Source: Bacteroidota bacterium
GTDB taxonomy: Bacteria > Bacteroidota > Bacteroidia > Chitinophagales > Chitinophagaceae
Assembly (NCBI GenBank): GCA_013285595.1
Contig: JABDHF010000001.1
Coordinates: 38,904 to 102,903, forward strand
Reading direction: 5' to 3'
Length of the DNA: 64,000 nucleotides
Under the pieces are notes generated by a model. The model was not told the origin of the DNA. It did no database searches and was given only the letters and a program-made list of their open reading frames with translations. Below are positions 1 through 64,000 of the stretch, in pieces (the stretch's first letter is position 1; each line of letters starts with the position of its first letter). The translations under genes and the position numbers were made by a program.

Positions 1-1
1 A

Positions 2-1174
2 TCTTTGTTTGATGCTAAGGTAATACTGGGCTCGGCGACGCCGTCTGTCGAGAGCCTCTTTAATGTGCAGCAGCGCAAGTATGCCTACATAGCCCTTAAA
101 GACCGCTACCAGGGGGTGAAGATGCCCGCGATAGAGATAGTAAATGCTAAGTCGCTGGAGACGGTGCGGATGCTGGGCGTGAAGCTGCTGACGCCGGAAC
201 TGCAGCAGGCCATACTGGAGGCCTTGCAGCAGCGCAAGCAGGTGATACTGTTCCAGAACAGGCGGGGGTATGCACCCTTTCAGCTATGTACGGTATGCGG
301 CTGGGTGCCGCAGTGCAAGAACTGCGCGGTATCGCTTACTTACCATAAAAGCACGGATAAAATGCACTGCCACTATTGTGGCCTTAAGGCAGCGGTGATG
401 CAGAGTTGCCCGCAGTGCGGCAGTACCAAACTGATAAGCAAGAGCTTTGGTACAGAACGGATAGAAGAAGAGGTGCAAACGATATTCCCCAATGCCCGTG
501 TGGCGCGGATGGATGTAGACAGTATGCGTGGCAAGCATAGCATGACCGAACTGCTGGACCTGCTGGAGAAACGCAAGGTAGATATACTGGTGGGCACCCA
601 GATGGTAGTAAAGGGTCTGGACTTTCCTTCGGTATCGCTGGTGGGTATACTTAGTGCCGACAGCCTGCTTAGCTACCCCGACTTCAGGGTGAATGAGCGC
701 GCTTTTCAGCTGATGGAACAGGTAAGTGGCAGGGCAGGCAGGGTAGATGGCGATGGCAGGGTGCTGATACAGGCTTACAATGTGCAGCACCCCGTGCTGC
801 AATGGGTAAAAGACCACGATGTCCATTCCTTTTACACCCAGGAGATAAGGTATAGGGAGCATTTTGCTTACCCACCCTTTAGCCGCCTTATTAAGATAAC
901 TTTTAAACACCCGGACGAGCCTAAAGCCATAGCCGCTGCAGCTATGCTGGCTGAAGTTTTGAAAGCTTACCCCGGAATAGCGGTGCAGGGGCCCGGCCCG
1001 GCAATAGTGCCACGGGTGCGCAACTACTACCTGCACGAGATATGGATAAAGTGCCAGCGCGATAATAAGGCGCTCGATGCTTTAAAGGCCTTCCTTAAAG
1101 CAGAGAAGCAACATATACTTGCCAAGCGCGGAAATACAAATGTGCAGGTGATCTTTGATGTAGACCCGGTGTAA
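2..1174 (+). CDS. priA: Primosomal protein N' (PriA helicase), C-terminal part; gene starts upstream of the window
   Basis: GSATPS helicase motif, zinc-binding Cys clusters (CTVCGWVPQCKNC, CHYCG, CPQCGS), VGTQMVVKGLDFP, QVSGRAGR. Confidence 0.95.
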   Translation, partial: SLFDAKVILGSATPSVESLFNVQQRKYAYIALKDRYQGVKMPAIEIVNAKSLETVRMLGVKLLTPELQQAILEALQQRKQVILFQNRRGYAPFQLCTVCGWVPQCKNCAVSLTYHKSTDKMHCHYCGLKAAVMQSCPQCGSTKLISKSFGTERIEEEVQTIFPNARVARMDVDSMRGKHSMTELLDLLEKRKVDILVGTQMVVKGLDFPSVSLVGILSADSLLSYPDFRVNERAFQLMEQVSGRAGRVDGDGRVLIQAYNVQHPVLQWVKDHDVHSFYTQEIRYREHFAYPPFSRLIKITFKHPDEPKAIAAAAMLAEVLKAYPGIAVQGPGPAIVPRVRNYYLHEIWIKCQRDNKALDALKAFLKAEKQHILAKRGNTNVQVIFDVDPV

Positions 1175-1621
1175 TGGTTAATTGTTAATGATCAATTGGC
1201 GATGTGTAATAATGAAATGCTTTTCCGTGGGCGCTAACATATTAAATTATTGATACAAATAATTGGCCCGGTTGATATTGGCTCCCTGATCCGTAGCGGT
1301 CTTTTAAAATGGGAGGCCGAGCCTGTAAAGAGTTTGACAATAGCCGGTTATCAAAAAGATGATTTAGGTTCTTAAACTAAACGATTTTGATGGTGTATTC
1401 CCCCTTGTGGCGTGGGTTATGTGCATGAGCGAAGGGGCAAGGGGGATGTCTTTTTGGTATTGTTGATGGCGTTTCATTATGAGGGTCTTTTTGGGGGAGG
1501 AATGACGTGTTTATAACTAACCGTGAAAGTTCAGAAACAGATGGCAAATTAAGGGATAAAATCTAAACAAATTAAAATAGGATGCAGTTCTCCCAAGGGA
1601 ATTGATATTCTTTACGTAGCA

Positions 1622-1777
1622 TTAGCTACGAAGCTTCTTCGCCTTATTTAGCAGCTCAATAGCTTTCTCCGCTTTTTTAATAACAAGAGGGTGATCCTGA
1701 TATTTCTTCAGGTCGTTATTGATAACAGTATTTTTAAAAATAGAGCTATTGACATTAGCTGCTGCACCCTCGCTCAT
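1622..1777 (-). CDS. Small 51-aa protein directly downstream of a DUF6934-like gene
   Basis: Translated by eye: MSEGAAANVNSSIFKNTVINNDLKKYQDHPLVIKKAEKAIELLNKAKKLRS*. Shorter than the ORF track cutoff; 18-nt gap after the upstream gene. Confidence 0.6.
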   Translation of the reverse strand: MSEGAAANVNSSIFKNTVINNDLKKYQDHPLVIKKAEKAIELLNKAKKLRS

Positions 1778-1795
1778 AAATACAAAATTAAATAG

Positions 1796-2245
1796 TTATT
1801 TCCTCTTTACCAAAACCGCTATATATTCCTTCGCTGGGTTAAAAACTTCTTCTGCACCTTCATCCGTAAGTCCATAAATGTGAAATTCCTTTTCCAGCAC
1901 AAACAAATGTCTTGAAATTGCTTTGTGATAAAGAGAAATTCGTTTGCCTTCCTCATCACTGCCTTGAAAAAAGATTTGCCTGTCCGGAAATTTTGCGGTG
2001 TAATCAATTACAACATCTACAATGGTAGCCAGGATTTTTCGCAGATCGTTGTTATTAGAAAAATGCGTATCGCTCAGTGATCCGTCTGCCATCACATCTA
2101 GCAGCGATAGATTGTATACTGTATCTATAAATAGCTTTTTGAAAACCAACAGTTTCAAAATAGCTCCGTTTGGCCCTCTGCTAACAAATTTATATTCAGA
2201 ATAATCGTCGGCTCTTTCTAAGATCTCGTATGAGGGCAAATGCAT
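1796..2245 (-). CDS. DUF6934-like protein
   Basis: YEILERADDYSEYKFVSRGPNGAILKLLVF...IFFQGSDEEGKRISLYHKAI...IYGL...EYIAVLVKRK resembles DUF6934; internal Met (MHLPSYE) preferred as start. Confidence 0.65.
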   Translation of the reverse strand: MHLPSYEILERADDYSEYKFVSRGPNGAILKLLVFKKLFIDTVYNLSLLDVMADGSLSDTHFSNNNDLRKILATIVDVVIDYTAKFPDRQIFFQGSDEEGKRISLYHKAISRHLFVLEKEFHIYGLTDEGAEEVFNPAKEYIAVLVKRK

Positions 2246-2645
2246 TAAGCAAAAATTTAAACACAAAATAATTAAAAACTATTATCTCGTATGATTTGCT
2301 CAACACAACTTCCCTCGGATTCAAACCCCGTACCTTCCCATCCAAATACCAGCCATGAACAATAACCAGCATATAGCACCACACATCATACGCGCTTCTA
2401 CTCAACCACTCCGTAACACTTTCAGAGCAGAAAAAAATACCGTTCTCCTCCCCAGTTTTACATACATAACCAGTTGTCCGCAAACACATAATAACCAAAA
2501 TGCGCCATTGCCAACTACACATTTCCATAGCGCTATCGAGCCTTGCAAATACTCCCTATTCCTCCCCATCTTTTGTAATGGTAACAAAAGGCCCAGCACG
2601 TTTATTAACGAAAGGTTTTCCCTAGCGCACAACACAAATAAAAAT

Positions 2646-2708
2646 ACACCCGCCCGCTCCCCCAAAATCACATGTAGATCCGCGCCGGCAGCGGCTTTCA
2701 TTTTTCAG
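2646..2708. repeat. Dispersed repeat copy A (cccgctcccccaaaatc...gcggctttcattttt)
   Basis: Similar to 25481-25562 and 25671-25752 by eye. Confidence 0.5.
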
Positions 2709-2828
2709 GGTAGCGCAGGCTTACTGCCCCAACAGGGTAGCACCTCCCCAGCCTTTCAGAGTGCCCTCAACTATAGAAAATATTTAAGACCTTTGCCGCA
2801 GCCTGCATAACCGGGCGTCACCAACTAT

Positions 2829-3383
2829 ATGAAACAAAAGATAGCGCTCTTCTTTATATTTTGCCTTACGCTGTGTACCTCTGCTATTGCCCAGAAGCAG
2901 AAAATGGAACAGGATGAGAAAGACGAGAAAAGGGATGCCAGGACTACGCGGATAAAGGACAAGACGGACTATGCGCTTTTTCACCGGCAAATGCTGTCGC
3001 TGAAAGAGTATACCGATGAGCGCATGAAGATACCTAAGCTGAAAAATGCAAATAAAATGCCTGTAAAGGTGAGTGCCGTGGTAGACACGACCATAGACAT
3101 GGACGACGAGGCGGGCAATAAAACCCTTATAGGCTACATAAAGCAGGACATAGGCGACAACTCCACCAATGTATACGAGGTAACGTTTGACCGGGCTCAG
3201 AAAAAGATAGTGGGCGTAAAGTTTACCGGGGAAAGCAATGAACCGGAAAAGGAAGAAAAGGCGGCGCCAAAGAAAGCCGGGCCGGTAAAGGCCGTGCACA
3301 AAAAGAACAAGGATGATGACGATGACGACGAGCCGGAAGACGACAAGCCATCTAAGAAGGACAAGGACGAGGATAAAGAATAG
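2829..3383 (+). CDS. Secreted hypothetical protein with highly charged Lys/Asp/Glu tail
   Basis: Signal peptide MKQKIALFFIFCLTLCTSAIAQ; C-term KKNKDDDDDDEPEDDKPSKKDKDEDKE. Confidence 0.75.
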   Translation: MKQKIALFFIFCLTLCTSAIAQKQKMEQDEKDEKRDARTTRIKDKTDYALFHRQMLSLKEYTDERMKIPKLKNANKMPVKVSAVVDTTIDMDDEAGNKTLIGYIKQDIGDNSTNVYEVTFDRAQKKIVGVKFTGESNEPEKEEKAAPKKAGPVKAVHKKNKDDDDDDEPEDDKPSKKDKDEDKE

Positions 3384-3401
3384 CCCCCGGCGCCTGGCCG
3401 G

Positions 3402-3758
3402 CTAAAACTTCATGTCTTTATAATGCAGGTACAGGAAAAGGATGATAGCCATGGCCGTATAAGCAATGATGGAGGGGTAAAAAGGTTCCTTTTTGCGCTC
3501 TTTGTAGAGGTTCTTTAAGGGCGTCATCAGCCAGGTGTCTATCACGATCATCGCAGCCGTGGTAATGATGATGTAGGGGAAGTTATAGAGCTTTAAAAAC
3601 CCGCGTGTAGGCAGCCATGCCGATAGCAAAAATGCCAGCCCATACAGCGCTATAAGATTGAGCACCGAAATATAGGTGATAGAGAAAACTAAGGAGAAGG
3701 TTTTGGCGCGGGTTGCATGGTAGATAACTCTGTAAACGTCTGCAATTAATCGCTTCAT
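3402..3758 (-). CDS. Hypothetical integral membrane protein
   Basis: 118-aa ORF with about three hydrophobic segments. Confidence 0.65.
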   Translation of the reverse strand: MKRLIADVYRVIYHATRAKTFSLVFSITYISVLNLIALYGLAFLLSAWLPTRGFLKLYNFPYIIITTAAMIVIDTWLMTPLKNLYKERKKEPFYPSIIAYTAMAIILFLYLHYKDMKF

Positions 3759-3873
3759 ATTCCGGTACCTTGATTAGCCTGGTTTAAAGATCTTCCACGG
3801 CGGAAGTCATCTATACCGCAAAGTAATAGATTTTATGCGAAATATGGGCTTCGCGGTGCATGATCTATGGTTA

Positions 3874-4917
3874 TCAGTTGCTGGCAACCGGTTTTTTGCC
3901 TGCGGCAGCTACGGCTTTTTCCCAGCGCCATGCGGTGTCCATCATTTCATCGAGGCCATATTTTGTTTGCCAGCCCAGCAGGGTGCGGGCTTTATTGTTG
4001 TTGGCATATACCTCTACCACATCGCCCGGGCGGCGTGGGCCTAGCTTATAGTTGAGCTTTTCGCCCGATACTTTTTCGAAGGCTTTGATCAGCTCCAGCA
4101 CGGTAACGCCGTTACCGGTGCCCAGGTTAAACACCTCGCAGTTCGATTTGTTGCGATCGTCTATAATATACTGCAGCGCGCGGGTGTGGGCATTGGCTAT
4201 ATCGCTTACGTGCACATAGTCGCGCACGCAAGAGCCATCGCGGGTATCATAGTCGGTACCAAAGACGGTCATGTCGTTGCGCTTGCCTATAGCGGTTTGC
4301 GTGATCACAGGTACTACGCTCTCCGCCATATCGCGGAATTCACCTATCTCTGCCGATGGGTGTGCACCTACCGGGTTAAAGTAACGCAGCAGTATGGTAT
4401 TGAAATGCTTATTGATATTGGTAAAGTCTTCGCACATAGCCTCGCCTACCTGCTTGGTACGTGCATATGGCGACTCGGGTATTGCGAAAGGGACTTCTTC
4501 TACCACCGGCAGCTGCGTAGTATTGCCATACACGGAGCACGATGAGGAGAAGACAAAGTTATTGACATCGAACTCCTCAGCGCACTGCAGTATGTTGATG
4601 AGCGAATTGAAGTTATTGCGGAAGTAGCCAAGAGGTTCTTTCACAGACTCCGGCACCGACTTGTATGCTGCAAAATGTATAACACCTACTATATCGGAAT
4701 TCTCAAGAAATATGGCTTCGGTATCGTCGAGGTTGCAGAGGTCTACCTTGTAGTTCTTCACACGTTTGCCGGTTATTTTCTCTATGCCATCGAGCATTTT
4801 CAGGGAGCCTTTCGAAAGGTCGTCGACAGAGATAACTTCAAATCCGTTCTGTATCAAATCCACAATGGTATGGCCACCTATATAGCCGCATCCGCCCGTA
4901 ACAAGGATCTTGTTCAT
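3874..4917 (-). CDS. galE: UDP-glucose 4-epimerase
   Basis: MNKILVTGGCGYIGGHT Rossmann motif, SSSCSVYG, YARTK catalytic motif, RYFNPVGAHPSAEIGE. Confidence 0.95.
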   Translation of the reverse strand: MNKILVTGGCGYIGGHTIVDLIQNGFEVISVDDLSKGSLKMLDGIEKITGKRVKNYKVDLCNLDDTEAIFLENSDIVGVIHFAAYKSVPESVKEPLGYFRNNFNSLINILQCAEEFDVNNFVFSSSCSVYGNTTQLPVVEEVPFAIPESPYARTKQVGEAMCEDFTNINKHFNTILLRYFNPVGAHPSAEIGEFRDMAESVVPVITQTAIGKRNDMTVFGTDYDTRDGSCVRDYVHVSDIANAHTRALQYIIDDRNKSNCEVFNLGTGNGVTVLELIKAFEKVSGEKLNYKLGPRRPGDVVEVYANNNKARTLLGWQTKYGLDEMMDTAWRWEKAVAAAGKKPVASN

Positions 4918-4998
4918 GTACAATAAGTTTGTATGCAAATATATGGGAACGGAATATTCAGATAAATTTTTTTTATTCCGATTTTATGGGTATAAATT

Positions 4999-5174
4999 GA
5001 TTAGCTGATGTGATGATTAGCTTATTAGCTGATGGCCTGCGTTTATGATTAGCTGATGATCCATGTTTGGCTTGTTTTACTGATTAGCTAATAGCTTAAA
5101 GATCTCTGAATAAGTTACCCAAATGCACTCAATACGAGCATCAACTAATGAGCTAATCATCACATCAGCTAATC
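4999..5174. repeat. Long inverted repeat, arms 4999-5034 and 5139-5174, built of GATTAGCTGATG units
   Basis: GATTAGCTGATGTGATGATTAGCTTATTAGCTGATG versus reverse complement GATTAGCTGATGTGATGATTAGCTCATTAGTTGATG: first 24 nt identical. Confidence 0.85.
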
Positions 5175-6971
5175 TTATTTCACCTGTTGCATATCTACGA
5201 GACGCTTGTAGATGCCACCTTTCTCCAGCAGCGATGCGTGAGTGCCACGCTCCATTATCTTGCCTTGCTCCATTACTACTATCTCATCAGCATTCTGCAC
5301 GGTAGAAAGGCGATGGGCAATAACGACACAGGTGCGGTTTTGCATGAGCTTGTTTATGGCGTCTTGCACTATACGCTCGCTCTCTGTATCGAGCGACGAG
5401 GTAGCCTCATCTAGTATAAGGATCGGTGGGTTTTTTAATACTGCTCTTGCTATAGTTATGCGCTGGCGTTCGCCGCCGCTGAGCCTTGCCCCCCTATCGC
5501 CCGCTACTGTTTGGTAGCCACCGTCTTTCTGCTTAATGAAGTTATCAGCATTGGCAATACGCGCGGCATCTTCCACACGCTCTTGTGTAGCGCCACCTGT
5601 GCCCAGGGTGATGTTGTTGTAGATGCTGTCGTTAAATAATATAGGGTCCTGGCTTACCACGCCCATCAGGCGGCGAAGGTCATCCAGCTTACAGTCTTTG
5701 ATGTTCACGCCATCTATCAGTATCTCTCCACTGGTAACATCGTGAAACCTGGGTATGAGGTCTACCAGTGTAGACTTACCTGCGCCCGATGCACCTACAA
5801 GGGCTATCATCTTACCCTTCTTTATTTCCAGGTCTATGCCCTGTAGTATCTTTTTGTCGCCATAAGCAAAGCCTACATTTTTAAAGGTAATGCTATCTGA
5901 GAACGAGTATACAGGCATAGCATCGGGCAATTCCTTTATTGTGTTTTCCACACCAAGCAGGTGTTCTATTCTATCAAGAGCTGCGGTGCCTTTTTGCACG
6001 TTGTAAAATGCAGAGGATAAGTTTTTAAATGGGTTGATGATCTGGCTGAACAGCGCAATGTAGGTAACAAACCATTCGCCACTAAAACCGCTGCCTGAGA
6101 ATACCATTTTACCACCTACCCATAGTATTATGGCTACCACTATCACACCCATGGTTTCAGATAGCGGGGAGGCCAGTTCTTTGCGCGCCGCAATACGGTT
6201 GCGGGTGCGGAAGAGCAGGTTGTTGATGCGCATGAAGCGCAGGTGCTGGTGTGTTTCGGCATTGAAAGCTTTTACTACGCGCATGCCTACCAGGGTCTCG
6301 TCTATTACCCCCAGCATATTGCCGAGTTGTTCCTGGGCTATGTTTGAGGATTTTCTTAACGACTTACTGATGCGCCCAATGATAAGGCCGGCAATGGGCA
6401 ACACAAATAAAAGGATAAGGGTGAGCTGGTAATTCATAAACACCATGGTGCCTATGTAAAAGATGATGGTGAGCGGCTCGCGTATAAATACTTCAAGCAC
6501 GCCCATAATAGATAGCTCCACCTCATTGATATCATTGGTCATGCGCGATATGAGGTCGCCTTTTCTTTCCTCGGTAAAGAAGCCTATGGGCAGTGATAGT
6601 GTTTTGGTAAAAATGTCATCGCGCAATCTGCGAAGTATGGCATTGCGCAAGGGATTGAGTATGTAAAGCGATATGTATAGAAACAGGTTTTTGAGAATAG
6701 TGAATATTACTACTGCTATGCACACATCGGCAAGGGCAGCCATTGGGCCCTGTGCCTGCACAATATCATGAATAAAGCCTGAGAATTTGCCGAGGAGGCT
6801 ATCTCTATTTACAACTGTGTCTGTGGGTTTAAACAGCACCTGCAATACCGGCGCCAGCATGGTCAATGAAAAAAGGCCAAATAAAATGCCGAGCAGGTTG
6901 GCAGTAAAATAAAGGGCTATCTGGCCTTTATAGTCTGCGAGGTATTTTAACAGCCTTGATATTTTCTTCAT
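5175..6971 (-). CDS. ABC transporter, fused permease/ATPase (MsbA-like exporter)
   Basis: N-terminal TM region; GASGAGKST Walker A; LSGGERQR signature; ILDEATSSLD Walker B. Confidence 0.93.
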   Translation of the reverse strand: MKKISRLLKYLADYKGQIALYFTANLLGILFGLFSLTMLAPVLQVLFKPTDTVVNRDSLLGKFSGFIHDIVQAQGPMAALADVCIAVVIFTILKNLFLYISLYILNPLRNAILRRLRDDIFTKTLSLPIGFFTEERKGDLISRMTNDINEVELSIMGVLEVFIREPLTIIFYIGTMVFMNYQLTLILLFVLPIAGLIIGRISKSLRKSSNIAQEQLGNMLGVIDETLVGMRVVKAFNAETHQHLRFMRINNLLFRTRNRIAARKELASPLSETMGVIVVAIILWVGGKMVFSGSGFSGEWFVTYIALFSQIINPFKNLSSAFYNVQKGTAALDRIEHLLGVENTIKELPDAMPVYSFSDSITFKNVGFAYGDKKILQGIDLEIKKGKMIALVGASGAGKSTLVDLIPRFHDVTSGEILIDGVNIKDCKLDDLRRLMGVVSQDPILFNDSIYNNITLGTGGATQERVEDAARIANADNFIKQKDGGYQTVAGDRGARLSGGERQRITIARAVLKNPPILILDEATSSLDTESERIVQDAINKLMQNRTCVVIAHRLSTVQNADEIVVMEQGKIMERGTHASLLEKGGIYKRLVDMQQVK

Positions 6972-7093
6972 TGGTTAGCTATTGCTTTCGAAGATGCTGA
7001 AAGCTTTTAATCAGGCGGCAAAGATATAGAACAAATCTGTACTGCTGTGATGTAGAGTATATGGTGTGTGCTTTTTAACGTTCGGCAAAAAAG

Positions 7094-7130
7094 CAGATGT
7101 CCCACACCGAAAAAAGGTGTGGGACATCTG
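7094..7130. repeat. Perfect hairpin CAGATGTCCCACACC-gaaaaaa-GGTGTGGGACATCTG
   Basis: 15-bp perfect arms; related hairpin at 7638-7670. Confidence 0.85.
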
Positions 7131-7162
7131 GTAAGGTGTTTATGTTAATAAAGAGTTAGGTG

Positions 7163-7582
7163 CTATTTCATCTTCATCTGTGCAAAATAAGGATGATCGG
7201 GGTTTACAATCAACTCTTGCCGTTGGGGATGTATCAGTACGTCCATGTCTTCAAGCGGTATGGCGCCGAGAAGAGGCTCATTATCTCCGGGAAGCACCAT
7301 AGCACGGCAGGTTGTTGCCCTGTTTTTAAATCGTAACTCTACCGGGGCCACTACATCATACTCTGCTATGGTTCCGTTGGCGAGTTGTGCTTTCCTTCTT
7401 TCTACTACAGGCAATTGCAATTGTTCCTGTATATTTTCATTAATAGCCAGCATATAAGCGCCTGTGTCTACAAGCATGCTTACCGTCATTCGTTTTACTT
7501 CTTCTTCACCTATAATATGCTTACGGGATAGAACAAGATCTTCCCCATTTATTAATTCAACGTCGGCATATATCAGTCCCAT
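7163..7582 (-). CDS. Retropepsin-like (clan AA) aspartic protease
   Basis: LVDTGAYMLAI catalytic DTG motif; LLGAIPLEDMDVLI distal motif. Confidence 0.8.
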   Translation of the reverse strand: MGLIYADVELINGEDLVLSRKHIIGEEEVKRMTVSMLVDTGAYMLAINENIQEQLQLPVVERRKAQLANGTIAEYDVVAPVELRFKNRATTCRAMVLPGDNEPLLGAIPLEDMDVLIHPQRQELIVNPDHPYFAQMKMK

Positions 7583-7637
7583 AGCTATTTATATATTGAA
7601 CAAAGGTAAGAAATAGAGCCACCAATTACTTTAGATA

Positions 7638-7670
7638 GATGTGCCACACCCGAAAAAGGTGTGGTACATC
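7638..7670. repeat. Hairpin GATGTGCCACACC-cgaaaaa-GGTGTGGTACATC
   Basis: 13-bp arms with one mismatch; same family as 7094-7130. Confidence 0.8.
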
Positions 7671-7681
7671 GCCAAATCTTA

Positions 7682-9175
7682 TTATTCTATTGTATAAGAC
7701 ACCGTACCATCCTTCTCATCTTTCAGTTGTATGCCTGCTTCCAGTAGTTTGTTCCTGATCTGGTCTGATGTGGCAAAGTCTTTCCTTTTCTTGGCGTCTG
7801 TCCTTATCTCTATTAATAATGACAGTACATTGTCCAGCTTGCCGCTTTGCTGCGCCAGCATGGGTTGCATACCCAGTATATCTACAAGGTATGTTTTAAA
7901 TGCAGTTTTCAGGCTGGCAAAAGTATCTGCGGCAATTGCGCCGTGCTTTACCTGCCCGCCTTTTATGCCATTGATCACCGGTGCCAGTTCGAAAAGATTG
8001 GCAATGACCTTGGCAGTGTTAAAGTCATCGTTCATGAAATCTGCACATTCATTGATCCAGGTGGTTACCTGTTTGTCCAGCTCAGCATCTTCTGCTATCG
8101 TATTGCCGGGATGCTCCAGCTTTTGCAGTATCTCGTATGCTTCCCACAACCTGCGAAATGCACGCTCAGAGGCTTGCAGTGCCTCATTGCCAAAATCGAG
8201 TGTGCTGCGGTAATGCGTTTGCAAAATATAGAAGCGCACTACCATAGGATGATAGGCCTGCTCCAGCAACGGATGATTGCCACTAAACAGCTCAGACAGC
8301 TTGATCACATTGTTATAGCTCTTGCCCATCTTCTTACCGTTGATGGTGATCATGTTGTTGTGCATCCAGTAGCGCACCGGGGCGTGGCCGTGAACTATAG
8401 TAGATTGTGCTATCTCGCTTTCGTGGTGCGGGAACATCAGGTCCATGCCGCCGCCGTGTATGTCGAACGTTTCGCCAAGGTACTTACTGCTCATCGCCGA
8501 GCATTCTATATGCCAACCGGGGAAACCTTCGCCCCATGGGCTTATCCACCGCTGTATATGTTCCGGCGGGGCATTTTTCCATAGCGCAAAGTCTACTTTA
8601 TTGCGTTTTTCGTCCTGCCCGTCAAGTTCACGGGTAGTTTCCAGCTGGTCTTCAAGCACCCTGCCAGAGAGCTTTCCGTAAGGGTAGCTTTCGGCGTATT
8701 TCTTTACATCAAAGTATACAGAGCCATTTACCTCGTAGGCATAACCTTTTTCTATGATGGTCTGTATCATGCTTATCTGCTCCACTATATGGCCGGTAGC
8801 TGTAGGCTCTATAGATGGGTCGTCGCAGTTGAACAGGCGCATACCCTGGTGGTAGAGCGTGGTGTATTTATGCACCATCTCCATAGGCTCCAGCTTTTCC
8901 AGCTTTGCCTTTTCGCCTACCTTGTCTACCGCGTCCCGGCCTTCTTCTTCAAAGTGCCCTGCATCGGTAATATTGCGCACATAGCGCACTTTATAGCCCA
9001 GGTGTTTCAGGTAGCGTTGCACCACATCGAATGTAATGTACGGACGCGCATGGCCCAGGTGAGACTCACCCGATACGGTAGGGCCGCACACATACAGGCC
9101 GGCGTAGCCGGGGGTTATGGATTCAAACTTTTCTTTCTGGCGGGTATATGAATTATGAAAATGAAGTTCGGACAT
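7682..9175 (-). CDS. cysS: Cysteine--tRNA ligase
   Basis: [49 protein letters not shown]. Confidence 0.97.
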
Positions 9176-9405
9176 AGCTATTTAAAATTGTGCTTTGGCT
9201 GTTTTGTATAAAAACTGCTCAAAAACGGATGTAAAAATAATTAAAGAAACGGAAGTGAATTAAGAAGCAGTAAACAATGGTGAGCTGCTAACAACAGGAA
9301 CAACAACACAGCCCGGAGAGGTATGGGGTATGCCGGAGGTTATTTATTTCTATGTTCGCTGTATATGACATGGTTGTCGTTTGAATACAAACTTAATGAA
9401 TATTT

Positions 9406-10305
9406 TTAATTATCCTTTGCTGCCCGCATTAATACGTCTTTTTCTTCTGCAGAAAGGGAGTTATAGCCTTTTTGATTGATCTTATCCAGTATGTCATCTA
9501 TACGCCTTTGAGAAACACCATTCTTAGGTTCATAGCTATTATTACCCCCGTTCCTTTTATTATTCCTGTTTTGTATAGCCTTTTCATTAGGTGTCACCAG
9601 GCCTTCTACTTTGGCTGTGAAGCTATACATCCATTCGCCGGGCCTGTAGCCTGCCTGCAGCAGTTTCACATACCCCAGGCCCATAAGCGAGCCGCCTGCA
9701 AGCATAGCGATAACCGGCCAGTAAAAACCAGAACCAAGAACCATAAGCACCGTAAATACCCCCGCCACCACACTTATAGGTATGCTAAAGGTTTCGGTAA
9801 GGTAAAACCGGTATTTAGGGGTAAGCACAAAAGCGGCTGTAGCCATACCCATCAACCCCGCCCGTGAGCCGAGGATGCCTACAGTATGCGGAACAGAAAC
9901 CGGGAAGAACTGGCATAGCAGGTAAAAAGCCCCACCCACCACCAGACAATATGCATATAGGGGTATTACCTGCCTGTGCCCTACCAGCATCTGTACCACA
10001 GAGCCAAAACAGTATAACCATAGCATATTGCTCAGCAACTCAAAGAAGCCACTGAAGTGAAACCAGCCATAAGTAAGAATAGTCCACCAGTGAGTCTTAA
10101 ATTCAGAAAGGGCAGGCAGCGCTACACCACCTATGAAGTATTGATTAAAAGGTGTTTCGTCGCCTACGTAAATGATCTTGATCGTTGCCCAGCTCAGCCC
10201 AAGTATCGCGAAACAGACTCCTGATGCAAGTATCAGCTGTAGCACTGCATTATTGGTAAAGCCTGGAATGTAGGATAGCGCTGATCTTTTTTGCCTTGTA
10301 CTCAT
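9406..10305 (-). CDS. Rhomboid-like membrane protein, probably catalytically inactive
   Basis: TM topology and position beside an intact rhomboid; GxSG replaced by GSRAGLMG and catalytic His not evident. Confidence 0.75.
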   Translation of the reverse strand: MSTRQKRSALSYIPGFTNNAVLQLILASGVCFAILGLSWATIKIIYVGDETPFNQYFIGGVALPALSEFKTHWWTILTYGWFHFSGFFELLSNMLWLYCFGSVVQMLVGHRQVIPLYAYCLVVGGAFYLLCQFFPVSVPHTVGILGSRAGLMGMATAAFVLTPKYRFYLTETFSIPISVVAGVFTVLMVLGSGFYWPVIAMLAGGSLMGLGYVKLLQAGYRPGEWMYSFTAKVEGLVTPNEKAIQNRNNKRNGGNNSYEPKNGVSQRRIDDILDKINQKGYNSLSAEEKDVLMRAAKDN

Positions 10306-10335
10306 TAAAAGGGAAATGTAATTAGCTTAAAGTTA

Positions 10336-11160
10336 TTAATAAAAGCGGTTGCGTATCTTATTGTTCCATATTCTTAACAATATGAAAGCAAAGAGCATAC
10401 CGCCCAGGTGGGCAAAGTGCGCTATGTTGTCGCCCGCAGAGGCGTACAGGCCCTGGCTAAGCTCTATGAGCGCATACCCCGCAACAAAGTACTTAGCCTT
10501 AATGGGGATAGGAATGAAATAGATATACAGCTCTGTATTAGGAAACAAATACCCAAATGCAAAAAGCAACCCGAAAATAGCACCCGAAGCGCCCACCGTG
10601 GCTTCATTGATCATGGCAGAATAATAGGCATTGATCCTTAAAATAGAAGTAGAGGCACAGTCGCCGCAGTCCTTGTTTGCAGACCAGAAGTTGAGTATCC
10701 TGGTCAGTATCGGGTCATCGGCCAGGTTATGGTGCCTGATAAACTGCGCATACTCTACAAATGTAGGGTTTTGCTGGTAGTGCATAAAAGCATCGTGAAA
10801 GCGGGTGTACTCAAAGGTTAAAACCCCCAAATGGCAAAATGCAGCGCCTAAGCCGCAAACGAGGTAGAATATAAGAAAGCGGCGCGGGCCCCATACATCT
10901 TCCAGTATCCTGCCGAACATCCATAGCGCGAACATATTGAAGAATATGTGGCTGATGCTGCCGTGCATGAACATGTGGGTGAATATCTGCCACCAGCGGA
11001 ACAATGGTGACTGCCAGTAATGCAGCGCCAGGTAATCGTTGAGGTCTATGCCCCTGAGGCCTAAAGTATACGTGAACAGATAAACCAGGACGTTGATAAT
11101 AATAAGGTTCCTTACAACCATGGGTATCTGCTGTAAGCCACCAAACCTGAAATTTGACAT
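10336..11160 (-). CDS. Rhomboid family intramembrane serine protease
   Basis: MFMHGSISHIFFNMFALWMFG, GASGAIFG catalytic Ser, HFAHLGGMLFAF catalytic His. Confidence 0.93.
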   Translation of the reverse strand: MSNFRFGGLQQIPMVVRNLIIINVLVYLFTYTLGLRGIDLNDYLALHYWQSPLFRWWQIFTHMFMHGSISHIFFNMFALWMFGRILEDVWGPRRFLIFYLVCGLGAAFCHLGVLTFEYTRFHDAFMHYQQNPTFVEYAQFIRHHNLADDPILTRILNFWSANKDCGDCASTSILRINAYYSAMINEATVGASGAIFGLLFAFGYLFPNTELYIYFIPIPIKAKYFVAGYALIELSQGLYASAGDNIAHFAHLGGMLFAFILLRIWNNKIRNRFY

Positions 11161-11327
11161 GCGGCAAAATTAAATCAAAAATAATTCTGCCGTTTGTTAA
11201 GATGTTTGCTCAGCAAAAACTCATAGTCGGCCTTTCAAAATATATTAATTGAAAAATTACTTTTGTGTTAATAATTTTCCTAATTTGCAACTAGCCTCAA
11301 AATGTGGTAACCAAAAAATTTATTGAA

Positions 11328-13223
11328 ATGAAAAAAATTGTACTTAGCTTAATGGGTGCTGCCATGTGTGCAATGGCTGCCAATGCCCAGACACGTATGA
11401 CACTGCACGAAGAATTTACGGGAGAAAATTGCCCTCCCTGTGCCTCTACAAACCCAACTTTCTGGAGTTTATGCGACGGCGGAACTAACCCAACCAAGCT
11501 GATACACATTTCTTATATGGTGCCTATACCAACTGCAGGATTTTATTGCAACCGTACTACTGCAATATATACCTCGCGCGATGCTTACTATGCGGTACCA
11601 TTCGCTCCATATGGCCGTTACGATGGCAATGTTCCAGATCCTACAGCGGGTGACCCAGGCCACCCGGGCTATTTTGTACAGGCCGATATAGATGCGGAAG
11701 CAGCACGGGCAGATTCCTTTACATTCTCGCCACTAACAAGCGTATGGAGCAGCACTTACGACTCGGTTATAACCACGGTAACAATTACTGCAGGGTCTAC
11801 CGGCTGGAGCGGCACTACTCCTAAGTTGCGCGTGGCACTGATACAAACAAATGATTTTGCATCATCTCCGGGTACAAATGGCGAAACACATTTTGAAAAT
11901 GTGGTGCAGCAAATGTATCCTGATGTAAACGGATCTGCAATGCCAGCCACATGGGCGGCCGGCGAATCTCATACCTACACCATAGCCGGCAGGGTACCTG
12001 CGTATGTAGACAAAAGCCAATCGCCATACATGGTGGTATGGCTGCAGGACGACGGCAATAAGAACATAGCACAAGCAGGACAAACACCTATTTTAACTAT
12101 ACCGTATGATGTGGCTATAGGCAACCAGCCAAGCACAAATTGCGTAACAGGTACTTCAGGTTCTATAGCTCCTAGTGTAAAGATCACTAACACTGCCGCT
12201 GCTACTATTACATCCGCCACTATATACTACCAGGTAGATGGTGGTACTATGATGTCGCAGCCATGGACCGGCTCGCTGGCTACAGGCGCAACAACAGATT
12301 TCACCCTTCCAGCTGTTACCGTTGCCAGCGGTGCCCATACTATCTATGATTCTATTGCTGTGCCTAACGGCTTAAATGACATCAATACGATCAACAATGG
12401 CGCTACCACTGTTATGCTAGTACAGTCTACTACCGCCAGTGCATTGCCCCTGACCACAGATTTTGAAAGTGCATTACCTGCAAGCTGGGCATTATTTGAT
12501 GCAAACGGCAATGGTGAGAACTTTAAGTCTGCATCAGCTCCAAATCATGCTACAGGCAGCAAAGCAGTGAAGCACGATAACTACGATTACCCAAGTGGCG
12601 AAGCAAACTTTATCATATTGCCAACCCCTGCAATTGGTGCACATACACTCCTTACTTTTTGGGTAGCATATGCACAGTACAGCACAGAAAACGATATGCT
12701 TGAAGTGGTTACTTCATCTGATTGCGGTTTGAACTGGACTTCTATCTGGAGCAAATCAGGCTCTGACCTGAGCACTGCAGCAGCTATCACTTCTGCATTC
12801 ACTCCTACAGCAACACAATGGAGGCAAGAAGGCCAGGACTTATCATCAGTTGCCGCAGGCTCTATAGTTGCACTGAGGGGTACGAGTGATTTCGGGAATA
12901 ACCTTTATGTAGATGACATCCGTGTTGCTTCTGTAGTCGCGGTAAACCAGGTTGCAGCTCCTGCATCATCTGCAGTTACCATCTATCCTAACCCTGCTAA
13001 AGACAATGCCACTCTTTCATTCACCCTTTCCGGCCAAACAAATGTACAGGTATCAGTAGTAGACGAGCTGGGCCGTACTTTAAGCGTAGTAGCCAGCGAA
13101 GTAATGACTGCCGGTGCGCACACACTTAATATAAGCACACAGTCACTGGCAACAGGTGTTTATAATGTGCTTGTTCATACAGACGGTGGTACAAATACAC
13201 AGCATTTATCTGTTGTAAAATAA
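11328..13223 (+). CDS. Secreted T9SS cargo with Omp28-like N-terminal region and type A C-terminal sorting domain
   Basis: Signal peptide MKKIVLSLMGAAMCAMAANAQ; TGENCPPCASTNP; C-terminal IYPNPAKDNATLSF...ATGVYNVLV...KLSVVK-type tail. Confidence 0.85.
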   Translation: MKKIVLSLMGAAMCAMAANAQTRMTLHEEFTGENCPPCASTNPTFWSLCDGGTNPTKLIHISYMVPIPTAGFYCNRTTAIYTSRDAYYAVPFAPYGRYDGNVPDPTAGDPGHPGYFVQADIDAEAARADSFTFSPLTSVWSSTYDSVITTVTITAGSTGWSGTTPKLRVALIQTNDFASSPGTNGETHFENVVQQMYPDVNGSAMPATWAAGESHTYTIAGRVPAYVDKSQSPYMVVWLQDDGNKNIAQAGQTPILTIPYDVAIGNQPSTNCVTGTSGSIAPSVKITNTAAATITSATIYYQVDGGTMMSQPWTGSLATGATTDFTLPAVTVASGAHTIYDSIAVPNGLNDINTINNGATTVMLVQSTTASALPLTTDFESALPASWALFDANGNGENFKSASAPNHATGSKAVKHDNYDYPSGEANFIILPTPAIGAHTLLTFWVAYAQYSTENDMLEVVTSSDCGLNWTSIWSKSGSDLSTAAAITSAFTPTATQWRQEGQDLSSVAAGSIVALRGTSDFGNNLYVDDIRVASVVAVNQVAAPASSAVTIYPNPAKDNATLSFTLSGQTNVQVSVVDELGRTLSVVASEVMTAGAHTLNISTQSLATGVYNVLVHTDGGTNTQHLSVVK

Positions 13224-13239
13224 TGATAATTAATATTTT

Positions 13240-13280
13240 AAAGGGCCTGGCTTCATTTTTTGGAGCCAGGCCTTTCTTTT
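13240..13280 (+). terminator. Rho-independent-like terminator
   Basis: aaagggcctggct...agccaggccttt stem followed by ctttt. Confidence 0.7.
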
Positions 13281-13485
13281 GGGGTTAATATTTGCGGGAA
13301 ATTTATCTTTTTTTCAAAAAAAACATCCAATTAAGAATATTTAAGAATATTTGGTATGATAATTGGTGCGTATAAGAGGTAGTTACCTAATTTTTATTTT
13401 TGACTTTTTGTATTATTTTTTCATAATTTCGTGAGTCTCGTCTTCTTAATAACTATTTAATATTTAAAACTAAAAACTAAAAAAA

Positions 13486-15321
13486 ATGAAAAAGATTTTA
13501 CTCAGTTTAATGGCAGTTGCCGGCATTGCGGCAACAGCAAGTGCCCAGCTTACCGACGGAACGGTGTTCCCGGATTTTACGCTTACAGATATTCACGGTA
13601 ACGTGCACCACCTGTATGACGATCTTAATGCCGGTAAGACTGTATTTATCGACATTTCGGCTACATGGTGCAACCCATGCTGGAATTATCACAACAGCGG
13701 CGCACTGGATACATTGTATGCAAAACACGGCCCGTTAGGCCAGCCCGGTGTTTACTCAACTAGTACAAACGACGTTGTGGTATTATTTGTTCAGGGCGAA
13801 CCTACAAGCCACCTTGCAGAATTGTATAACACCGCAGGTGCAACGGCAGGCAGCGCCTCAGTTGAAACACCGTATGCTACATCTTCCCAGGGCGACTGGA
13901 CAGCACATACAGGCTATCCTATAATAGACGATACTACATCTTCAGATCCTGTTGTAGGAACACAAGCGCTTGACAATGCATGGCAAATTGCTTTTTTCCC
14001 TACAGTATACATGATCTGCCGTGATCACCTGGTGCATTCTTTAGAGCAGCCTACTGCTGCCCAGGCTTATGCTGCGGTTGCTAGTGGCTGTCCGGCTACT
14101 CCTCCGGCTACAGGTACATCACTTGATGCTAAAGCTATCGCCTATACCGGCTCAGGCTATTTTGTTTGTACAGCAACGCCTACGCTCAGCTTCCTGAACT
14201 ATAGCACCAGTCCCATCACTTCGGCCACAATTACCGTTAAAGACGGTACCGGCACCGTAGTAGGTACACAGGCATGGACAGGTTCTGTTGCATCATTGGA
14301 CTATCAGAACGTTGCATTCACAACTCCTATCACTGGCACATCGTTTTCAGGCTACACTTTTTCTGTTTCTGTACCCGGCGATATTAACCCGGCAAATGAT
14401 GCATTTACCGGCAGCACTTTCTCTATATACGATGCTGCAAATGCACAGGCAATACCATACACTGAAGACTTCTCTGCATCTGCTACCCTTAGCGATAAAT
14501 ATATATTCTTAGAGCCAAACGGTTTTGCTACAGTTGCTTCTGCAATGAATAACCCATCTAGCCCGGGTTCAAGCCTCGATGTTACAGGCCCTTCTGGTTC
14601 TTCTCCTGACACTGTTCTGTTGTTAGATGATTATGATGCGTCTCATAATACTGCCGCCTCTGTTAACCACAATTACGCTATACCATTCCTATATGGTAAC
14701 TATAACACAACCGGCCTTACACACGAAACTTTACAATTCGATGTAGCATATGCGGCCCGCACTGGCGCTCCAGCTACAGATAGCCTGAAAGTGTTAGTAT
14801 CTACAGATTGCGGCGGATCTTATCAGACTGCATGGGCAGTAGGTGGCGCAGCTCTTAAAACGGCCCCGGATGTTGCAACAAATTGGTTCGTGCCTACAGC
14901 TGCTACGCAGTGGAAACACATGAGCGCTCCAATAGGTGCTTACGCAAACTCAAACCTGATGATAGCTATCGAAGGTAAAAATCCAGCTACTGCCAGCACA
15001 GGTATGAGTATCTATCTTGACAATATCAAATTTGCAAACTCTACAGCAGTTGCGCAGGTTAACCTGGAAGATAACGTTGCTATCTATCCTAACCCGGCCA
15101 GAGACATGGCTAACCTGAACTTCAACCTGTCTGACGAAGCTACTATACAGGTAGAGGTTTCTGATGTTATGGGCCGCATAGTAAGTACTATCAGCCAGCA
15201 TGTAAATGCAGGAACAGACAAAATCGAAGTTCCTACTGCCAGCCTTGCTGCCGGTGTGTATAACGTAAAGATCACAAACGGAGAGTCAGTTACCGTTAAA
15301 AAATTATCAGTGGTTAAATAA
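13486..15321 (+). CDS. Secreted T9SS cargo with thioredoxin-like (TlpA/redoxin) domain and type A sorting domain
   Basis: FPDFTLTDIHGNVHHL, ATWCNPCWNYH; C-term IYPNPARDMANLNF...AAGVYNVKITNGESVTVKKLSVVK. Confidence 0.88.
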   Translation: MKKILLSLMAVAGIAATASAQLTDGTVFPDFTLTDIHGNVHHLYDDLNAGKTVFIDISATWCNPCWNYHNSGALDTLYAKHGPLGQPGVYSTSTNDVVVLFVQGEPTSHLAELYNTAGATAGSASVETPYATSSQGDWTAHTGYPIIDDTTSSDPVVGTQALDNAWQIAFFPTVYMICRDHLVHSLEQPTAAQAYAAVASGCPATPPATGTSLDAKAIAYTGSGYFVCTATPTLSFLNYSTSPITSATITVKDGTGTVVGTQAWTGSVASLDYQNVAFTTPITGTSFSGYTFSVSVPGDINPANDAFTGSTFSIYDAANAQAIPYTEDFSASATLSDKYIFLEPNGFATVASAMNNPSSPGSSLDVTGPSGSSPDTVLLLDDYDASHNTAASVNHNYAIPFLYGNYNTTGLTHETLQFDVAYAARTGAPATDSLKVLVSTDCGGSYQTAWAVGGAALKTAPDVATNWFVPTAATQWKHMSAPIGAYANSNLMIAIEGKNPATASTGMSIYLDNIKFANSTAVAQVNLEDNVAIYPNPARDMANLNFNLSDEATIQVEVSDVMGRIVSTISQHVNAGTDKIEVPTASLAAGVYNVKITNGESVTVKKLSVVK

Positions 15322-15340
15322 TCATTGTGTATAATTAATA

Positions 15341-15373
15341 AAAAAAAGGGAGGCGAATTGCCTCCCTTTTTTT
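15341..15373 (+). terminator. Rho-independent terminator
   Basis: aaaaaaagggaggc-gaatt-gcctcccttttttt. Confidence 0.88.
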
Positions 15374-15417
15374 TATAACATTTTTAGCAAATTTGTCATA
15401 ATAATGCCTTTATTTTA

Positions 15418-15449
15418 TTTGGTGGGAAATAAATTAATGTGTAATTTGC
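15418..15449 (+). promoter_or_regulatory. Bacteroidota-type promoter (TTTG-N20-TAATTTGC)
   Basis: Matches -33 TTTG / -7 TAnnTTTG consensus upstream of the 15469 CDS. Confidence 0.6.
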
Positions 15450-15468
15450 ATGGGTAAAGATTGAAAAC

Positions 15469-16230
15469 ATGAAAAAGATTTTACTCCTGTCAGGTTTAGT
15501 GCTAACAATGTTTGGGGGCCGCGCTTCAGCCCAAACGTTTGTATTAGCTTCTGCTTCTGATACAATATATGCCTCGGCAAACTCATTAGGTGCTGTACCA
15601 GGCGCTACAGACTTTATTAAAAATGTATCGGCGTCCCATCCCGGCTTAGTGTTGAAGTGGACAGTTATAGGCACCAACTTCCCTGCCGACTGGCTGACAC
15701 AATCAGCATTCGGTATTTGCGACAACAATGTATGCCGCTACAATGTGGGGGATACCTCTTTATGGAATAATACAACACAGGTAGGCACCACAATTACCAC
15801 GGCTCCTTACCTGATTGATTCTTCCATGACCTTCGACCTCTCCCTGAGCCTGCCTACTGCAAGCACTGGCATACACTGGGTAACGGTGCAGATAGATGAC
15901 CATAGCCTTACTCCTCCTTATTCAAGGCGCGTAACTTTCATTATATCTAATGGTGTTACCGGCGTTACCCCTGTTACAAGATCAACCGATGATGTAGTGC
16001 TTTACCCTAACCCTGCAAAAGACGAAGTAAACATAGTTTATGACGCTAATGCCGACGTGAAAAACATAGCAGTATACAACATTATCGGTAAGCTTGTGAC
16101 CGTGTATAAAGTAACTGCAAATAACAGCGCTAACTTAGACATCAGCAATCTCTCATCAGGTATTTACTTTGTAAGGCTGATGAATTCACGTGGTGGCGTG
16201 GTAGTAACCAGGAAGTTTACAAAACAATAG
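15469..16230 (+). CDS. Secreted protein with T9SS type A sorting domain
   Basis: Signal peptide; C-term LYPNPAKDEVNIVYDANADVKNIAVYNIIGKLVTVYKVTANNSANLDISNLSSGIYFVRL. Confidence 0.85.
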   Translation: MKKILLLSGLVLTMFGGRASAQTFVLASASDTIYASANSLGAVPGATDFIKNVSASHPGLVLKWTVIGTNFPADWLTQSAFGICDNNVCRYNVGDTSLWNNTTQVGTTITTAPYLIDSSMTFDLSLSLPTASTGIHWVTVQIDDHSLTPPYSRRVTFIISNGVTGVTPVTRSTDDVVLYPNPAKDEVNIVYDANADVKNIAVYNIIGKLVTVYKVTANNSANLDISNLSSGIYFVRLMNSRGGVVVTRKFTKQ

Positions 16231-16249
16231 ACTATTCTTTAGAAATATT

Positions 16250-16281
16250 AAAAAGGAGAAACCGGCTGGTTTCTCCTTTTT
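16250..16281 (+). terminator. Rho-independent terminator
   Basis: aaaaggagaaacc-ggct-ggtttctccttttt. Confidence 0.88.
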
Positions 16282-16348
16282 GTTTTATATCAGGAATTGA
16301 ATGCAGTTAAATAATTTTTTTATTATATTGCATAGACAACATAATTGT

Positions 16349-17056
16349 ATGAAGCACTTATATGCAGTATTTGCCGTTTGTTTACTTTTTTGCGGCTCAC
16401 TACATGGGCAATCATTCACTGTAGCGTACGATACCGTTTACATAACACCGGGAAGTGATACAGATATAACCAATAGCGTTATTAACTTGACAGCGGCCCC
16501 AATTAATGTGAACTGGAAAATAGCGGCCACTAATTTCCCCGCAGGGTGGATTCCGGGCAGCGCCATTTGCGATGTTGATGTATGTCATTACGCAGACTAT
16601 CTCTGGCCTTCAGCTACAACAGAAAGCTCAGGCCCGTATATACCCGGATCAAATACCTACAGGGTTATATTAGACCTTGCATCAGTTCCATCCACCGGCA
16701 TATATTACCTTACTGTAATGATGCATAACCCGGCTATCCCCGCAGACTCGGCAAGCCAAACCTACATTACAGCTGCCGGCACAACATCGGGCATACGGGG
16801 CCTGCAAAGAACAAGCGAAGCCACTATTTACCCTAATCCCGCACAAAACGAATTGAACATTGTTTATGATGCCAGTGCTGACATAAAAAGCATAGCAGTG
16901 TACAACATTATAGGTAAAGTAATGAGCGTATATAAAGTAACGGCTAACACCAGTGCCAACCTGGATATCAATAACCTTCCGTCAGGCATTTACTTCGCAA
17001 GGCTTGCTAACAATAGTGGCCAGGTTCTAGTAACAAAGAAATTTACAAAACAGTAG
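16349..17056 (+). CDS. Secreted protein with T9SS type A sorting domain, paralog of the preceding gene
   Basis: C-term IYPNPAQNELNIVYDASADIKSIAVYNIIGKVMSVYKVTANTSANLDINNLPSGIYFARL; internal Met MKHLYAV gives a signal peptide. Confidence 0.85.
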   Translation: MKHLYAVFAVCLLFCGSLHGQSFTVAYDTVYITPGSDTDITNSVINLTAAPINVNWKIAATNFPAGWIPGSAICDVDVCHYADYLWPSATTESSGPYIPGSNTYRVILDLASVPSTGIYYLTVMMHNPAIPADSASQTYITAAGTTSGIRGLQRTSEATIYPNPAQNELNIVYDASADIKSIAVYNIIGKVMSVYKVTANTSANLDINNLPSGIYFARLANNSGQVLVTKKFTKQ

Positions 17057-17087
17057 TTTTCAATAAACGGATCTCTCCACAGAGTCT

Positions 17088-17414
17088 TTATTCAAAATAG
17101 CGCACCATACACTCCTTAAGCATCCTTTCCTGCTCGCCTATGCCAGTCAGGTCCATATGCTTCAGCTCGTTGAAATGGGGCCAGTTATCGGCATCCCTGC
17201 CCACGTATTCATAATAACCACGCTGGCACAGCAACGTGCATACGGCTATATGCATCAGGTCCTGCTTTTGCTCTTTCGAGAATTTCTTGCGCGGCAGCTT
17301 ACCCAGTTCATTCACCCCTATCAAAAAAAGGATGCCTTCTATATCAGGCACTTTGCCGAAGCGCTCCTCCAGTATCTTTTCAGTATCTGCCCAGCGTTGT
17401 TCAAAATCTTCCAT
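17088..17414 (-). CDS. Hypothetical protein
   Basis: 108-aa ORF with plausible composition; family not recognised. Confidence 0.65.
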   Translation of the reverse strand: MEDFEQRWADTEKILEERFGKVPDIEGILFLIGVNELGKLPRKKFSKEQKQDLMHIAVCTLLCQRGYYEYVGRDADNWPHFNELKHMDLTGIGEQERMLKECMVRYFE

Positions 17415-17620
17415 ATTGTTCCCCCTTCTATCCGTATTTGTGTACTTAATATTAAAACGCGAAATTAAGGCAATAATGACAATAGCCCCTCTAATGTCCC
17501 CGATAGTGAAAATATAGGATTACCTTCCCTTTTTAAAAAAAGTTAAAACTGCTTTTTTATTTAGCTGTTTTTCTATTTCCTTTTTACTTTTGATTTTTGT
17601 AAAACTATTTTTAAAACTGT

Positions 17621-18625
17621 ATGGAAATATCTTCATCTGTTGACATCCGGGAGCTGAATGAGCGCATACACCAGCAGAGCGCATTTATAGACCTGCTGAC
17701 CATGGAGCTGAATAAGGCAGTGGTAGGCCAAAAGGTAATGGTAGAGCGCCTGATGATAGGCTTGCTGGCTAATGGCCACGTATTGCTTGAGGGAGTACCC
17801 GGCCTCGCAAAAACACTGGCTATAAAATCGCTGGCATCTGCTATACATGCCCGTTTCGCTCGTATACAGTTTACGCCAGACCTTTTGCCGGCCGATGTGC
17901 TGGGCACTATGGTATACAACCCGCAGGCACATGAGTTTGCGGTGCGCAAGGGGCCTATCTTCGCCAACTTTATACTTGCCGATGAGATCAACCGCGCCCC
18001 CGCAAAAGTGCAGAGCGCCCTGCTGGAAGCCATGCAGGAACGGCAGGTAACCATAGGCGATAATACCTACAAGCTGGAAGAACCCTTCCTGGTCCTGGCC
18101 ACTCAAAACCCTATAGAGCAGGAAGGTACCTACGAGCTGCCTGAAGCCCAGGTAGACCGCTTTATGCTGAAGATAGTGATCACCTATCCTAAAAAGGAAG
18201 AGGAGCGCCAGATCATCCGTACAAACCTGAACCCGGGCGGCATGGCTAAAATAAGCCCCGTGGTAACTACAGAAGCCATAATGAAAGCACGCCATCTGGT
18301 GCGCGAGGTATATATGGATGAAAAGATAGAGCAGTATATACTCGACATAGTATTTGCCACCCGCTTCCCCGAAGAGTATAAGTTGGGCAAGCTAAAGCCA
18401 TTTATCAACTATGGTGGGTCGCCACGTGCCAGCATCAACCTGGCGCTGGCAGCCAAGGCATACGCCTTTATTAAGCGCAGGGGTTATGTGATACCAGAGG
18501 ATGTACGGGCCATTTGCCACGATGTTATGCGCCACCGTATAGGCCTTACCTACGAGGCTGAAGCTGAAAACGTGACCAGCGAGCAAATACTTAACGAGAT
18601 ACTGAATGTGGTGGAAGTGCCATAA
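17621..18625 (+). CDS. MoxR-family AAA ATPase
   Basis: GHVLLEGVPGLAKT Walker A, ILADEINRAPAKVQSALLEAMQERQVTIG, FLVLATQNPIEQEGTY. Confidence 0.95.
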   Translation: MEISSSVDIRELNERIHQQSAFIDLLTMELNKAVVGQKVMVERLMIGLLANGHVLLEGVPGLAKTLAIKSLASAIHARFARIQFTPDLLPADVLGTMVYNPQAHEFAVRKGPIFANFILADEINRAPAKVQSALLEAMQERQVTIGDNTYKLEEPFLVLATQNPIEQEGTYELPEAQVDRFMLKIVITYPKKEEERQIIRTNLNPGGMAKISPVVTTEAIMKARHLVREVYMDEKIEQYILDIVFATRFPEEYKLGKLKPFINYGGSPRASINLALAAKAYAFIKRRGYVIPEDVRAICHDVMRHRIGLTYEAEAENVTSEQILNEILNVVEVP

Positions 18626-18652
18626 TAGTGCACTCACAGCAAATAAATATTG

Positions 18653-18676
18653 GTAGAGACGGCAAGCATGCCGTCT
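18653..18676. terminator. Hairpin gtagAGACGGCA-agca-TGCCGTCT then TTTCTATTT; REP-like head
   Basis: 8-bp perfect arms with T-rich tail downstream of the moxR stop. Confidence 0.65.
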
Positions 18677-18692
18677 TTTCTATTTCAGGTAA

Positions 18693-19661
18693 TTATTCCA
18701 GTGGCAGGCATATTTCGAATATAGCGCCGGAAGGCACATTGTCTTTAACAGTAATGCGCCCCTTGTGCTGCAATATGATCTTATTAGTAAGATAAAGCCC
18801 AAGTCCTGTACCTTTCGATTTTCGGCTTTCCTCATTACCGATCCGGTAAAACTTATTGAATATCTTCTTCTTTTCGGCATCAGGTATACCATCGCCCTGG
18901 TCTTTTATCTGCACTACGGCATTGTCTTGCTTTGTGTGCAGCGTTATGGCTATGGGCCTGTCGGCGCGGGTATATTTCACTGCGTTCTCCAGCAGGTTGG
19001 TAATAGCCATCTGCAGCATCATCTTGTCTCCAAATATCTTGCAGCGCGGAGTTATATCCGTTTCAAAGTTGCGCGGGTAGCGGGTGGCGTAGTCATTTAC
19101 CAGAGTTTCCAGCATTTCAGAGAGGTCTATGGTTTCCCTTGTTTGCTTGTATTGCCGCCCCTCTATCTGCGATGCTATCAGTATGTTGTTGCACAGGTCA
19201 TTTAGCCGGTTTGCTTCTTTTATGCAGCGGCTCAGTAGTTGCATCCGCTTATCTTCATTCAGCTGGTGTTTTTCCAGTGTTTGCAGGTTTAGTTTCATGG
19301 CCGCTATGGGCGATTTAAGCTCATGCGTTACCGAGAGCATAAAGTTGTTTTGCTGCCGCGATAGGGTGATACGCCGCACAAAAGAAGTATACACCACAAA
19401 AGCCCCGATAAGTATCACCAAAAGAAACGTAGTGCCCTCACCTACATACTGGCTTGTGCGCAAAGAAAGCTGGTGCTTGAGTGTCGCCATCTTCTCGTTG
19501 TATATGGCCGGTGTTTGCACACTATCTACCTGGCTTTTTAGGGTGATCACCTCCTGCTCATAGATCAGCCCGCTCTGCTTTTGCAGGCTCATCTCCCAAA
19601 ACACCAGCGCGGTGATAATGTAGGTAAGCAACAGGAGATGTACCGAAGTGAAAAAACGCAT
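18693..19661 (-). CDS. Sensor histidine kinase
   Basis: SVTHELKSPIAAMKLNLQTL H-box, LLENAVKYT N-box, DQGDGIP, GTGLGLYL. Confidence 0.93.
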   Translation of the reverse strand: MRFFTSVHLLLLTYIITALVFWEMSLQKQSGLIYEQEVITLKSQVDSVQTPAIYNEKMATLKHQLSLRTSQYVGEGTTFLLVILIGAFVVYTSFVRRITLSRQQNNFMLSVTHELKSPIAAMKLNLQTLEKHQLNEDKRMQLLSRCIKEANRLNDLCNNILIASQIEGRQYKQTRETIDLSEMLETLVNDYATRYPRNFETDITPRCKIFGDKMMLQMAITNLLENAVKYTRADRPIAITLHTKQDNAVVQIKDQGDGIPDAEKKKIFNKFYRIGNEESRKSKGTGLGLYLTNKIILQHKGRITVKDNVPSGAIFEICLPLE

Positions 19662-19752
19662 GCTCAGTTATTTTTAAGGATGATCATCCGGGGCATTAAT
19701 GCCTTTTATTATTCCTAAACACTAATCTCATGCCAATCTAAACACGCCCTAC

Positions 19753-20685
19753 TTACTCCTTCACCATTTCCTTTATTTTTTCGCTGATCTTATCTGCGTA
19801 GTAGAGTGGGCCGCACACATGGCATTTAGATATTTCAAAATAGGCTTTCGGGTCTTTGGCGTCAGTATATATTCTCCGGCCCATGCTTATCGGCACTACA
19901 TCGTCTCCGTTGCTATGTATCACCAGCACAGGCTTGCCATACTTTTTCAGGGTTTTCTTTACATTGTAGTCTTCTTTTACAAATAGGCGCGCCGCAAATC
20001 CAAAAGTCCCTACATGGTATGCCGCCTCTGCCTTCCACGATTCAAAGCCACCCTCCATTATCATACCCTCTGCCAACGAAGGATCGCTCAAAGCGACCTC
20101 AGGTGTAAAATGCGCACCCATAGACTGCCCGTAGATAAGCAGGTGAGTATTAGCTACATCGGCCCTGCCGTGCAGGTATACTAGCGCCGCCTCAGCATCG
20201 CGTGGCACATTACCACGCGTAGCCTTACCTTCTGAAAAACCAAAGCCGCTATAATCGGGCATAAACACCTGGTAACCCTGCTCCGCCAGCGCTATCCCCT
20301 TTACCGACTCTCTGACCACATTGCCACGTATGCCATGCAGCAGCAGCAAGGTTATCTTTGGCGCTGCATTTTTGGGTTTTATCATCCAGCCATTCAGTAT
20401 CGTGCCCGCATCGTTTTTAAACAACACGCTTTCTACCGTATAGTCAAGGTTTAAAGGATTACCCTTGATATCTGTAAACGTAGGCTGATAATGCTCCCCT
20501 ATATTTATGACCTGGGTAGTATCTACATGCACATGGCCGCTATCATCGGTCCTGGCTACCTTCCGGTACAGCTTCTTAGTGTTGGCCTGCAGTTTGCCCG
20601 GCCGCAATATCTGCTTATTAAAATTACAGGAAGTAAGTATAAAGCAAGACAGGAGTAATACCAACGCACTTATTCGTTTCATCAT
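19753..20685 (-). CDS. Alpha/beta hydrolase lipoprotein
   Basis: Lipobox SCFILTSC; LLLHGIRGN; GQSMGAH nucleophile elbow. Confidence 0.85.
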   Translation of the reverse strand: MMKRISALVLLLSCFILTSCNFNKQILRPGKLQANTKKLYRKVARTDDSGHVHVDTTQVINIGEHYQPTFTDIKGNPLNLDYTVESVLFKNDAGTILNGWMIKPKNAAPKITLLLLHGIRGNVVRESVKGIALAEQGYQVFMPDYSGFGFSEGKATRGNVPRDAEAALVYLHGRADVANTHLLIYGQSMGAHFTPEVALSDPSLAEGMIMEGGFESWKAEAAYHVGTFGFAARLFVKEDYNVKKTLKKYGKPVLVIHSNGDDVVPISMGRRIYTDAKDPKAYFEISKCHVCGPLYYADKISEKIKEMVKE

Positions 20686-20711
20686 TTGCCAATTATTACA
20701 ACACCCTCCAA

Positions 20712-21203
20712 TTAATAATGTCCCTTCTTTTCCAGCCTGAACCCTATATTCAGCACCTCTGGCAGTGGGTTTATGCGCATATTCTGCTCCATAGTTATTT
20801 TGTAAGTGCCCTTCCTGTCAAACCGTACAGAGTCGCTAAACTTTATGGGCAACCGTTGCTCATATATCTCACCCATACCGCGGCCCAGCCATTTGCCAGT
20901 GGCCTCAGCCATTACCACATTCATCCTTTCCTTCCGCTCCACGCTGTCTCCCGGCGCTTTTATGTATACCCACACCCACAAATTGCAATACGGGTATGCC
21001 TGTGTATGCCTGATCACGAAAAACGGCTGGTACCCCACCGTAGTGTCAGTAATATCTATGGCGAATGACGGCTTAAAGGCATACGTCCAGTTATTTTGCG
21101 GTATCACTATCTCTTTTTGATACACATAAGGCGCAGGCAGGCACCCTGCAAAAACACAACTGGCAACAACAATGGCTATTAAGCTACGATACATCGGGGC
21201 CAA
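20712..21203 (-). CDS. gldH: Gliding motility lipoprotein GldH
   Basis: Lipobox VFAGC; WTYAFKPSFAIDITDT, YPYCNLWVWV, GRGMGEIYEQRLPI, NIGFRLEK. Confidence 0.85.
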   Translation of the reverse strand: MAPMYRSLIAIVVASCVFAGCLPAPYVYQKEIVIPQNNWTYAFKPSFAIDITDTTVGYQPFFVIRHTQAYPYCNLWVWVYIKAPGDSVERKERMNVVMAEATGKWLGRGMGEIYEQRLPIKFSDSVRFDRKGTYKITMEQNMRINPLPEVLNIGFRLEKKGHY

Positions 21204-21288
21204 ATTTACATAATTATACTTGACAAGGCATAATTACCCGATTTTCCTACATACATCAGCATAGCTATCTCGCACCTACGCAACTTCA

Positions 21289-21305
21289 CCTCTCCTTCGG
21301 AGAGG
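21289..21305. repeat. CCTCTCC-ttc-GGAGAGG hairpin
   Basis: Perfect 7-bp arms, followed by gccgggagagg. Confidence 0.6.
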
Positions 21306-21386
21306 CCGGGAGAGGCTCTTAATAATAAATTATTATTCCCTACATCACATTTTCTTAATTTTGCCCACCATTTAAATATAATATCA

Positions 21387-22226
21387 TTGAGCAACCACGA
21401 TTTTATTGAAGCCGCACTCGCAGAGGATATTGGAACAGGCGACTACTCCACACTGGCAAGTATCCCGCCCGGTGCCCGCGGCAAGGCCATATTGAAGATA
21501 AAAGAAGATGGCATAATAGCCGGCCTGGCGCTCGCTGAGCAGATATTCACCTACCTGGAGCCCGGCGCAGTGATCACCTTCAACAAAAAAGACGGCGACA
21601 CCGTAGCCATTGGCGAAACAGCCTTCGAGGTAAGCGCCAGTGTGCACACCATACTCAAGGCCGAGCGCCTGGTGCTCAACTGTATGCAGCGCATGAGTGG
21701 CATAGCCACGCTCACCCACCAATACGTAGACGCCATAAAAGGCTACCCCACAAAAATACTCGATACCCGCAAAACCACCCCCCTCTTTCGCGCTTACGAA
21801 AAGGAAGCCGTACACATAGGCGGCGGCGTAAACCACCGCATGGGCCTCTACGATATGGTGATGCTCAAAGACAACCACATCGACTTTTGCGGCGGCATAG
21901 AAAAAGCTATCACACAAACCAACGAATACCTGAAAGCCAACAACCTGAACCTGGCCATAGAAGTAGAGACCCGCAATATAGACGACGTAAAACGGGTCCT
22001 CGCCACCGGCAACGTAAGCCGCATAATGCTCGACAACTACACCCCCGAACAGATAGAAGAAGCTGTAGCCCTCATAGGCAATAAATACGAAACAGAAGCA
22101 TCAGGTGGTATCAATCTCAGCAATATCGTCGCCTACGCCCGCACCGGTGTCGACTATATATCCGTAGGCGCCATCATCCACCACGCCGTAAGCATGGACC
22201 TCAGCCTCAAAGCCCAGATACTATGA
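21387..22226 (+). CDS. nadC: Nicotinate-nucleotide pyrophosphorylase (carboxylating); TTG start
   Basis: EDIGTGDYST, LNCMQRMSGIAT, ILDTRKTTP, GGGVNHRMGL, LKDNHI, EVETRN, ASGGI, DYISVGAIIH. Confidence 0.96.
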   Translation: MSNHDFIEAALAEDIGTGDYSTLASIPPGARGKAILKIKEDGIIAGLALAEQIFTYLEPGAVITFNKKDGDTVAIGETAFEVSASVHTILKAERLVLNCMQRMSGIATLTHQYVDAIKGYPTKILDTRKTTPLFRAYEKEAVHIGGGVNHRMGLYDMVMLKDNHIDFCGGIEKAITQTNEYLKANNLNLAIEVETRNIDDVKRVLATGNVSRIMLDNYTPEQIEEAVALIGNKYETEASGGINLSNIVAYARTGVDYISVGAIIHHAVSMDLSLKAQIL

Positions 22227-23101
22227 ACAAAAAGCACGTAGTGTTTATCATCAACCCCAAATCGGGAGTAGAAAGGCAGAAGGAGATACAACAAGGCATA
22301 GACGCCCACCTCGACAACGAAAAATACACCCACGAGATTCAGTATACCGAATTCATAAAGCACGGCACCAAGCTGGCAAAAGAGGCCGCAATAGCCGGCG
22401 CCTATGCCGTAGTAGCCGTAGGCGGCGATGGCTCCGTAAACGACGTGGTGCAGGGCCTTATAGGCACCAACGCCCTCCTTGCCATCATACCCAAAGGCTC
22501 CGGCAACGGCATGGCCCGCACCATGAAGATACCCCTCGATACCAACGAGGCCATAAAAGTCATCAACACCGGCCACACTGCCAATATGGACATCGGCTTT
22601 GCCAACAACCGCCCGTTCATCAGCAACGCCGGCGTGGCATTCGATGCCCTCATCTCCAAAAAATTTGCTAAAAGCGAGAAGCGTGGCTTCATGATCTACA
22701 GCTGGCTCGTCACCAAATACATGTGGCTCTATAAGTCGTGGGACTGGCACATCACCGTCGATGGCCGCACCTTTACCCAGCGCGCCTTTATGGTCAACGT
22801 CGCCAACGGCCAGCAGTTCGGCTACAACTTCAAGATCGCCCCCATGGCCAGCTTCACAGACGGCCAGCTCGATCTTATCATCATCCGCAAATTCCCCAAG
22901 ATCATGGGCGGCGCCATAGTAGTGCGCGCCATGAACGGCAGCATCGCCCGCAGCCCCTACGTAGAGCACATAAAAGGCCGCGAGATCACCATCTCCCACC
23001 CATCCCTGAAGCTCATGCAAACCGACGGCGACGCCCACCCCTGCGAGCACACCATCACCTTCAGCATAAAACAAGGAGCGCAGAGAGTAATAGTGCCGTA
23101 G
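22223..23101 (+). CDS. Diacylglycerol/sphingosine-type lipid kinase
   Basis: FIINPKSG, VAVGGDGSVNDVVQGL, IIPKGSGNGMAR; ATGA overlap with nadC. Confidence 0.93.
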   Translation: MNKKHVVFIINPKSGVERQKEIQQGIDAHLDNEKYTHEIQYTEFIKHGTKLAKEAAIAGAYAVVAVGGDGSVNDVVQGLIGTNALLAIIPKGSGNGMARTMKIPLDTNEAIKVINTGHTANMDIGFANNRPFISNAGVAFDALISKKFAKSEKRGFMIYSWLVTKYMWLYKSWDWHITVDGRTFTQRAFMVNVANGQQFGYNFKIAPMASFTDGQLDLIIIRKFPKIMGGAIVVRAMNGSIARSPYVEHIKGREITISHPSLKLMQTDGDAHPCEHTITFSIKQGAQRVIVP

Positions 23102-23106
23102 GTGTG

Positions 23107-23487
23107 TTACAGCGTGTATGGGTCAATTACCTGTAATCCTTTTATTTTTTCAAAGTCCGCACTGTTTCGTGTTATCAATGCAAAGCCATGAACAACTGCT
23201 GTAGCTGCTATAATTGCATCAGGCAGTTTGACACGGAAATTTTTACGGATATCAATAGCTTTAAGAACAACAGGCTCTTCCAAATGAAAAATGGTAGATG
23301 CGGCGATAAATGATTGTAATAACTGTATTTGCATGGCGGTTGCTTTGGGCTAGGCAAGCATTTCCATCCGGGTAATTATAGATATTTGGGCTTCTGTCTG
23401 CTCTATTAATAAAGCAGTCGGCTCAGGCAATGTATTATTGAGATACTCAATTGCCGTATTGGTGTCAATTAAATATTTTAATCCCAT
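23107..23487 (-). pseudogene. VapC-like PIN-domain toxin interrupted by an in-frame TAG at 23352-23350
   Basis: MGLKYLIDTNTAIEYLNNTLPEPTALLIEQTEAQISIITRMEMLA[TAG]PKATAMQIQLLQSFIAASTIF...KLPDAIIAATAVVHGFALITRNSADFEKIKGLQVIDPY. Confidence 0.85.
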
Positions 23488-23756
23488 TCGTTACGTACTT
23501 CCTTTAAGTATTGCTGAAGGTCTTTGTATTCCTCGTCGGTAAGTTTTAGTGAGCCGCGCAAACCTGCAACCGACTTTTTTGCCGGTTGTGATTCTGTAAG
23601 CTCATCAACAGGATACAGCAATACCTCTAATTTCCTTCCTACATAATTCTCAGGAACATGTATAGACACATCCTGATCCAAGGGCGTCACGGTTGCTCGA
23701 ACCATATTATTATAATTTTCTACTTCAAAGTTACCATTTATTACTTTAACTATCAT
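23478..23756 (-). CDS. VapB-like antitoxin partner
   Basis: Overlaps the vapC start by 10 nt; C-term VAGLRGSLKLTDEEYKDLQQYLKEVRNEWD; ORF could start at 23777. Confidence 0.75.
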   Translation of the reverse strand: MIVKVINGNFEVENYNNMVRATVTPLDQDVSIHVPENYVGRKLEVLLYPVDELTESQPAKKSVAGLRGSLKLTDEEYKDLQQYLKEVRNEWD

Positions 23757-23781
23757 AGCGCCCATCAAGGCCGTCAAATAG

Positions 23782-23850
23782 AATTGTCAGCCTGAGCTCC
23801 GTCGAAGGCCCATGAGCATCAGCAATTGCCAACATCGGAGAGATGCCTCC
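23782..23850. repeat. Dispersed repeat (tgtcagcctgagctccgtcgaaggccc...), copy 1
   Basis: ~68-bp similarity to 23981-24047. Confidence 0.65.
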
Positions 23851-23980
23851 ATATTGCGGTAGCAAATGTGTTATAATTATTGTCCCGGCAGCATTACTAC
23901 TATTGCGCCTCAGTGGCGTTAGCACCGTTCAACTGCGGATGGCCATTAGGCTTGCCTCGCACAATCAAACTTGTTAAACA

Positions 23981-24047
23981 GAATGTCAGCCTGAGCCCCG
24001 TCGAAGGCCCCGAGCATTAGCAATAGGCAAGATTGGATAGATGCTTC
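23981..24047. repeat. Dispersed repeat (tgtcagcctgagccccgtcgaaggccc...), copy 2
   Basis: ~68-bp similarity to 23782-23850. Confidence 0.65.
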
Positions 24048-24115
24048 TTTTGTGGCATAAAGATTGCACTTTACTATTCTTTTGTCGGAAATCAAAATGA
24101 TTTTTTATTAAACAC

Positions 24116-24415
24116 TTATTGTTGGAATATTACTTCATCATTTATTATTTTAATTGCCTTTTGTTCTAGATAATATGCTTCACTTCTTAATCTGTTAGCT
24201 TCCATTGCCAATTGATTTATTTGCTGCATTGTACTTTTATCTTTAATGATTGGGATCGGAACTTTTACAATATGCTCACTTTCTATATGTGGCACTACTG
24301 CACCATAATTATTGCGGCAAATTAATTCCTTTCCGTATTCGGAATTTAACCAACAGTACAAATAACCCGCTGTTCCGGATTTGCAATCCGGAACGATATG
24401 GTTGGGGATTTGCAA
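24116..24415 (-). pseudogene. Remnant of a type I restriction specificity subunit (HsdS), C-terminal end
   Basis: AGYLYCWLNSEYGKELICRNNYGAVVPHIESEHIVKVPIPIIKDKSTMQQINQLAMEANRLRSEAYYLEQKAI; N-terminal residues encoded by palindromic repeats. Confidence 0.7.
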
Positions 24416-24419
24416 TCCC
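24372..24419. repeat. Two adjacent palindromes: GTTCCGGATT-tgc-AATCCGGAAC and GGGATT-tgc-AATCCC
   Basis: 10-bp and 6-bp perfect arms sharing the core GGATTTGCAATCC. Confidence 0.8.
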
Positions 24420-24517
24420 GCTCACAATCTCCTTCCATACATTTGTAAATAAATAGCAATATAGTATGCCCCACGGCGTCCCACATCATATTAAACCGCT
24501 CACACTTATCATTTATC
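24405..24517. repeat. Direct repeat, left copy flanking HEPN/MNT
   Basis: 32-bp perfect core ATGCCCCACGGCGTCCCACATCATATTAAACC (24466-24497), also at 25400-25431, with flanking similarity. Confidence 0.88.
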
Positions 24518-24555
24518 ACCAGTTGGGCGTAGTCTCCGACTATGTCCTCTCGGCA

Positions 24556-24572
24556 GCCAATCTCTGATTGGC
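24556..24572. repeat. GCCAATC-tct-GATTGGC palindrome
   Basis: 7-bp perfect arms downstream of the HEPN gene. Confidence 0.5.
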
Positions 24573-24602
24573 GAATATACCTCACTAGCGTAAGGTGTGT
24601 AT

Positions 24603-24932
24603 TTAAAGCAGGCTCTGCACTTCATCTAACAATATGGGAATATCTTTCATGATTACTTTCCATATTATAATTTCATCCACATCGTCATAATTGTGGATCA
24701 CACGATTGCGGAGGTTTACTATTTTGCGCGCTGAGGATATAGGCAGTTCCGGGTTTATTTTGAGCAGATTGTTTGTGGCTTCGCCTATTATCTCTAATTC
24801 TCGTTCTACAGCCCTTCTTTTTGTAATGCTTTTTGCAAATTCTTCGAATACCCTGCGCCCTTCAAGATGCACATCGATATTCAAAGCGGCCTGTTGTATG
24901 TCGTTAAGCAGCTTCTTTTCTTCAAACATCAT
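24603..24932 (-). CDS. HEPN-domain (DUF86-type) toxin of a HEPN/MNT module
   Basis: LEIIGEATNNLLK; RNRVIHNYD Rx4-6H motif; 4-nt overlap with MNT. Confidence 0.88.
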   Translation of the reverse strand: MMFEEKKLLNDIQQAALNIDVHLEGRRVFEEFAKSITKRRAVERELEIIGEATNNLLKINPELPISSARKIVNLRNRVIHNYDDVDEIIIWKVIMKDIPILLDEVQSLL

Positions 24933-25231
24933 ATCAGTTGCAGTTTGTGGCTGTTTATATTTTGCAGCAGGTAGGGGTTTTTAAGCGTCTTTTCAGTCAC
25001 CAGGTCCACGTTTCGTTTCAGGAGTATTTCCAACGCATCTGCCAGCGCAAAATAATTATCGGAGTAGGTGGTATAGTGCATATTATCGGGGAACTTTATA
25101 ATAAAGTCGATATCGCTATTATTACGCAACAGGCCCGTAGCAGCGCTACCAAACAGAAAAGCACGCTCCACACCATATTGCAGCATCAGCTGCTTTATTT
25201 GCGGCAGGTATTGCTCTACTATTTTTTCCAT
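24929..25231 (-). CDS. MNT-type nucleotidyltransferase antitoxin
   Basis: FLFGSAATGLLRNNSDIDFII (GSx10DxD). Confidence 0.9.
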   Translation of the reverse strand: MEKIVEQYLPQIKQLMLQYGVERAFLFGSAATGLLRNNSDIDFIIKFPDNMHYTTYSDNYFALADALEILLKRNVDLVTEKTLKNPYLLQNINSHKLQLI

Positions 25232-25329
25232 AGCCTAAAATTATATCATTTTTCCCTGCGAAGCGCTGAAAAGTGCTGATTATAAAGATAGGCGCAAACA
25301 GTTCATTCAAATTAAATTATCCACTGTTC

Positions 25330-25451
25330 GGGATTCGCAATCCCATCACTTCTCACTCGCAATCTCCGTCCGTACATTTGTAAAAAACAAGAATATAACA
25401 TGCCCCACGGCGTCCCACATCATATTAAACCCTTCACACTTATCATTTATC
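25330..25451. repeat. Direct repeat, right copy flanking HEPN/MNT; starts with GGGATT-cgc-AATCCC
   Basis: See 24405-24517. Confidence 0.88.
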
Positions 25452-25480
25452 CAAATAATAGAGCAGTAGACCACAAGAAA

Positions 25481-25562
25481 ACACACCCACCCGCTCCCCC
25501 AAAATCGCGCTGCAATCCGCTACAGGCAACGCTTTCATTTTTACAGCATTGCTACAGAGTTG
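25481..25562. repeat. Dispersed repeat copy B (cccgctcccccaaaatc...aacgctttcattttt)
   Basis: Similar to 2646-2708 and 25671-25752. Confidence 0.5.
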
Positions 25563-25670
25563 GGGCGTCTTTACAAAAGAATTGAACAGTAACAGCAGTA
25601 ATATCAGGAAGGCACAAGCAGGCGCAAGGCTATGAGAACAAAAACAAACCAATGCATGAAAAAACATAGA

Positions 25671-25752
25671 AGCCCTCCCCCAAAAACGGCATCAAACCCG
25701 CTACAGGCGCGGCTTCCGGTTTTAAGGGGCGCTACGGAAATGGGGCTACACA
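25671..25752. repeat. Dispersed repeat copy C (ccctcccccaaaaacgg...cccgctacaggcgcggcttcc)
   Basis: Similar to copies A and B. Confidence 0.45.
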
Positions 25753-25759
25753 GTAAGGG

Positions 25760-26953
25760 TTAGCCCTTCAGCACACCAAGCTCCCTGCCAGCCTTGGTAA
25801 AGGCGGCTATAGCAGTATCAAGGTGGTGGCGTTCGTGCCCGGCAGATATCTGCACACGTATACGGGCCTGCCCTTTAGGCACCACGGGGAAGAAGAATCC
25901 GGTAACGTAGATACCTTCTTCCTGCATACGGGTGGCAAACTTTTGGGCTATCACCGCATCATACAGCATAATGGGGGTAATGGCATGGGTACCGGGCTTT
26001 ATATCAAAGCCGGCATCAGTCATCTGCTTGCGGAAGTAGAGGGTGTTCTCCTCCAGCTTATCGCGCAGGGCGGTGGTTTCGCTCAGCATATCCAGCACAG
26101 CTATCGATGCACCTACTATAGATGGCGCCAGGGAATTTGAGAACAGGTATGGGCGGCTACGCTGGCGCAGCATGTCTATTATCTCTTTACGGCCACTGGT
26201 AAAACCACCACAGGCGCCGCCAAGGGCTTTGCCAAGGGTGCCGGTAATAATATCTATTCGGCCCATCACGCCGCAGAGCTCATGCACGCCGCGGCCTGTA
26301 GGCCCCATAAAGCCCGATGAGTGGCTCTCGTCTATCATTACAAGGGCATCGTATTTATCAGCGAGGTCGCATATTTTGTCCAGCTGGGCTATAGTGCCGT
26401 CCATAGAGAATACGGAGTCGGTAACTATCATGCGGGTACGGCAATCCATATTGGCCTGCAGCTGGGCTTCCAGGTCGGCCATGTCATTATGCTTGTAGCG
26501 GCCACGGCGGGCTTTGCACAGGCGCACACCGTCTATAATAGAGGCATGGTTCAGCTCGTCCGATATGATAGCGTCTTCTTCGTTCAGCAGCGGCTCAAAA
26601 ACACCACCATTGGCATCAAAGCAGGCTACGTATAGTATAGAGTCTTCAGTACCCAGGAAGGTAGCAACCTTCTGCTCCAGCTCTTTATGTATATCCTGTG
26701 TGCCACAGATAAAGCGTACTGAGCTCATACCGTAACCACGGTGGTCTATAGCCTTGTGTGCAGCCTCAATCACCTTTGGGTGAGAAGAAAGGCCCAGGTA
26801 GTTATTAGCGCAGAAGTTAAGCACCTTACGGCCATTCACCGTTATCTCAGCGCCCTGTGGCGACTCTATGAGCCGCTCCTGCTTAAACAATCCTGCATCT
26901 GTAATATCCTGCAACTCTTTTTGCAGCCGCGTATAAAACGAAGAACCAGCCAT
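25760..26953 (-). CDS. kbl: Glycine C-acetyltransferase
   Basis: [63 protein letters not shown]. Confidence 0.93.
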
Positions 26954-26991
26954 TATGATCTTTTATTTAGAAACTAAGCTATTATCTGCCC

Positions 26992-27723
26992 TTATGGTTT
27001 TACAATAGTAGCAGTACAATTATCAGGTATGCCGCCCGGTGTAAGGATGGCGGTGTAGTTGATAGTAAGCGTAGTAGGCGTATAAGTACCCGAGCCATGC
27101 AGCTGCACGCCATTACCTATCGTTTGCTGCGGCACATTAACGGTACCATGATACGGGTCGAAAGTAACGCGGGCATTAGCCTCCGGGCCATAGCCACCAA
27201 AGTTATTGATATAGAGCACATTGATACCGGTGGTGTCGGCTATAAACCCTCCTATGGTATACTGGTAGTCAGTAGCCGAGCAGGCATTATGCGTAGTAAG
27301 CCCGCCGGTAAAGAAGTTAGCAGAGTTAGCCGGCAGCACTATTATGTTGAAATTGTACGTCTTCGGATCCTGTCCGCTAACTGATGAAGTAAGCGTTAGC
27401 TGGTGGTTGCCAAGAGATACACCTTGCGCAGTAAACACAAAATCTTCAGTATAGGTAGGCAACGCTTTAAATGTAGTAGGCGAAACGCTGAGCCCGGCAG
27501 GTATACCGGTGAGCGAGAGCTGCACAGAATCGAGTGTAGACCCGGTAAGAAACTTTACCAGCACCGGCATATCTAATGTGGCCGTATCGGGGATATATAT
27601 ATCAAGCACACCGTTTTGCAGGGCGTCGTTAGTAACGTTGTAAGAAAGAGGTATCTTAACCTGCTTGGTACAGGAAAAATTTATTGCCGACAGCGTTAAT
27701 AAGAATAAAGCAATTTTCTTCAT
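26992..27723 (-). CDS. Hypothetical lipoprotein
   Basis: Signal/lipobox MKKIALFLLTLSAINFSC; Thr/Ser-rich secreted composition. Confidence 0.7.
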   Translation of the reverse strand: MKKIALFLLTLSAINFSCTKQVKIPLSYNVTNDALQNGVLDIYIPDTATLDMPVLVKFLTGSTLDSVQLSLTGIPAGLSVSPTTFKALPTYTEDFVFTAQGVSLGNHQLTLTSSVSGQDPKTYNFNIIVLPANSANFFTGGLTTHNACSATDYQYTIGGFIADTTGINVLYINNFGGYGPEANARVTFDPYHGTVNVPQQTIGNGVQLHGSGTYTPTTLTINYTAILTPGGIPDNCTATIVKP

Positions 27724-27779
27724 ATAATCAATTTAATGCGGAAAGATACGCCCATAACATTAAAAATCATAGCCATTAA

Positions 27780-28364
27780 TTACATCCATTTCACTTTCTC
27801 TGAAATGGATGTATTCCTGACGCCTTCTTTTGCAGGTTCGTCAGTATGGCCCAGGTATATTAAGCCCATAATAATATCATCATGCGTCAATTGCAAATGA
27901 TCTTTTAAGACGTGACTATGTGTCAATCCGCCAGTGCTCCAGAACGATGAGATGCCCAGCGCAGTAGCGCCCAGCAGCAGGTTTTGAATAGCTGCCGATG
28001 CGGCTGCCACTTCTTCTATCTGCGGGATCTTGGGGTTTTCGCCACGCTTCATTACGGCTATTACCAGGTGAGATGCATTGTCTACCGTGTGCAGCAACTT
28101 TTCGCGGGTAGCTTCCTGGCGCTTGTCTTCAGCCGTATGGTTCCAGTAAAGATCAGAGTGCGTCTTCCCAAATTGCTTCAAGGCTTCGCCACCGTATACA
28201 TAAAAGCGCCATGGCTCTGTTCGGCCATGTGTAGGCGCCCAGTCTGCCAGGGAGAAAAGCTTGTTTATAGTTTCGTCAGGTATCACCTGGCCGTTCATTT
28301 TTGCCCAGCCTACAGAGCGCCTGTTCTTAATTACCTCTTCTATTTGTTCAAATTTATTTATCAT
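27780..28364 (-). CDS. Nitroreductase family protein
   Basis: IKNRRSVGWAKM, ADWAPTHGRTEPWRFYV, AASAAIQNLLLGATALGISSFWSTG. Confidence 0.88.
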   Translation of the reverse strand: MINKFEQIEEVIKNRRSVGWAKMNGQVIPDETINKLFSLADWAPTHGRTEPWRFYVYGGEALKQFGKTHSDLYWNHTAEDKRQEATREKLLHTVDNASHLVIAVMKRGENPKIPQIEEVAAASAAIQNLLLGATALGISSFWSTGGLTHSHVLKDHLQLTHDDIIMGLIYLGHTDEPAKEGVRNTSISEKVKWM

Positions 28365-28462
28365 AGGTGGGCAAAGGTAGGGTGTAATGCAATTCAGATG
28401 GCAAACTCTTGATCGTTGTCGGCATTATTATTTTGTAACGCTTTCAATGAGGCTTTTACACG

Positions 28463-28969
28463 CTAATCCAGCCCAATGTCCTTTGTGTACATATCGGCCG
28501 GCATTACTCCATAAAAAAAGAGCATGCCGTTTTGGGGATCGTAAAACTTATAGACGGTACCGGTCTGGCCTTCTATGAGTGGCTCTATGTCTTTGTTTAC
28601 AGACATCACTTTTTTGTGCTTCTTATTTTGCACCAAGGCATGGCCGGTGCCCAGCAAAAAGGCTCCAATGCCTTGCTGCATCATCCTCTGCTGGGGATTG
28701 CGGTATTCCATTCTCATACCGGCATAAAGCTCTATTACATAATCGCCTGCGGTATCGAGGCCACAGGACGTGCCATAAGTGTGGTCGCCGGTCTCGTAGA
28801 GCAATACCAGTGCTTTGTTTATATCTTTTATGGTAAAAGAAATAGTGTAGCCGTTAAATAATACATGCACCTGCGGCCTCTGCCACATGGTTCTCATCTG
28901 CACAGGGCGCTGCGCTAATATGGTGTATGAAACCAGGAATGCTGCAAAAAGTAGCGACAAGTGTTTCAT
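28463..28969 (-). CDS. Secreted hypothetical protein
   Basis: Signal peptide MKHLSLLFAAFLVSYTILAQ from an internal Met. Confidence 0.7.
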   Translation of the reverse strand: MKHLSLLFAAFLVSYTILAQRPVQMRTMWQRPQVHVLFNGYTISFTIKDINKALVLLYETGDHTYGTSCGLDTAGDYVIELYAGMRMEYRNPQQRMMQQGIGAFLLGTGHALVQNKKHKKVMSVNKDIEPLIEGQTGTVYKFYDPQNGMLFFYGVMPADMYTKDIGLD

Positions 28970-29029
28970 GGTGCTAAATTTTACAGACAAAGTACGGAAA
29001 ACGGCTAATTTTACGCCAAATTGTACGTA

Positions 29030-30055
29030 ATGAAAAGTTTTGCAAGCGATAATTATGCCGGCGTACTGCCTGAAATAATGGAAGCACTGGGAAAGGCTAA
29101 TGTAGACCATGCGCGGTCTTACGGAGCAGATGAGGCAACTAAAAAAGCAGTGGCCTTATTCAGGGATGTGTTTGAGGCTGATGTGGATGTTTACTTTGTG
29201 TTTAACGGTACCGGAGCAAATGTGTTGAGCATCAGTAGCGCGACACAATCTTACAATGCCGTGCTGTGCTCAGATACTTCGCACATTTACAATGATGAAT
29301 CTTCTGCACCCGAGACATTTACGGGTTGCCGGTTTTTCCCGTTACCAGCAAACGATAAGGGAAAGCTTGATGTAGCTATTATACACGAAAGGCTGATAAG
29401 AAAGGGCGATGTGCATTATGCACAAACAGCCATGCTATCTATAACCCAGGCAACAGAATACGGCACGGTATATCAACCGGAGGAAATAAAAGCAATAGCA
29501 GAACTGACCAAAGACAACGGGCTATACCTGCATATGGATGGTTCGCGCTTCTTCAACGCCGCAGCGTCATTAAAATGCGGTTTGAAAGATATAAGCGGAA
29601 ATGCAGGGGTGGATATATTGTCGCTGGGAGGTACAAAGGCAGGGATGATGTTTGGCGAAGCTGTGGTGGTATTTAATAAAGAGCTATCAAAGCTTATTGC
29701 TTACAAGCATAAACAAACTATGCAGCTGGCTTCAAAAACGCGCTTTATTGCCGCACAGTTTGATGCAATGCTGCAGAATGAACTGTGGCGTACAACAGCT
29801 AGTCACGCCAATGCTATGGCAGAATTGCTTTGCGCATCTATCTCAAAAAACCGGAAGGTAAAAATAACCAAGCCGGTGCAGGCGAATGCCGTGTTTGCCG
29901 AGATACCCCGCGGATGGTATGAGCCGCTACAGAAACATTCTCCATTCTATGTGTGGAAAGAAAGCACACACGAAGTACGCCTGATGTGTGCGTGGGACAC
30001 TAAGGAGGAAGATATAAAGCAATTTGCGGATGCGGTAAATGCCCTGCCGAAGTAG
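29030..30055 (+). CDS. Threonine aldolase family (beta-eliminating lyase)
   Basis: FNGTGANVLS, ITQATEYGTVY, LHMDGSRFFNAAAS, LSLGGTKAGMMFGEAVV. Confidence 0.9.
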   Translation: MKSFASDNYAGVLPEIMEALGKANVDHARSYGADEATKKAVALFRDVFEADVDVYFVFNGTGANVLSISSATQSYNAVLCSDTSHIYNDESSAPETFTGCRFFPLPANDKGKLDVAIIHERLIRKGDVHYAQTAMLSITQATEYGTVYQPEEIKAIAELTKDNGLYLHMDGSRFFNAAASLKCGLKDISGNAGVDILSLGGTKAGMMFGEAVVVFNKELSKLIAYKHKQTMQLASKTRFIAAQFDAMLQNELWRTTASHANAMAELLCASISKNRKVKITKPVQANAVFAEIPRGWYEPLQKHSPFYVWKESTHEVRLMCAWDTKEEDIKQFADAVNALPK

Positions 30056-30058
30056 GCA

Positions 30059-30673
30059 TTAAGCCTCGTCAGGATTTACATCTTTAAATAATTCCGTGAG
30101 GTCTAATGAATACCCTGGAAGTACTTGCGATGTGATGACATCGCCAGCGACTTTTATTGGCGATGGCTGAAATTTATTTTCAATCAAAGTATACACAAGA
30201 AAGGTTTGGTTTTGCGGGCTTACTACCCAATACTCCTTTACCCCGGCCTCCTCATATACTTCATACTTATTTTTTAACTCTTTCACATTATTGCCGGGGC
30301 TCAGCACTTCTACAACTATGTCGGGAGCGCCAACGCAACCACGTTTATCTATTTTTGACAAATCGCAAATGACGCAGATATCCGGCTGTAAGACCGTTGT
30401 AATATCTTTATCTTCTGCCGACTTCCGTATTAGCCGAACATCAAATGGAGCTATGTAAACTTTGCAAGGTTTTCTTTTCAAAAAAACGTTCATTGACGTG
30501 TGTATATCACCGGCAATTTGCTGGTGATATGGGTTTGGTGCAGGGCTCATTTTAAATATCTTACCCTTAATCAGCTCTACGCGCTCATCAAACCGCCATT
30601 TGTAATAGTCGGCATAGGTGTATAATTTATTTAGATCCAGGTCTGCAAATTCCATCTTCGCCATTTTTACCAA
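30059..30673 (-). CDS. Uma2 family (DUF820) putative endonuclease
   Basis: ELIKGKIFKMSPAPNPYHQQIAGDIH, TTVLQPDICVICDLSKIDKRGCVGAPDIVVEVLSPGN, YEEAGVKEYWVV. Confidence 0.88.
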   Translation of the reverse strand: MVKMAKMEFADLDLNKLYTYADYYKWRFDERVELIKGKIFKMSPAPNPYHQQIAGDIHTSMNVFLKRKPCKVYIAPFDVRLIRKSAEDKDITTVLQPDICVICDLSKIDKRGCVGAPDIVVEVLSPGNNVKELKNKYEVYEEAGVKEYWVVSPQNQTFLVYTLIENKFQPSPIKVAGDVITSQVLPGYSLDLTELFKDVNPDEA

Positions 30674-30838
30674 AAATACGCAATATCACACAGCTATTTT
30701 GCCGGTTGTGTTGTGTTTTCAATTGTTTTAGGCTTTTGCAACAACTGCTTTATCAGCCCGTAGCATACTGGCAGTACCATTATGATCACAAATATTATTA
30801 CCACAAGCCTTGCCTTTGACTTTTGTGAAAGTTGCACT

Positions 30839-32167
30839 TTATTTTGAGTTTTGATTTAGTAAATTAATTACACCTTCTTTCTGCAATATACGGTACCCTA
30901 TGCGGTCATTTGAAATGCCACTCTTTAGCTCGTAAGTAAACCGGTAGTTGCCGTTTTCTGCCATTTGGGTAACAAAATAAGAGAAAATTATTTTGCTGTT
31001 TGTGCTGAATTGCTGGGCCACTTCATACAAGTGTGTTGACAATATCATCAGGTGGTTAGGGTGGTGCAGCAGCCCTTCTATTACCGCTTTGGTACACTCG
31101 TACGCATCGTGTACGTTAGTACCTTTGAATAGCTCATCCATTAGTACAAGATGCGGCTCATGCTGCAACAGCTTTTCAGCAGTTTGCTTCATTCGCTGCA
31201 CTTCGGCAAAGAAGTAACTTTCGCCGCGGAGTATGTTGTCTTCCACTTGCATATTGGTGATGATACCTTGCAGAAAACTAGTACGCAATGCGGCTGCAGG
31301 TACACCCATGCCAAGATGCGCCAGTAATGCACCTACACCCAGCGAGCGCATGAATGTCGTTTTGCCAGACATATTGGCGCCGGTGAGCAGCAGAAAATTC
31401 TGGTTATTGCTGAACGAGATGTCGTAGGAAACCGGTTGTTCGAGCAACGGGTGTTTAAGGCCCTTTGCTTCAAAGCATACGGGTATTTCAGGAAGCAGCT
31501 CCGGGAAGATCCATTTGTTTTCGATGGTTGCTTTTGCCATAGCATGCCACGCATCCAGTTTTGCATAGCTGCTTATGAGCCGGTACACCATATTTTTCAT
31601 CTCGCGGCGCACGCGATGATTGAGCAAAAGCAGATCGTTGTACTTCGTATGCTTTGTTATCTCTAGTACTTCGGGCGTAAGGCGGTGCGCCAGCCCTTCT
31701 TTTATTGCATCAAGTTCTCTTTTTAGCGGTGCGGGTACTCCGGCAACTGATGCTGTCTCTGCTAATTGTGTACAGCCTTTTAAAAAATCAGATAAGTGAG
31801 ATAAGGAGAATTGTGTGAAAAAATATTCCTGCTTATTTAAAAGTTTTTGAAAGAAAGAACTAAGTAATAAGGTAACCCCTGTAGGTGGGGTGGAGATGCT
31901 ATCGGCAGACTCAAAGAACTTATCGAGCATTACTAATGTGCCGTTTGAAATTATGGTTGGCCACAGTTCTAAATGGGCAGACCAGAATTTTATAGTGTCT
32001 TGTTGTTCTTTGAGTTTTTCGAATGTGCCAGGTGGATTCTGGATATGCCTGCGTAGTGTGTCTTTGCCGGCATGGGTAATAGCGTGATCTATCAATGCGT
32101 ATACGCCACCGCTGCCATCGGATGGGAAAATAGAGAGATCACGGAGTGTGGTTTTGTCGTTTTGCAT
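30839..32167 (-). CDS. MutS-like ATPase
   Basis: LLTGANMSGKTTFMRSLG Walker A, LVLMDELFKGTNVHDAYECTKAVIEGL; 442 aa with no visible mismatch-binding domain. Confidence 0.85.
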   Translation of the reverse strand: MQNDKTTLRDLSIFPSDGSGGVYALIDHAITHAGKDTLRRHIQNPPGTFEKLKEQQDTIKFWSAHLELWPTIISNGTLVMLDKFFESADSISTPPTGVTLLLSSFFQKLLNKQEYFFTQFSLSHLSDFLKGCTQLAETASVAGVPAPLKRELDAIKEGLAHRLTPEVLEITKHTKYNDLLLLNHRVRREMKNMVYRLISSYAKLDAWHAMAKATIENKWIFPELLPEIPVCFEAKGLKHPLLEQPVSYDISFSNNQNFLLLTGANMSGKTTFMRSLGVGALLAHLGMGVPAAALRTSFLQGIITNMQVEDNILRGESYFFAEVQRMKQTAEKLLQHEPHLVLMDELFKGTNVHDAYECTKAVIEGLLHHPNHLMILSTHLYEVAQQFSTNSKIIFSYFVTQMAENGNYRFTYELKSGISNDRIGYRILQKEGVINLLNQNSK

Positions 32168-32206
32168 TGAGTATATACTTAAGTGCTGCTATATAGTACG
32201 ACGCAA

Positions 32207-32233
32207 GTAGAGACGGATGCATTGCGTCTCTAC
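32207..32233. repeat. REP palindrome distal to the RAYT gene
   Basis: GTAGAGACGgATGCATTGCGTCTCTAC, near-match to the array consensus. Confidence 0.85.
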
Positions 32234-32245
32234 GTTACGACGGGC

Positions 32246-32839
32246 CTACCCGGAGTAGAATTTGTCTTGCTGCCAGTTAGCGGGGTTATTTAAAATATAT
32301 TGTTGGATATGCAGATAAGCCTCTTGGTTTCGAATGATATGATCATGATATCGCTCTTGCCAGCAGAAATGACCTATTAATCTTCTTGTGATCTTACTCA
32401 CTGAAGATTTAAAGCCCCTAACAATAGCACCGAGGTTTTTAGACTGTGGACCAAACTTGTTAGTAGCCTCACCTTCGTTTAATAGATAAGCAGAAAGCTT
32501 AGCTCCAGCAGCTAGTGACAGCAATTTATGTCCATCATTGAAATTGTTTAGATTAAACTCATTTTCGCCAATAGAAATGATTGCATGAAAATGATTAGGC
32601 ATTACCACAAATTCATCTAATGAGATGTTCATATCCGGTCGAATATCCGGAGTTTGCAGCCATTCGCTCTGAACAATAACGCCAATATCATTTAAAATCA
32701 TTTCGCCATTTTGTATTTCGCCGAAAAAATGTTCTTTATTATTTGTGCAAATAGTAATAAAATAGAGTGCCTCGGAATTGTAATTCCAGGTTTTTACTCT
32801 TGTCGTTTCCACTCTATATTTATTGTTGAACAATGTCAT
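32246..32839 (-). mobile_element. REP-associated tyrosine transposase (RAYT; Y1/HUH family) CDS
   Basis: ALYFITICTNNKEHFFGEI, VVMPNHFHAIISI (HxH), WQERYHDHIIRNQEAYLHIQQYILNNPANW; ORF track start (32872) lies inside a REP, so MTLFNNKYRVE start preferred. Confidence 0.92.
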
Positions 32840-32855
32840 TTCATGTCCATGTTTT

Positions 32856-33149
32856 GTAGAGACGCAATGCATTGCGTCTCTACATTATGTTATTGTTTGC
32901 CGCTGTTACTTTTATCCATGTTGCGCAAGCCGCAATGCATTGCGGCTACCACGTTATTGTTTGCCCCTGTTACTTTTTACCCGTGTTGCGCAAGACGCAA
33001 TGCATTGCGGCTCTACCACGTTATTGTTTGCCCCTGTTACTTTTTACCCGTGTTGCGCAAGACGCAATGCACTGCGGCTCTACCACGTTATTGTTTGCCG
33101 CTGTTACTTTTACCCGTGTTGCGCAAGACGCAACGCATTGCGTCTCTAC
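32856..33149. repeat. Array of five REP palindromes at ~66-bp period
   Basis: Centres ~32869.5, 32937.5, 33002.5, 33069.5, 33135.5; first copy is a perfect 28-bp palindrome GTAGAGACGCAATGCATTGCGTCTCTAC; inter-palindrome sequence acgttattgtttgcccctgttactttttacccgtgttgcgcaa is conserved. Confidence 0.95.
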
Positions 33150-33156
33150 GTAAGGG

Positions 33157-34485
33157 TTACCTGTCAAATTTCAAACGCTGACCACGAACCGCGTCATTTA
33201 CTATCCCGTTCTCGTAGGCTATTTCGCCGTTTATAAAGGTGTACTGGACCGATGCCATGAATGTATGCCCATCGAATGGCGACCAGCCGCATTTATAGAG
33301 AATGTTCTGTTTGGCAACGGCTGTTGTATTGTTCATGTTAATCAATACGAGGTCGGCGCAATAGCCTTCTCTTATGTAGCCCCGGTTTGCCAGCTGGAAA
33401 CATTGAGCTGGCGCATGGCTCATTTTTTCCACTACTTTTTCTATGGTGATCTTTCCTTCTTTTACGTATTGCAGCATCAGCAATAAGGAATGTTGTACGA
33501 GTGGTACGCCCGATGGCGCCTGCTGGTAGGGCTGTTGTTTTTCTTCCCAAGTGTGGGGTGCGTGGTCGGTTGCTATTATGTCAAGGCGATCATCGAGCAG
33601 CGCTTCCCATAAAGCCTTTTTGTTTTCGGGGCCTTTGATGGCTGGGTTGCACTTTATGAGGTTGCCGTATTGTGCATAATCATCGGCTGTGAAATGTAGG
33701 TGATGCACACACACTTCTGATGTGATGCGCTTTTCCGTTAACGGTAGCATATTGCTGAAAAGCTGTAGTTCTTTTGCCGTAGATATATGCAGTATGTGCA
33801 GGCGGCTATTGTACTTCATAGCGAGCTGAACGGCTGCGAATGAGCTTGCAAAACAAGCTTCTGCATTGCGAATGAGCGGATGGTAAGATGCATTGTCCGC
33901 ATCGGCATATTTAGCTTTGTTGGCTTTTATGATGTTCTCATCTTCGCAGTGAGTGGCTATTAGTAACTCCGACTCTGAAAATATTTTATTGAGGGTGATG
34001 TAATTATCTACCAGCATATCGCCGGTGCTGGAACCCATAAATATCTTTACTCCGCTCACATCTTTTTTCCTGTCGTTGGTGCGCAGCACTTCGTCTGTGT
34101 TGTTGTTTGCTACGCCCATAAAGAAGGAGTAGTTGGCAACGGATGTAGCCGCACCGATGGCGTATTTCTGTTCCAGTAATTCATGGGTGAGTGCAGGTGG
34201 GTTGGTATTGGGCATTTCCATAAATGAGGTAGTACCTCCCGCTACTGCTGCGCGTGCCTCTGTGGCTATAGTTGCTTTACTTGTGAGGCCCGGCTCCCTG
34301 AAGTGTACCTGGTCATCGATAACACCGGGCAGCAGATGCAGGCCTTCGCCATTAATTTCGCGGGCGCCGGTTGCGGAAATATTGCCGTCGATCTTATCAA
34401 TAAAGCCATCCTTTATCAATACATCTTTTACCTGGCTCTTGCCTTCGTTAACAACGGTAACGTTCTTTATTAGTGTGGAAAACAT
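33157..34485 (-). CDS. pyrC: Dihydroorotase
   Basis: LLPGVIDDQVHFREPGLTSKATIATEARAAVAGGTTSFMEMPNTNPP, ATHCEDE, LHILHISTAKE, IATDHAPH. Confidence 0.9.
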   Translation of the reverse strand: MFSTLIKNVTVVNEGKSQVKDVLIKDGFIDKIDGNISATGAREINGEGLHLLPGVIDDQVHFREPGLTSKATIATEARAAVAGGTTSFMEMPNTNPPALTHELLEQKYAIGAATSVANYSFFMGVANNNTDEVLRTNDRKKDVSGVKIFMGSSTGDMLVDNYITLNKIFSESELLIATHCEDENIIKANKAKYADADNASYHPLIRNAEACFASSFAAVQLAMKYNSRLHILHISTAKELQLFSNMLPLTEKRITSEVCVHHLHFTADDYAQYGNLIKCNPAIKGPENKKALWEALLDDRLDIIATDHAPHTWEEKQQPYQQAPSGVPLVQHSLLLMLQYVKEGKITIEKVVEKMSHAPAQCFQLANRGYIREGYCADLVLINMNNTTAVAKQNILYKCGWSPFDGHTFMASVQYTFINGEIAYENGIVNDAVRGQRLKFDR

Positions 34486-34574
34486 ATGTATATATAGTTC
34501 TGTGCAACAAGTTAATCTTTTGTTACTTTGCAAATCTACCATAAGGATAATTACTTATCCTAAAAACTTAGGCT

Positions 34575-36329
34575 ATGCTCAGAAAAGTTTGCATATTTTC
34601 TTCCTTTATTTTTTATGTAAGTGCCAGTTTTGCTCAAACAACCTTTTTGCCCATAGGCTCTGAGGACAACCAGGTGCTGGACAGGATGGAGACAAGACGA
34701 GGCAGGCTGTGCGATAGCCAGGCGATGGGCGACAAGCCGGAATCGAGGAGGAATGCAGTGCATTTTCTGGAATCTTTAAAACCGGCGGCGGGTGTATCTG
34801 TAACGGGAGCAAGCAGCATTGACCTGTATAACATGGAGCAGATGATCTCTGAAAACGGGGAATGGGCGCAAAATGAAGATGGAGCTATCAATTCAAAACA
34901 TCCGTGGTTCAATACTTTTTATACCAAGCAATACGACCTGGCGCATGTAAAAACCAAGGATTTCTTCGTGGTGGTAAATCCTGTATTCAGTGGGGTGGTG
35001 ATGCAGCAGCACAATAATCCTGCGCAGCCGTCCTATATATCGAACACACTTTATACTAATAGCCAGGGAGCGGAGATAAGGGGATGGATATCTAAGAAGG
35101 TAGGGTTCTATACTTCTATAACCGATAACCAGGAGAAATTTCCTTATTACGTATATAACCTGGCATCTAATCCTAAGCGACAGGCTGTGCCGGGGGCAGA
35201 TTATTTTTTACAACCGGGTTCACCAAACGGGCGCTACGACTACATGCAGGCCAGCGGCTATATAAATTTTGATGCGGTAAAAGATCATATCAATGTATCT
35301 TTTGGCAATGGCAAACACTTTATAGGAGATGGTATCAGCAGTCTTTTCCTCACAGACTATTCTTCTAATATGCCCTTCCTGCAATTGCAAACAAGGATAT
35401 GGAAGATCAACTATGAATGCCTGTACCTGGAGCTGACACCGCAGTATGATAAAAGCCAGGGCGATGCGCTGGTGGCGCATAAATTCTCGACTATACACTA
35501 CCTGACCTGGAACACCTTTAAATGGCTGAACCTCGGCTTTTTTGAAGCAGAAGTATTTGACAGGCCAAATGTGTATGAAATATCTTACCTGAACCCCATT
35601 ATTTTTTCTACTGCAGTGAACCGGTTTAACGGTGAAGGTGATAAGTCTATTCTGGGGATGAGTGGTAAGGCTATAATTGCCAAACATGTGCAGCTTTATG
35701 GCCAGCTGATGTTCAATGAATTCAGGGCGAAGGAACTTTTTGGCGGGAAGGGCTGGTATGGCAATAAATGGGGCATACAGGCCGGTGCAAAATACTTTGA
35801 TGCATTTGGCGTTAGAAACCTGGATCTGCAAGCTGAGCTGGATGCGGTGCGACCTTATACATACACTGCAAAAGATACGCTGGCAAACTATACCAATTAC
35901 AACCAACCGCTTGCAGACCCGCTTGGATCTGGGTTTATACGCACCGTTGGCGTTATTAAATATCAGCCGGCGAAAAATGTATATGTTACCCTGAAAGGAA
36001 CTTATTATATACAAGGTGTAGACAGTGGGAGCGCTAACCTGGGCAACAATATTTTTAACCCGTACCGTACCGCGCAGGAGCAATATGGTGTATCTATGAT
36101 CAATGGGCCAAAAAACCATTGTGCGATTATTAGCCTGAACCTTTCTTACCAGCTGCGCCGGAATATATTTTTGGACCTGGGTGGTAGTTACCGCAAGTAC
36201 GATGCAAGTGCAACAGTGGCGCAGCCCGAATCGTCTACAACAGGGCCTGTGTCCGGCCCGCTTACGTCGAGCTATGTATATTTCGGGGTAAGGATCAATG
36301 CCATCAGGAGGCAGTATGATTTCTTTTAA
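34575..36329 (+). CDS. Outer-membrane protein, possibly Wzi-like capsule assembly family
   Basis: Signal peptide; alternating beta-barrel-like sequence; INVSFGNGKHFIGDGISSLFLTDYSSNMPFLQL. Confidence 0.65.
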   Translation: MLRKVCIFSSFIFYVSASFAQTTFLPIGSEDNQVLDRMETRRGRLCDSQAMGDKPESRRNAVHFLESLKPAAGVSVTGASSIDLYNMEQMISENGEWAQNEDGAINSKHPWFNTFYTKQYDLAHVKTKDFFVVVNPVFSGVVMQQHNNPAQPSYISNTLYTNSQGAEIRGWISKKVGFYTSITDNQEKFPYYVYNLASNPKRQAVPGADYFLQPGSPNGRYDYMQASGYINFDAVKDHINVSFGNGKHFIGDGISSLFLTDYSSNMPFLQLQTRIWKINYECLYLELTPQYDKSQGDALVAHKFSTIHYLTWNTFKWLNLGFFEAEVFDRPNVYEISYLNPIIFSTAVNRFNGEGDKSILGMSGKAIIAKHVQLYGQLMFNEFRAKELFGGKGWYGNKWGIQAGAKYFDAFGVRNLDLQAELDAVRPYTYTAKDTLANYTNYNQPLADPLGSGFIRTVGVIKYQPAKNVYVTLKGTYYIQGVDSGSANLGNNIFNPYRTAQEQYGVSMINGPKNHCAIISLNLSYQLRRNIFLDLGGSYRKYDASATVAQPESSTTGPVSGPLTSSYVYFGVRINAIRRQYDFF

Positions 36330-36355
36330 ACGAAGATTTTATTATTTTTATTCTT

Positions 36356-36490
36356 ATGAAATACAGATTACTTAAAATTGCGGCACTGATAGTGCTATTA
36401 GCCCACCTGGCCAGCTGTTTTAGCCCCACAACAACGAGCAGGAGATACTATGGCCATGGCAAATACCGGCATGGAGGCAGATATTGGTAA
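36356..36490 (+). CDS. 44-aa putative small lipoprotein
   Basis: MKYRLLKIAALIVLLAHLASCFSPTTTSRRYYGHGKYRHGGRYW*; LASC lipobox; shorter than ORF track cutoff. Confidence 0.6.
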   Translation: MKYRLLKIAALIVLLAHLASCFSPTTTSRRYYGHGKYRHGGRYW

Positions 36491-36585
36491 GCCCAATAAA
36501 CAGGTATTTTACCAGTATTTGAAAGGTTGCTATCTTCGCGCTCCGGTTATTGAATAAATAGCCGCTTACTTCTTAATCTGCTCTT

Positions 36586-38100
36586 ATGGACCGCACGATA
36601 AAATCTGCATTAATTTCCGTTTTTTATAAAGATGGGCTGGAGCCTATAGTACGCAAACTGCATGAGCTGGGTGTAACCATCTACTCTACGGGCGGCACGC
36701 AAACTTTTATAGAGCAGGCAGGCATACCCTGCACATCGGTGGAGAGCGTAACGGGCTACCCTTCTATACTCGGCGGACGTGTAAAAACTTTGCACCCGAA
36801 AGTTTTCGGTGGTATACTGGCGAGACGAGATTTTGCTGATGATGAGCAACATGTGAAGGAATACGAGATTCCTTTGTTCGACCTGGTTATCGTGGACCTA
36901 TACCCGTTTGAAGAAACGGTGAAACAAACAACTGATGAAAAGACGATCATTGAAAAGATAGATATAGGTGGGGTATCGTTGATACGTGCTGCTGGTAAAA
37001 ACTTTAAAGATGTATGTATCGTAGCATCCCGGGAGCAATATAGTAGCCTGCTGGAATTGCTGAATAAAGCAAATGGCGTTACCACCATACATGAGCGCAG
37101 ACGCTTTGCCGCTGAAGCTTTTGCAGAATGCGCCCATTATGATGTAGCCATTGCCGATTATTTTAACCAGTTTGAAAATCAGAAACACTTCCAGTGGTCT
37201 TCGGGCAACAAACAATCGCTGCGTTATGGGGAGAACCCGCATCAGGATGCGTCGTTTTATGGTGATCTTAATGGACTTTTTGAAAAGCTGAATGGCAAGG
37301 AACTTTCTTATAATAACCTGGTGGACATAGATGCTGCATGCCAGATCATATCTGAGTTTGCCAACCCGGCTTTTGCGGTCATCAAGCATACTAATGTCTG
37401 CGGGATAGCCGTGCGGGATAACGTAATACATGCATGGGAAGCTGCACTTGCCGGCGACCCGGAAAGTGCATTTGGCGGTGTTTTGATCACCAATCAAATC
37501 ATCAATGCGGATGTTGCAAAGAAAATAAATGAGCTGTTCTTTGAGATACTGATAGCGCCTGAATTTGAAGAAGGAGCGCTGGAAATATTAAAGGGCAAGA
37601 AGAACCGCATATTACTGGAGCAGCGGAAGTCGTTCTACCCAGTAAAAGAATATAAGCGCATACTTAATGGTGTATTGGTGCAGGATGCAGACACTAAGAA
37701 CTTTGCAGAATGGAACGAAGCCGGCGCACGTAGCAGCAGCGAACAGGAAAAAGAAGACCTCTTGTTTGCCAATATTGTTTGCAAACACCTGAAATCAAAT
37801 GCCATAGCCTTGGTGAAAGATAAACAGCTAATAGGCAAGGGTTGCGGGCAAACAAGCCGCATAGATGCACTGCGCAGCGCTATAGAAAAGGCCAAACAAT
37901 TTGGTTTTACACTTAAGGACGCTGTTATGGCATCAGATGCGTTTTTCCCGTTTAATGATTGTGTGAGTGTGGCGCACGATGCGGGTATTACTGCGGTGAT
38001 ACAGCCGGGAGGGTCTGTGCGCGATAACGACAGCATACAGTTTTGTAAGGAGCACGATATGGCGATGGTGATGACTGGACTGAGGCATTTCAGGCATTAG
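36586..38100 (+). CDS. purH: Bifunctional AICAR transformylase/IMP cyclohydrolase
   Basis: STGGTQTFIEQAGI, GGRVKTLHPKVFGGILARR, KQSLRYGENPHQDASFY, VIKHTNVCG, ASDAFFPFNDCV, IQPGGSVRD. Confidence 0.97.
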   Translation: MDRTIKSALISVFYKDGLEPIVRKLHELGVTIYSTGGTQTFIEQAGIPCTSVESVTGYPSILGGRVKTLHPKVFGGILARRDFADDEQHVKEYEIPLFDLVIVDLYPFEETVKQTTDEKTIIEKIDIGGVSLIRAAGKNFKDVCIVASREQYSSLLELLNKANGVTTIHERRRFAAEAFAECAHYDVAIADYFNQFENQKHFQWSSGNKQSLRYGENPHQDASFYGDLNGLFEKLNGKELSYNNLVDIDAACQIISEFANPAFAVIKHTNVCGIAVRDNVIHAWEAALAGDPESAFGGVLITNQIINADVAKKINELFFEILIAPEFEEGALEILKGKKNRILLEQRKSFYPVKEYKRILNGVLVQDADTKNFAEWNEAGARSSSEQEKEDLLFANIVCKHLKSNAIALVKDKQLIGKGCGQTSRIDALRSAIEKAKQFGFTLKDAVMASDAFFPFNDCVSVAHDAGITAVIQPGGSVRDNDSIQFCKEHDMAMVMTGLRHFRH

Positions 38101-38135
38101 TCACCCCAAACCCCTAAAGGGGCTTCTCCTTGTTG
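38100..38135. repeat. CCCCAAACCCCTAAAGGGGCTTCTCC dispersed element at the purH 3' end
   Basis: Family members at 43415-43452, 54828-54858 and 54938-54975. Confidence 0.75.
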
Positions 38136-38173
38136 CTTAGAAGAATAGTTTGTAAATATGCATCGCGGAGTTT

Positions 38174-38722
38174 TTAGCTTTTCATTCTCCACTCGGTCTT
38201 TAGTATACCGGTGATCACGGTGTCTTCTACCTGGCCATGCCTCAGGCAGCACTGGCGGACTACGCCTTCTATCTTAGCACCCAGGCGTGTGGCTACTTTT
38301 GCGCTGCGGTGGTTTGCCGGTACAAAGTGTATCTCTATTTTATTGAGGCCTATTTTTTCAAACAGGAAATCTACGAATCTTGTGAGGCAGGTGTTCATAA
38401 TGCCTTTGCCCTCCCACTCTTCGCTTATCCAGTAGCCGAGCTGGGCTCTTTTAGTGGCTTGCTCCCAGTGATGCATGCCTATACCGCCTATTATTTTGTC
38501 GTTGTAAAAGATACCCAGCGCTAACGCTTCCTGTGTATGCAACTGGTGAAGCGACATCTGTATGAACTGCAGGGAATGTTCTGGTTTGGTGGTCTTGCCA
38601 ATCCAGTCGAGCCAGGGGAACAGGTGTACACGGGAGCTGTTCACGGCATTGAACAATTCCTGTGCATCATCGACCTGGTAAGACCGCAGCAGGATATTTT
38701 CGTTGATGATTATTGATACCAA
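38174..38722 (-). CDS. GNAT N-acetyltransferase (RimJ/RimL-like)
   Basis: LGYWISEEWEGKGIMNTCLTRFVDFLFEKIGLNKIEIHFVPANHRSAKVATRLGAKIEG. Confidence 0.9.
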   Translation of the reverse strand: MVSIIINENILLRSYQVDDAQELFNAVNSSRVHLFPWLDWIGKTTKPEHSLQFIQMSLHQLHTQEALALGIFYNDKIIGGIGMHHWEQATKRAQLGYWISEEWEGKGIMNTCLTRFVDFLFEKIGLNKIEIHFVPANHRSAKVATRLGAKIEGVVRQCCLRHGQVEDTVITGILKTEWRMKS

Positions 38723-38734
38723 ACCTGGGTCGTT

Positions 38735-39688
38735 TTAATCTTTTTTGTTTTTATTTACCATTTCCCATATTTCAGGGATACGCTTTATCCATGCCAGTTC
38801 ACGCATCTTTGGTTTTGCTTCTCCTACCGGTGATCCGAAATATGTTTTGCCGCCTTCCAGGCTTGCGGGTACACCACTCTGTGCAAGTACTATAGCTCCT
38901 TTGCCAATAGTAAGGTCTTTACTCACTCCCACCTGCCCCCAAAGAATTACCTCGTCTTCTATGATGGCTTTGCCGCCAATGCCCACCTGGGCTGCGAACA
39001 GGCAATTCTTTCCTATTACCGCTCCGTGACCGATGTGAATATGATTGTCGAGCTTGGTGCCTTTACCTATGATTGTATCGCCACTTACGCCTTTGTCTAT
39101 TGTGCTGCCCGCGCCTATCTCTACATCGTCCTCTACTATTACGCGTCCACAACTGACTAGCTTATCATACTGCACTTCACGCTCGCGGCGGCGTTTAAAA
39201 TAAAATGCGTCTGCCCCCAGTACACAGCCTGCATGTATGATCACATTGTTACCGATAACGCAATGGTCGTAGATGGTAACATTAGGATGGATGAGGCAAT
39301 TTTCGCCGATAGTAACGTGGTTGCCAACGAAGACCCCGGGTTGTATATGCGTGCCTTTTCCTATTACCGCTGAGTCGCTGATCAGCTTTGTGGCCGGTTC
39401 AAACGGGCGGAAGTGGTTTACTATTTTCACATAAGCGCTGAAAGGATCAGTTATTACCAGCAATGTTTTGCCATCGGGGCAATCTATCTTTTTATTGATG
39501 ATAATGATCGTTGCTGCCGAATTGATGCTGGCGCTATAGTATTTCTCAAAGTCGACAAACGAAATGTCTCCTGCTGTTACTTTATGTATCTCGTTTATGC
39601 CCGTAGCTTCCTGCTCTTTATTGCCTATCAGTTCTGCACCTATAAAATCAGCAATCCACTGTACAGGCACAGGCTTTTCAAACTTCAT
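38735..39688 (-). CDS. lpxD: UDP-3-O-acylglucosamine N-acyltransferase-like (LpxD-type left-handed beta-helix)
   Basis: Hexapeptide repeats; N-term GDISFVDFEKYYSASINSAATIIII. Confidence 0.8.
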   Translation of the reverse strand: MKFEKPVPVQWIADFIGAELIGNKEQEATGINEIHKVTAGDISFVDFEKYYSASINSAATIIIINKKIDCPDGKTLLVITDPFSAYVKIVNHFRPFEPATKLISDSAVIGKGTHIQPGVFVGNHVTIGENCLIHPNVTIYDHCVIGNNVIIHAGCVLGADAFYFKRRREREVQYDKLVSCGRVIVEDDVEIGAGSTIDKGVSGDTIIGKGTKLDNHIHIGHGAVIGKNCLFAAQVGIGGKAIIEDEVILWGQVGVSKDLTIGKGAIVLAQSGVPASLEGGKTYFGSPVGEAKPKMRELAWIKRIPEIWEMVNKNKKD

Positions 39689-39761
39689 ATTCTGTTGGTT
39701 TGAAACAAAAATACGATTTTGCCACGGGCTTGAAAAGCAGATATAGAATCATTGGGCCTTT

Positions 39762-40394
39762 TTATTGGCCGTTTTGGATTATCTGTCTAAGGCAGCCAAT
39801 AAAAATCTTATGGTTAATGAAGTAAACAGGACCATCGAGGAGGTCAATTATCGGCCATTTTTTGCCGTTCAGGTCATTTATAAAAACCCGGTTGTAATTA
39901 CCTCGTGTACCGCCTCCGCTATCGCCAATATTAATATTCACAAATGTTATATCCTTTACTTCGCTAAAGCTAATTGTTGTAATGGGCCTAATATACCGCC
40001 CAATAAAGTTGTTATTTTTAATATTCATGACTTTAGCCATAGAATCCACATTAAGATCATTTGCTGTACCAAACTTTATTATCAAGTAGATAGTTGTGAG
40101 GAAAAGCCCAATTACAATCAACCAAAAGTATAGGCTTTGACTTTTTACAACTCCGATACTTGAAACGCAGAGAAAAAGAAGGCTCACAAAAATCAAAATA
40201 CCATTGTTAGAAGGGGTTTTAATAACGAAATCATCTGCCGTACCGGAAACTTTAAATTTCGAATTTATCCTTTGTGAAAGGTTTATTAGTTGCGTCAGGT
40301 TCTTATTATTATCGGTAGAGATAACCGGCTGCTCAGCCATGTGTGCAGCCGCATCATTAATCTCTTCCAATTCTCTTTTTATACGATTGAACAT
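39762..40394 (-). CDS. Hypothetical membrane protein
   Basis: Two central hydrophobic segments in a 210-aa ORF. Confidence 0.65.
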   Translation of the reverse strand: MFNRIKRELEEINDAAAHMAEQPVISTDNNKNLTQLINLSQRINSKFKVSGTADDFVIKTPSNNGILIFVSLLFLCVSSIGVVKSQSLYFWLIVIGLFLTTIYLIIKFGTANDLNVDSMAKVMNIKNNNFIGRYIRPITTISFSEVKDITFVNINIGDSGGGTRGNYNRVFINDLNGKKWPIIDLLDGPVYFINHKIFIGCLRQIIQNGQ

Positions 40395-40476
40395 GCTGTC
40401 TGCGCTATTATTAAAAATAGAACTTTCTTATTTATGGCATTCTTATTTCTTTTTTCGGGTTTACCTTAGCATTATC

Positions 40477-41286
40477 GTGAATTATATTAACCTCAACGGG
40501 AAAATTATCAGCAATGTCGACGGTGGATTACCTGTAGATAATGACGCATTCCGGTATGGATACGGCCTGTTTGAAACTATGCTGGTGCAGGATGGGGTTA
40601 TCCGGCTAAAGGAGTTTCACTGGGAACGGTTATTTGCCGGGTTACGGCAATTGTATTTTGAAATACCTATGTTAATGACCGCGGAATGGCTGGAGGAGGA
40701 GGTAATGCGTACTGTAAAGAAGAACCATGGTGAAAAACTATGCCGGGTTCGGCTGCAAATGTATGCAGGTGGGGGCGGGCTATATAGCGTAGAAAGCCGG
40801 CATCCGGGGTTTGTGATAGAATGCTTTTCACTGGAAGAAGACAATCTGCGATTAAATAATAATGGCCTGATAGTGGGCGTTGCTGCAGGTTTATCTAAAA
40901 GTGCAGATACACTTAGCAATCTTAAATCGTGCAATGCGCTGATATACGCAATGGCCGCCAGGCAAGCTAAAGAACACAAGTGGAATGATGCACTGCTATA
41001 CAACAATAATGAGCATGTAATAGAAAGTACCATAGCCAATATATTCTGGATAAAGGGCGGAACAGTATACACTCCGCCGCTATCTGACGGTTGTGTGGCA
41101 GGCGTGATGCGGCGGCATATAATGGGGAGGATAACTGTATCTGAACGCACTTTGAAAATTGAAGATTTGCTACAGGCAGATGAGGTGTTTTTGACAAATG
41201 CGATCAAAAAAATGCGGTGGGTGGGCATTATTGACGGGAAAAAGTATGGTAATGAGCAAATTAAGGATGTATACAGGTACCTTTGA
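40477..41286 (+). CDS. Aminotransferase class IV (BCAT/ADC lyase-like)
   Basis: DAFRYGYGLFETMLVQDG, LKSCNALIYAMAARQAKEHKWNDALLYN, VIESTIANIFWIKGG, LTNAIKKMRWV; GTG start proposed. Confidence 0.85.
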   Translation: MNYINLNGKIISNVDGGLPVDNDAFRYGYGLFETMLVQDGVIRLKEFHWERLFAGLRQLYFEIPMLMTAEWLEEEVMRTVKKNHGEKLCRVRLQMYAGGGGLYSVESRHPGFVIECFSLEEDNLRLNNNGLIVGVAAGLSKSADTLSNLKSCNALIYAMAARQAKEHKWNDALLYNNNEHVIESTIANIFWIKGGTVYTPPLSDGCVAGVMRRHIMGRITVSERTLKIEDLLQADEVFLTNAIKKMRWVGIIDGKKYGNEQIKDVYRYL

Positions 41287-41307
41287 ACAGTTATAACAGC
41301 CCTTCGT

Positions 41308-42033
41308 ATGAGGCCTTTATTTTTTTTGTGCGCGTTATTTATCAGTAGTTTTAGTTCGGTTTATGGGCAGGTAGGCTATGGCCCTGAGATAGGCGTTGGC
41401 ATGAGCACTATGCATTTTGCGCCTCCTACTGCTCCTATACTTTATACTTCAGCATCAGTAAGCTCTATATTCAGCGGTAAGATAGGTGGGCTGATAGACG
41501 TAGCCCTTAACAAACATGCCTATTTCCAGGCCGGTTTGAATTTTTCCAGAAAAGGAGCTACCCGGGATTTTTCTTACTATAAGAATGATAGCTTTAATGA
41601 GCAGGTACACCAAACGCTGATCCTGAATTATTTTGATTTACCCCTGAGTGTGGTTTATAAATCGGGCATGCAGGGTAAGGGGCGATTTATTGTTGGTATA
41701 GGGGCTACGCCCTCTTATATCGTTGGAGGCAGCAATAAACTGCGGGATCACCAGGTGTTTAGAGATACCCTGACCAATACTAATGATAACCTGAAAATAG
41801 CTGTGGGGCAGACCGTGGGCGGATTTGATATTGGGGTAAATTTATCGGCGGGTTATGAGTTGCCTACCGGGTTGTTTTTAAGGGCATATTATACTGTAGG
41901 CGTTAATGATATAGGCACAGGCACGGAGATAGATAAAAACAGGATGTGGGGCATTGCAGCGGGCTATATTTTTGGCAAAGGGAGAAATATTAGGAAAGAG
42001 ACTGACGACCTGATAGATAAAAGCAGCCAATAG
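41308..42033 (+). CDS. Outer membrane beta-barrel protein, PorT-like
   Basis: Signal peptide; AYFQAGLNFSRKGATRDF, LNYFDLPLSVVYKSG. Confidence 0.75.
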   Translation: MRPLFFLCALFISSFSSVYGQVGYGPEIGVGMSTMHFAPPTAPILYTSASVSSIFSGKIGGLIDVALNKHAYFQAGLNFSRKGATRDFSYYKNDSFNEQVHQTLILNYFDLPLSVVYKSGMQGKGRFIVGIGATPSYIVGGSNKLRDHQVFRDTLTNTNDNLKIAVGQTVGGFDIGVNLSAGYELPTGLFLRAYYTVGVNDIGTGTEIDKNRMWGIAAGYIFGKGRNIRKETDDLIDKSSQ

Positions 42034-42121
42034 TAAATTGAGGTAATGGCATGGTTTTAACATTTTGCAGTAAATCCGAACCGTATATTCTTTCGTTCAT
42101 ATTATCACACAAACAAATTTT

Positions 42122-42634
42122 ATGAAAGCAAAGATCGTAATTATCTCGCTGCTGTTAGTTCTAGCAGGCGCTATGGCTATCCAAGCCCAACAACAGGACG
42201 AAAAGAAAAACCCTTATTACAAGCAGAATGAAAATGCCAAACTAACGGTACCTGATGCGCAATGGAAAAAAGTGCTGGCGCCAAAGGTTTACAACATTAT
42301 GCGGGAAAAAGGCACGGAAGCCCCCGATACCGGGCCGTATGTACACAACCCCAAGAAGGGTACCTATTATTGTGCGTCTTGCGGGCATGCATTGTTTAGT
42401 TCTGCAACCAAATTTGATAGCCATACCGGCTGGCCGAGCTTTTACCAGGCGCTTGATAAAGGAAGCGTGGTAGAAGCTAAAGACAATTCTCTCGGTAGCG
42501 TACGCGATGAGGTGCTTTGTGCGCGTTGCGGCGGCCACCTGGGCCATGTGTTTGACGATGGGCCGGCTCCTACGGGCTTACGTTATTGCATGAATGGATA
42601 TGCGTTGCATTTTGAGGAAAACCCCCACCCTTAA
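42122..42634 (+). CDS. msrB: Peptide-methionine (R)-S-oxide reductase
   Basis: GTYYCASCGHALFSSATKFDSHTGWPSFYQAL, LCARCGGHLGHVFDDGPAPTGLRYCMN. Confidence 0.96.
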   Translation: MKAKIVIISLLLVLAGAMAIQAQQQDEKKNPYYKQNENAKLTVPDAQWKKVLAPKVYNIMREKGTEAPDTGPYVHNPKKGTYYCASCGHALFSSATKFDSHTGWPSFYQALDKGSVVEAKDNSLGSVRDEVLCARCGGHLGHVFDDGPAPTGLRYCMNGYALHFEENPHP

Positions 42635-42666
42635 TGTGGCTTTCCCCTGTTTTGTAACAGAAACTT

Positions 42667-42693
42667 AAGGCCCCAGTCCGGGGCTTTCTCTTT
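42667..42693 (+). terminator. Rho-independent-like terminator after msrB
   Basis: aaggcccc-agtc-cggggctttctctttt. Confidence 0.6.
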
Positions 42694-42769
42694 TCATATC
42701 CGCTATGGAATTAACCTAAATCAATACTTTTGTAAACCTGTTGCCTGCTTTACAGACCTGGGAGTTATT

Positions 42770-43432
42770 ATGACGAAAAAAGAACGGTATGCCTTTGTAA
42801 TAGACTGGTTTCAGAAGAATATGCCTGATGCAGAGACGGAGCTGCGTTATGAAGACCCTTTCCAGCTACTTGTGGCCGTTATACTGTCTGCACAATGCAC
42901 TGATAAACGGGTGAACCTGGTAACCCCTGCCTTGTTCGAAAAATTTCCCGGGGCGGAAAGCCTGGCTAAAGCTGAGTTTGAAGATGTGGAGCCACTGATA
43001 AAGAGCGTAAGCTTTGCCAATAATAAAACGCGCCACCTGATAGGCATGGCAAAAATGCTGGTGGAGCAATTTAATGGGGAGGTACCTGATAATATGGATG
43101 ACCTGGTGCTACTGCCGGGAGTGGGGAGGAAAACGGCTAATGTAATAGTATCGGTAGTCTTTCACCAGCCGGGTATGGCGGTGGATACCCATGTCTTCAG
43201 GGTATCGGCACGGATAGGGCTTACTGTTAATGCTAAGACACCGTTGCAAACCGAGCAGCAGCTGGTAGCCAATATACCACGTGACCTGCTGGCTATAGCC
43301 CATCACTGGCTGATATTGCATGGGCGGTATGTATGTGTGGCCCGCAGGCCTAAGTGCGAGATATGCGGGTTAAAACCGGTTTGTAAGTATTATCAGACGG
43401 ATATGAAATATATTGTTACCCCAAACCCCTGA
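42770..43432 (+). CDS. nth: Endonuclease III
   Basis: VAVILSAQCTDKRVN, LPGVGRKTANVI, VDTHVFRVS, Cx6Cx2Cx5C Fe-S motif at C-term. Confidence 0.96.
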   Translation: MTKKERYAFVIDWFQKNMPDAETELRYEDPFQLLVAVILSAQCTDKRVNLVTPALFEKFPGAESLAKAEFEDVEPLIKSVSFANNKTRHLIGMAKMLVEQFNGEVPDNMDDLVLLPGVGRKTANVIVSVVFHQPGMAVDTHVFRVSARIGLTVNAKTPLQTEQQLVANIPRDLLAIAHHWLILHGRYVCVARRPKCEICGLKPVCKYYQTDMKYIVTPNP

Positions 43433-43452
43433 AGGGGCTTTCCCCTCGTTTC
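43415..43452. repeat. CCCCAAACCCCTGAAGGGGCTTTCCCCTCGTTTCGT dispersed element overlapping the nth stop
   Basis: Same family as 38100-38135; nth C-terminus ...TPNP* lies inside it. Confidence 0.8.
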
Positions 43453-43485
43453 GTACACCTTGAGGCTTTTATATTCTTATTTAAA

Positions 43486-43515
43486 CAGAAAAACCCGCTT
43501 TGGCGGGTTTTTCTG
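43486..43515. terminator. Bidirectional terminator between convergent genes
   Basis: CAGAAAAACCCGC-tttg-GCGGGTTTTTCTG. Confidence 0.85.
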
Positions 43516-43532
43516 TTATCTGAAAGCTTTTA

Positions 43533-44123
43533 TTAATGTCCCGGAGGCGGGGTGTTATCTGCTGCCTGGCCTTTAGCCCATGATGGGTGATATGTCTTCT
43601 GGTAGTCTTCCCATTTCACGTGCCTATAAGCATTATCTCCAAAGTACGATAGGATCACCTCTAGCTGTGGCACATCCATATAGCCCGGAATAGGAGTTGG
43701 CTGCTGGAAGTTTTCCATCATAAATACGCTGGTAGGGTAAGACATTGATCCGTGCATCATCTCTACTGCGAATGTGTTTGCCTTGTATTGTGGCTCGTAT
43801 TTATATTCTTTGCCCTGGAAGTTGATCACGTCCTGGCGCTCAGCATCAAGCCTTACTGCGTAGAAATTGGCATTCATGTACTTGATCACATTCGGATTCT
43901 GGAAAGTGGTTGCTTCCATTTTTTTACACCAGCCACACCAGCCGGTGTACACATCCATATATACTTTCTTAGGGCTTTTTGCCATTTTAGCCTGCAGCTC
44001 GTCTATAGAGGTGATCCAGTGTATTTCTTCGGTTTCTTTAGGGGCATGCGGCGCCTTTTTCTTCGCCATTACCAGCGGGCTTATCAATAGCATAGCTACT
44101 GCAAAAAGTAGTATCCGTTTCAT
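43533..44123 (-). CDS. Thioredoxin-family secreted protein
   Basis: Signal peptide; VYTGWCGWCKKMEATTFQNPNVIKYMNANFYAVRLDAE. Confidence 0.88.
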   Translation of the reverse strand: MKRILLFAVAMLLISPLVMAKKKAPHAPKETEEIHWITSIDELQAKMAKSPKKVYMDVYTGWCGWCKKMEATTFQNPNVIKYMNANFYAVRLDAERQDVINFQGKEYKYEPQYKANTFAVEMMHGSMSYPTSVFMMENFQQPTPIPGYMDVPQLEVILSYFGDNAYRHVKWEDYQKTYHPSWAKGQAADNTPPPGH

Positions 44124-44191
44124 TTGTCTGCGTTTTGAAAAACGAATTTACAAATATTCCATGTAGTTTTGGTGAATTGTCTAACAATTTT

Positions 44192-44749
44192 ATGATAAAA
44201 ATAGCAGTTGCGGTAACGGGAGCGAGTGGATCTATCTATGCAAAAGTACTTTTAGAACACTTAGAACGGCTTAAAGACCAGGTGGCAGAAGTGAGCATGA
44301 TATGGAGCGACAATGCCTATACCGTATGGCAACATGAGCTGGGGAATAAGGATTATGAGCGGTTGCCTTTCAAGTTTTGGGATAAAAATGACTTTATGGC
44401 GCCATTTGCATCCGGCAGCTCTTCCTATAGCGCACTGATCATTTGCCCATGTAGCATGGGCACATTGGGGAGGATAGCGGGGGGCATAAGCAACGACCTG
44501 GTAAGCCGCGCTGCCGATGTGATGCTTAAAGAACGGCGCAAGCTGATATGCGTGGTGCGGGAAACCCCTTATAACCTCGTGCATCTGCGGAATATGACTG
44601 CGGTTACTGAGGCTGGCGGTATCATTTGCCCGGCAACGCCGTCTTTTTACAGTAACCCGAAGACTATGGATGAGGTGGCTTATACTGTGATCAGCCGTGT
44701 GCTGCAACTTGCGGGAGTGGATGGGGGAGGATATAAGTGGGGAGAGTAG
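44192..44749 (+). CDS. ubiX: UbiX-family flavin prenyltransferase
   Basis: IAVAVTGASGSIYAKVLLEHL, CPCSMGTLGRIAGGISNDLVSRAADVMLKERRKLICVVRETPYNLVHLRNM. Confidence 0.93.
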   Translation: MIKIAVAVTGASGSIYAKVLLEHLERLKDQVAEVSMIWSDNAYTVWQHELGNKDYERLPFKFWDKNDFMAPFASGSSSYSALIICPCSMGTLGRIAGGISNDLVSRAADVMLKERRKLICVVRETPYNLVHLRNMTAVTEAGGIICPATPSFYSNPKTMDEVAYTVISRVLQLAGVDGGGYKWGE

Positions 44750-44764
44750 GATATGACTTTCATC

Positions 44765-45061
44765 TTACAGAGAAAGTGGTTTCCTATAAATATTGAGTAG
44801 AGAGATTATCATTATTGTTTTTCTTCTCACTTCAAATATTACCAAATATGGGAAGGATTTTAGTTTAGTATCCCGGATATTACTTTTGCGGGTGCTTTGT
44901 ACAAGTGAATAAAATTGAGGGTTAGTCGCTATTTTTCTATAGGTCTCGGAAAGTTCCATTAAGAAACGTGTGCCTAATTTGGGATTGATCCGATCATAAT
45001 ACTCTATCGCTTCTTCAACTTCACCAGATGCGCGTACTGTAATTATGAGTTCATACTCCAT
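44765..45061 (-). CDS. RelE/ParE-family toxin
   Basis: EVEEAIEYYDRINPKLGTRFLMELSETYRKIATNPQFY...SFPYLVIFEV. Confidence 0.85.
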   Translation of the reverse strand: MEYELIITVRASGEVEEAIEYYDRINPKLGTRFLMELSETYRKIATNPQFYSLVQSTRKSNIRDTKLKSFPYLVIFEVRRKTIMIISLLNIYRKPLSL

Positions 45062-45065
45062 TTTT

Positions 45066-45296
45066 CTATCTATGTTGTTTAATCTTCTCCATAGATTGTT
45101 CTATAGTCATTGTTTTTGATCTGTCCGCAAATGCCTCATCACTTCTTTTTTCAAGTGCTACCAATGTTTTCTCGTCATAGGTAAACTCTTCTTGAATCAA
45201 TTCATTTTCAAGCAAAGCGTAAATAGCTTTTATCTTCTTTTGATCTGCATTTTCTATGTAGCTATGCAGTTTTTCTTTTACCGCCGTGTAAGTCAT
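45066..45296 (-). CDS. Putative antitoxin, upstream partner of the RelE/ParE toxin
   Basis: 76-aa ORF 4 nt upstream of the toxin; addiction-module composition. Confidence 0.75.
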   Translation of the reverse strand: MTYTAVKEKLHSYIENADQKKIKAIYALLENELIQEEFTYDEKTLVALEKRSDEAFADRSKTMTIEQSMEKIKQHR

Positions 45297-45404
45297 AATG
45301 CCTGTATTTACCCCTTTTGTAAATATAGCGAAAAATGCAAAAAACTATACATAATTTTAGCTTATGCGCGGTAACATTGGTTATTAGCTAATTCAATTTC
45401 AATC

Positions 45405-46178
45405 ATGGAATATTCAAAATCAATAGAAAGGCTAAGAGCTATAATGGATGAACTGCGGGAAGAGTGTCCATGGGACAAAAAACAGACCATCCATACGCTT
45501 CAGCCACAAACCCTGGAGGAAGTGTATGAGCTGTCTGAAACGATAACCAATGAAGACTGGCAAGGATTGAAAGAAGAGCTTGGCGACCTGCTACTGCATA
45601 TTGTATTTTACAGTAAGATAGGCAGTGAGCAGCAACAGTTTACTTTTGATGATGTAATAGAGCGGGTATGCAATAAACTCATCAACCGCCACCCGCATAT
45701 ATATGGAAACGTGAAGGTGGAGAACGACGCTGATGTGTCGCAAAACTGGGAAAAGATAAAGCAGCAGGAAGGCAAGAAATCTATTCTTAGCGGCGTGCCC
45801 GCATCAATGCCGGCTCTGATCAAAGCACTCAGGCTACAGGAAAAAACAAAGAAGGTAGGTTTTGAATGGGAAAATACCCAGCAGGTAAAAGATAAGGTGG
45901 AAGAGGAGATGCACGAACTATATGAAGCTGTGGAAAGCGGAAATCAAAATGAGATAGAAGGGGAAATGGGAGATGTTCTTTTTGCTTTGATCAATTATGC
46001 AAGATTTATAAACGTAGACCCGGAAAGAGCACTGGAGCAGACCAATAAGAAATTTATCAGGCGGTTTCAGCATGTGGAGGATATGGCGCGGGAAGACGGA
46101 AAATCGTTGCACGATATGGACTTGTGGGAAATGGATGCACTGTGGAACAAGGTAAAAGAGCTGGAGTCAAAAAAATAA
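45405..46178 (+). CDS. mazG: Nucleoside triphosphate pyrophosphohydrolase
   Basis: CPWDKKQTIHTLQPQTLEEVYEL, EELGDLLLHIVFY, INRHPHIYG, EGEMGDVLFALINYARF. Confidence 0.95.
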   Translation: MEYSKSIERLRAIMDELREECPWDKKQTIHTLQPQTLEEVYELSETITNEDWQGLKEELGDLLLHIVFYSKIGSEQQQFTFDDVIERVCNKLINRHPHIYGNVKVENDADVSQNWEKIKQQEGKKSILSGVPASMPALIKALRLQEKTKKVGFEWENTQQVKDKVEEEMHELYEAVESGNQNEIEGEMGDVLFALINYARFINVDPERALEQTNKKFIRRFQHVEDMAREDGKSLHDMDLWEMDALWNKVKELESKK

Positions 46179-49100
46179 ATGTTCAGGCGATATCCATATT
46201 GGGGCTGGCTGCTGCTGAGCCTTGTGTTGTGGTGTGCAAATGGTTTTTATTTCCATAAGCACACGGAGGCTATGCTACCCGCACGGATGGCGGCAGCTGT
46301 AAATAACGACCTGCAACATAGAGAAAATGCCTTTAAAGCATTTATTAAGGAAGAAAACACCATTAGCAAGCTTTTTGACAGGACTATCTCCGGCAACGAA
46401 CAAACCTCTATTAATGCGCTGCCTTTTTTTGTCTTTTGCTATGAGCATGATACTTTAAAGTATTGGAACACAAACACCATCATAGCTACATGCAATAGCT
46501 ACACAGTAGGTAAACCAACTATACTACGTAATGACAACGGTACTTTTGTTGAGGAATGCTTTAAACCTGCTTTTTTAGATGCCGGTAAGCGCATCGTAAT
46601 ATTATTCCCTGTCGTTATCAGCTATCCACTGGATAACGATTATCTGAAATCTCATTTTGCAGCATCAGACAATGTACCGGTAAAAACTAAAATCGTTGCC
46701 GCTGACAGCAATAATGCCGGTGGCTATGCAGTATCGTTCCGGGGCACACAGCCGCTGTTTTTCCTGCATTTTCAGCAACAGGACCTACAGAAATGGATGC
46801 CTGATCTGCGATTTATTCTTTTGCTCCTGGCTGCGATACTGGCGAGTATCTCGTGGGTACAGTTGATAATTATACACCTCACCCGCAAGAGGAAACCAGT
46901 CGTCGGGTTTATTATTACGCTTGCTATCATTTTAGTATTGCGATCTTTACTTTTCGTGTACGGGCTGCCTTTCAATTTAGACCAGCTACCATTTTTTTCC
47001 CCGCAGCTGTATGCCTACAACCGATACCTCTCTTCTTTTGGCGACCTGTTTATTAATACCGTATTCGTGCTATGGATCGTTTTATTTGTGGTACGCCATA
47101 CGCCTTATCGTTTCTATTTCGACAAAGTGACCCGCATGCCTGCCCGTTACATGATCTCTGCGATATTGATGGTGGCATTGACGCTCTATGTTTATCTTTT
47201 TGTAAGCTTTATCAGGAGCCTTGTACTCGATTCTAACATTTCTTTTGATGTAAACCACTTCTACGATATTAAAGTCTATACCCTGCTTGGGCTGCTTTTG
47301 ATAGGTACGGTAACCGGCATCTCAAGCCTTGTATTGTTCTTGTTTAATATTCAACTTTCCACGCTGATCAAAAACAATGTGCTTAAATATGCATTAATAG
47401 CCATAACCGCTGCTATATTGTTGCTATGCTCTAATAAGAGCAATGATGGTTTTTACTGGATAGTGCTTTGCTGGATGGTATTGTTTATTTTTTTACTGGA
47501 CCGCCGGAATTTTACACTAATACCGGATCTCTTTGAGCCCCGCATGATATTCTGGGCAGTATTTATTTGCCTGTCCTGCACGGGGATAGTCCAATACTTT
47601 AACCAGGTAAAAGAACGTGAGGCCAGGAAAGCATTTGTGGAGCAACGCCTCTCCCCGCACCGTGACAACGAAATGGAATATGCCTTTGATAAGGTTGCCA
47701 AAAAAATAGCCCAGGATAAAATATTGAAAGGTTACCTGATAAAGCCTGCAATAGCGCAACGGAAGATCATTAATCAACGCTTCGAAACAGAATATCTTAC
47801 CGGGCCCATAAGCAAATACCAATCGAAGGTGTACCTGTTTGATGAACAGAGAACGGGTCTTTTCAATAAAGATTCCGTTGATTTTAACTCGCTGATCACT
47901 GAAAGGAATGAATCTGTGACAACTAATTCGGTGAACCTTTTTTATAAAGAATCGATACTTGACCGCCCCTATTATCTTTCCTACATACCGGTATATGAAG
48001 ATAGCTCAAGCGCATTAGTAGGCTATGTAATCATAGACCTGGATTTGAAAAAACAGGCTACAGAAGCCGTTTATCCTGAACTGCTGCAACCTATAGTAAA
48101 TAAAGCCAGCGCAGAAGAAAATGAATATGCATACGCCGTGTATATAAATGATAAACTGATAACACAAGCAAACAATTTTCCTTTTACAACTGTGCTTAAA
48201 GACGACACGCTGCACGACCAGGGATATGCATACTATACCCGCAATCGCGTGTCGGAACTGTATTATAAGATATCTGACAAACGAACTATCGTTGTTGCCT
48301 ACTCGCATAGCCAGCTCCTGGAAGTGATCTCTTTGTTCTCCTACCTTTTTGGTGTGGAAATAATTCTTGCTATTATGATACTGCTATACCAGCTATATCT
48401 TTATTACTATGCAAGAATTTTGTCTTCGGGTATATTCTCACAGCTTACACTGCGCAAGCGGGTGCATTTTGCCTTGCTGGCTACAGTGCTTATTTCTTTT
48501 ATAATTATAGGGTCTGTAACTATCTTTTTCTTTATTAACAGGTACAGGGATTCCAACACTATCAAGTTGCAATCGGCGATGCAGACGGTTAAGCAATCTG
48601 TACAAAATTATTTGAAACAAGAGCATGTGTATGACGTCAACTATACGTTTGACACGGTGAGCAAGTCTACGCCCTTTAAGTACTTTATTGCCAATCTTGC
48701 TACTGTGCAGAAAATAGACATAAACGTATTTAACGATAGAGGCATTTTATGCAATACTTCTGAGGACGATATTTATAATAAAGGGTTGCTGTCGCATATG
48801 ATGCGGCCAGAAGCTTTTTACCAGCTCAATGATGAAGGCAAATCTATTGCTATCCAAAATGAAGAAGTTGCGGGATTGTCTTATTTATCGGCTTATGAGC
48901 CTTTGCGGGATGAGCAGGGGAAAACGCTTGGTTATATTAATATCCCATTCTTCTCATCAGAAAAAGACCTGAATTTCCAGATATCTAACATCGTGGTTAC
49001 GCTCATCAACCTATACGCTATCATTTTTCTTTTCTCGAGCTTGATAACCGTGCTGATCACCGGCTGGATAACACGATCGTTCAATATGATCACCCAACAA

Positions 49101-49910
49101 TTCAGCAAGCTTAACCTGCAGCGTAACGAACGTATATCGTGGCCTCATAAAGATGAAATAGGGACCTTGGTAAGCGAGTATAACAAAATGGTAAACAAGG
49201 TGGAAGAAAATGCAGCGCAACTTGCCCAGAGCGAACGTGAAAGTGCATGGCGCGAAATGGCAAGGCAGGTAGCGCATGAGATAAAAAATCCGCTAACGCC
49301 AATGAAGCTGAACATACAATACCTGCAGCAGGCAATGAAAAACGACAACCCTAACATTAAAGACCTCACCAATAAAGTAGCTGACTCGATAGTAGAGCAG
49401 ATAGACAACCTTGCTTATATAGCGGCTGAGTTTTCGAATTTTGCAAAGATGCCGGAAGCACGGCCAGAAGAGCTTGAGCTGTATGAATTGCTTAATAAAG
49501 CCGTGGAGCTTTACCTTAATGACGAACATATTAAAGTAACAATTACCAGCCCGGCAGAAAAGCTGTATGTGGTCTCTGATCGCAGCCAGCTGCTGCGTGT
49601 ATTTACAAACCTGCTGGAAAATGCAAAGCAGGCAATACCAGCTGAGCGCCAGGGAAGAATAGAGGTGACGCTGGTAAGAGATAACAATGACGCCGTAGTA
49701 ACAATAACTGACAATGGAGACGGTATACCAGAAGATGTAGTAAAGCGCATATTTCAACCTTACTTTACTACAAAATCATCGGGCACCGGCCTGGGCCTGG
49801 CTATGACGCGGAAAATAATAGAATTCTGGAAAGGGACAATATGGTTTGAAACTGAAGAAGGAAAAGGAACAGTGTTTTTCATAAAGCTGCCATTGACAAA
49901 ACAAGCATAA
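46179..49910 (+). CDS. Large multi-TM sensor histidine kinase, NtrY-like architecture
   Basis: Multiple TM segments, HAMP-like linker, REMARQVAHEIKNPLTPMKLNIQYLQQAM H-box, DNGDGIPEDVVKRIFQPYFTTKSSGTGLGLAM. Confidence 0.9.
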   Translation: MFRRYPYWGWLLLSLVLWCANGFYFHKHTEAMLPARMAAAVNNDLQHRENAFKAFIKEENTISKLFDRTISGNEQTSINALPFFVFCYEHDTLKYWNTNTIIATCNSYTVGKPTILRNDNGTFVEECFKPAFLDAGKRIVILFPVVISYPLDNDYLKSHFAASDNVPVKTKIVAADSNNAGGYAVSFRGTQPLFFLHFQQQDLQKWMPDLRFILLLLAAILASISWVQLIIIHLTRKRKPVVGFIITLAIILVLRSLLFVYGLPFNLDQLPFFSPQLYAYNRYLSSFGDLFINTVFVLWIVLFVVRHTPYRFYFDKVTRMPARYMISAILMVALTLYVYLFVSFIRSLVLDSNISFDVNHFYDIKVYTLLGLLLIGTVTGISSLVLFLFNIQLSTLIKNNVLKYALIAITAAILLLCSNKSNDGFYWIVLCWMVLFIFLLDRRNFTLIPDLFEPRMIFWAVFICLSCTGIVQYFNQVKEREARKAFVEQRLSPHRDNEMEYAFDKVAKKIAQDKILKGYLIKPAIAQRKIINQRFETEYLTGPISKYQSKVYLFDEQRTGLFNKDSVDFNSLITERNESVTTNSVNLFYKESILDRPYYLSYIPVYEDSSSALVGYVIIDLDLKKQATEAVYPELLQPIVNKASAEENEYAYAVYINDKLITQANNFPFTTVLKDDTLHDQGYAYYTRNRVSELYYKISDKRTIVVAYSHSQLLEVISLFSYLFGVEIILAIMILLYQLYLYYYARILSSGIFSQLTLRKRVHFALLATVLISFIIIGSVTIFFFINRYRDSNTIKLQSAMQTVKQSVQNYLKQEHVYDVNYTFDTVSKSTPFKYFIANLATVQKIDINVFNDRGILCNTSEDDIYNKGLLSHMMRPEAFYQLNDEGKSIAIQNEEVAGLSYLSAYEPLRDEQGKTLGYINIPFFSSEKDLNFQISNIVVTLINLYAIIFLFSSLITVLITGWITRSFNMITQQFSKLNLQRNERISWPHKDEIGTLVSEYNKMVNKVEENAAQLAQSERESAWREMARQVAHEIKNPLTPMKLNIQYLQQAMKNDNPNIKDLTNKVADSIVEQIDNLAYIAAEFSNFAKMPEARPEELELYELLNKAVELYLNDEHIKVTITSPAEKLYVVSDRSQLLRVFTNLLENAKQAIPAERQGRIEVTLVRDNNDAVVTITDNGDGIPEDVVKRIFQPYFTTKSSGTGLGLAMTRKIIEFWKGTIWFETEEGKGTVFFIKLPLTKQA

Positions 49911-49940
49911 CCTATGAAAAACTCTGTTCCTGTCTCTTAG

Positions 49941-50459
49941 TTATATCCCTGAGTATGATTTAAACTTCATTACGAGGTATACGGAAAGCACCAGCACAAT
50001 TACTATTGCGACGCCCAGCATACCAATTACTTTTTTGTAAGTGTTATTCGTTTCTTTTACGCTGCGCAGCTCGTTGATATTATTAAGTATGTTTTCCATG
50101 CGCGAAAAGGCTGTTTCGCCTTTTATTACATAGTCATACGCACCGTACTTCATACTGTCAATAGCTACTTCCAGCTTATCCTGGCCTGAGAGCATGATCA
50201 CTTGTGTTTCCGGGTTCATTTCCTTGAACGACTTCAACACCTCAACTCCATTTTGGGCGTTGGGCAGATGCGAATTCAGATGGTAATCAAGCACAGCAAT
50301 GGCAGGATTAAGGCTTATTTCCTTAATGGCATCTTCACCGCTTTCAAAGGTTTTTATCTTGTATGGAAAACGCTCGCCGATGTAGTCTTTCAGCATTTCG
50401 TTCTGTATCGGTTCATCGTCCACCAGGAAAATGTAACGTGTGCTTTGGTCTGTAGCCAT
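49941..50459 (-). CDS. Response regulator receiver domain with C-terminal transmembrane helix
   Basis: IFLVDDEPIQ, AVLDYHLN phosphoacceptor, VIMLSGQ, YVIKGE; C-term VIGMLGVAIVIVLVLSVYLVMKF. Confidence 0.88.
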   Translation of the reverse strand: MATDQSTRYIFLVDDEPIQNEMLKDYIGERFPYKIKTFESGEDAIKEISLNPAIAVLDYHLNSHLPNAQNGVEVLKSFKEMNPETQVIMLSGQDKLEVAIDSMKYGAYDYVIKGETAFSRMENILNNINELRSVKETNNTYKKVIGMLGVAIVIVLVLSVYLVMKFKSYSGI

Positions 50460-50498
50460 AAAATTTTTATTCAGTGCTTTAGGAGGAGTAAATATAGA

Positions 50499-53135
50499 TT
50501 AAAAGTAATTCTTTTTCAGCTCATCAAAGGCTTTGGTGCAAAGACGATGCAGGTTGTCAACAAGATCTGGCAGGCTTTCCTGATGTGCCGCTTCACCTGA
50601 AGATTGCTCTATCAGGAAGATGTTGCTTACGTCTTCCTTCACACCCATATAGGATAACTGGGGCTTCAGTGAATGTGCAGCAATTTTAATAGACGGGTAG
50701 TCTTTAGCAGCCAACGCATTATCTATGCTTTTTAATAGTTTGGGCGCGTTCTCCAGGAACATGTTGACATATTTTTTTTGTTTCTCGGAGTTACCAGCAG
50801 TAAACTGCTTCAGGAACTGCATGTCTGTAACGTACTCTGGCAGTGGCGGGAAGTTGCGTTCTATTTTCATTGTTTCTTCTTTTTTATTGTTTACCGGGGG
50901 AGTATTCCCTATTACTGTATCCATTTTTAAAAGCAGTTCGTCGGCATTAAACGGCTTTGATACATAGGCATTCATGCCTATCTCAAAATAGCCCTGCACA
51001 TCTTCCTGCAATACGTTTGCCGTCATGGCTATGATCTTCACGCTTCTTGCAGGTTCCGGCAGTGTCTTACGGATCACCTTGGTGGCTGTAATACCATCCA
51101 TTACCGGCATCTGTATGTCCATAAGCAGTATATCATACATTTCGCCACCCTGCAGGCGGTTCACCGCTTCTTCACCATTCATTGCCATGTGCAATGTTAT
51201 ATCCGGCAGCAGCTCTTTAAGTGTATCTTCCGCCACCATCCGGTTAAACTCGTTATCTTCTACAAGTAAAACTTTCAGGTTATTCAGTCTTTGCATGGAG
51301 TTGCCATCGAGCACGCTTGCAGGTTTTACATCTTCCTGCACGTCTGCTTCTTCCAGCTCTATTACAGCTGTAAATGTGGTGCCCTTCTGCAGCTCACTTG
51401 CTACAGATATTTTGCCGCCCATCAGTTCTACCAATTGCTTTGAAATGGTGAGGCCAAGGCCGGTACCACCAAACTTCCTGGTAACGTCAGCTCCAGCCTG
51501 TGTGAAGCTATCGAAGATGGTATCTACATATTGCGGTGCAATACCGATGCCCGAATCTATGACGTCGAACCTGATCATTAATTTTTGACCATCTCTTTTT
51601 TCGAGCGTCGCTTTTACTTCTACAAAACCTTTTTCGGTAAACTTAACCGCATTACCGGCAAGGTTTATCAATACCTGGTTTATTCTCGTAGGGTCGCCGA
51701 TGAGCCTTACCGGTATCTCCGGATCTATAGATATGCGCAGCTCTATCTTTTTCTCTTCAACCTTAAGCAGCAGCATGTCTTTAACGCTTTGCACTATCTC
51801 GCGTATGTTGAAGTCTACATGCTCAATGATTATTTTTCCGGCTTCTATCTTAGAGAGGTCGAGAATGTCGTTGATGATCACCAGCAAATTGTTGGACGAT
51901 AGCTGGATGGCATTCAGGTAGCGTAGCTGATCTGGCTTAGGTTCTTTTTGCAGCAACAGCCTTGTCATGCCTACTATAGCATTCATAGGGGTGCGTATCT
52001 CATGGCTCATATTGGCCATAAACTGGTGCTTGAGGAATGCGGTGCGCTCGGCAACCTCTTTTTCCTTTTGTGCAAGCTCCGTTTGCTGGCGTATCTGCAG
52101 GTTACGCACCTCGTTGATGATGGTCTGCTTAAATATATCTTCTTTTAGTTTTTCAAAAGATTTCAGGTGATGGAATGCTTTAGGGATATCACCCATCTTA
52201 TCATAAAGCACGGAGAGCACTTCATGTATGCTCATCAGGTCGTGCCGGCGCATATATTCGCCTGCCAGGGTATGTGCTTTGGTCAGGTATACCGATGCCT
52301 GCCGGTAGCTTTCTTCATCGAGATACAGGCGGCCAAGGTAAAAATTGGAGATGATCTGTACCTCGGCATTACCTATCTCCTTCGATTCTCCCAGTGCATT
52401 TAAAAGATATTTGCGGGCGTTATTAAAATCCTGCATCTTATAATACACCTTCCCAAGGCCACTTTCCGCCATTACATATGCCGAGGTACCCGCTTCAGAG
52501 CGGCTCCTGTTCTCCTCGAAATAACGAAGGGCATCGTCGAACTGTTCCTTTTTAAAATAGATATTGCCAAGTGTATTGTAGATGTTCAGCAGGCTGTTCA
52601 CATTATCTACCTTTTCAAAAATAGGCAGGCATTTCAGCGCATATTCCAGTGCAGTATCATAGTCGGCAAGGTCGTACATCAGGTTAGAGATGCTCGACAG
52701 GATAACTGCCTGGTAGTATTCCTCACCTAATTCTTCATTTATTGCCAGCGCCTTTTCATAATGGGTAAATACGTTGGAAAGGTCGCCAAGGTCGCGGTAA
52801 ATATTTCCCAGATAGTAAAGTGAAGTGGCTTCGAGGTTACGGTCATTGATCTTCTGGGCTATTTCCAGAGCTTCTTTCAGTACCTCTATACCTGCATCAT
52901 ATTCACCCCTTATGCGGTTACAAAAGCCTTTCAGGCATAATCCCCTGCCTGCGCCTGGTAAATATCCTATTGCTGTCGCCTTAGTAATAATATCATTGGC
53001 CATATCCATGGCCGCGTCCACATCAAAATTTTTTATTTCCTCCGCAATACTTAATAATACATTTATCCTTCCTTTCTCATCTGTTTGCTGGGCAAGCTGG
53101 TCTTGTAATTCTTTATATCTGGGGGTATCGATCAT
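50499..53135 (-). CDS. TPR-containing hybrid histidine kinase with REC and Hpt domains
   Basis: TPR repeats; FMANMSHEIRTPMNAIVGMTRLLL; GTGLGLTIS; VLLVEDNEFNRMVAE...ILLMDIQMPVMDG; Hpt AAHSLKPQ. Confidence 0.93.
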   Translation of the reverse strand: MIDTPRYKELQDQLAQQTDEKGRINVLLSIAEEIKNFDVDAAMDMANDIITKATAIGYLPGAGRGLCLKGFCNRIRGEYDAGIEVLKEALEIAQKINDRNLEATSLYYLGNIYRDLGDLSNVFTHYEKALAINEELGEEYYQAVILSSISNLMYDLADYDTALEYALKCLPIFEKVDNVNSLLNIYNTLGNIYFKKEQFDDALRYFEENRSRSEAGTSAYVMAESGLGKVYYKMQDFNNARKYLLNALGESKEIGNAEVQIISNFYLGRLYLDEESYRQASVYLTKAHTLAGEYMRRHDLMSIHEVLSVLYDKMGDIPKAFHHLKSFEKLKEDIFKQTIINEVRNLQIRQQTELAQKEKEVAERTAFLKHQFMANMSHEIRTPMNAIVGMTRLLLQKEPKPDQLRYLNAIQLSSNNLLVIINDILDLSKIEAGKIIIEHVDFNIREIVQSVKDMLLLKVEEKKIELRISIDPEIPVRLIGDPTRINQVLINLAGNAVKFTEKGFVEVKATLEKRDGQKLMIRFDVIDSGIGIAPQYVDTIFDSFTQAGADVTRKFGGTGLGLTISKQLVELMGGKISVASELQKGTTFTAVIELEEADVQEDVKPASVLDGNSMQRLNNLKVLLVEDNEFNRMVAEDTLKELLPDITLHMAMNGEEAVNRLQGGEMYDILLMDIQMPVMDGITATKVIRKTLPEPARSVKIIAMTANVLQEDVQGYFEIGMNAYVSKPFNADELLLKMDTVIGNTPPVNNKKEETMKIERNFPPLPEYVTDMQFLKQFTAGNSEKQKKYVNMFLENAPKLLKSIDNALAAKDYPSIKIAAHSLKPQLSYMGVKEDVSNIFLIEQSSGEAAHQESLPDLVDNLHRLCTKAFDELKKNYF

Positions 53136-53256
53136 ACTTAAATAATTAGGGATTATAAAAGTAAAAAAACATTATGGTATAGCAAGGGTTAATAAGTATT
53201 TAACCTACCGGCAACATTTTATCATAATTATATAAATTAATTATGCAATTTTTATA

Positions 53257-54069
53257 TCAGGCAAAATAAAAGGTTTTGATGTGGACATCGAGATTTACCG
53301 GCGCCTTTTGGTTTTTAGGGAAAATACCAAAGATGGCAGAGCCGCTGCCACTCATTGCTGCATAGATAGCACCGCCATCATATAATTGCTGTTTTATTGT
53401 TGCTAATATAGGGTGTTGCTTAAAAATAGGTTCTTCAAAGTTATTGCTGATGCAGCCTTTCCACTCTTCTACGGGTAAAGTTGGTATTTGTTGCAGATCG
53501 TAACCAGCTGGTTTGGGGGTTAACAATGAAAACGCCTTGCCTGTAGCTACATGGACATCTGGACATATAAGCTGTACGCTATAATTACTAAGGTCTAACG
53601 CTATTTCTTTCATTAATTCTCCCCTGCCGGTGGCGAATTGCGGCTTATTGTGGATAAAAAAAGGGCAATCGCTACCTAGTTGAGCGGCAAAAGAGATCAA
53701 TTGCTCGTTACTTAGCGATAGCTGGCTGTAGTCGTTGAGCAATCGCAGCATATATGCCCCATCTGCCGATCCGCCGCCGAGGCCGGCACCCATGGGGATA
53801 ATTTTATTTAAATAAATATTGAGATTGGGGAGCTTATCTTTGAATGTGGTTTTTAGCAATTGGTATGCCTTCCATACCAGATTGTCTGTAGTATTACCGG
53901 CTACGGCTAACCCGCTTTGGTGCAGTTGCGTTTCGGCAGCAGGCACTACTTCCAGTACATCGCACAGTGGTATAGGGTAAAATATCGTCTCCAGATCATG
54001 GTAGCCATCATCTCTGCGATTGGTTATATACAGGCCTATATTGATCTTACAATTTGGAAAGCATAGCAT
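53257..54069 (-). CDS. ispE: 4-diphosphocytidyl-2-C-methyl-D-erythritol kinase
   Basis: FPNCKINIGLYITNRRDDGYHDLET, IPMGAGLGGGSADGA, GSDCPFFI, AAMSGSGSAIFGIF. Confidence 0.95.
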   Translation of the reverse strand: MLCFPNCKINIGLYITNRRDDGYHDLETIFYPIPLCDVLEVVPAAETQLHQSGLAVAGNTTDNLVWKAYQLLKTTFKDKLPNLNIYLNKIIPMGAGLGGGSADGAYMLRLLNDYSQLSLSNEQLISFAAQLGSDCPFFIHNKPQFATGRGELMKEIALDLSNYSVQLICPDVHVATGKAFSLLTPKPAGYDLQQIPTLPVEEWKGCISNNFEEPIFKQHPILATIKQQLYDGGAIYAAMSGSGSAIFGIFPKNQKAPVNLDVHIKTFYFA

Positions 54070-54134
54070 ACAGAGGGTGAAATTATGTGTATTTTTGAAA
54101 AATAGTATTTCTTTAGCCTGGCGTGGGAATTAAT

Positions 54135-54839
54135 ATGAAAGAGGTAATAAGACTGAACGACATCCGTAAAAGCTATTTTCTGGGCAAGCAGGAACTACCC
54201 GTGCTAAAAGGGATAAACCTGCTGATTACCCAAAACGAATATGTGGCGTTAATGGGCCCGTCGGGGTCAGGTAAGTCTACGCTTATGAATATATTGGGTT
54301 GTTTAGATACTCCGTCTGGCGGCCAGTATATACTTAATGGGAAAAACGTAAGTAATATGGTTGATGACCAGCTTGCAGATGTGCGTAACGTGGAGATAGG
54401 GTTTGTATTTCAGCAGTTCAACCTGCTGCCCCGGCTTACCGCATGGGAAAATGTGGCGCTACCGCTGATATATGCCGGTGCAAACAAAAAGGACCGGGAA
54501 GAACGGGCAAGGGCCATGCTGCAAAAAGTAGGCCTGAGCGACAGGGCGCACCATAAGCCCAACGAACTATCGGGCGGGCAGAGCCAGCGTGTGGCTATAG
54601 CCCGGGCGTTGGTAAATAACCCTTCGCTGCTACTGGCTGACGAGCCTACAGGTAACCTGGATACCAAAACATCGGTAGAGATCATGGAGCTTTTCGGGCA
54701 AATACAGGAACAGGGGAATACGGTGGTGCTAGTGACACATGAAGAGGATATTGCTAAGTATACCCATAGGGTGATAAGGATAAGGGATGGGATTGTGGAA
54801 ACAGACCTGGCGCAAAAACCAATTATGGCCAACCCCTGA
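54135..54839 (+). CDS. ABC transporter ATP-binding protein, LolD/MacB type
   Basis: [72 protein letters not shown]. Confidence 0.95.
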
Positions 54840-54858
54840 CCCCTAAAGGGGAACCTGC
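54828..54858. repeat. AACCCCTGACCCCTAAAGGGGAACC dispersed element overlapping the ABC ATPase stop
   Basis: Family with 38100, 43415, 54938. Confidence 0.7.
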
Positions 54859-54937
54859 TATTTAGCTGCAAGTATTAATTTGAGCAATGGATTATAAATT
54901 TGACATTCTATTTAAAAATTTTACTGACTTCCAACGA

Positions 54938-54975
54938 AATGAGGGGAAGCCCCCTTTAGGGGGTTGGGGGTTAGA
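54938..54975. repeat. Inverted copy: aatgaggggaagccccctttagggggttgggggttag
   Basis: Reverse complement CTAACCCCCAACCCCCTAAAGGGGGCTTCCCCTCATT matches the family. Confidence 0.8.
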
Positions 54976-54984
54976 GTTCTGATT

Positions 54985-55542
54985 ATGTTCAAGATATATA
55001 CAAAAACAGGAGACAAGGGTGGTACCAGCCTGATAGGCGGTGTTCGCGTACCTAAAAGCCATATAAGGATAGAAAGCTATGGTACCATTGATGAGCTAAA
55101 TTCCTACCTGGGGATGGTGAATGACCTTTGCCAGAATGCGGAGATCAGTGAAGACCTGCGTGAGATACAGGACCGGTTGTTTACTATAGGATCAGTATTA
55201 GCCACCAACCCCGATAAAGAGGTAAAAATGAAGCTACCAGATCTGCATGAAACAGATGTGACCTGGCTGGAGCATAGAATAGACAAAATGAATGAGACGC
55301 TGCCAGAAATGAGGTCTTTTATACTGCCCGGCGGTAATCTTGCTTCGTCTACCTGCCATGTTGCACGCTGCGTATGCCGCAGGGCAGAGCGTATTTGTGT
55401 GGGTATGCAGGAGCAAAATGAGTACATCCCTACCATCGTTATACAATACCTGAACAGGCTATCTGACTATCTTTTTGTACTGGGACGGTACATAAGCCAT
55501 ATTAATAATGCCCCGGAAATACCGTGGCGAGCCAGGCTGTAA
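54985..55542 (+). CDS. Cob(I)yrinic acid a,c-diamide adenosyltransferase (PduO type)
   Basis: MFKIYTKTGDKGGTSLIGG, IESYGTIDELNSYLG, FILPGGNLASSTCHVARCVCRRAER, LNRLSDYLFVLGR. Confidence 0.95.
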   Translation: MFKIYTKTGDKGGTSLIGGVRVPKSHIRIESYGTIDELNSYLGMVNDLCQNAEISEDLREIQDRLFTIGSVLATNPDKEVKMKLPDLHETDVTWLEHRIDKMNETLPEMRSFILPGGNLASSTCHVARCVCRRAERICVGMQEQNEYIPTIVIQYLNRLSDYLFVLGRYISHINNAPEIPWRARL

Positions 55543-55622
55543 TTGCCATCATCTACTGATAAACCATTTCGATCTCTGCGCCGAAGTGGTGAAAAGATTA
55601 TATTTGCAACAAAGTAAAACTA

Positions 55623-56735
55623 ATGAAGATAGCCCTGATAACAGGTATAACAGGACAGGACGGCGCATACCTTGCTGAACTGCTGCTGGATAAAGGATAC
55701 GAGGTGCACGGCATCAAACGCCGCACATCTTTAATCAATACCGGTAGAATAGACCACTTGTATGTAGACCCTCATGAAAGGAATGTGCGTTTCAAGTTGC
55801 ACTATGGGGACCTTACGGATTCTACCAACATCATACGCATCATACAGGAAGTGCAGCCGGATGAGATCTATAACCTGGGCGCCATGAGCCATGTGCAGGT
55901 AAGCTTTGACGAGCCGGAATATGTGGCCAATACAGACGCTACAGGTACGCTGCGTATACTGGAAGCCATACGCATATTAGGCCTTGGCAAAAAGACGAAG
56001 ATATACCAGGCATCAACCTCTGAACTTTATGGTAAGGTGCAGGCTGTGCCGCAAACTGAAACTACGCCGTTCTATCCTCGCTCACCTTATGGTGTAGCAA
56101 AGCTATATGGTTACTGGATAACGGTAAACTATCGTGAAGCCTATGGTATGTTTGCTTGCAATGGCATCCTTTTTAATCATGAGAGCCCGTTACGCGGCGA
56201 AACATTTGTGACCCGTAAGATCACGAGGGGCGTAGCGGAAATAGTGCTGGGGCTGAAGAAAAGACTATACCTGGGCAACCTGGAAGCAAAAAGGGACTGG
56301 GGCCATGCCAAAGATTACGTAATGGCTATGTGGCTGATGCTGCAGCAAGAGGAACCGGAGGACTTCGTTATTGCAACCGGGGTTACCACTTCTGTGCGCG
56401 ATTTTGTGCGGCTGGCTTTTGCGCACGCGGGTGTAGAGGTAGCATTTAAAGGGCATGGGGAAATGGAAACTGGCGTGGTGGAAAAAGTATTGATCCCTGA
56501 TTGTAACGTAAGCGTAGGTGATGTGGTGGTAGAGGTAGATAAAAGATACTTCAGGCCTACAGAGGTAGACCTATTGCTGGGCGACGCAACCAAGGCGAAA
56601 GAAAAGCTGGGGTGGGTACCTAAGTATACGCTGGATGAGCTGGCCAAAGAAATGGTGCAGTCTGATATTGAGATCTTCAGGAAGGAATTATTATTAAAAC
56701 AATCGGGCTACAAAACATTAAACCAGTACGAATAA
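55623..56735 (+). CDS. gmd: GDP-mannose 4,6-dehydratase
   Basis: [77 protein letters not shown]. Confidence 0.97.
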
Positions 56736-57676
56736 TGAAGGCACAGGGCAAGATATATGTGGCGGGGCATAGAGGTATGGTGGGCGCAGCTATAATAAGG
56801 AAGCTGCAGGCAGATGGGTTTGATAATATCATTACGCGTACCTCTAAAGAGCTGGACCTGCGCAACCAGCAGCAGGTAAATGATTTTTTTGCGCAAGAAA
56901 AACCTGACTATGTGTTTGTAGCTGCTGCTAAAGTGGGCGGCATACTGGCTAACAATAATTTCAGGGCTGAATTTCTGTATGACAACCTGGCTATTGAGGC
57001 GAATACTATACATGCTGCGTACGTAAATAAAGTAGAAAAGCTGTTGTTTTTAGGCAGCTCCTGCATATATCCTAAACTGGCGCCACAGCCTTTAAAAGAA
57101 GAATACCTGCTGACAGGCTTATTAGAACCAACCAACGAGCCTTACGCAATAGCCAAGATTGCCGGCATAAAACTATGTGAGGCCTACCGCGACCAATATG
57201 GATGCAATTTCATATCGGCAATGCCTACGAATTTATATGGGCAGGGGGATAATTATCATTTGCAAAACTCTCATGTGATCCCCGCGCTGCTGCGCAAGTT
57301 TCATGAGGCAAAGCAGAATGGAAGCTCTTTTACAGAGATATGGGGCTCAGGCTCACCGCTTCGTGAGTTTATGTTTGTAGACGACCTGGCCGATGCCTGT
57401 GTGTTCCTGATGCAGGAATACAATGACAAGCTGTTTGTAAACATAGGTACCGGTGATGAGGTAACGATAAAAGAATTGGCAACTATTGTAAAAGGGGTAA
57501 CTGGTTTTGAAGGCGACATAAAATTTGACGCTACGAAGCCTGATGGCACGCCCCGTAAGCTGATGGATAGCTCACGCCTGCATAATATGGGGTGGAAGCA
57601 TAAAACCAGCCTTAAAGAGGGATTAGCGAGAGCTTATGGTTTTTTCCAGGAAGAGATACGGGAGAAAGTACATTGA
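56735..57676 (+). CDS. fcl: GDP-L-fucose synthase
   Basis: [70 protein letters not shown]. Confidence 0.97.
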
Positions 57677-58459
57677 TCACATGTTTTCCTTTCCCAGCTT
57701 CACTTTGATGCGATAGAGCATCTTGCCGAAAGGGCTGCGGAGCAGGTAGTGCAACGTTGTCAGCCGCATGCTCCACAGCGCTTGTTTTAAAGACCATCCA
57801 TAGTATTTCCGGTATTGGGCGTAAGCTTCATCCATGGCATCGAGATATCTATTTGTACTGATACCTGTGGGGTCGAAAGTGGCTAAAGGATAGTCGATAA
57901 AAACAAATTTCTCATTAGCTATACGGCAGAGGAAATCGTAGTCCATTGCCATTTTTATGTCGTTGTCGTACAGTCCATATTTATCATACAATCCCTTACG
58001 CACATACATGGTTTGGTGGAAGGTGCCACGCATACCACGGTATAGTTTTGACCTTTCGAAAGGCTTACCTATAAACACCCATATACCACCTCGCAGCAGG
58101 TTTTGCTTGCCATGGCACCACATTACAGATGGGTCTTTTGCAAACACGCCTGTTACCTTTTCCAATACTGTTTCGTCATAAATTTTATCGCCTGAATTCA
58201 TCAGGAGAATAATATCGCCCTTAGCTTGTCGAATACCTTTATTAAAGGCGTCTGCTATGCCATTGTCTGGTTCGCATATCCATTTGCGGTACGCGGGCTG
58301 TGGGTTATTTTCGAGGAATAATTTTATGTCCTGCTTCGTAGATCCATCGATAATAATATGCTCAAAGGGTTTTAATACCTGCATGTCTACCGACGCTGAG
58401 GTGTTTTTTAACTCTTCGAGGTTGTTGAAGCATATAGTGATGATGGAGATACGATTCAT
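57677..58459 (-). CDS. Glycosyltransferase family 2
   Basis: ISIITICFNNLEELKNTSASV, EHIIIDGSTKQ, EPDNGIADAFNKGIRQAKGDIILLMNSGD. Confidence 0.93.
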   Translation of the reverse strand: MNRISIITICFNNLEELKNTSASVDMQVLKPFEHIIIDGSTKQDIKLFLENNPQPAYRKWICEPDNGIADAFNKGIRQAKGDIILLMNSGDKIYDETVLEKVTGVFAKDPSVMWCHGKQNLLRGGIWVFIGKPFERSKLYRGMRGTFHQTMYVRKGLYDKYGLYDNDIKMAMDYDFLCRIANEKFVFIDYPLATFDPTGISTNRYLDAMDEAYAQYRKYYGWSLKQALWSMRLTTLHYLLRSPFGKMLYRIKVKLGKENM

Positions 58460-58605
58460 TGCTTAGATAATATCTGGCAAATATTAAATGGCAAATATAA
58501 TTGAATACCCATTCCTGTATTAAAGCTTCTTTGCGAATGAATAAATTATGAAATATAGGACTTGGGGCAATTATTTTATTTTGGGCAAAAGAAATACTTT
58601 TGAAC

Positions 58606-59754
58606 ATGGCATTAAAAAAAATAAAAAAACTTATTGCTACTGTAGCTTGGACTACTGTCCCTATTGTAGTAAAAATGCTGTCTTCTAAGAGTAAAAAAGA
58701 CGATTTACTAATTATTAAAACCGACGAAATAGGGGATTATATTTTATTTCGTTGCTACCTGAAATATTTTAAAGAGTCAGAAACTTATAAAAATAGCAAA
58801 ATAACGCTTTTAGGAAACATAGCCTGGAAGCAAATATTTGAAGAGTATGACCACGATCTGGTTGATGATATAATATGGGTTGATAAAAAAAAGTTTAATA
58901 AGAGCCTTGCATATCGTTTTGGACTATTTCGAAAGGTAAGTACACTTCAAACGTCAACTGTTGTCAACTGTATTTACTCAAGAAGCCTTTTATTAGACGA
59001 TGGTTTTGCATATGTCGCATCTGGCAGAAATAAATTTGCCATGAAAGGGGATAACACTAACCGTGGCAAAAGCGGTAAAAATTTCGACAAAGTAATTTAC
59101 ACTTCAGTAATAGATGCAGGAGGCCAAGAGGTATTTGATGCAGTAAGAACCCGAAATTTTATAAGCGAAATATTGAAGGCTAAAGTAAAATTAGAAAATA
59201 GACTGGAACCTACTTCCAATTCCATGTCCGTTGCCAAAAAGTATTTTATCCTGTTTTTAGGTGCCGGAAATCCGGAGCGAAAATGGCCACTTGATCATTT
59301 TCTTGAAATAGCGAGTTATGTGCAGTCAAAACATGGCTTAATTCCATGTATTTGTGGTGGTAAAGAAGATATGCCAGATGCGGAAGCCTTCCTGGCAAAA
59401 TATAAGAAAAATACTATTAACTATGCGGGCAAAACAAGTTTATTACAACTAATAGAATTGTTGAGCAAGGCAGAGTTCCTAATCTGTGTAGACACTGGTA
59501 TATTGCATATAGCAGCAGCAGTTGGTTGCCCTGTTATTGGCCTATACAGTGGAAAGTTTTACGGACGGTTTGCGCCCTACCCCAAAGAATTAACCGCACA
59601 ATTTTATCCTGTGTACCCTGATTTTGTAGATACTCTTATCGCCAATGCCGACCCGGTTTTATATGATACTTTTACTATGAAAAACAATACAAATAAAATG
59701 ATAGAACCAAATAAACTTCTTCCTTATATAGACATAATAGTGGCGCATCAATAA
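58606..59754 (+). CDS. Glycosyltransferase family 9 (heptosyltransferase-like)
   Basis: LLIIKTDEIGDYILFR, FLGAGNPERKWPLDHFLEIA, ELLSKAEFLICVDTGILHIAAAVGCPVIGLYSG. Confidence 0.88.
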   Translation: MALKKIKKLIATVAWTTVPIVVKMLSSKSKKDDLLIIKTDEIGDYILFRCYLKYFKESETYKNSKITLLGNIAWKQIFEEYDHDLVDDIIWVDKKKFNKSLAYRFGLFRKVSTLQTSTVVNCIYSRSLLLDDGFAYVASGRNKFAMKGDNTNRGKSGKNFDKVIYTSVIDAGGQEVFDAVRTRNFISEILKAKVKLENRLEPTSNSMSVAKKYFILFLGAGNPERKWPLDHFLEIASYVQSKHGLIPCICGGKEDMPDAEAFLAKYKKNTINYAGKTSLLQLIELLSKAEFLICVDTGILHIAAAVGCPVIGLYSGKFYGRFAPYPKELTAQFYPVYPDFVDTLIANADPVLYDTFTMKNNTNKMIEPNKLLPYIDIIVAHQ

Positions 59755-60626
59755 TTTCTTGATTTTTTGAAATGCGACAATTCTTGTTTTACACAGTCAT
59801 CATACAGTTCCTTGTCTTCTGAAGCAAACGCGCAAATATCTGCGAACATAGAGATATTTCTTCCTGAAAAATAATTTATTAGCTGGTCAATAATATCGCG
59901 CTGTTCAATGTTGCAAGACAGTAACAAGTCACCCGTATTAGTATAAAAGATCAGGTACGCGTAGCCACAATCTTTCAGGTAATCAATAAATTGAAACGGG
60001 TCATCATTATTTTGTGTTATGAGGTAAGGATCATATTCAAGGAAGAGGACCGGCTTTATTGTTTTCAAAAGATTTGTGCAGCCTCTTAATATAAGGGTAT
60101 CGTAGCCATCGGTATCTATTTTTAATACTTTAGCATGCTTAAAATCAGGAAATTCATCAAGAATATTTTCTAGTGTACGAATCATTATTTTGTCAGCAGC
60201 TTCAACAACAACAGCCGTACCGCGATCCATTTTCATAGAAACATTTGCCTCCTCATTTTTCTCACCTACAAGGGCGTTGCAAGCAGACACATTTTTATAT
60301 TGCGCCACATTTGATTTTAATATCCTAAAATATTTTTTTTCTCCGTCTATACACAGTATTGGAGCATTTGAATAATTCTTAATAAAGGCTACTGTATCAC
60401 CGATATTTGCCCCGATATCAATTACATGAAGATTCGATGTGTGTTTGCTGATATATTGGATTATTCTAGGCAAGTTAAAATTGTAATCCGGATATACTTT
60501 CACATTTGTCCTTAGCTGATGTGAAAAGGGAACTTTAATAACCTGGTTGCCAATATTTAAATTTACTAATGGGTCATAAAGTTTAGAGACTATTTTTATG
60601 AATTTGCGTTGCAAAATTTGAAGCAT
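59748..60626 (-). CDS. FkbM family methyltransferase
   Basis: VIDIGANIGDTVAFIKNY, ILCIDGEKKYFRILKSNV, VLKIDTDGYDTLILRG. Confidence 0.85.
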   Translation of the reverse strand: MLQILQRKFIKIVSKLYDPLVNLNIGNQVIKVPFSHQLRTNVKVYPDYNFNLPRIIQYISKHTSNLHVIDIGANIGDTVAFIKNYSNAPILCIDGEKKYFRILKSNVAQYKNVSACNALVGEKNEEANVSMKMDRGTAVVVEAADKIMIRTLENILDEFPDFKHAKVLKIDTDGYDTLILRGCTNLLKTIKPVLFLEYDPYLITQNNDDPFQFIDYLKDCGYAYLIFYTNTGDLLLSCNIEQRDIIDQLINYFSGRNISMFADICAFASEDKELYDDCVKQELSHFKKSRNY

Positions 60627-60680
60627 GTAAAATTGTATTAGATAAAAGAGAGTAAAAATACTGTTTGGTAATGAAAAAAA

Positions 60681-63233
60681 TTACCTGATTAGATGAATAT
60701 CACCTTTCATCATATGCTTCTGTCCTTCCAAAGAATAATTGAGCATATAAAAATAAGTGCCGAGATCCTGGTCCACGCCATTGAATTTGCCATCCCAGCC
60801 GTTGTAAATATCATCAGTATAAAAAACACGTTGTCCCCATCGGTTGTATACGCTGAAAGCAAAATCACGGTATTTCCCTAAATGCCCAATCACTCTCAGC
60901 AGGTCATTCAGTCCGTCGTTATTGGGTGAAAAAGCTGAGGGCAACCATATATCGCACATCTCAAAATCAACTTTCACAGTATCGCTTGTGCTGGTGCAGC
61001 CATTTGCTGCTTTTACCCAATAATTCCCCGAGGTAGTTACTTTTATACTTGGTTCGTTATCACCTGTACTCCACAACAATGTATTACTGTTAAGGCTATT
61101 AGCTGATAGCACCAGCTCGCTTCCCTTGCATAATACAGTATCAGCTCCCAGTGACACGAGAGGTTCTTTGATCTCACTCACATTAATGAGATCAGAACCG
61201 CTGCAGCCATTTTTAGTTACTGTGAGCGAATAGCTGCCGACAGACGAAACTACTATAGAGGCGCCTGTGCTGCCATTGCTCCAAAGATACTGAGAGCCGG
61301 TAGGTTGTGGAGAACTTAATGTGACCGATTGGCCTGTACATATAGAAGTATCATTACCCAGATGTACGATAGGTAACGGGAGCGCCGCTACACGGAAGGT
61401 ATCGAAAGAGAAAGAACAATTACCGGTTGCTTTTACAGAATATATGCCACTGCTAACGGTTATGGAACTACCGGAAGACCCCGTATTCCACAGATAAGAA
61501 CTATATCCGCCAGGTGCTGCTAATGTAATGAGGCTGTCGGCACATACAAATGTATCTTTTACCACCGAGGTTGTAGATGGCGTGATGGAAATTACATGAA
61601 ATGTATCAATAAATAATGCACAGCCTATAGAGGCAACGACCCAATAACTGCCGCTATCTACAGTAACAGATGTGGACGTGGCTCCGGTGCTCCAATGATA
61701 GGAGCTATAACCACCCGGAGCGTTTAACGTAACATTTGTAACAGGGAAGCATGCGCTTGTGTCGTGGCTGCCATAGGTGGTGCCGGCCGCAATCAGATCG
61801 ATATAAACGCTGTCTTTCACAATACATAATTGATTAAAGGCGATATCGTCTACTACCAGGTCATTTCCGAACGAGGCTGTTACCAGGTCATCCAAGCAAA
61901 TGTCGGCCAGGGTTGATGTGCCGCTATTCCATGTCACCCGGTACCGGTTCCATATGCCGCTGGTGCCACTTGGGGAGAAAGCACCTATTACAATCCCGTT
62001 TATTTTCACTTCAATTGACGCCAGCGGGCTAGGATAAGTTGACGCCATCCAAAAAGAAAACAGGTAATCAGTATTGGGCATAACCGGTATAGACTCACAC
62101 CAGAAATTTACGGGATAACTGAGCGCACCATCTACGATAAGCATTTTACCTGTGCCTGTGGTATGATCGCCCATAGATACCCAAGACGCGTCGTAGCTGT
62201 GCGGATTAATATCAACTGCGGAGCATCCGTTACAGGTAGAGCCTGTGGGCTCAGGAGTATATGAAGTGGAAAAGCCGGTGCTCCCAGCACTAAAATCGCC
62301 ATTCACAACAAGGTTGCCGGGTATGATAGTTTTAACGGTAAGATGATACCACCCTGATGTAGCTATTGTAAGTGTGGGGCTGAGTATGGCAGGATTAGAC
62401 AAGCCGGTAGATGGGGTCCATAGTATACTGTATACAGAGTCAGAGCCGTATAAAGTAGCAGACAAAGTAACAGGTACCTCGTTGCAGGCATAGAGTGTAT
62501 CGGGCATGCTTATGGAATCGCATGCAGAAGAGGTAACTGTAGTGCATACGGGATCATAATGATAAAGTTGCCTTATCTCGGTATCTGATAAAGCCCGATT
62601 ATATACAGCAATGTCGTCTAATTTGCCTTGGAAAGCATTAGTACCGTTGGTAAAATCCATTCCTACCGCAAAATCTTCATATGTGTGGGTTAGATTAAAA
62701 GTTGCGGTAAATGTTCCAATTAGTACGGTATCAATTATGAAGTCAAATGTGCTTGGCGCTCGTCGTCTTAAAACAGTTTGATGCCACTGATGAAGCGTAA
62801 TGGGCGTAGGAAGGTATTGATTAATGCCACCAAATATTACTGCATCATCGGAGCCAATTGACAATAGAACAGGCCCAGTAATTAACATTTCATATCCGTC
62901 AATATTATTATTCCCATTGGAAATAATAAGCATGTTTCCAGGCGTGTCGAGTATAAACCACGCGCTGTATGTAAAGTTGCCTGTATCTGTAGGAAGAGGT
63001 GGCGTGCAATACATTATGTTATTAATACCGTTAAAGCTATAAGCGCAATCCGGGCTGCCAAACCTATCTGTCGTTAATACCGCTCCGCTATCATGTAAAT
63101 TATATCCATTGCCGCTATAATCGTTTGTATTACCACAAAATGGATACCATGCTACTAATCCGCCGGAAGGTAACTGGGCGATAGACAGGCTTGGTAGACA
63201 GGCTATCAATAATATTTGTATTATTTTTTTCAC
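60681..63233 (-). CDS. Secreted LamG-like/multi-domain protein with gliding motility-associated (T9SS type B) C-terminal domain
   Basis: GTG start gives signal peptide VKKIIQILLIACLPSLSIAQ; LamG-like N-term; repeated GGYSSYxWxTGxxxxSxxVxxG; C-term WLPSAFSPNNDGLNDLLRVIGH...FSVYNRWGQRVFYT. Confidence 0.9.
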   Translation of the reverse strand: MKKIIQILLIACLPSLSIAQLPSGGLVAWYPFCGNTNDYSGNGYNLHDSGAVLTTDRFGSPDCAYSFNGINNIMYCTPPLPTDTGNFTYSAWFILDTPGNMLIISNGNNNIDGYEMLITGPVLLSIGSDDAVIFGGINQYLPTPITLHQWHQTVLRRRAPSTFDFIIDTVLIGTFTATFNLTHTYEDFAVGMDFTNGTNAFQGKLDDIAVYNRALSDTEIRQLYHYDPVCTTVTSSACDSISMPDTLYACNEVPVTLSATLYGSDSVYSILWTPSTGLSNPAILSPTLTIATSGWYHLTVKTIIPGNLVVNGDFSAGSTGFSTSYTPEPTGSTCNGCSAVDINPHSYDASWVSMGDHTTGTGKMLIVDGALSYPVNFWCESIPVMPNTDYLFSFWMASTYPSPLASIEVKINGIVIGAFSPSGTSGIWNRYRVTWNSGTSTLADICLDDLVTASFGNDLVVDDIAFNQLCIVKDSVYIDLIAAGTTYGSHDTSACFPVTNVTLNAPGGYSSYHWSTGATSTSVTVDSGSYWVVASIGCALFIDTFHVISITPSTTSVVKDTFVCADSLITLAAPGGYSSYLWNTGSSGSSITVSSGIYSVKATGNCSFSFDTFRVAALPLPIVHLGNDTSICTGQSVTLSSPQPTGSQYLWSNGSTGASIVVSSVGSYSLTVTKNGCSGSDLINVSEIKEPLVSLGADTVLCKGSELVLSANSLNSNTLLWSTGDNEPSIKVTTSGNYWVKAANGCTSTSDTVKVDFEMCDIWLPSAFSPNNDGLNDLLRVIGHLGKYRDFAFSVYNRWGQRVFYTDDIYNGWDGKFNGVDQDLGTYFYMLNYSLEGQKHMMKGDIHLIR

Positions 63234-63348
63234 GCGAGTAAAAATAAATGATTTTATTTTAAATCCAAAAATATGTATATTAATGTCATTAAATTCATAT
63301 TTTATTAATGCCTGACAAAAAAGCACTCTTTTACTTTCAAATGCAGCC

Positions 63349-63378
63349 TTGCATTTTCACGCTATAAGCGTAACTTTG
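63349..63378 (+). promoter_or_regulatory. Bacteroidota-type promoter (TTG-N19-TAACTTTG) upstream of nuoA
   Basis: -33/-7 consensus-like spacing. Confidence 0.6.
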
Positions 63379-63418
63379 CGTATTCTATAAAAAAGCTTTT
63401 CAAGCGGGAGAATCATAT

Positions 63419-63811
63419 ATGAGTCTTTTATTGCAGGCAGTAGAACATAATACGCCCATTAATTATTTCCCGATAGCCTTACAATTCGTAATTGCAATAG
63501 GATTCGTTGCAGTAATGATGATCGCAACTCACTTGCTTGGGCCTAAGAGGAAAACCCGTGATAAACTGATCAATTTCGAGAGTGGCATTCCATCTGTTGG
63601 TAATGCCCGCCAGCCTATGGGTATTAAGTATTTCCTGGTGGCTATCCTTTTTGTTTTATTTGATGTGGAGGTGATTTTCTTTTATCCGTATGCTATTAAT
63701 TTCAGGTTTTTGGGTAAGGATGGCTTTATGGAAGTAGTTTTGTTCGTGGCTTTCTTTTTGTGCGGCTTCATATATATAGTTAAAAAGGGAGCCCTCGAAT
63801 GGGAAGACTGA
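63419..63811 (+). CDS. nuoA: NADH-quinone oxidoreductase subunit A
   Basis: ESGIPSVGNARQPMGIKYFLVAILFVLFDVEVIFFYPYA. Confidence 0.95.
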   Translation: MSLLLQAVEHNTPINYFPIALQFVIAIGFVAVMMIATHLLGPKRKTRDKLINFESGIPSVGNARQPMGIKYFLVAILFVLFDVEVIFFYPYAINFRFLGKDGFMEVVLFVAFFLCGFIYIVKKGALEWED

Positions 63812-63898
63812 ACCGCTGAAGGAGCTTTGAGTTTGAATAAAAAGGGTTTGATTTTTGTAAAATAAAATACCTCTGAAGGGAGGAAGGAGATCAATATT

Positions 63899-64000
63899 AT
63901 GCCACGTCCGGTGCAGTATAATACGAATGTGAAGATGGTGGATATCCCAGAGGGATATTCGGGGGAAGGTTTTTTTTCAACCAATCTTGATAAAATAATA
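63899..64000 (+). CDS. nuoB: NADH-quinone oxidoreductase subunit B, N-terminal fragment cut by window end
   Basis: MPRPVQYNTNVKMVDIPEGYSGEGFFSTNLDKII; position after nuoA. Confidence 0.75.
   Translation, partial: MPRPVQYNTNVKMVDIPEGYSGEGFFSTNLDKII

Follow-up and report, generated by a model that had tools for sequence, protein, structure and literature searches.

Genomic organization of the locus

The window, i.e. the whole stretch of 64,000 nucleotides analysed here, contains a gene for a REP-associated tyrosine transposase (RAYT) together with several REP palindromes; they occupy the slot that pyrC and a MutS-like gene enclose. Along the minus strand, pyrC is followed by five REPs, RAYT, one REP and the MutS-like gene:

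33157-34485, minus strand: pyrC, dihydroorotase (PRK09236, 679 bits, cut-off 535); delimits the slot on the left (coding strand)
32856-33149, minus strand: tandem array of REP plus ~43-bp spacer, one orientation throughout
33126-33149, minus strand: REP copy 5, nearest pyrC; z = -3.3
33060-33083, minus strand: REP copy 4; one stem arm altered, weak hairpin, z = +0.4
32993-33016, minus strand: REP copy 3; one stem arm altered, weak hairpin, z = -0.7
32928-32950, minus strand: REP copy 2; GTAG foot on the RAYT strand, both stem sides altered, z = -2.7
32856-32883, no strand assigned: REP copy 1, closest to the start of RAYT; double-foot, a perfect palindrome of 28 bp, z = -7.2
32246-32839, minus strand: RAYT gene; Y1/HUH transposase of 197 aa, assigned by motif to subclass 2.4 / group 4
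32207-32233, no strand assigned: REP 3' of RAYT; imperfect double-foot palindrome GTAGAGACGGATGCATTGCGTCTCTAC, DNA hairpin z = -4.5
30839-32167, minus strand: MutS-like gene; MutS domain V and, weakly, domain III; delimits the slot on the right

The initial annotation had placed a Y1/HUH gene at 32246-32839, one REP past its stop and five palindromes, and these coordinates were confirmed. The REP at 32207-32233 lies 12 bp from the RAYT stop codon, and the stop of pyrC is 7 bp away from the nearest array copy. In most genomes of the genus in which both genes belong to one locus, pyrC and the MutS-like gene are separated by 2-150 bp.

The RAYT gene and its product

Translation of RAYT starts at the ATG that gives a protein of 197 aa, and the same ATG is used in relatives. 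A longer ORF of 208 aa was rejected; its ATG sits within a REP, and the relatives begin at the inner ATG. The protein possesses the HUH motif N82-H83-F84-H85, a WQ motif (residues 160-161) and the catalytic tyrosine Y181 within YILNNP. Because NHFH, WQ and YILNNP equal the motifs published for TnpAREP subclass 2.4 (NH[IFV]H, WQ, YIxNNP; PMC6006769), the protein is assigned, on motif evidence, to this subclass, which corresponds to group 4. In an alignment of the kind proposed in the initial annotation, the HUH and Tyr residues were conserved, with H83, H85 and Y181 invariant across 25 relatives.

The NCBIfam model REP_Tyr_transpos (NF047646) matched the protein with E = 1e-17; the score of 64.2 bits is below the curated cut-off of 80, probably because the model is dominated by groups other than 4. 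The score for Pfam Y1_Tnp (22.7) was narrowly under its cut-off of 23. A sequence search of the PDB gave 4er8 (TnpAREP) as the top match. An AlphaFold model, which was built from 25 sequences of the window and the loci (pLDDT 82), was also most similar to 4er8, a RAYT with a REP hairpin (E = 2.8e-6; TM-score 0.52/0.61), followed by the transposases of ISDra2 and IS608. The low-confidence part of the model (residues ~105-121) is the linker between HUH and Tyr. No palindrome was found within this linker in the window RAYT, whereas the copy in genome G018 and many relatives have one. Double-foot REPs are described for subclass 2.4, as are REPs located in the gene between HUH and Tyr, the latter being frequent but not obligatory (PMC6006769).

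RAYT is a domesticated bacterial transposase of a known kind. One copy of a RAYT-family gene was present in the genome of the window (assembly of 2.93 Mb, 59.6% complete). Group-4 RAYTs are described in the literature from genome surveys, and no biochemical tests were found in the cited papers.

In another genome, G024 (L018, 441-1133), the RAYT linker encodes a repeated peptide, ASPHNTGI, which is derived from intragenic REP-like units, and REP arrays with periods of 62 and 85 bp are located on the two sides of this gene.

REP palindromes and the tandem array

The REPs of the window are double-foot palindromes (GTAG...CTAC) of the type GTAGAGACGCAATGCATTGCGTCTCTAC. Both feet and the perfect 28-bp palindrome are kept only in the array copy nearest RAYT; a perfect palindrome of this length is expected by chance ~2e-4 times per 64 kb (4^-14 per position). 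The palindromes of the array start at 32860, 32928, 32993, 33060 and 33126, which reproduces the spacings of 68, 65, 67 and 66 bp given in the initial annotation. Its description of the first copy as a perfect 28-bp palindrome (32856-32883), of stems that have diverged in places (changed arms in copies 2, 3 and 4) and of conserved inter-palindrome DNA proved to be right as well. The units 32946-33012 and 33013-33079 are 99% identical, and thus the DNA between the palindromes is conserved too; therefore, one or more of the duplications are younger than the rest. Tandem Repeats Finder reported a single array (32860-33149, period 67, 4.4 copies, 90% match). In every unit the GTAG foot is 5' on the RAYT strand, so that GTAG-palindrome-TTGCGCAACACGGGTAAAAAGTAACAGGGGCAAACAATAACGTG is repeated.

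When folded as single-stranded DNA and compared to shuffled sequences, copies 1, 2 and 5 and the downstream REP formed better hairpins, and copies 3 and 4 were no better. The stem of copy 2 (GCCGC / GCGGC) represents a compensatory change, although a single case. A CRISPR array was ruled out by the near-identical spacers, as unique ones are expected in CRISPR. An Rfam search yielded sub-threshold microRNA models only, which were taken as chance matches.

Tandem REP arrays also occur at other loci with or without RAYT, where they have other spacers and periods of 53, 54, 62, 67 and 85 bp. Such array-like loci were found at RAYT genes (G024, G028- and G021-type loci) and away from any RAYT (G033 and G025). 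Because of these further loci, and because REP clusters repeated in tandem together with flanking DNA have already been described (PMC3733652), the arrangement of the five-copy array is of a known kind.

REPs elsewhere in the genome and in the genus

REPs were counted by pattern and BLAST searches. In the window genome (2.93 Mb, 59.6% complete), the core GACGCAATGCATTGCGTC with at most two mismatches occurred at 9 sites, in comparison to 0 for the reversed control. The same palindrome is present on four other contigs (C4, C8, C9 and C31), a low number that refers to a 59.6%-complete assembly; the expectation of the initial annotation that these REPs mark other genome positions is thereby borne out. 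The spacer of the array was not found elsewhere in this incomplete assembly.

Among 35 genomes of the genus, 15 had a RAYT match and 16 had GTAGAGACG-N-CGTCTCTAC palindromes. Presence of REPs was associated with presence of RAYT (Fisher p = 0.044), and the mean REP count was 6.7 in RAYT-bearing genomes versus 1.6 in the others (Mann-Whitney p = 0.008); five RAYT-bearing genomes showed no REP of the searched pattern. In the 99%-complete genome G033, 25 window-type REPs were detected and no RAYT at E <= 0.001 with this query; either the transposase was lost, or it is too divergent for the query.

About 60 REPs with flanks from six related genomes were mostly solo 28-bp palindromes with unrelated flanks and a weak RWRAT preference after the foot. 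The dispersed element is the 28-bp palindrome alone, and the ~66-bp unit is a local tandem duplication. The amplified unit of palindrome plus ~45 bp that was proposed initially consequently applies inside the array; elsewhere it does not, given the mostly solo palindromes and a spacer that was not found in the genome.

The pairing of RAYT and REP was analysed at 81 RAYT loci, namely the window and 80 named records, most of them from Bacteroidota. Footed palindromes were located within 600 bp of RAYT in 60 of them, and were 27-fold denser near RAYT (94 in 140 kb) than farther off (8 in 324 kb). None of 5000 permutations gave as good a match between the palindromes on the two sides of one RAYT. 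The stem cores differ by locus (CAATGCATTG in the window, GGATGCATCC in G021 and G025, CAAGCATTG in G024, TTGCACTGCAA in G027), and the feet are unchanged. Locus-specific stems with constant feet are the pattern expected of cognate pairs. Literature searches on CCCCGAAGGGG repeats gave nothing relevant, and nothing was found that combines REP, tyrosine transposase and Chitinophaga.

Comparison with known systems

The locus resembles TnpAREP subclass 2.4 (Quentin et al. 2018, PMC6006769), or RAYT group 4 of Bertels, in the motifs NHFH, WQ and YIxNNP, in the double-foot GTAG...CTAC REPs on both sides, in the variable HUH-Tyr linker, in the occurrence in Bacteroidota and in the low copy number. 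It differs from this subclass in a linker without REP and in the five-unit tandem REP array alongside. A RAYT flanked by REPs is also the arrangement of the REPtrons that were described together with REP clusters of GTAG families (Di Nocera et al. 2013, PMC3733652); that survey, however, lists the CGTC type and not GTAG for Bacteroidetes, whereas the window REPs have GTAG at both ends. Regular REP spacing and conserved inter-REP DNA are shared with the BIMEs and REPINs of E. coli and Pseudomonas (PMC2817692, PMC3116915), which are next to a RAYT in about one third of the described cases. These alternate or invert their REPs, while all units of the window array point one way. E. coli TnpAREP (4er8) has the same fold and the same order of HUH, W and Tyr motifs as the window RAYT, but the identity is ~18%, and in E. 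coli the HUH motif is of the EHMH type, the Tyr motif is YIYINP and the REP has a single foot.

Interpretation of the locus and origin of the array

The locus is very likely a REPtron of a Chitinophagaceae-like bacterium, i.e. a group-4 (subclass 2.4) RAYT that, together with its cognate double-foot REPs, has inserted into the pyrC/MutS-like slot. The initial reading as a RAYT with cognate REPs agrees with the motifs, the fold and the flanking REPs. Among the members of this described family, the locus is sound yet ordinary. Against this reading stand the scores below the NCBIfam and Pfam cut-offs, the REPs of G033, where the query detected no RAYT, and the five RAYT-bearing genomes that lack REPs of this pattern. 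By analogy with E. coli TnpAREP, the protein would bind REP hairpins in single-stranded DNA and read the GTAG foot, and it would cut and rejoin DNA by means of the HUH site and Tyr181. Its action over time may have seeded the solo 28-bp REPs, which do exist elsewhere in the genome. The same-strand placement in a compact gene pair suggests that RAYT is probably expressed through read-through from pyrC. The initial annotation had also called the locus active or recently active; this has weak support, in view of one gene copy, few dispersed REPs (in the 59.6%-complete assembly) and two of five hairpins that fold no better than shuffles.

The array would have arisen locally by tandem duplication of one REP with its ~43-bp neighbour, via slippage or unequal recombination, since units 2 and 3 are near-identical and the spacer is absent elsewhere. 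Local duplication is the simplest account of the array.

It is unlikely that the spacer derives by decay from the leader and first codons of RAYT, in which case the array would reflect partial duplications of the REPtron 5' end that occurred repeatedly. At an equivalent position behind the REP, the spacer can be aligned locally with the leader and first codons of the window RAYT (AACATGGA...CAACAATAA) and with the G018 RAYT leader (AACAC..TAAAAAGTAA). The shuffle p value of ~0.015 was obtained with the better-fitting spacer variant in each case and is uncorrected for the ten loci tried. In a position-anchored test against the window, however, p was 0.05 and 0.04, with matched A+T it was 0.15 and 0.09, and no match was seen for the leaders of eight further RAYTs. 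The likeness of these sequences is suggestive only.

Selection for the array as a transcription terminator or RNA-stability element of pyrC is quite improbable. In its favour, the array begins 7 bp past the pyrC stop, a place downstream of genes is common for REPs (PMC3733652), and one copy has the compensatory stem change (GCCGC/GCGGC). Nevertheless, no T run follows any palindrome on the pyrC/RAYT strand, which also speaks against the terminator for the dihydroorotase gene suggested initially, and the sole terminator-like match is on the opposite strand at chance level. Moreover, the poor folding of copies 3 and 4 is at odds with such a role, and in most relatives the 2-150 bp between pyrC and the MutS-like gene are without an array.

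We consider it very improbable that the ~66-bp unit of palindrome and spacer is itself mobile and copied as a whole by RAYT. Spacer and palindrome are indeed conserved together; G033 (L190) has two units with a 67-bp period and a similar 3' tail (GCGAAACACGG), and single REPs with a GCGAAACACGG-like tail occur in G025 (L193) and G021 (L194). On the other hand, most of the ~60 REPs from six genomes share no flank beyond the weak RWRAT at the foot, the spacer was not found elsewhere in the window genome, and the arrays of other loci differ in spacer and period. A classical IS200/IS605 insertion sequence moving as a whole is hardly credible. The HUH/Y1 fold shared with the TnpA proteins of IS608 and ISDra2 would fit it, but the motifs NHFH and YILNNP are those of class 2 and not DH[VI]H and Y[IV]ENQ, the gene is present in a single copy, and the flanking REPs are dispersed without it.

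The slot in related genomes

The content of the slot (window positions 32168-33156; L060-L089) varies by species: in some it is empty, and in others there are lone REPs, a subclass 1.2-like transposase, or a RAYT, which may be broken. In G018 (L078, 940-1500), a RAYT occupies the same slot; it is truncated before the catalytic Tyr, and one REP is located inside the linker and another at the end. This is the only other genome with a RAYT at the slot, and it is devoid of such a five-copy array; the array is therefore not static, in line with the initial annotation. The tree neither supports nor rejects a single ancestral insertion of the RAYTs of the window genome and G018 (AU p = 0.51). One or two REPs without a gene are present in the slot of G025, G019 and G033.

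A different Y1 transposase of 153 aa with the motifs DHIH, WQ and YILNQEEHH occupies the slot in G020, G024 and G031 (IS200 model, E = 2e-18). It fits the published subclass 1.2 signature Y---Q--HH, a class assigned by motif only. Within the genus, no other protein is as close to these three as they are to one another (78-84%, versus 65% for the next), and a single insertion may therefore be their common origin. More than one order of slot events is compatible with the species tree. The slot of G029 (L071) contains a pair of CCCACGGTTgAAACCGTGGG palindromes, possibly of a further REP-like family, and the same stem also flanks a subclass 1.2-like gene in G027 (L297).

Hairpins of subclass 1.2-like transposases

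Subclass 1.2 has been recorded without REPs (PMC6006769). At the subclass 1.2-like loci of the genus (L275-L304), GC-rich hairpins were found at 7.1 per kb within 300 bp of the gene versus 0.92 farther off. At 30 loci from other genera of the order (L305-L334), the densities were 6.1 versus 0.91 per kb, and 26 of these loci had at least one hairpin. The enrichment is ~7-fold over background, and the result for the genus was thus repeated across the order; the survey covered the genus and the order, with subclass 1.2 assigned by motif only. One hairpin was exactly matched on both sides of the same gene in 13 of 20 and in 7 of 13 loci, and none of 5000 permutations matched as well in either of the two sets. 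The hairpins are locus-specific, and the distance between neighbours is mostly 49-57 bp. The window genome has its own subclass 1.2-like cases (G000:C106:129-560 and G000:C39:3537-3935).

The AACCCCGAAGGGGTGACATTATTATAG hairpin family is dispersed also away from any subclass 1.2-like gene. It occurs in G002, G003, G009, G024, G029 and others (L255-L274) in direct pairs with a distance of 50 bp; the ~22-24 bp in their interior lack conservation, and in G003:C107 four follow one another.

A tentative reading, to which we give slightly less than an even chance, is that the slot is a recurrent home of two Y1-transposase/hairpin classes, that subclass 1.2-like transposases have their own cognate arrays, and that hairpin families are general to Y1 transposases of Bacteroidota and not restricted to RAYTs.

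Significance

By itself, the finding of a RAYT with its REPs confirms known biology. The locus is a usable model for the making and loss of REPs, because an intact gene and a perfect cognate REP lie next to copies in graded states of decay, and because orthologous sites can be compared, with a broken gene in G018 and an empty slot in many other genomes. The hairpins of the subclass 1.2-like transposases are the more novel observation, and with arrays of this kind, more enzymes would count as producers of REP-like repeats.
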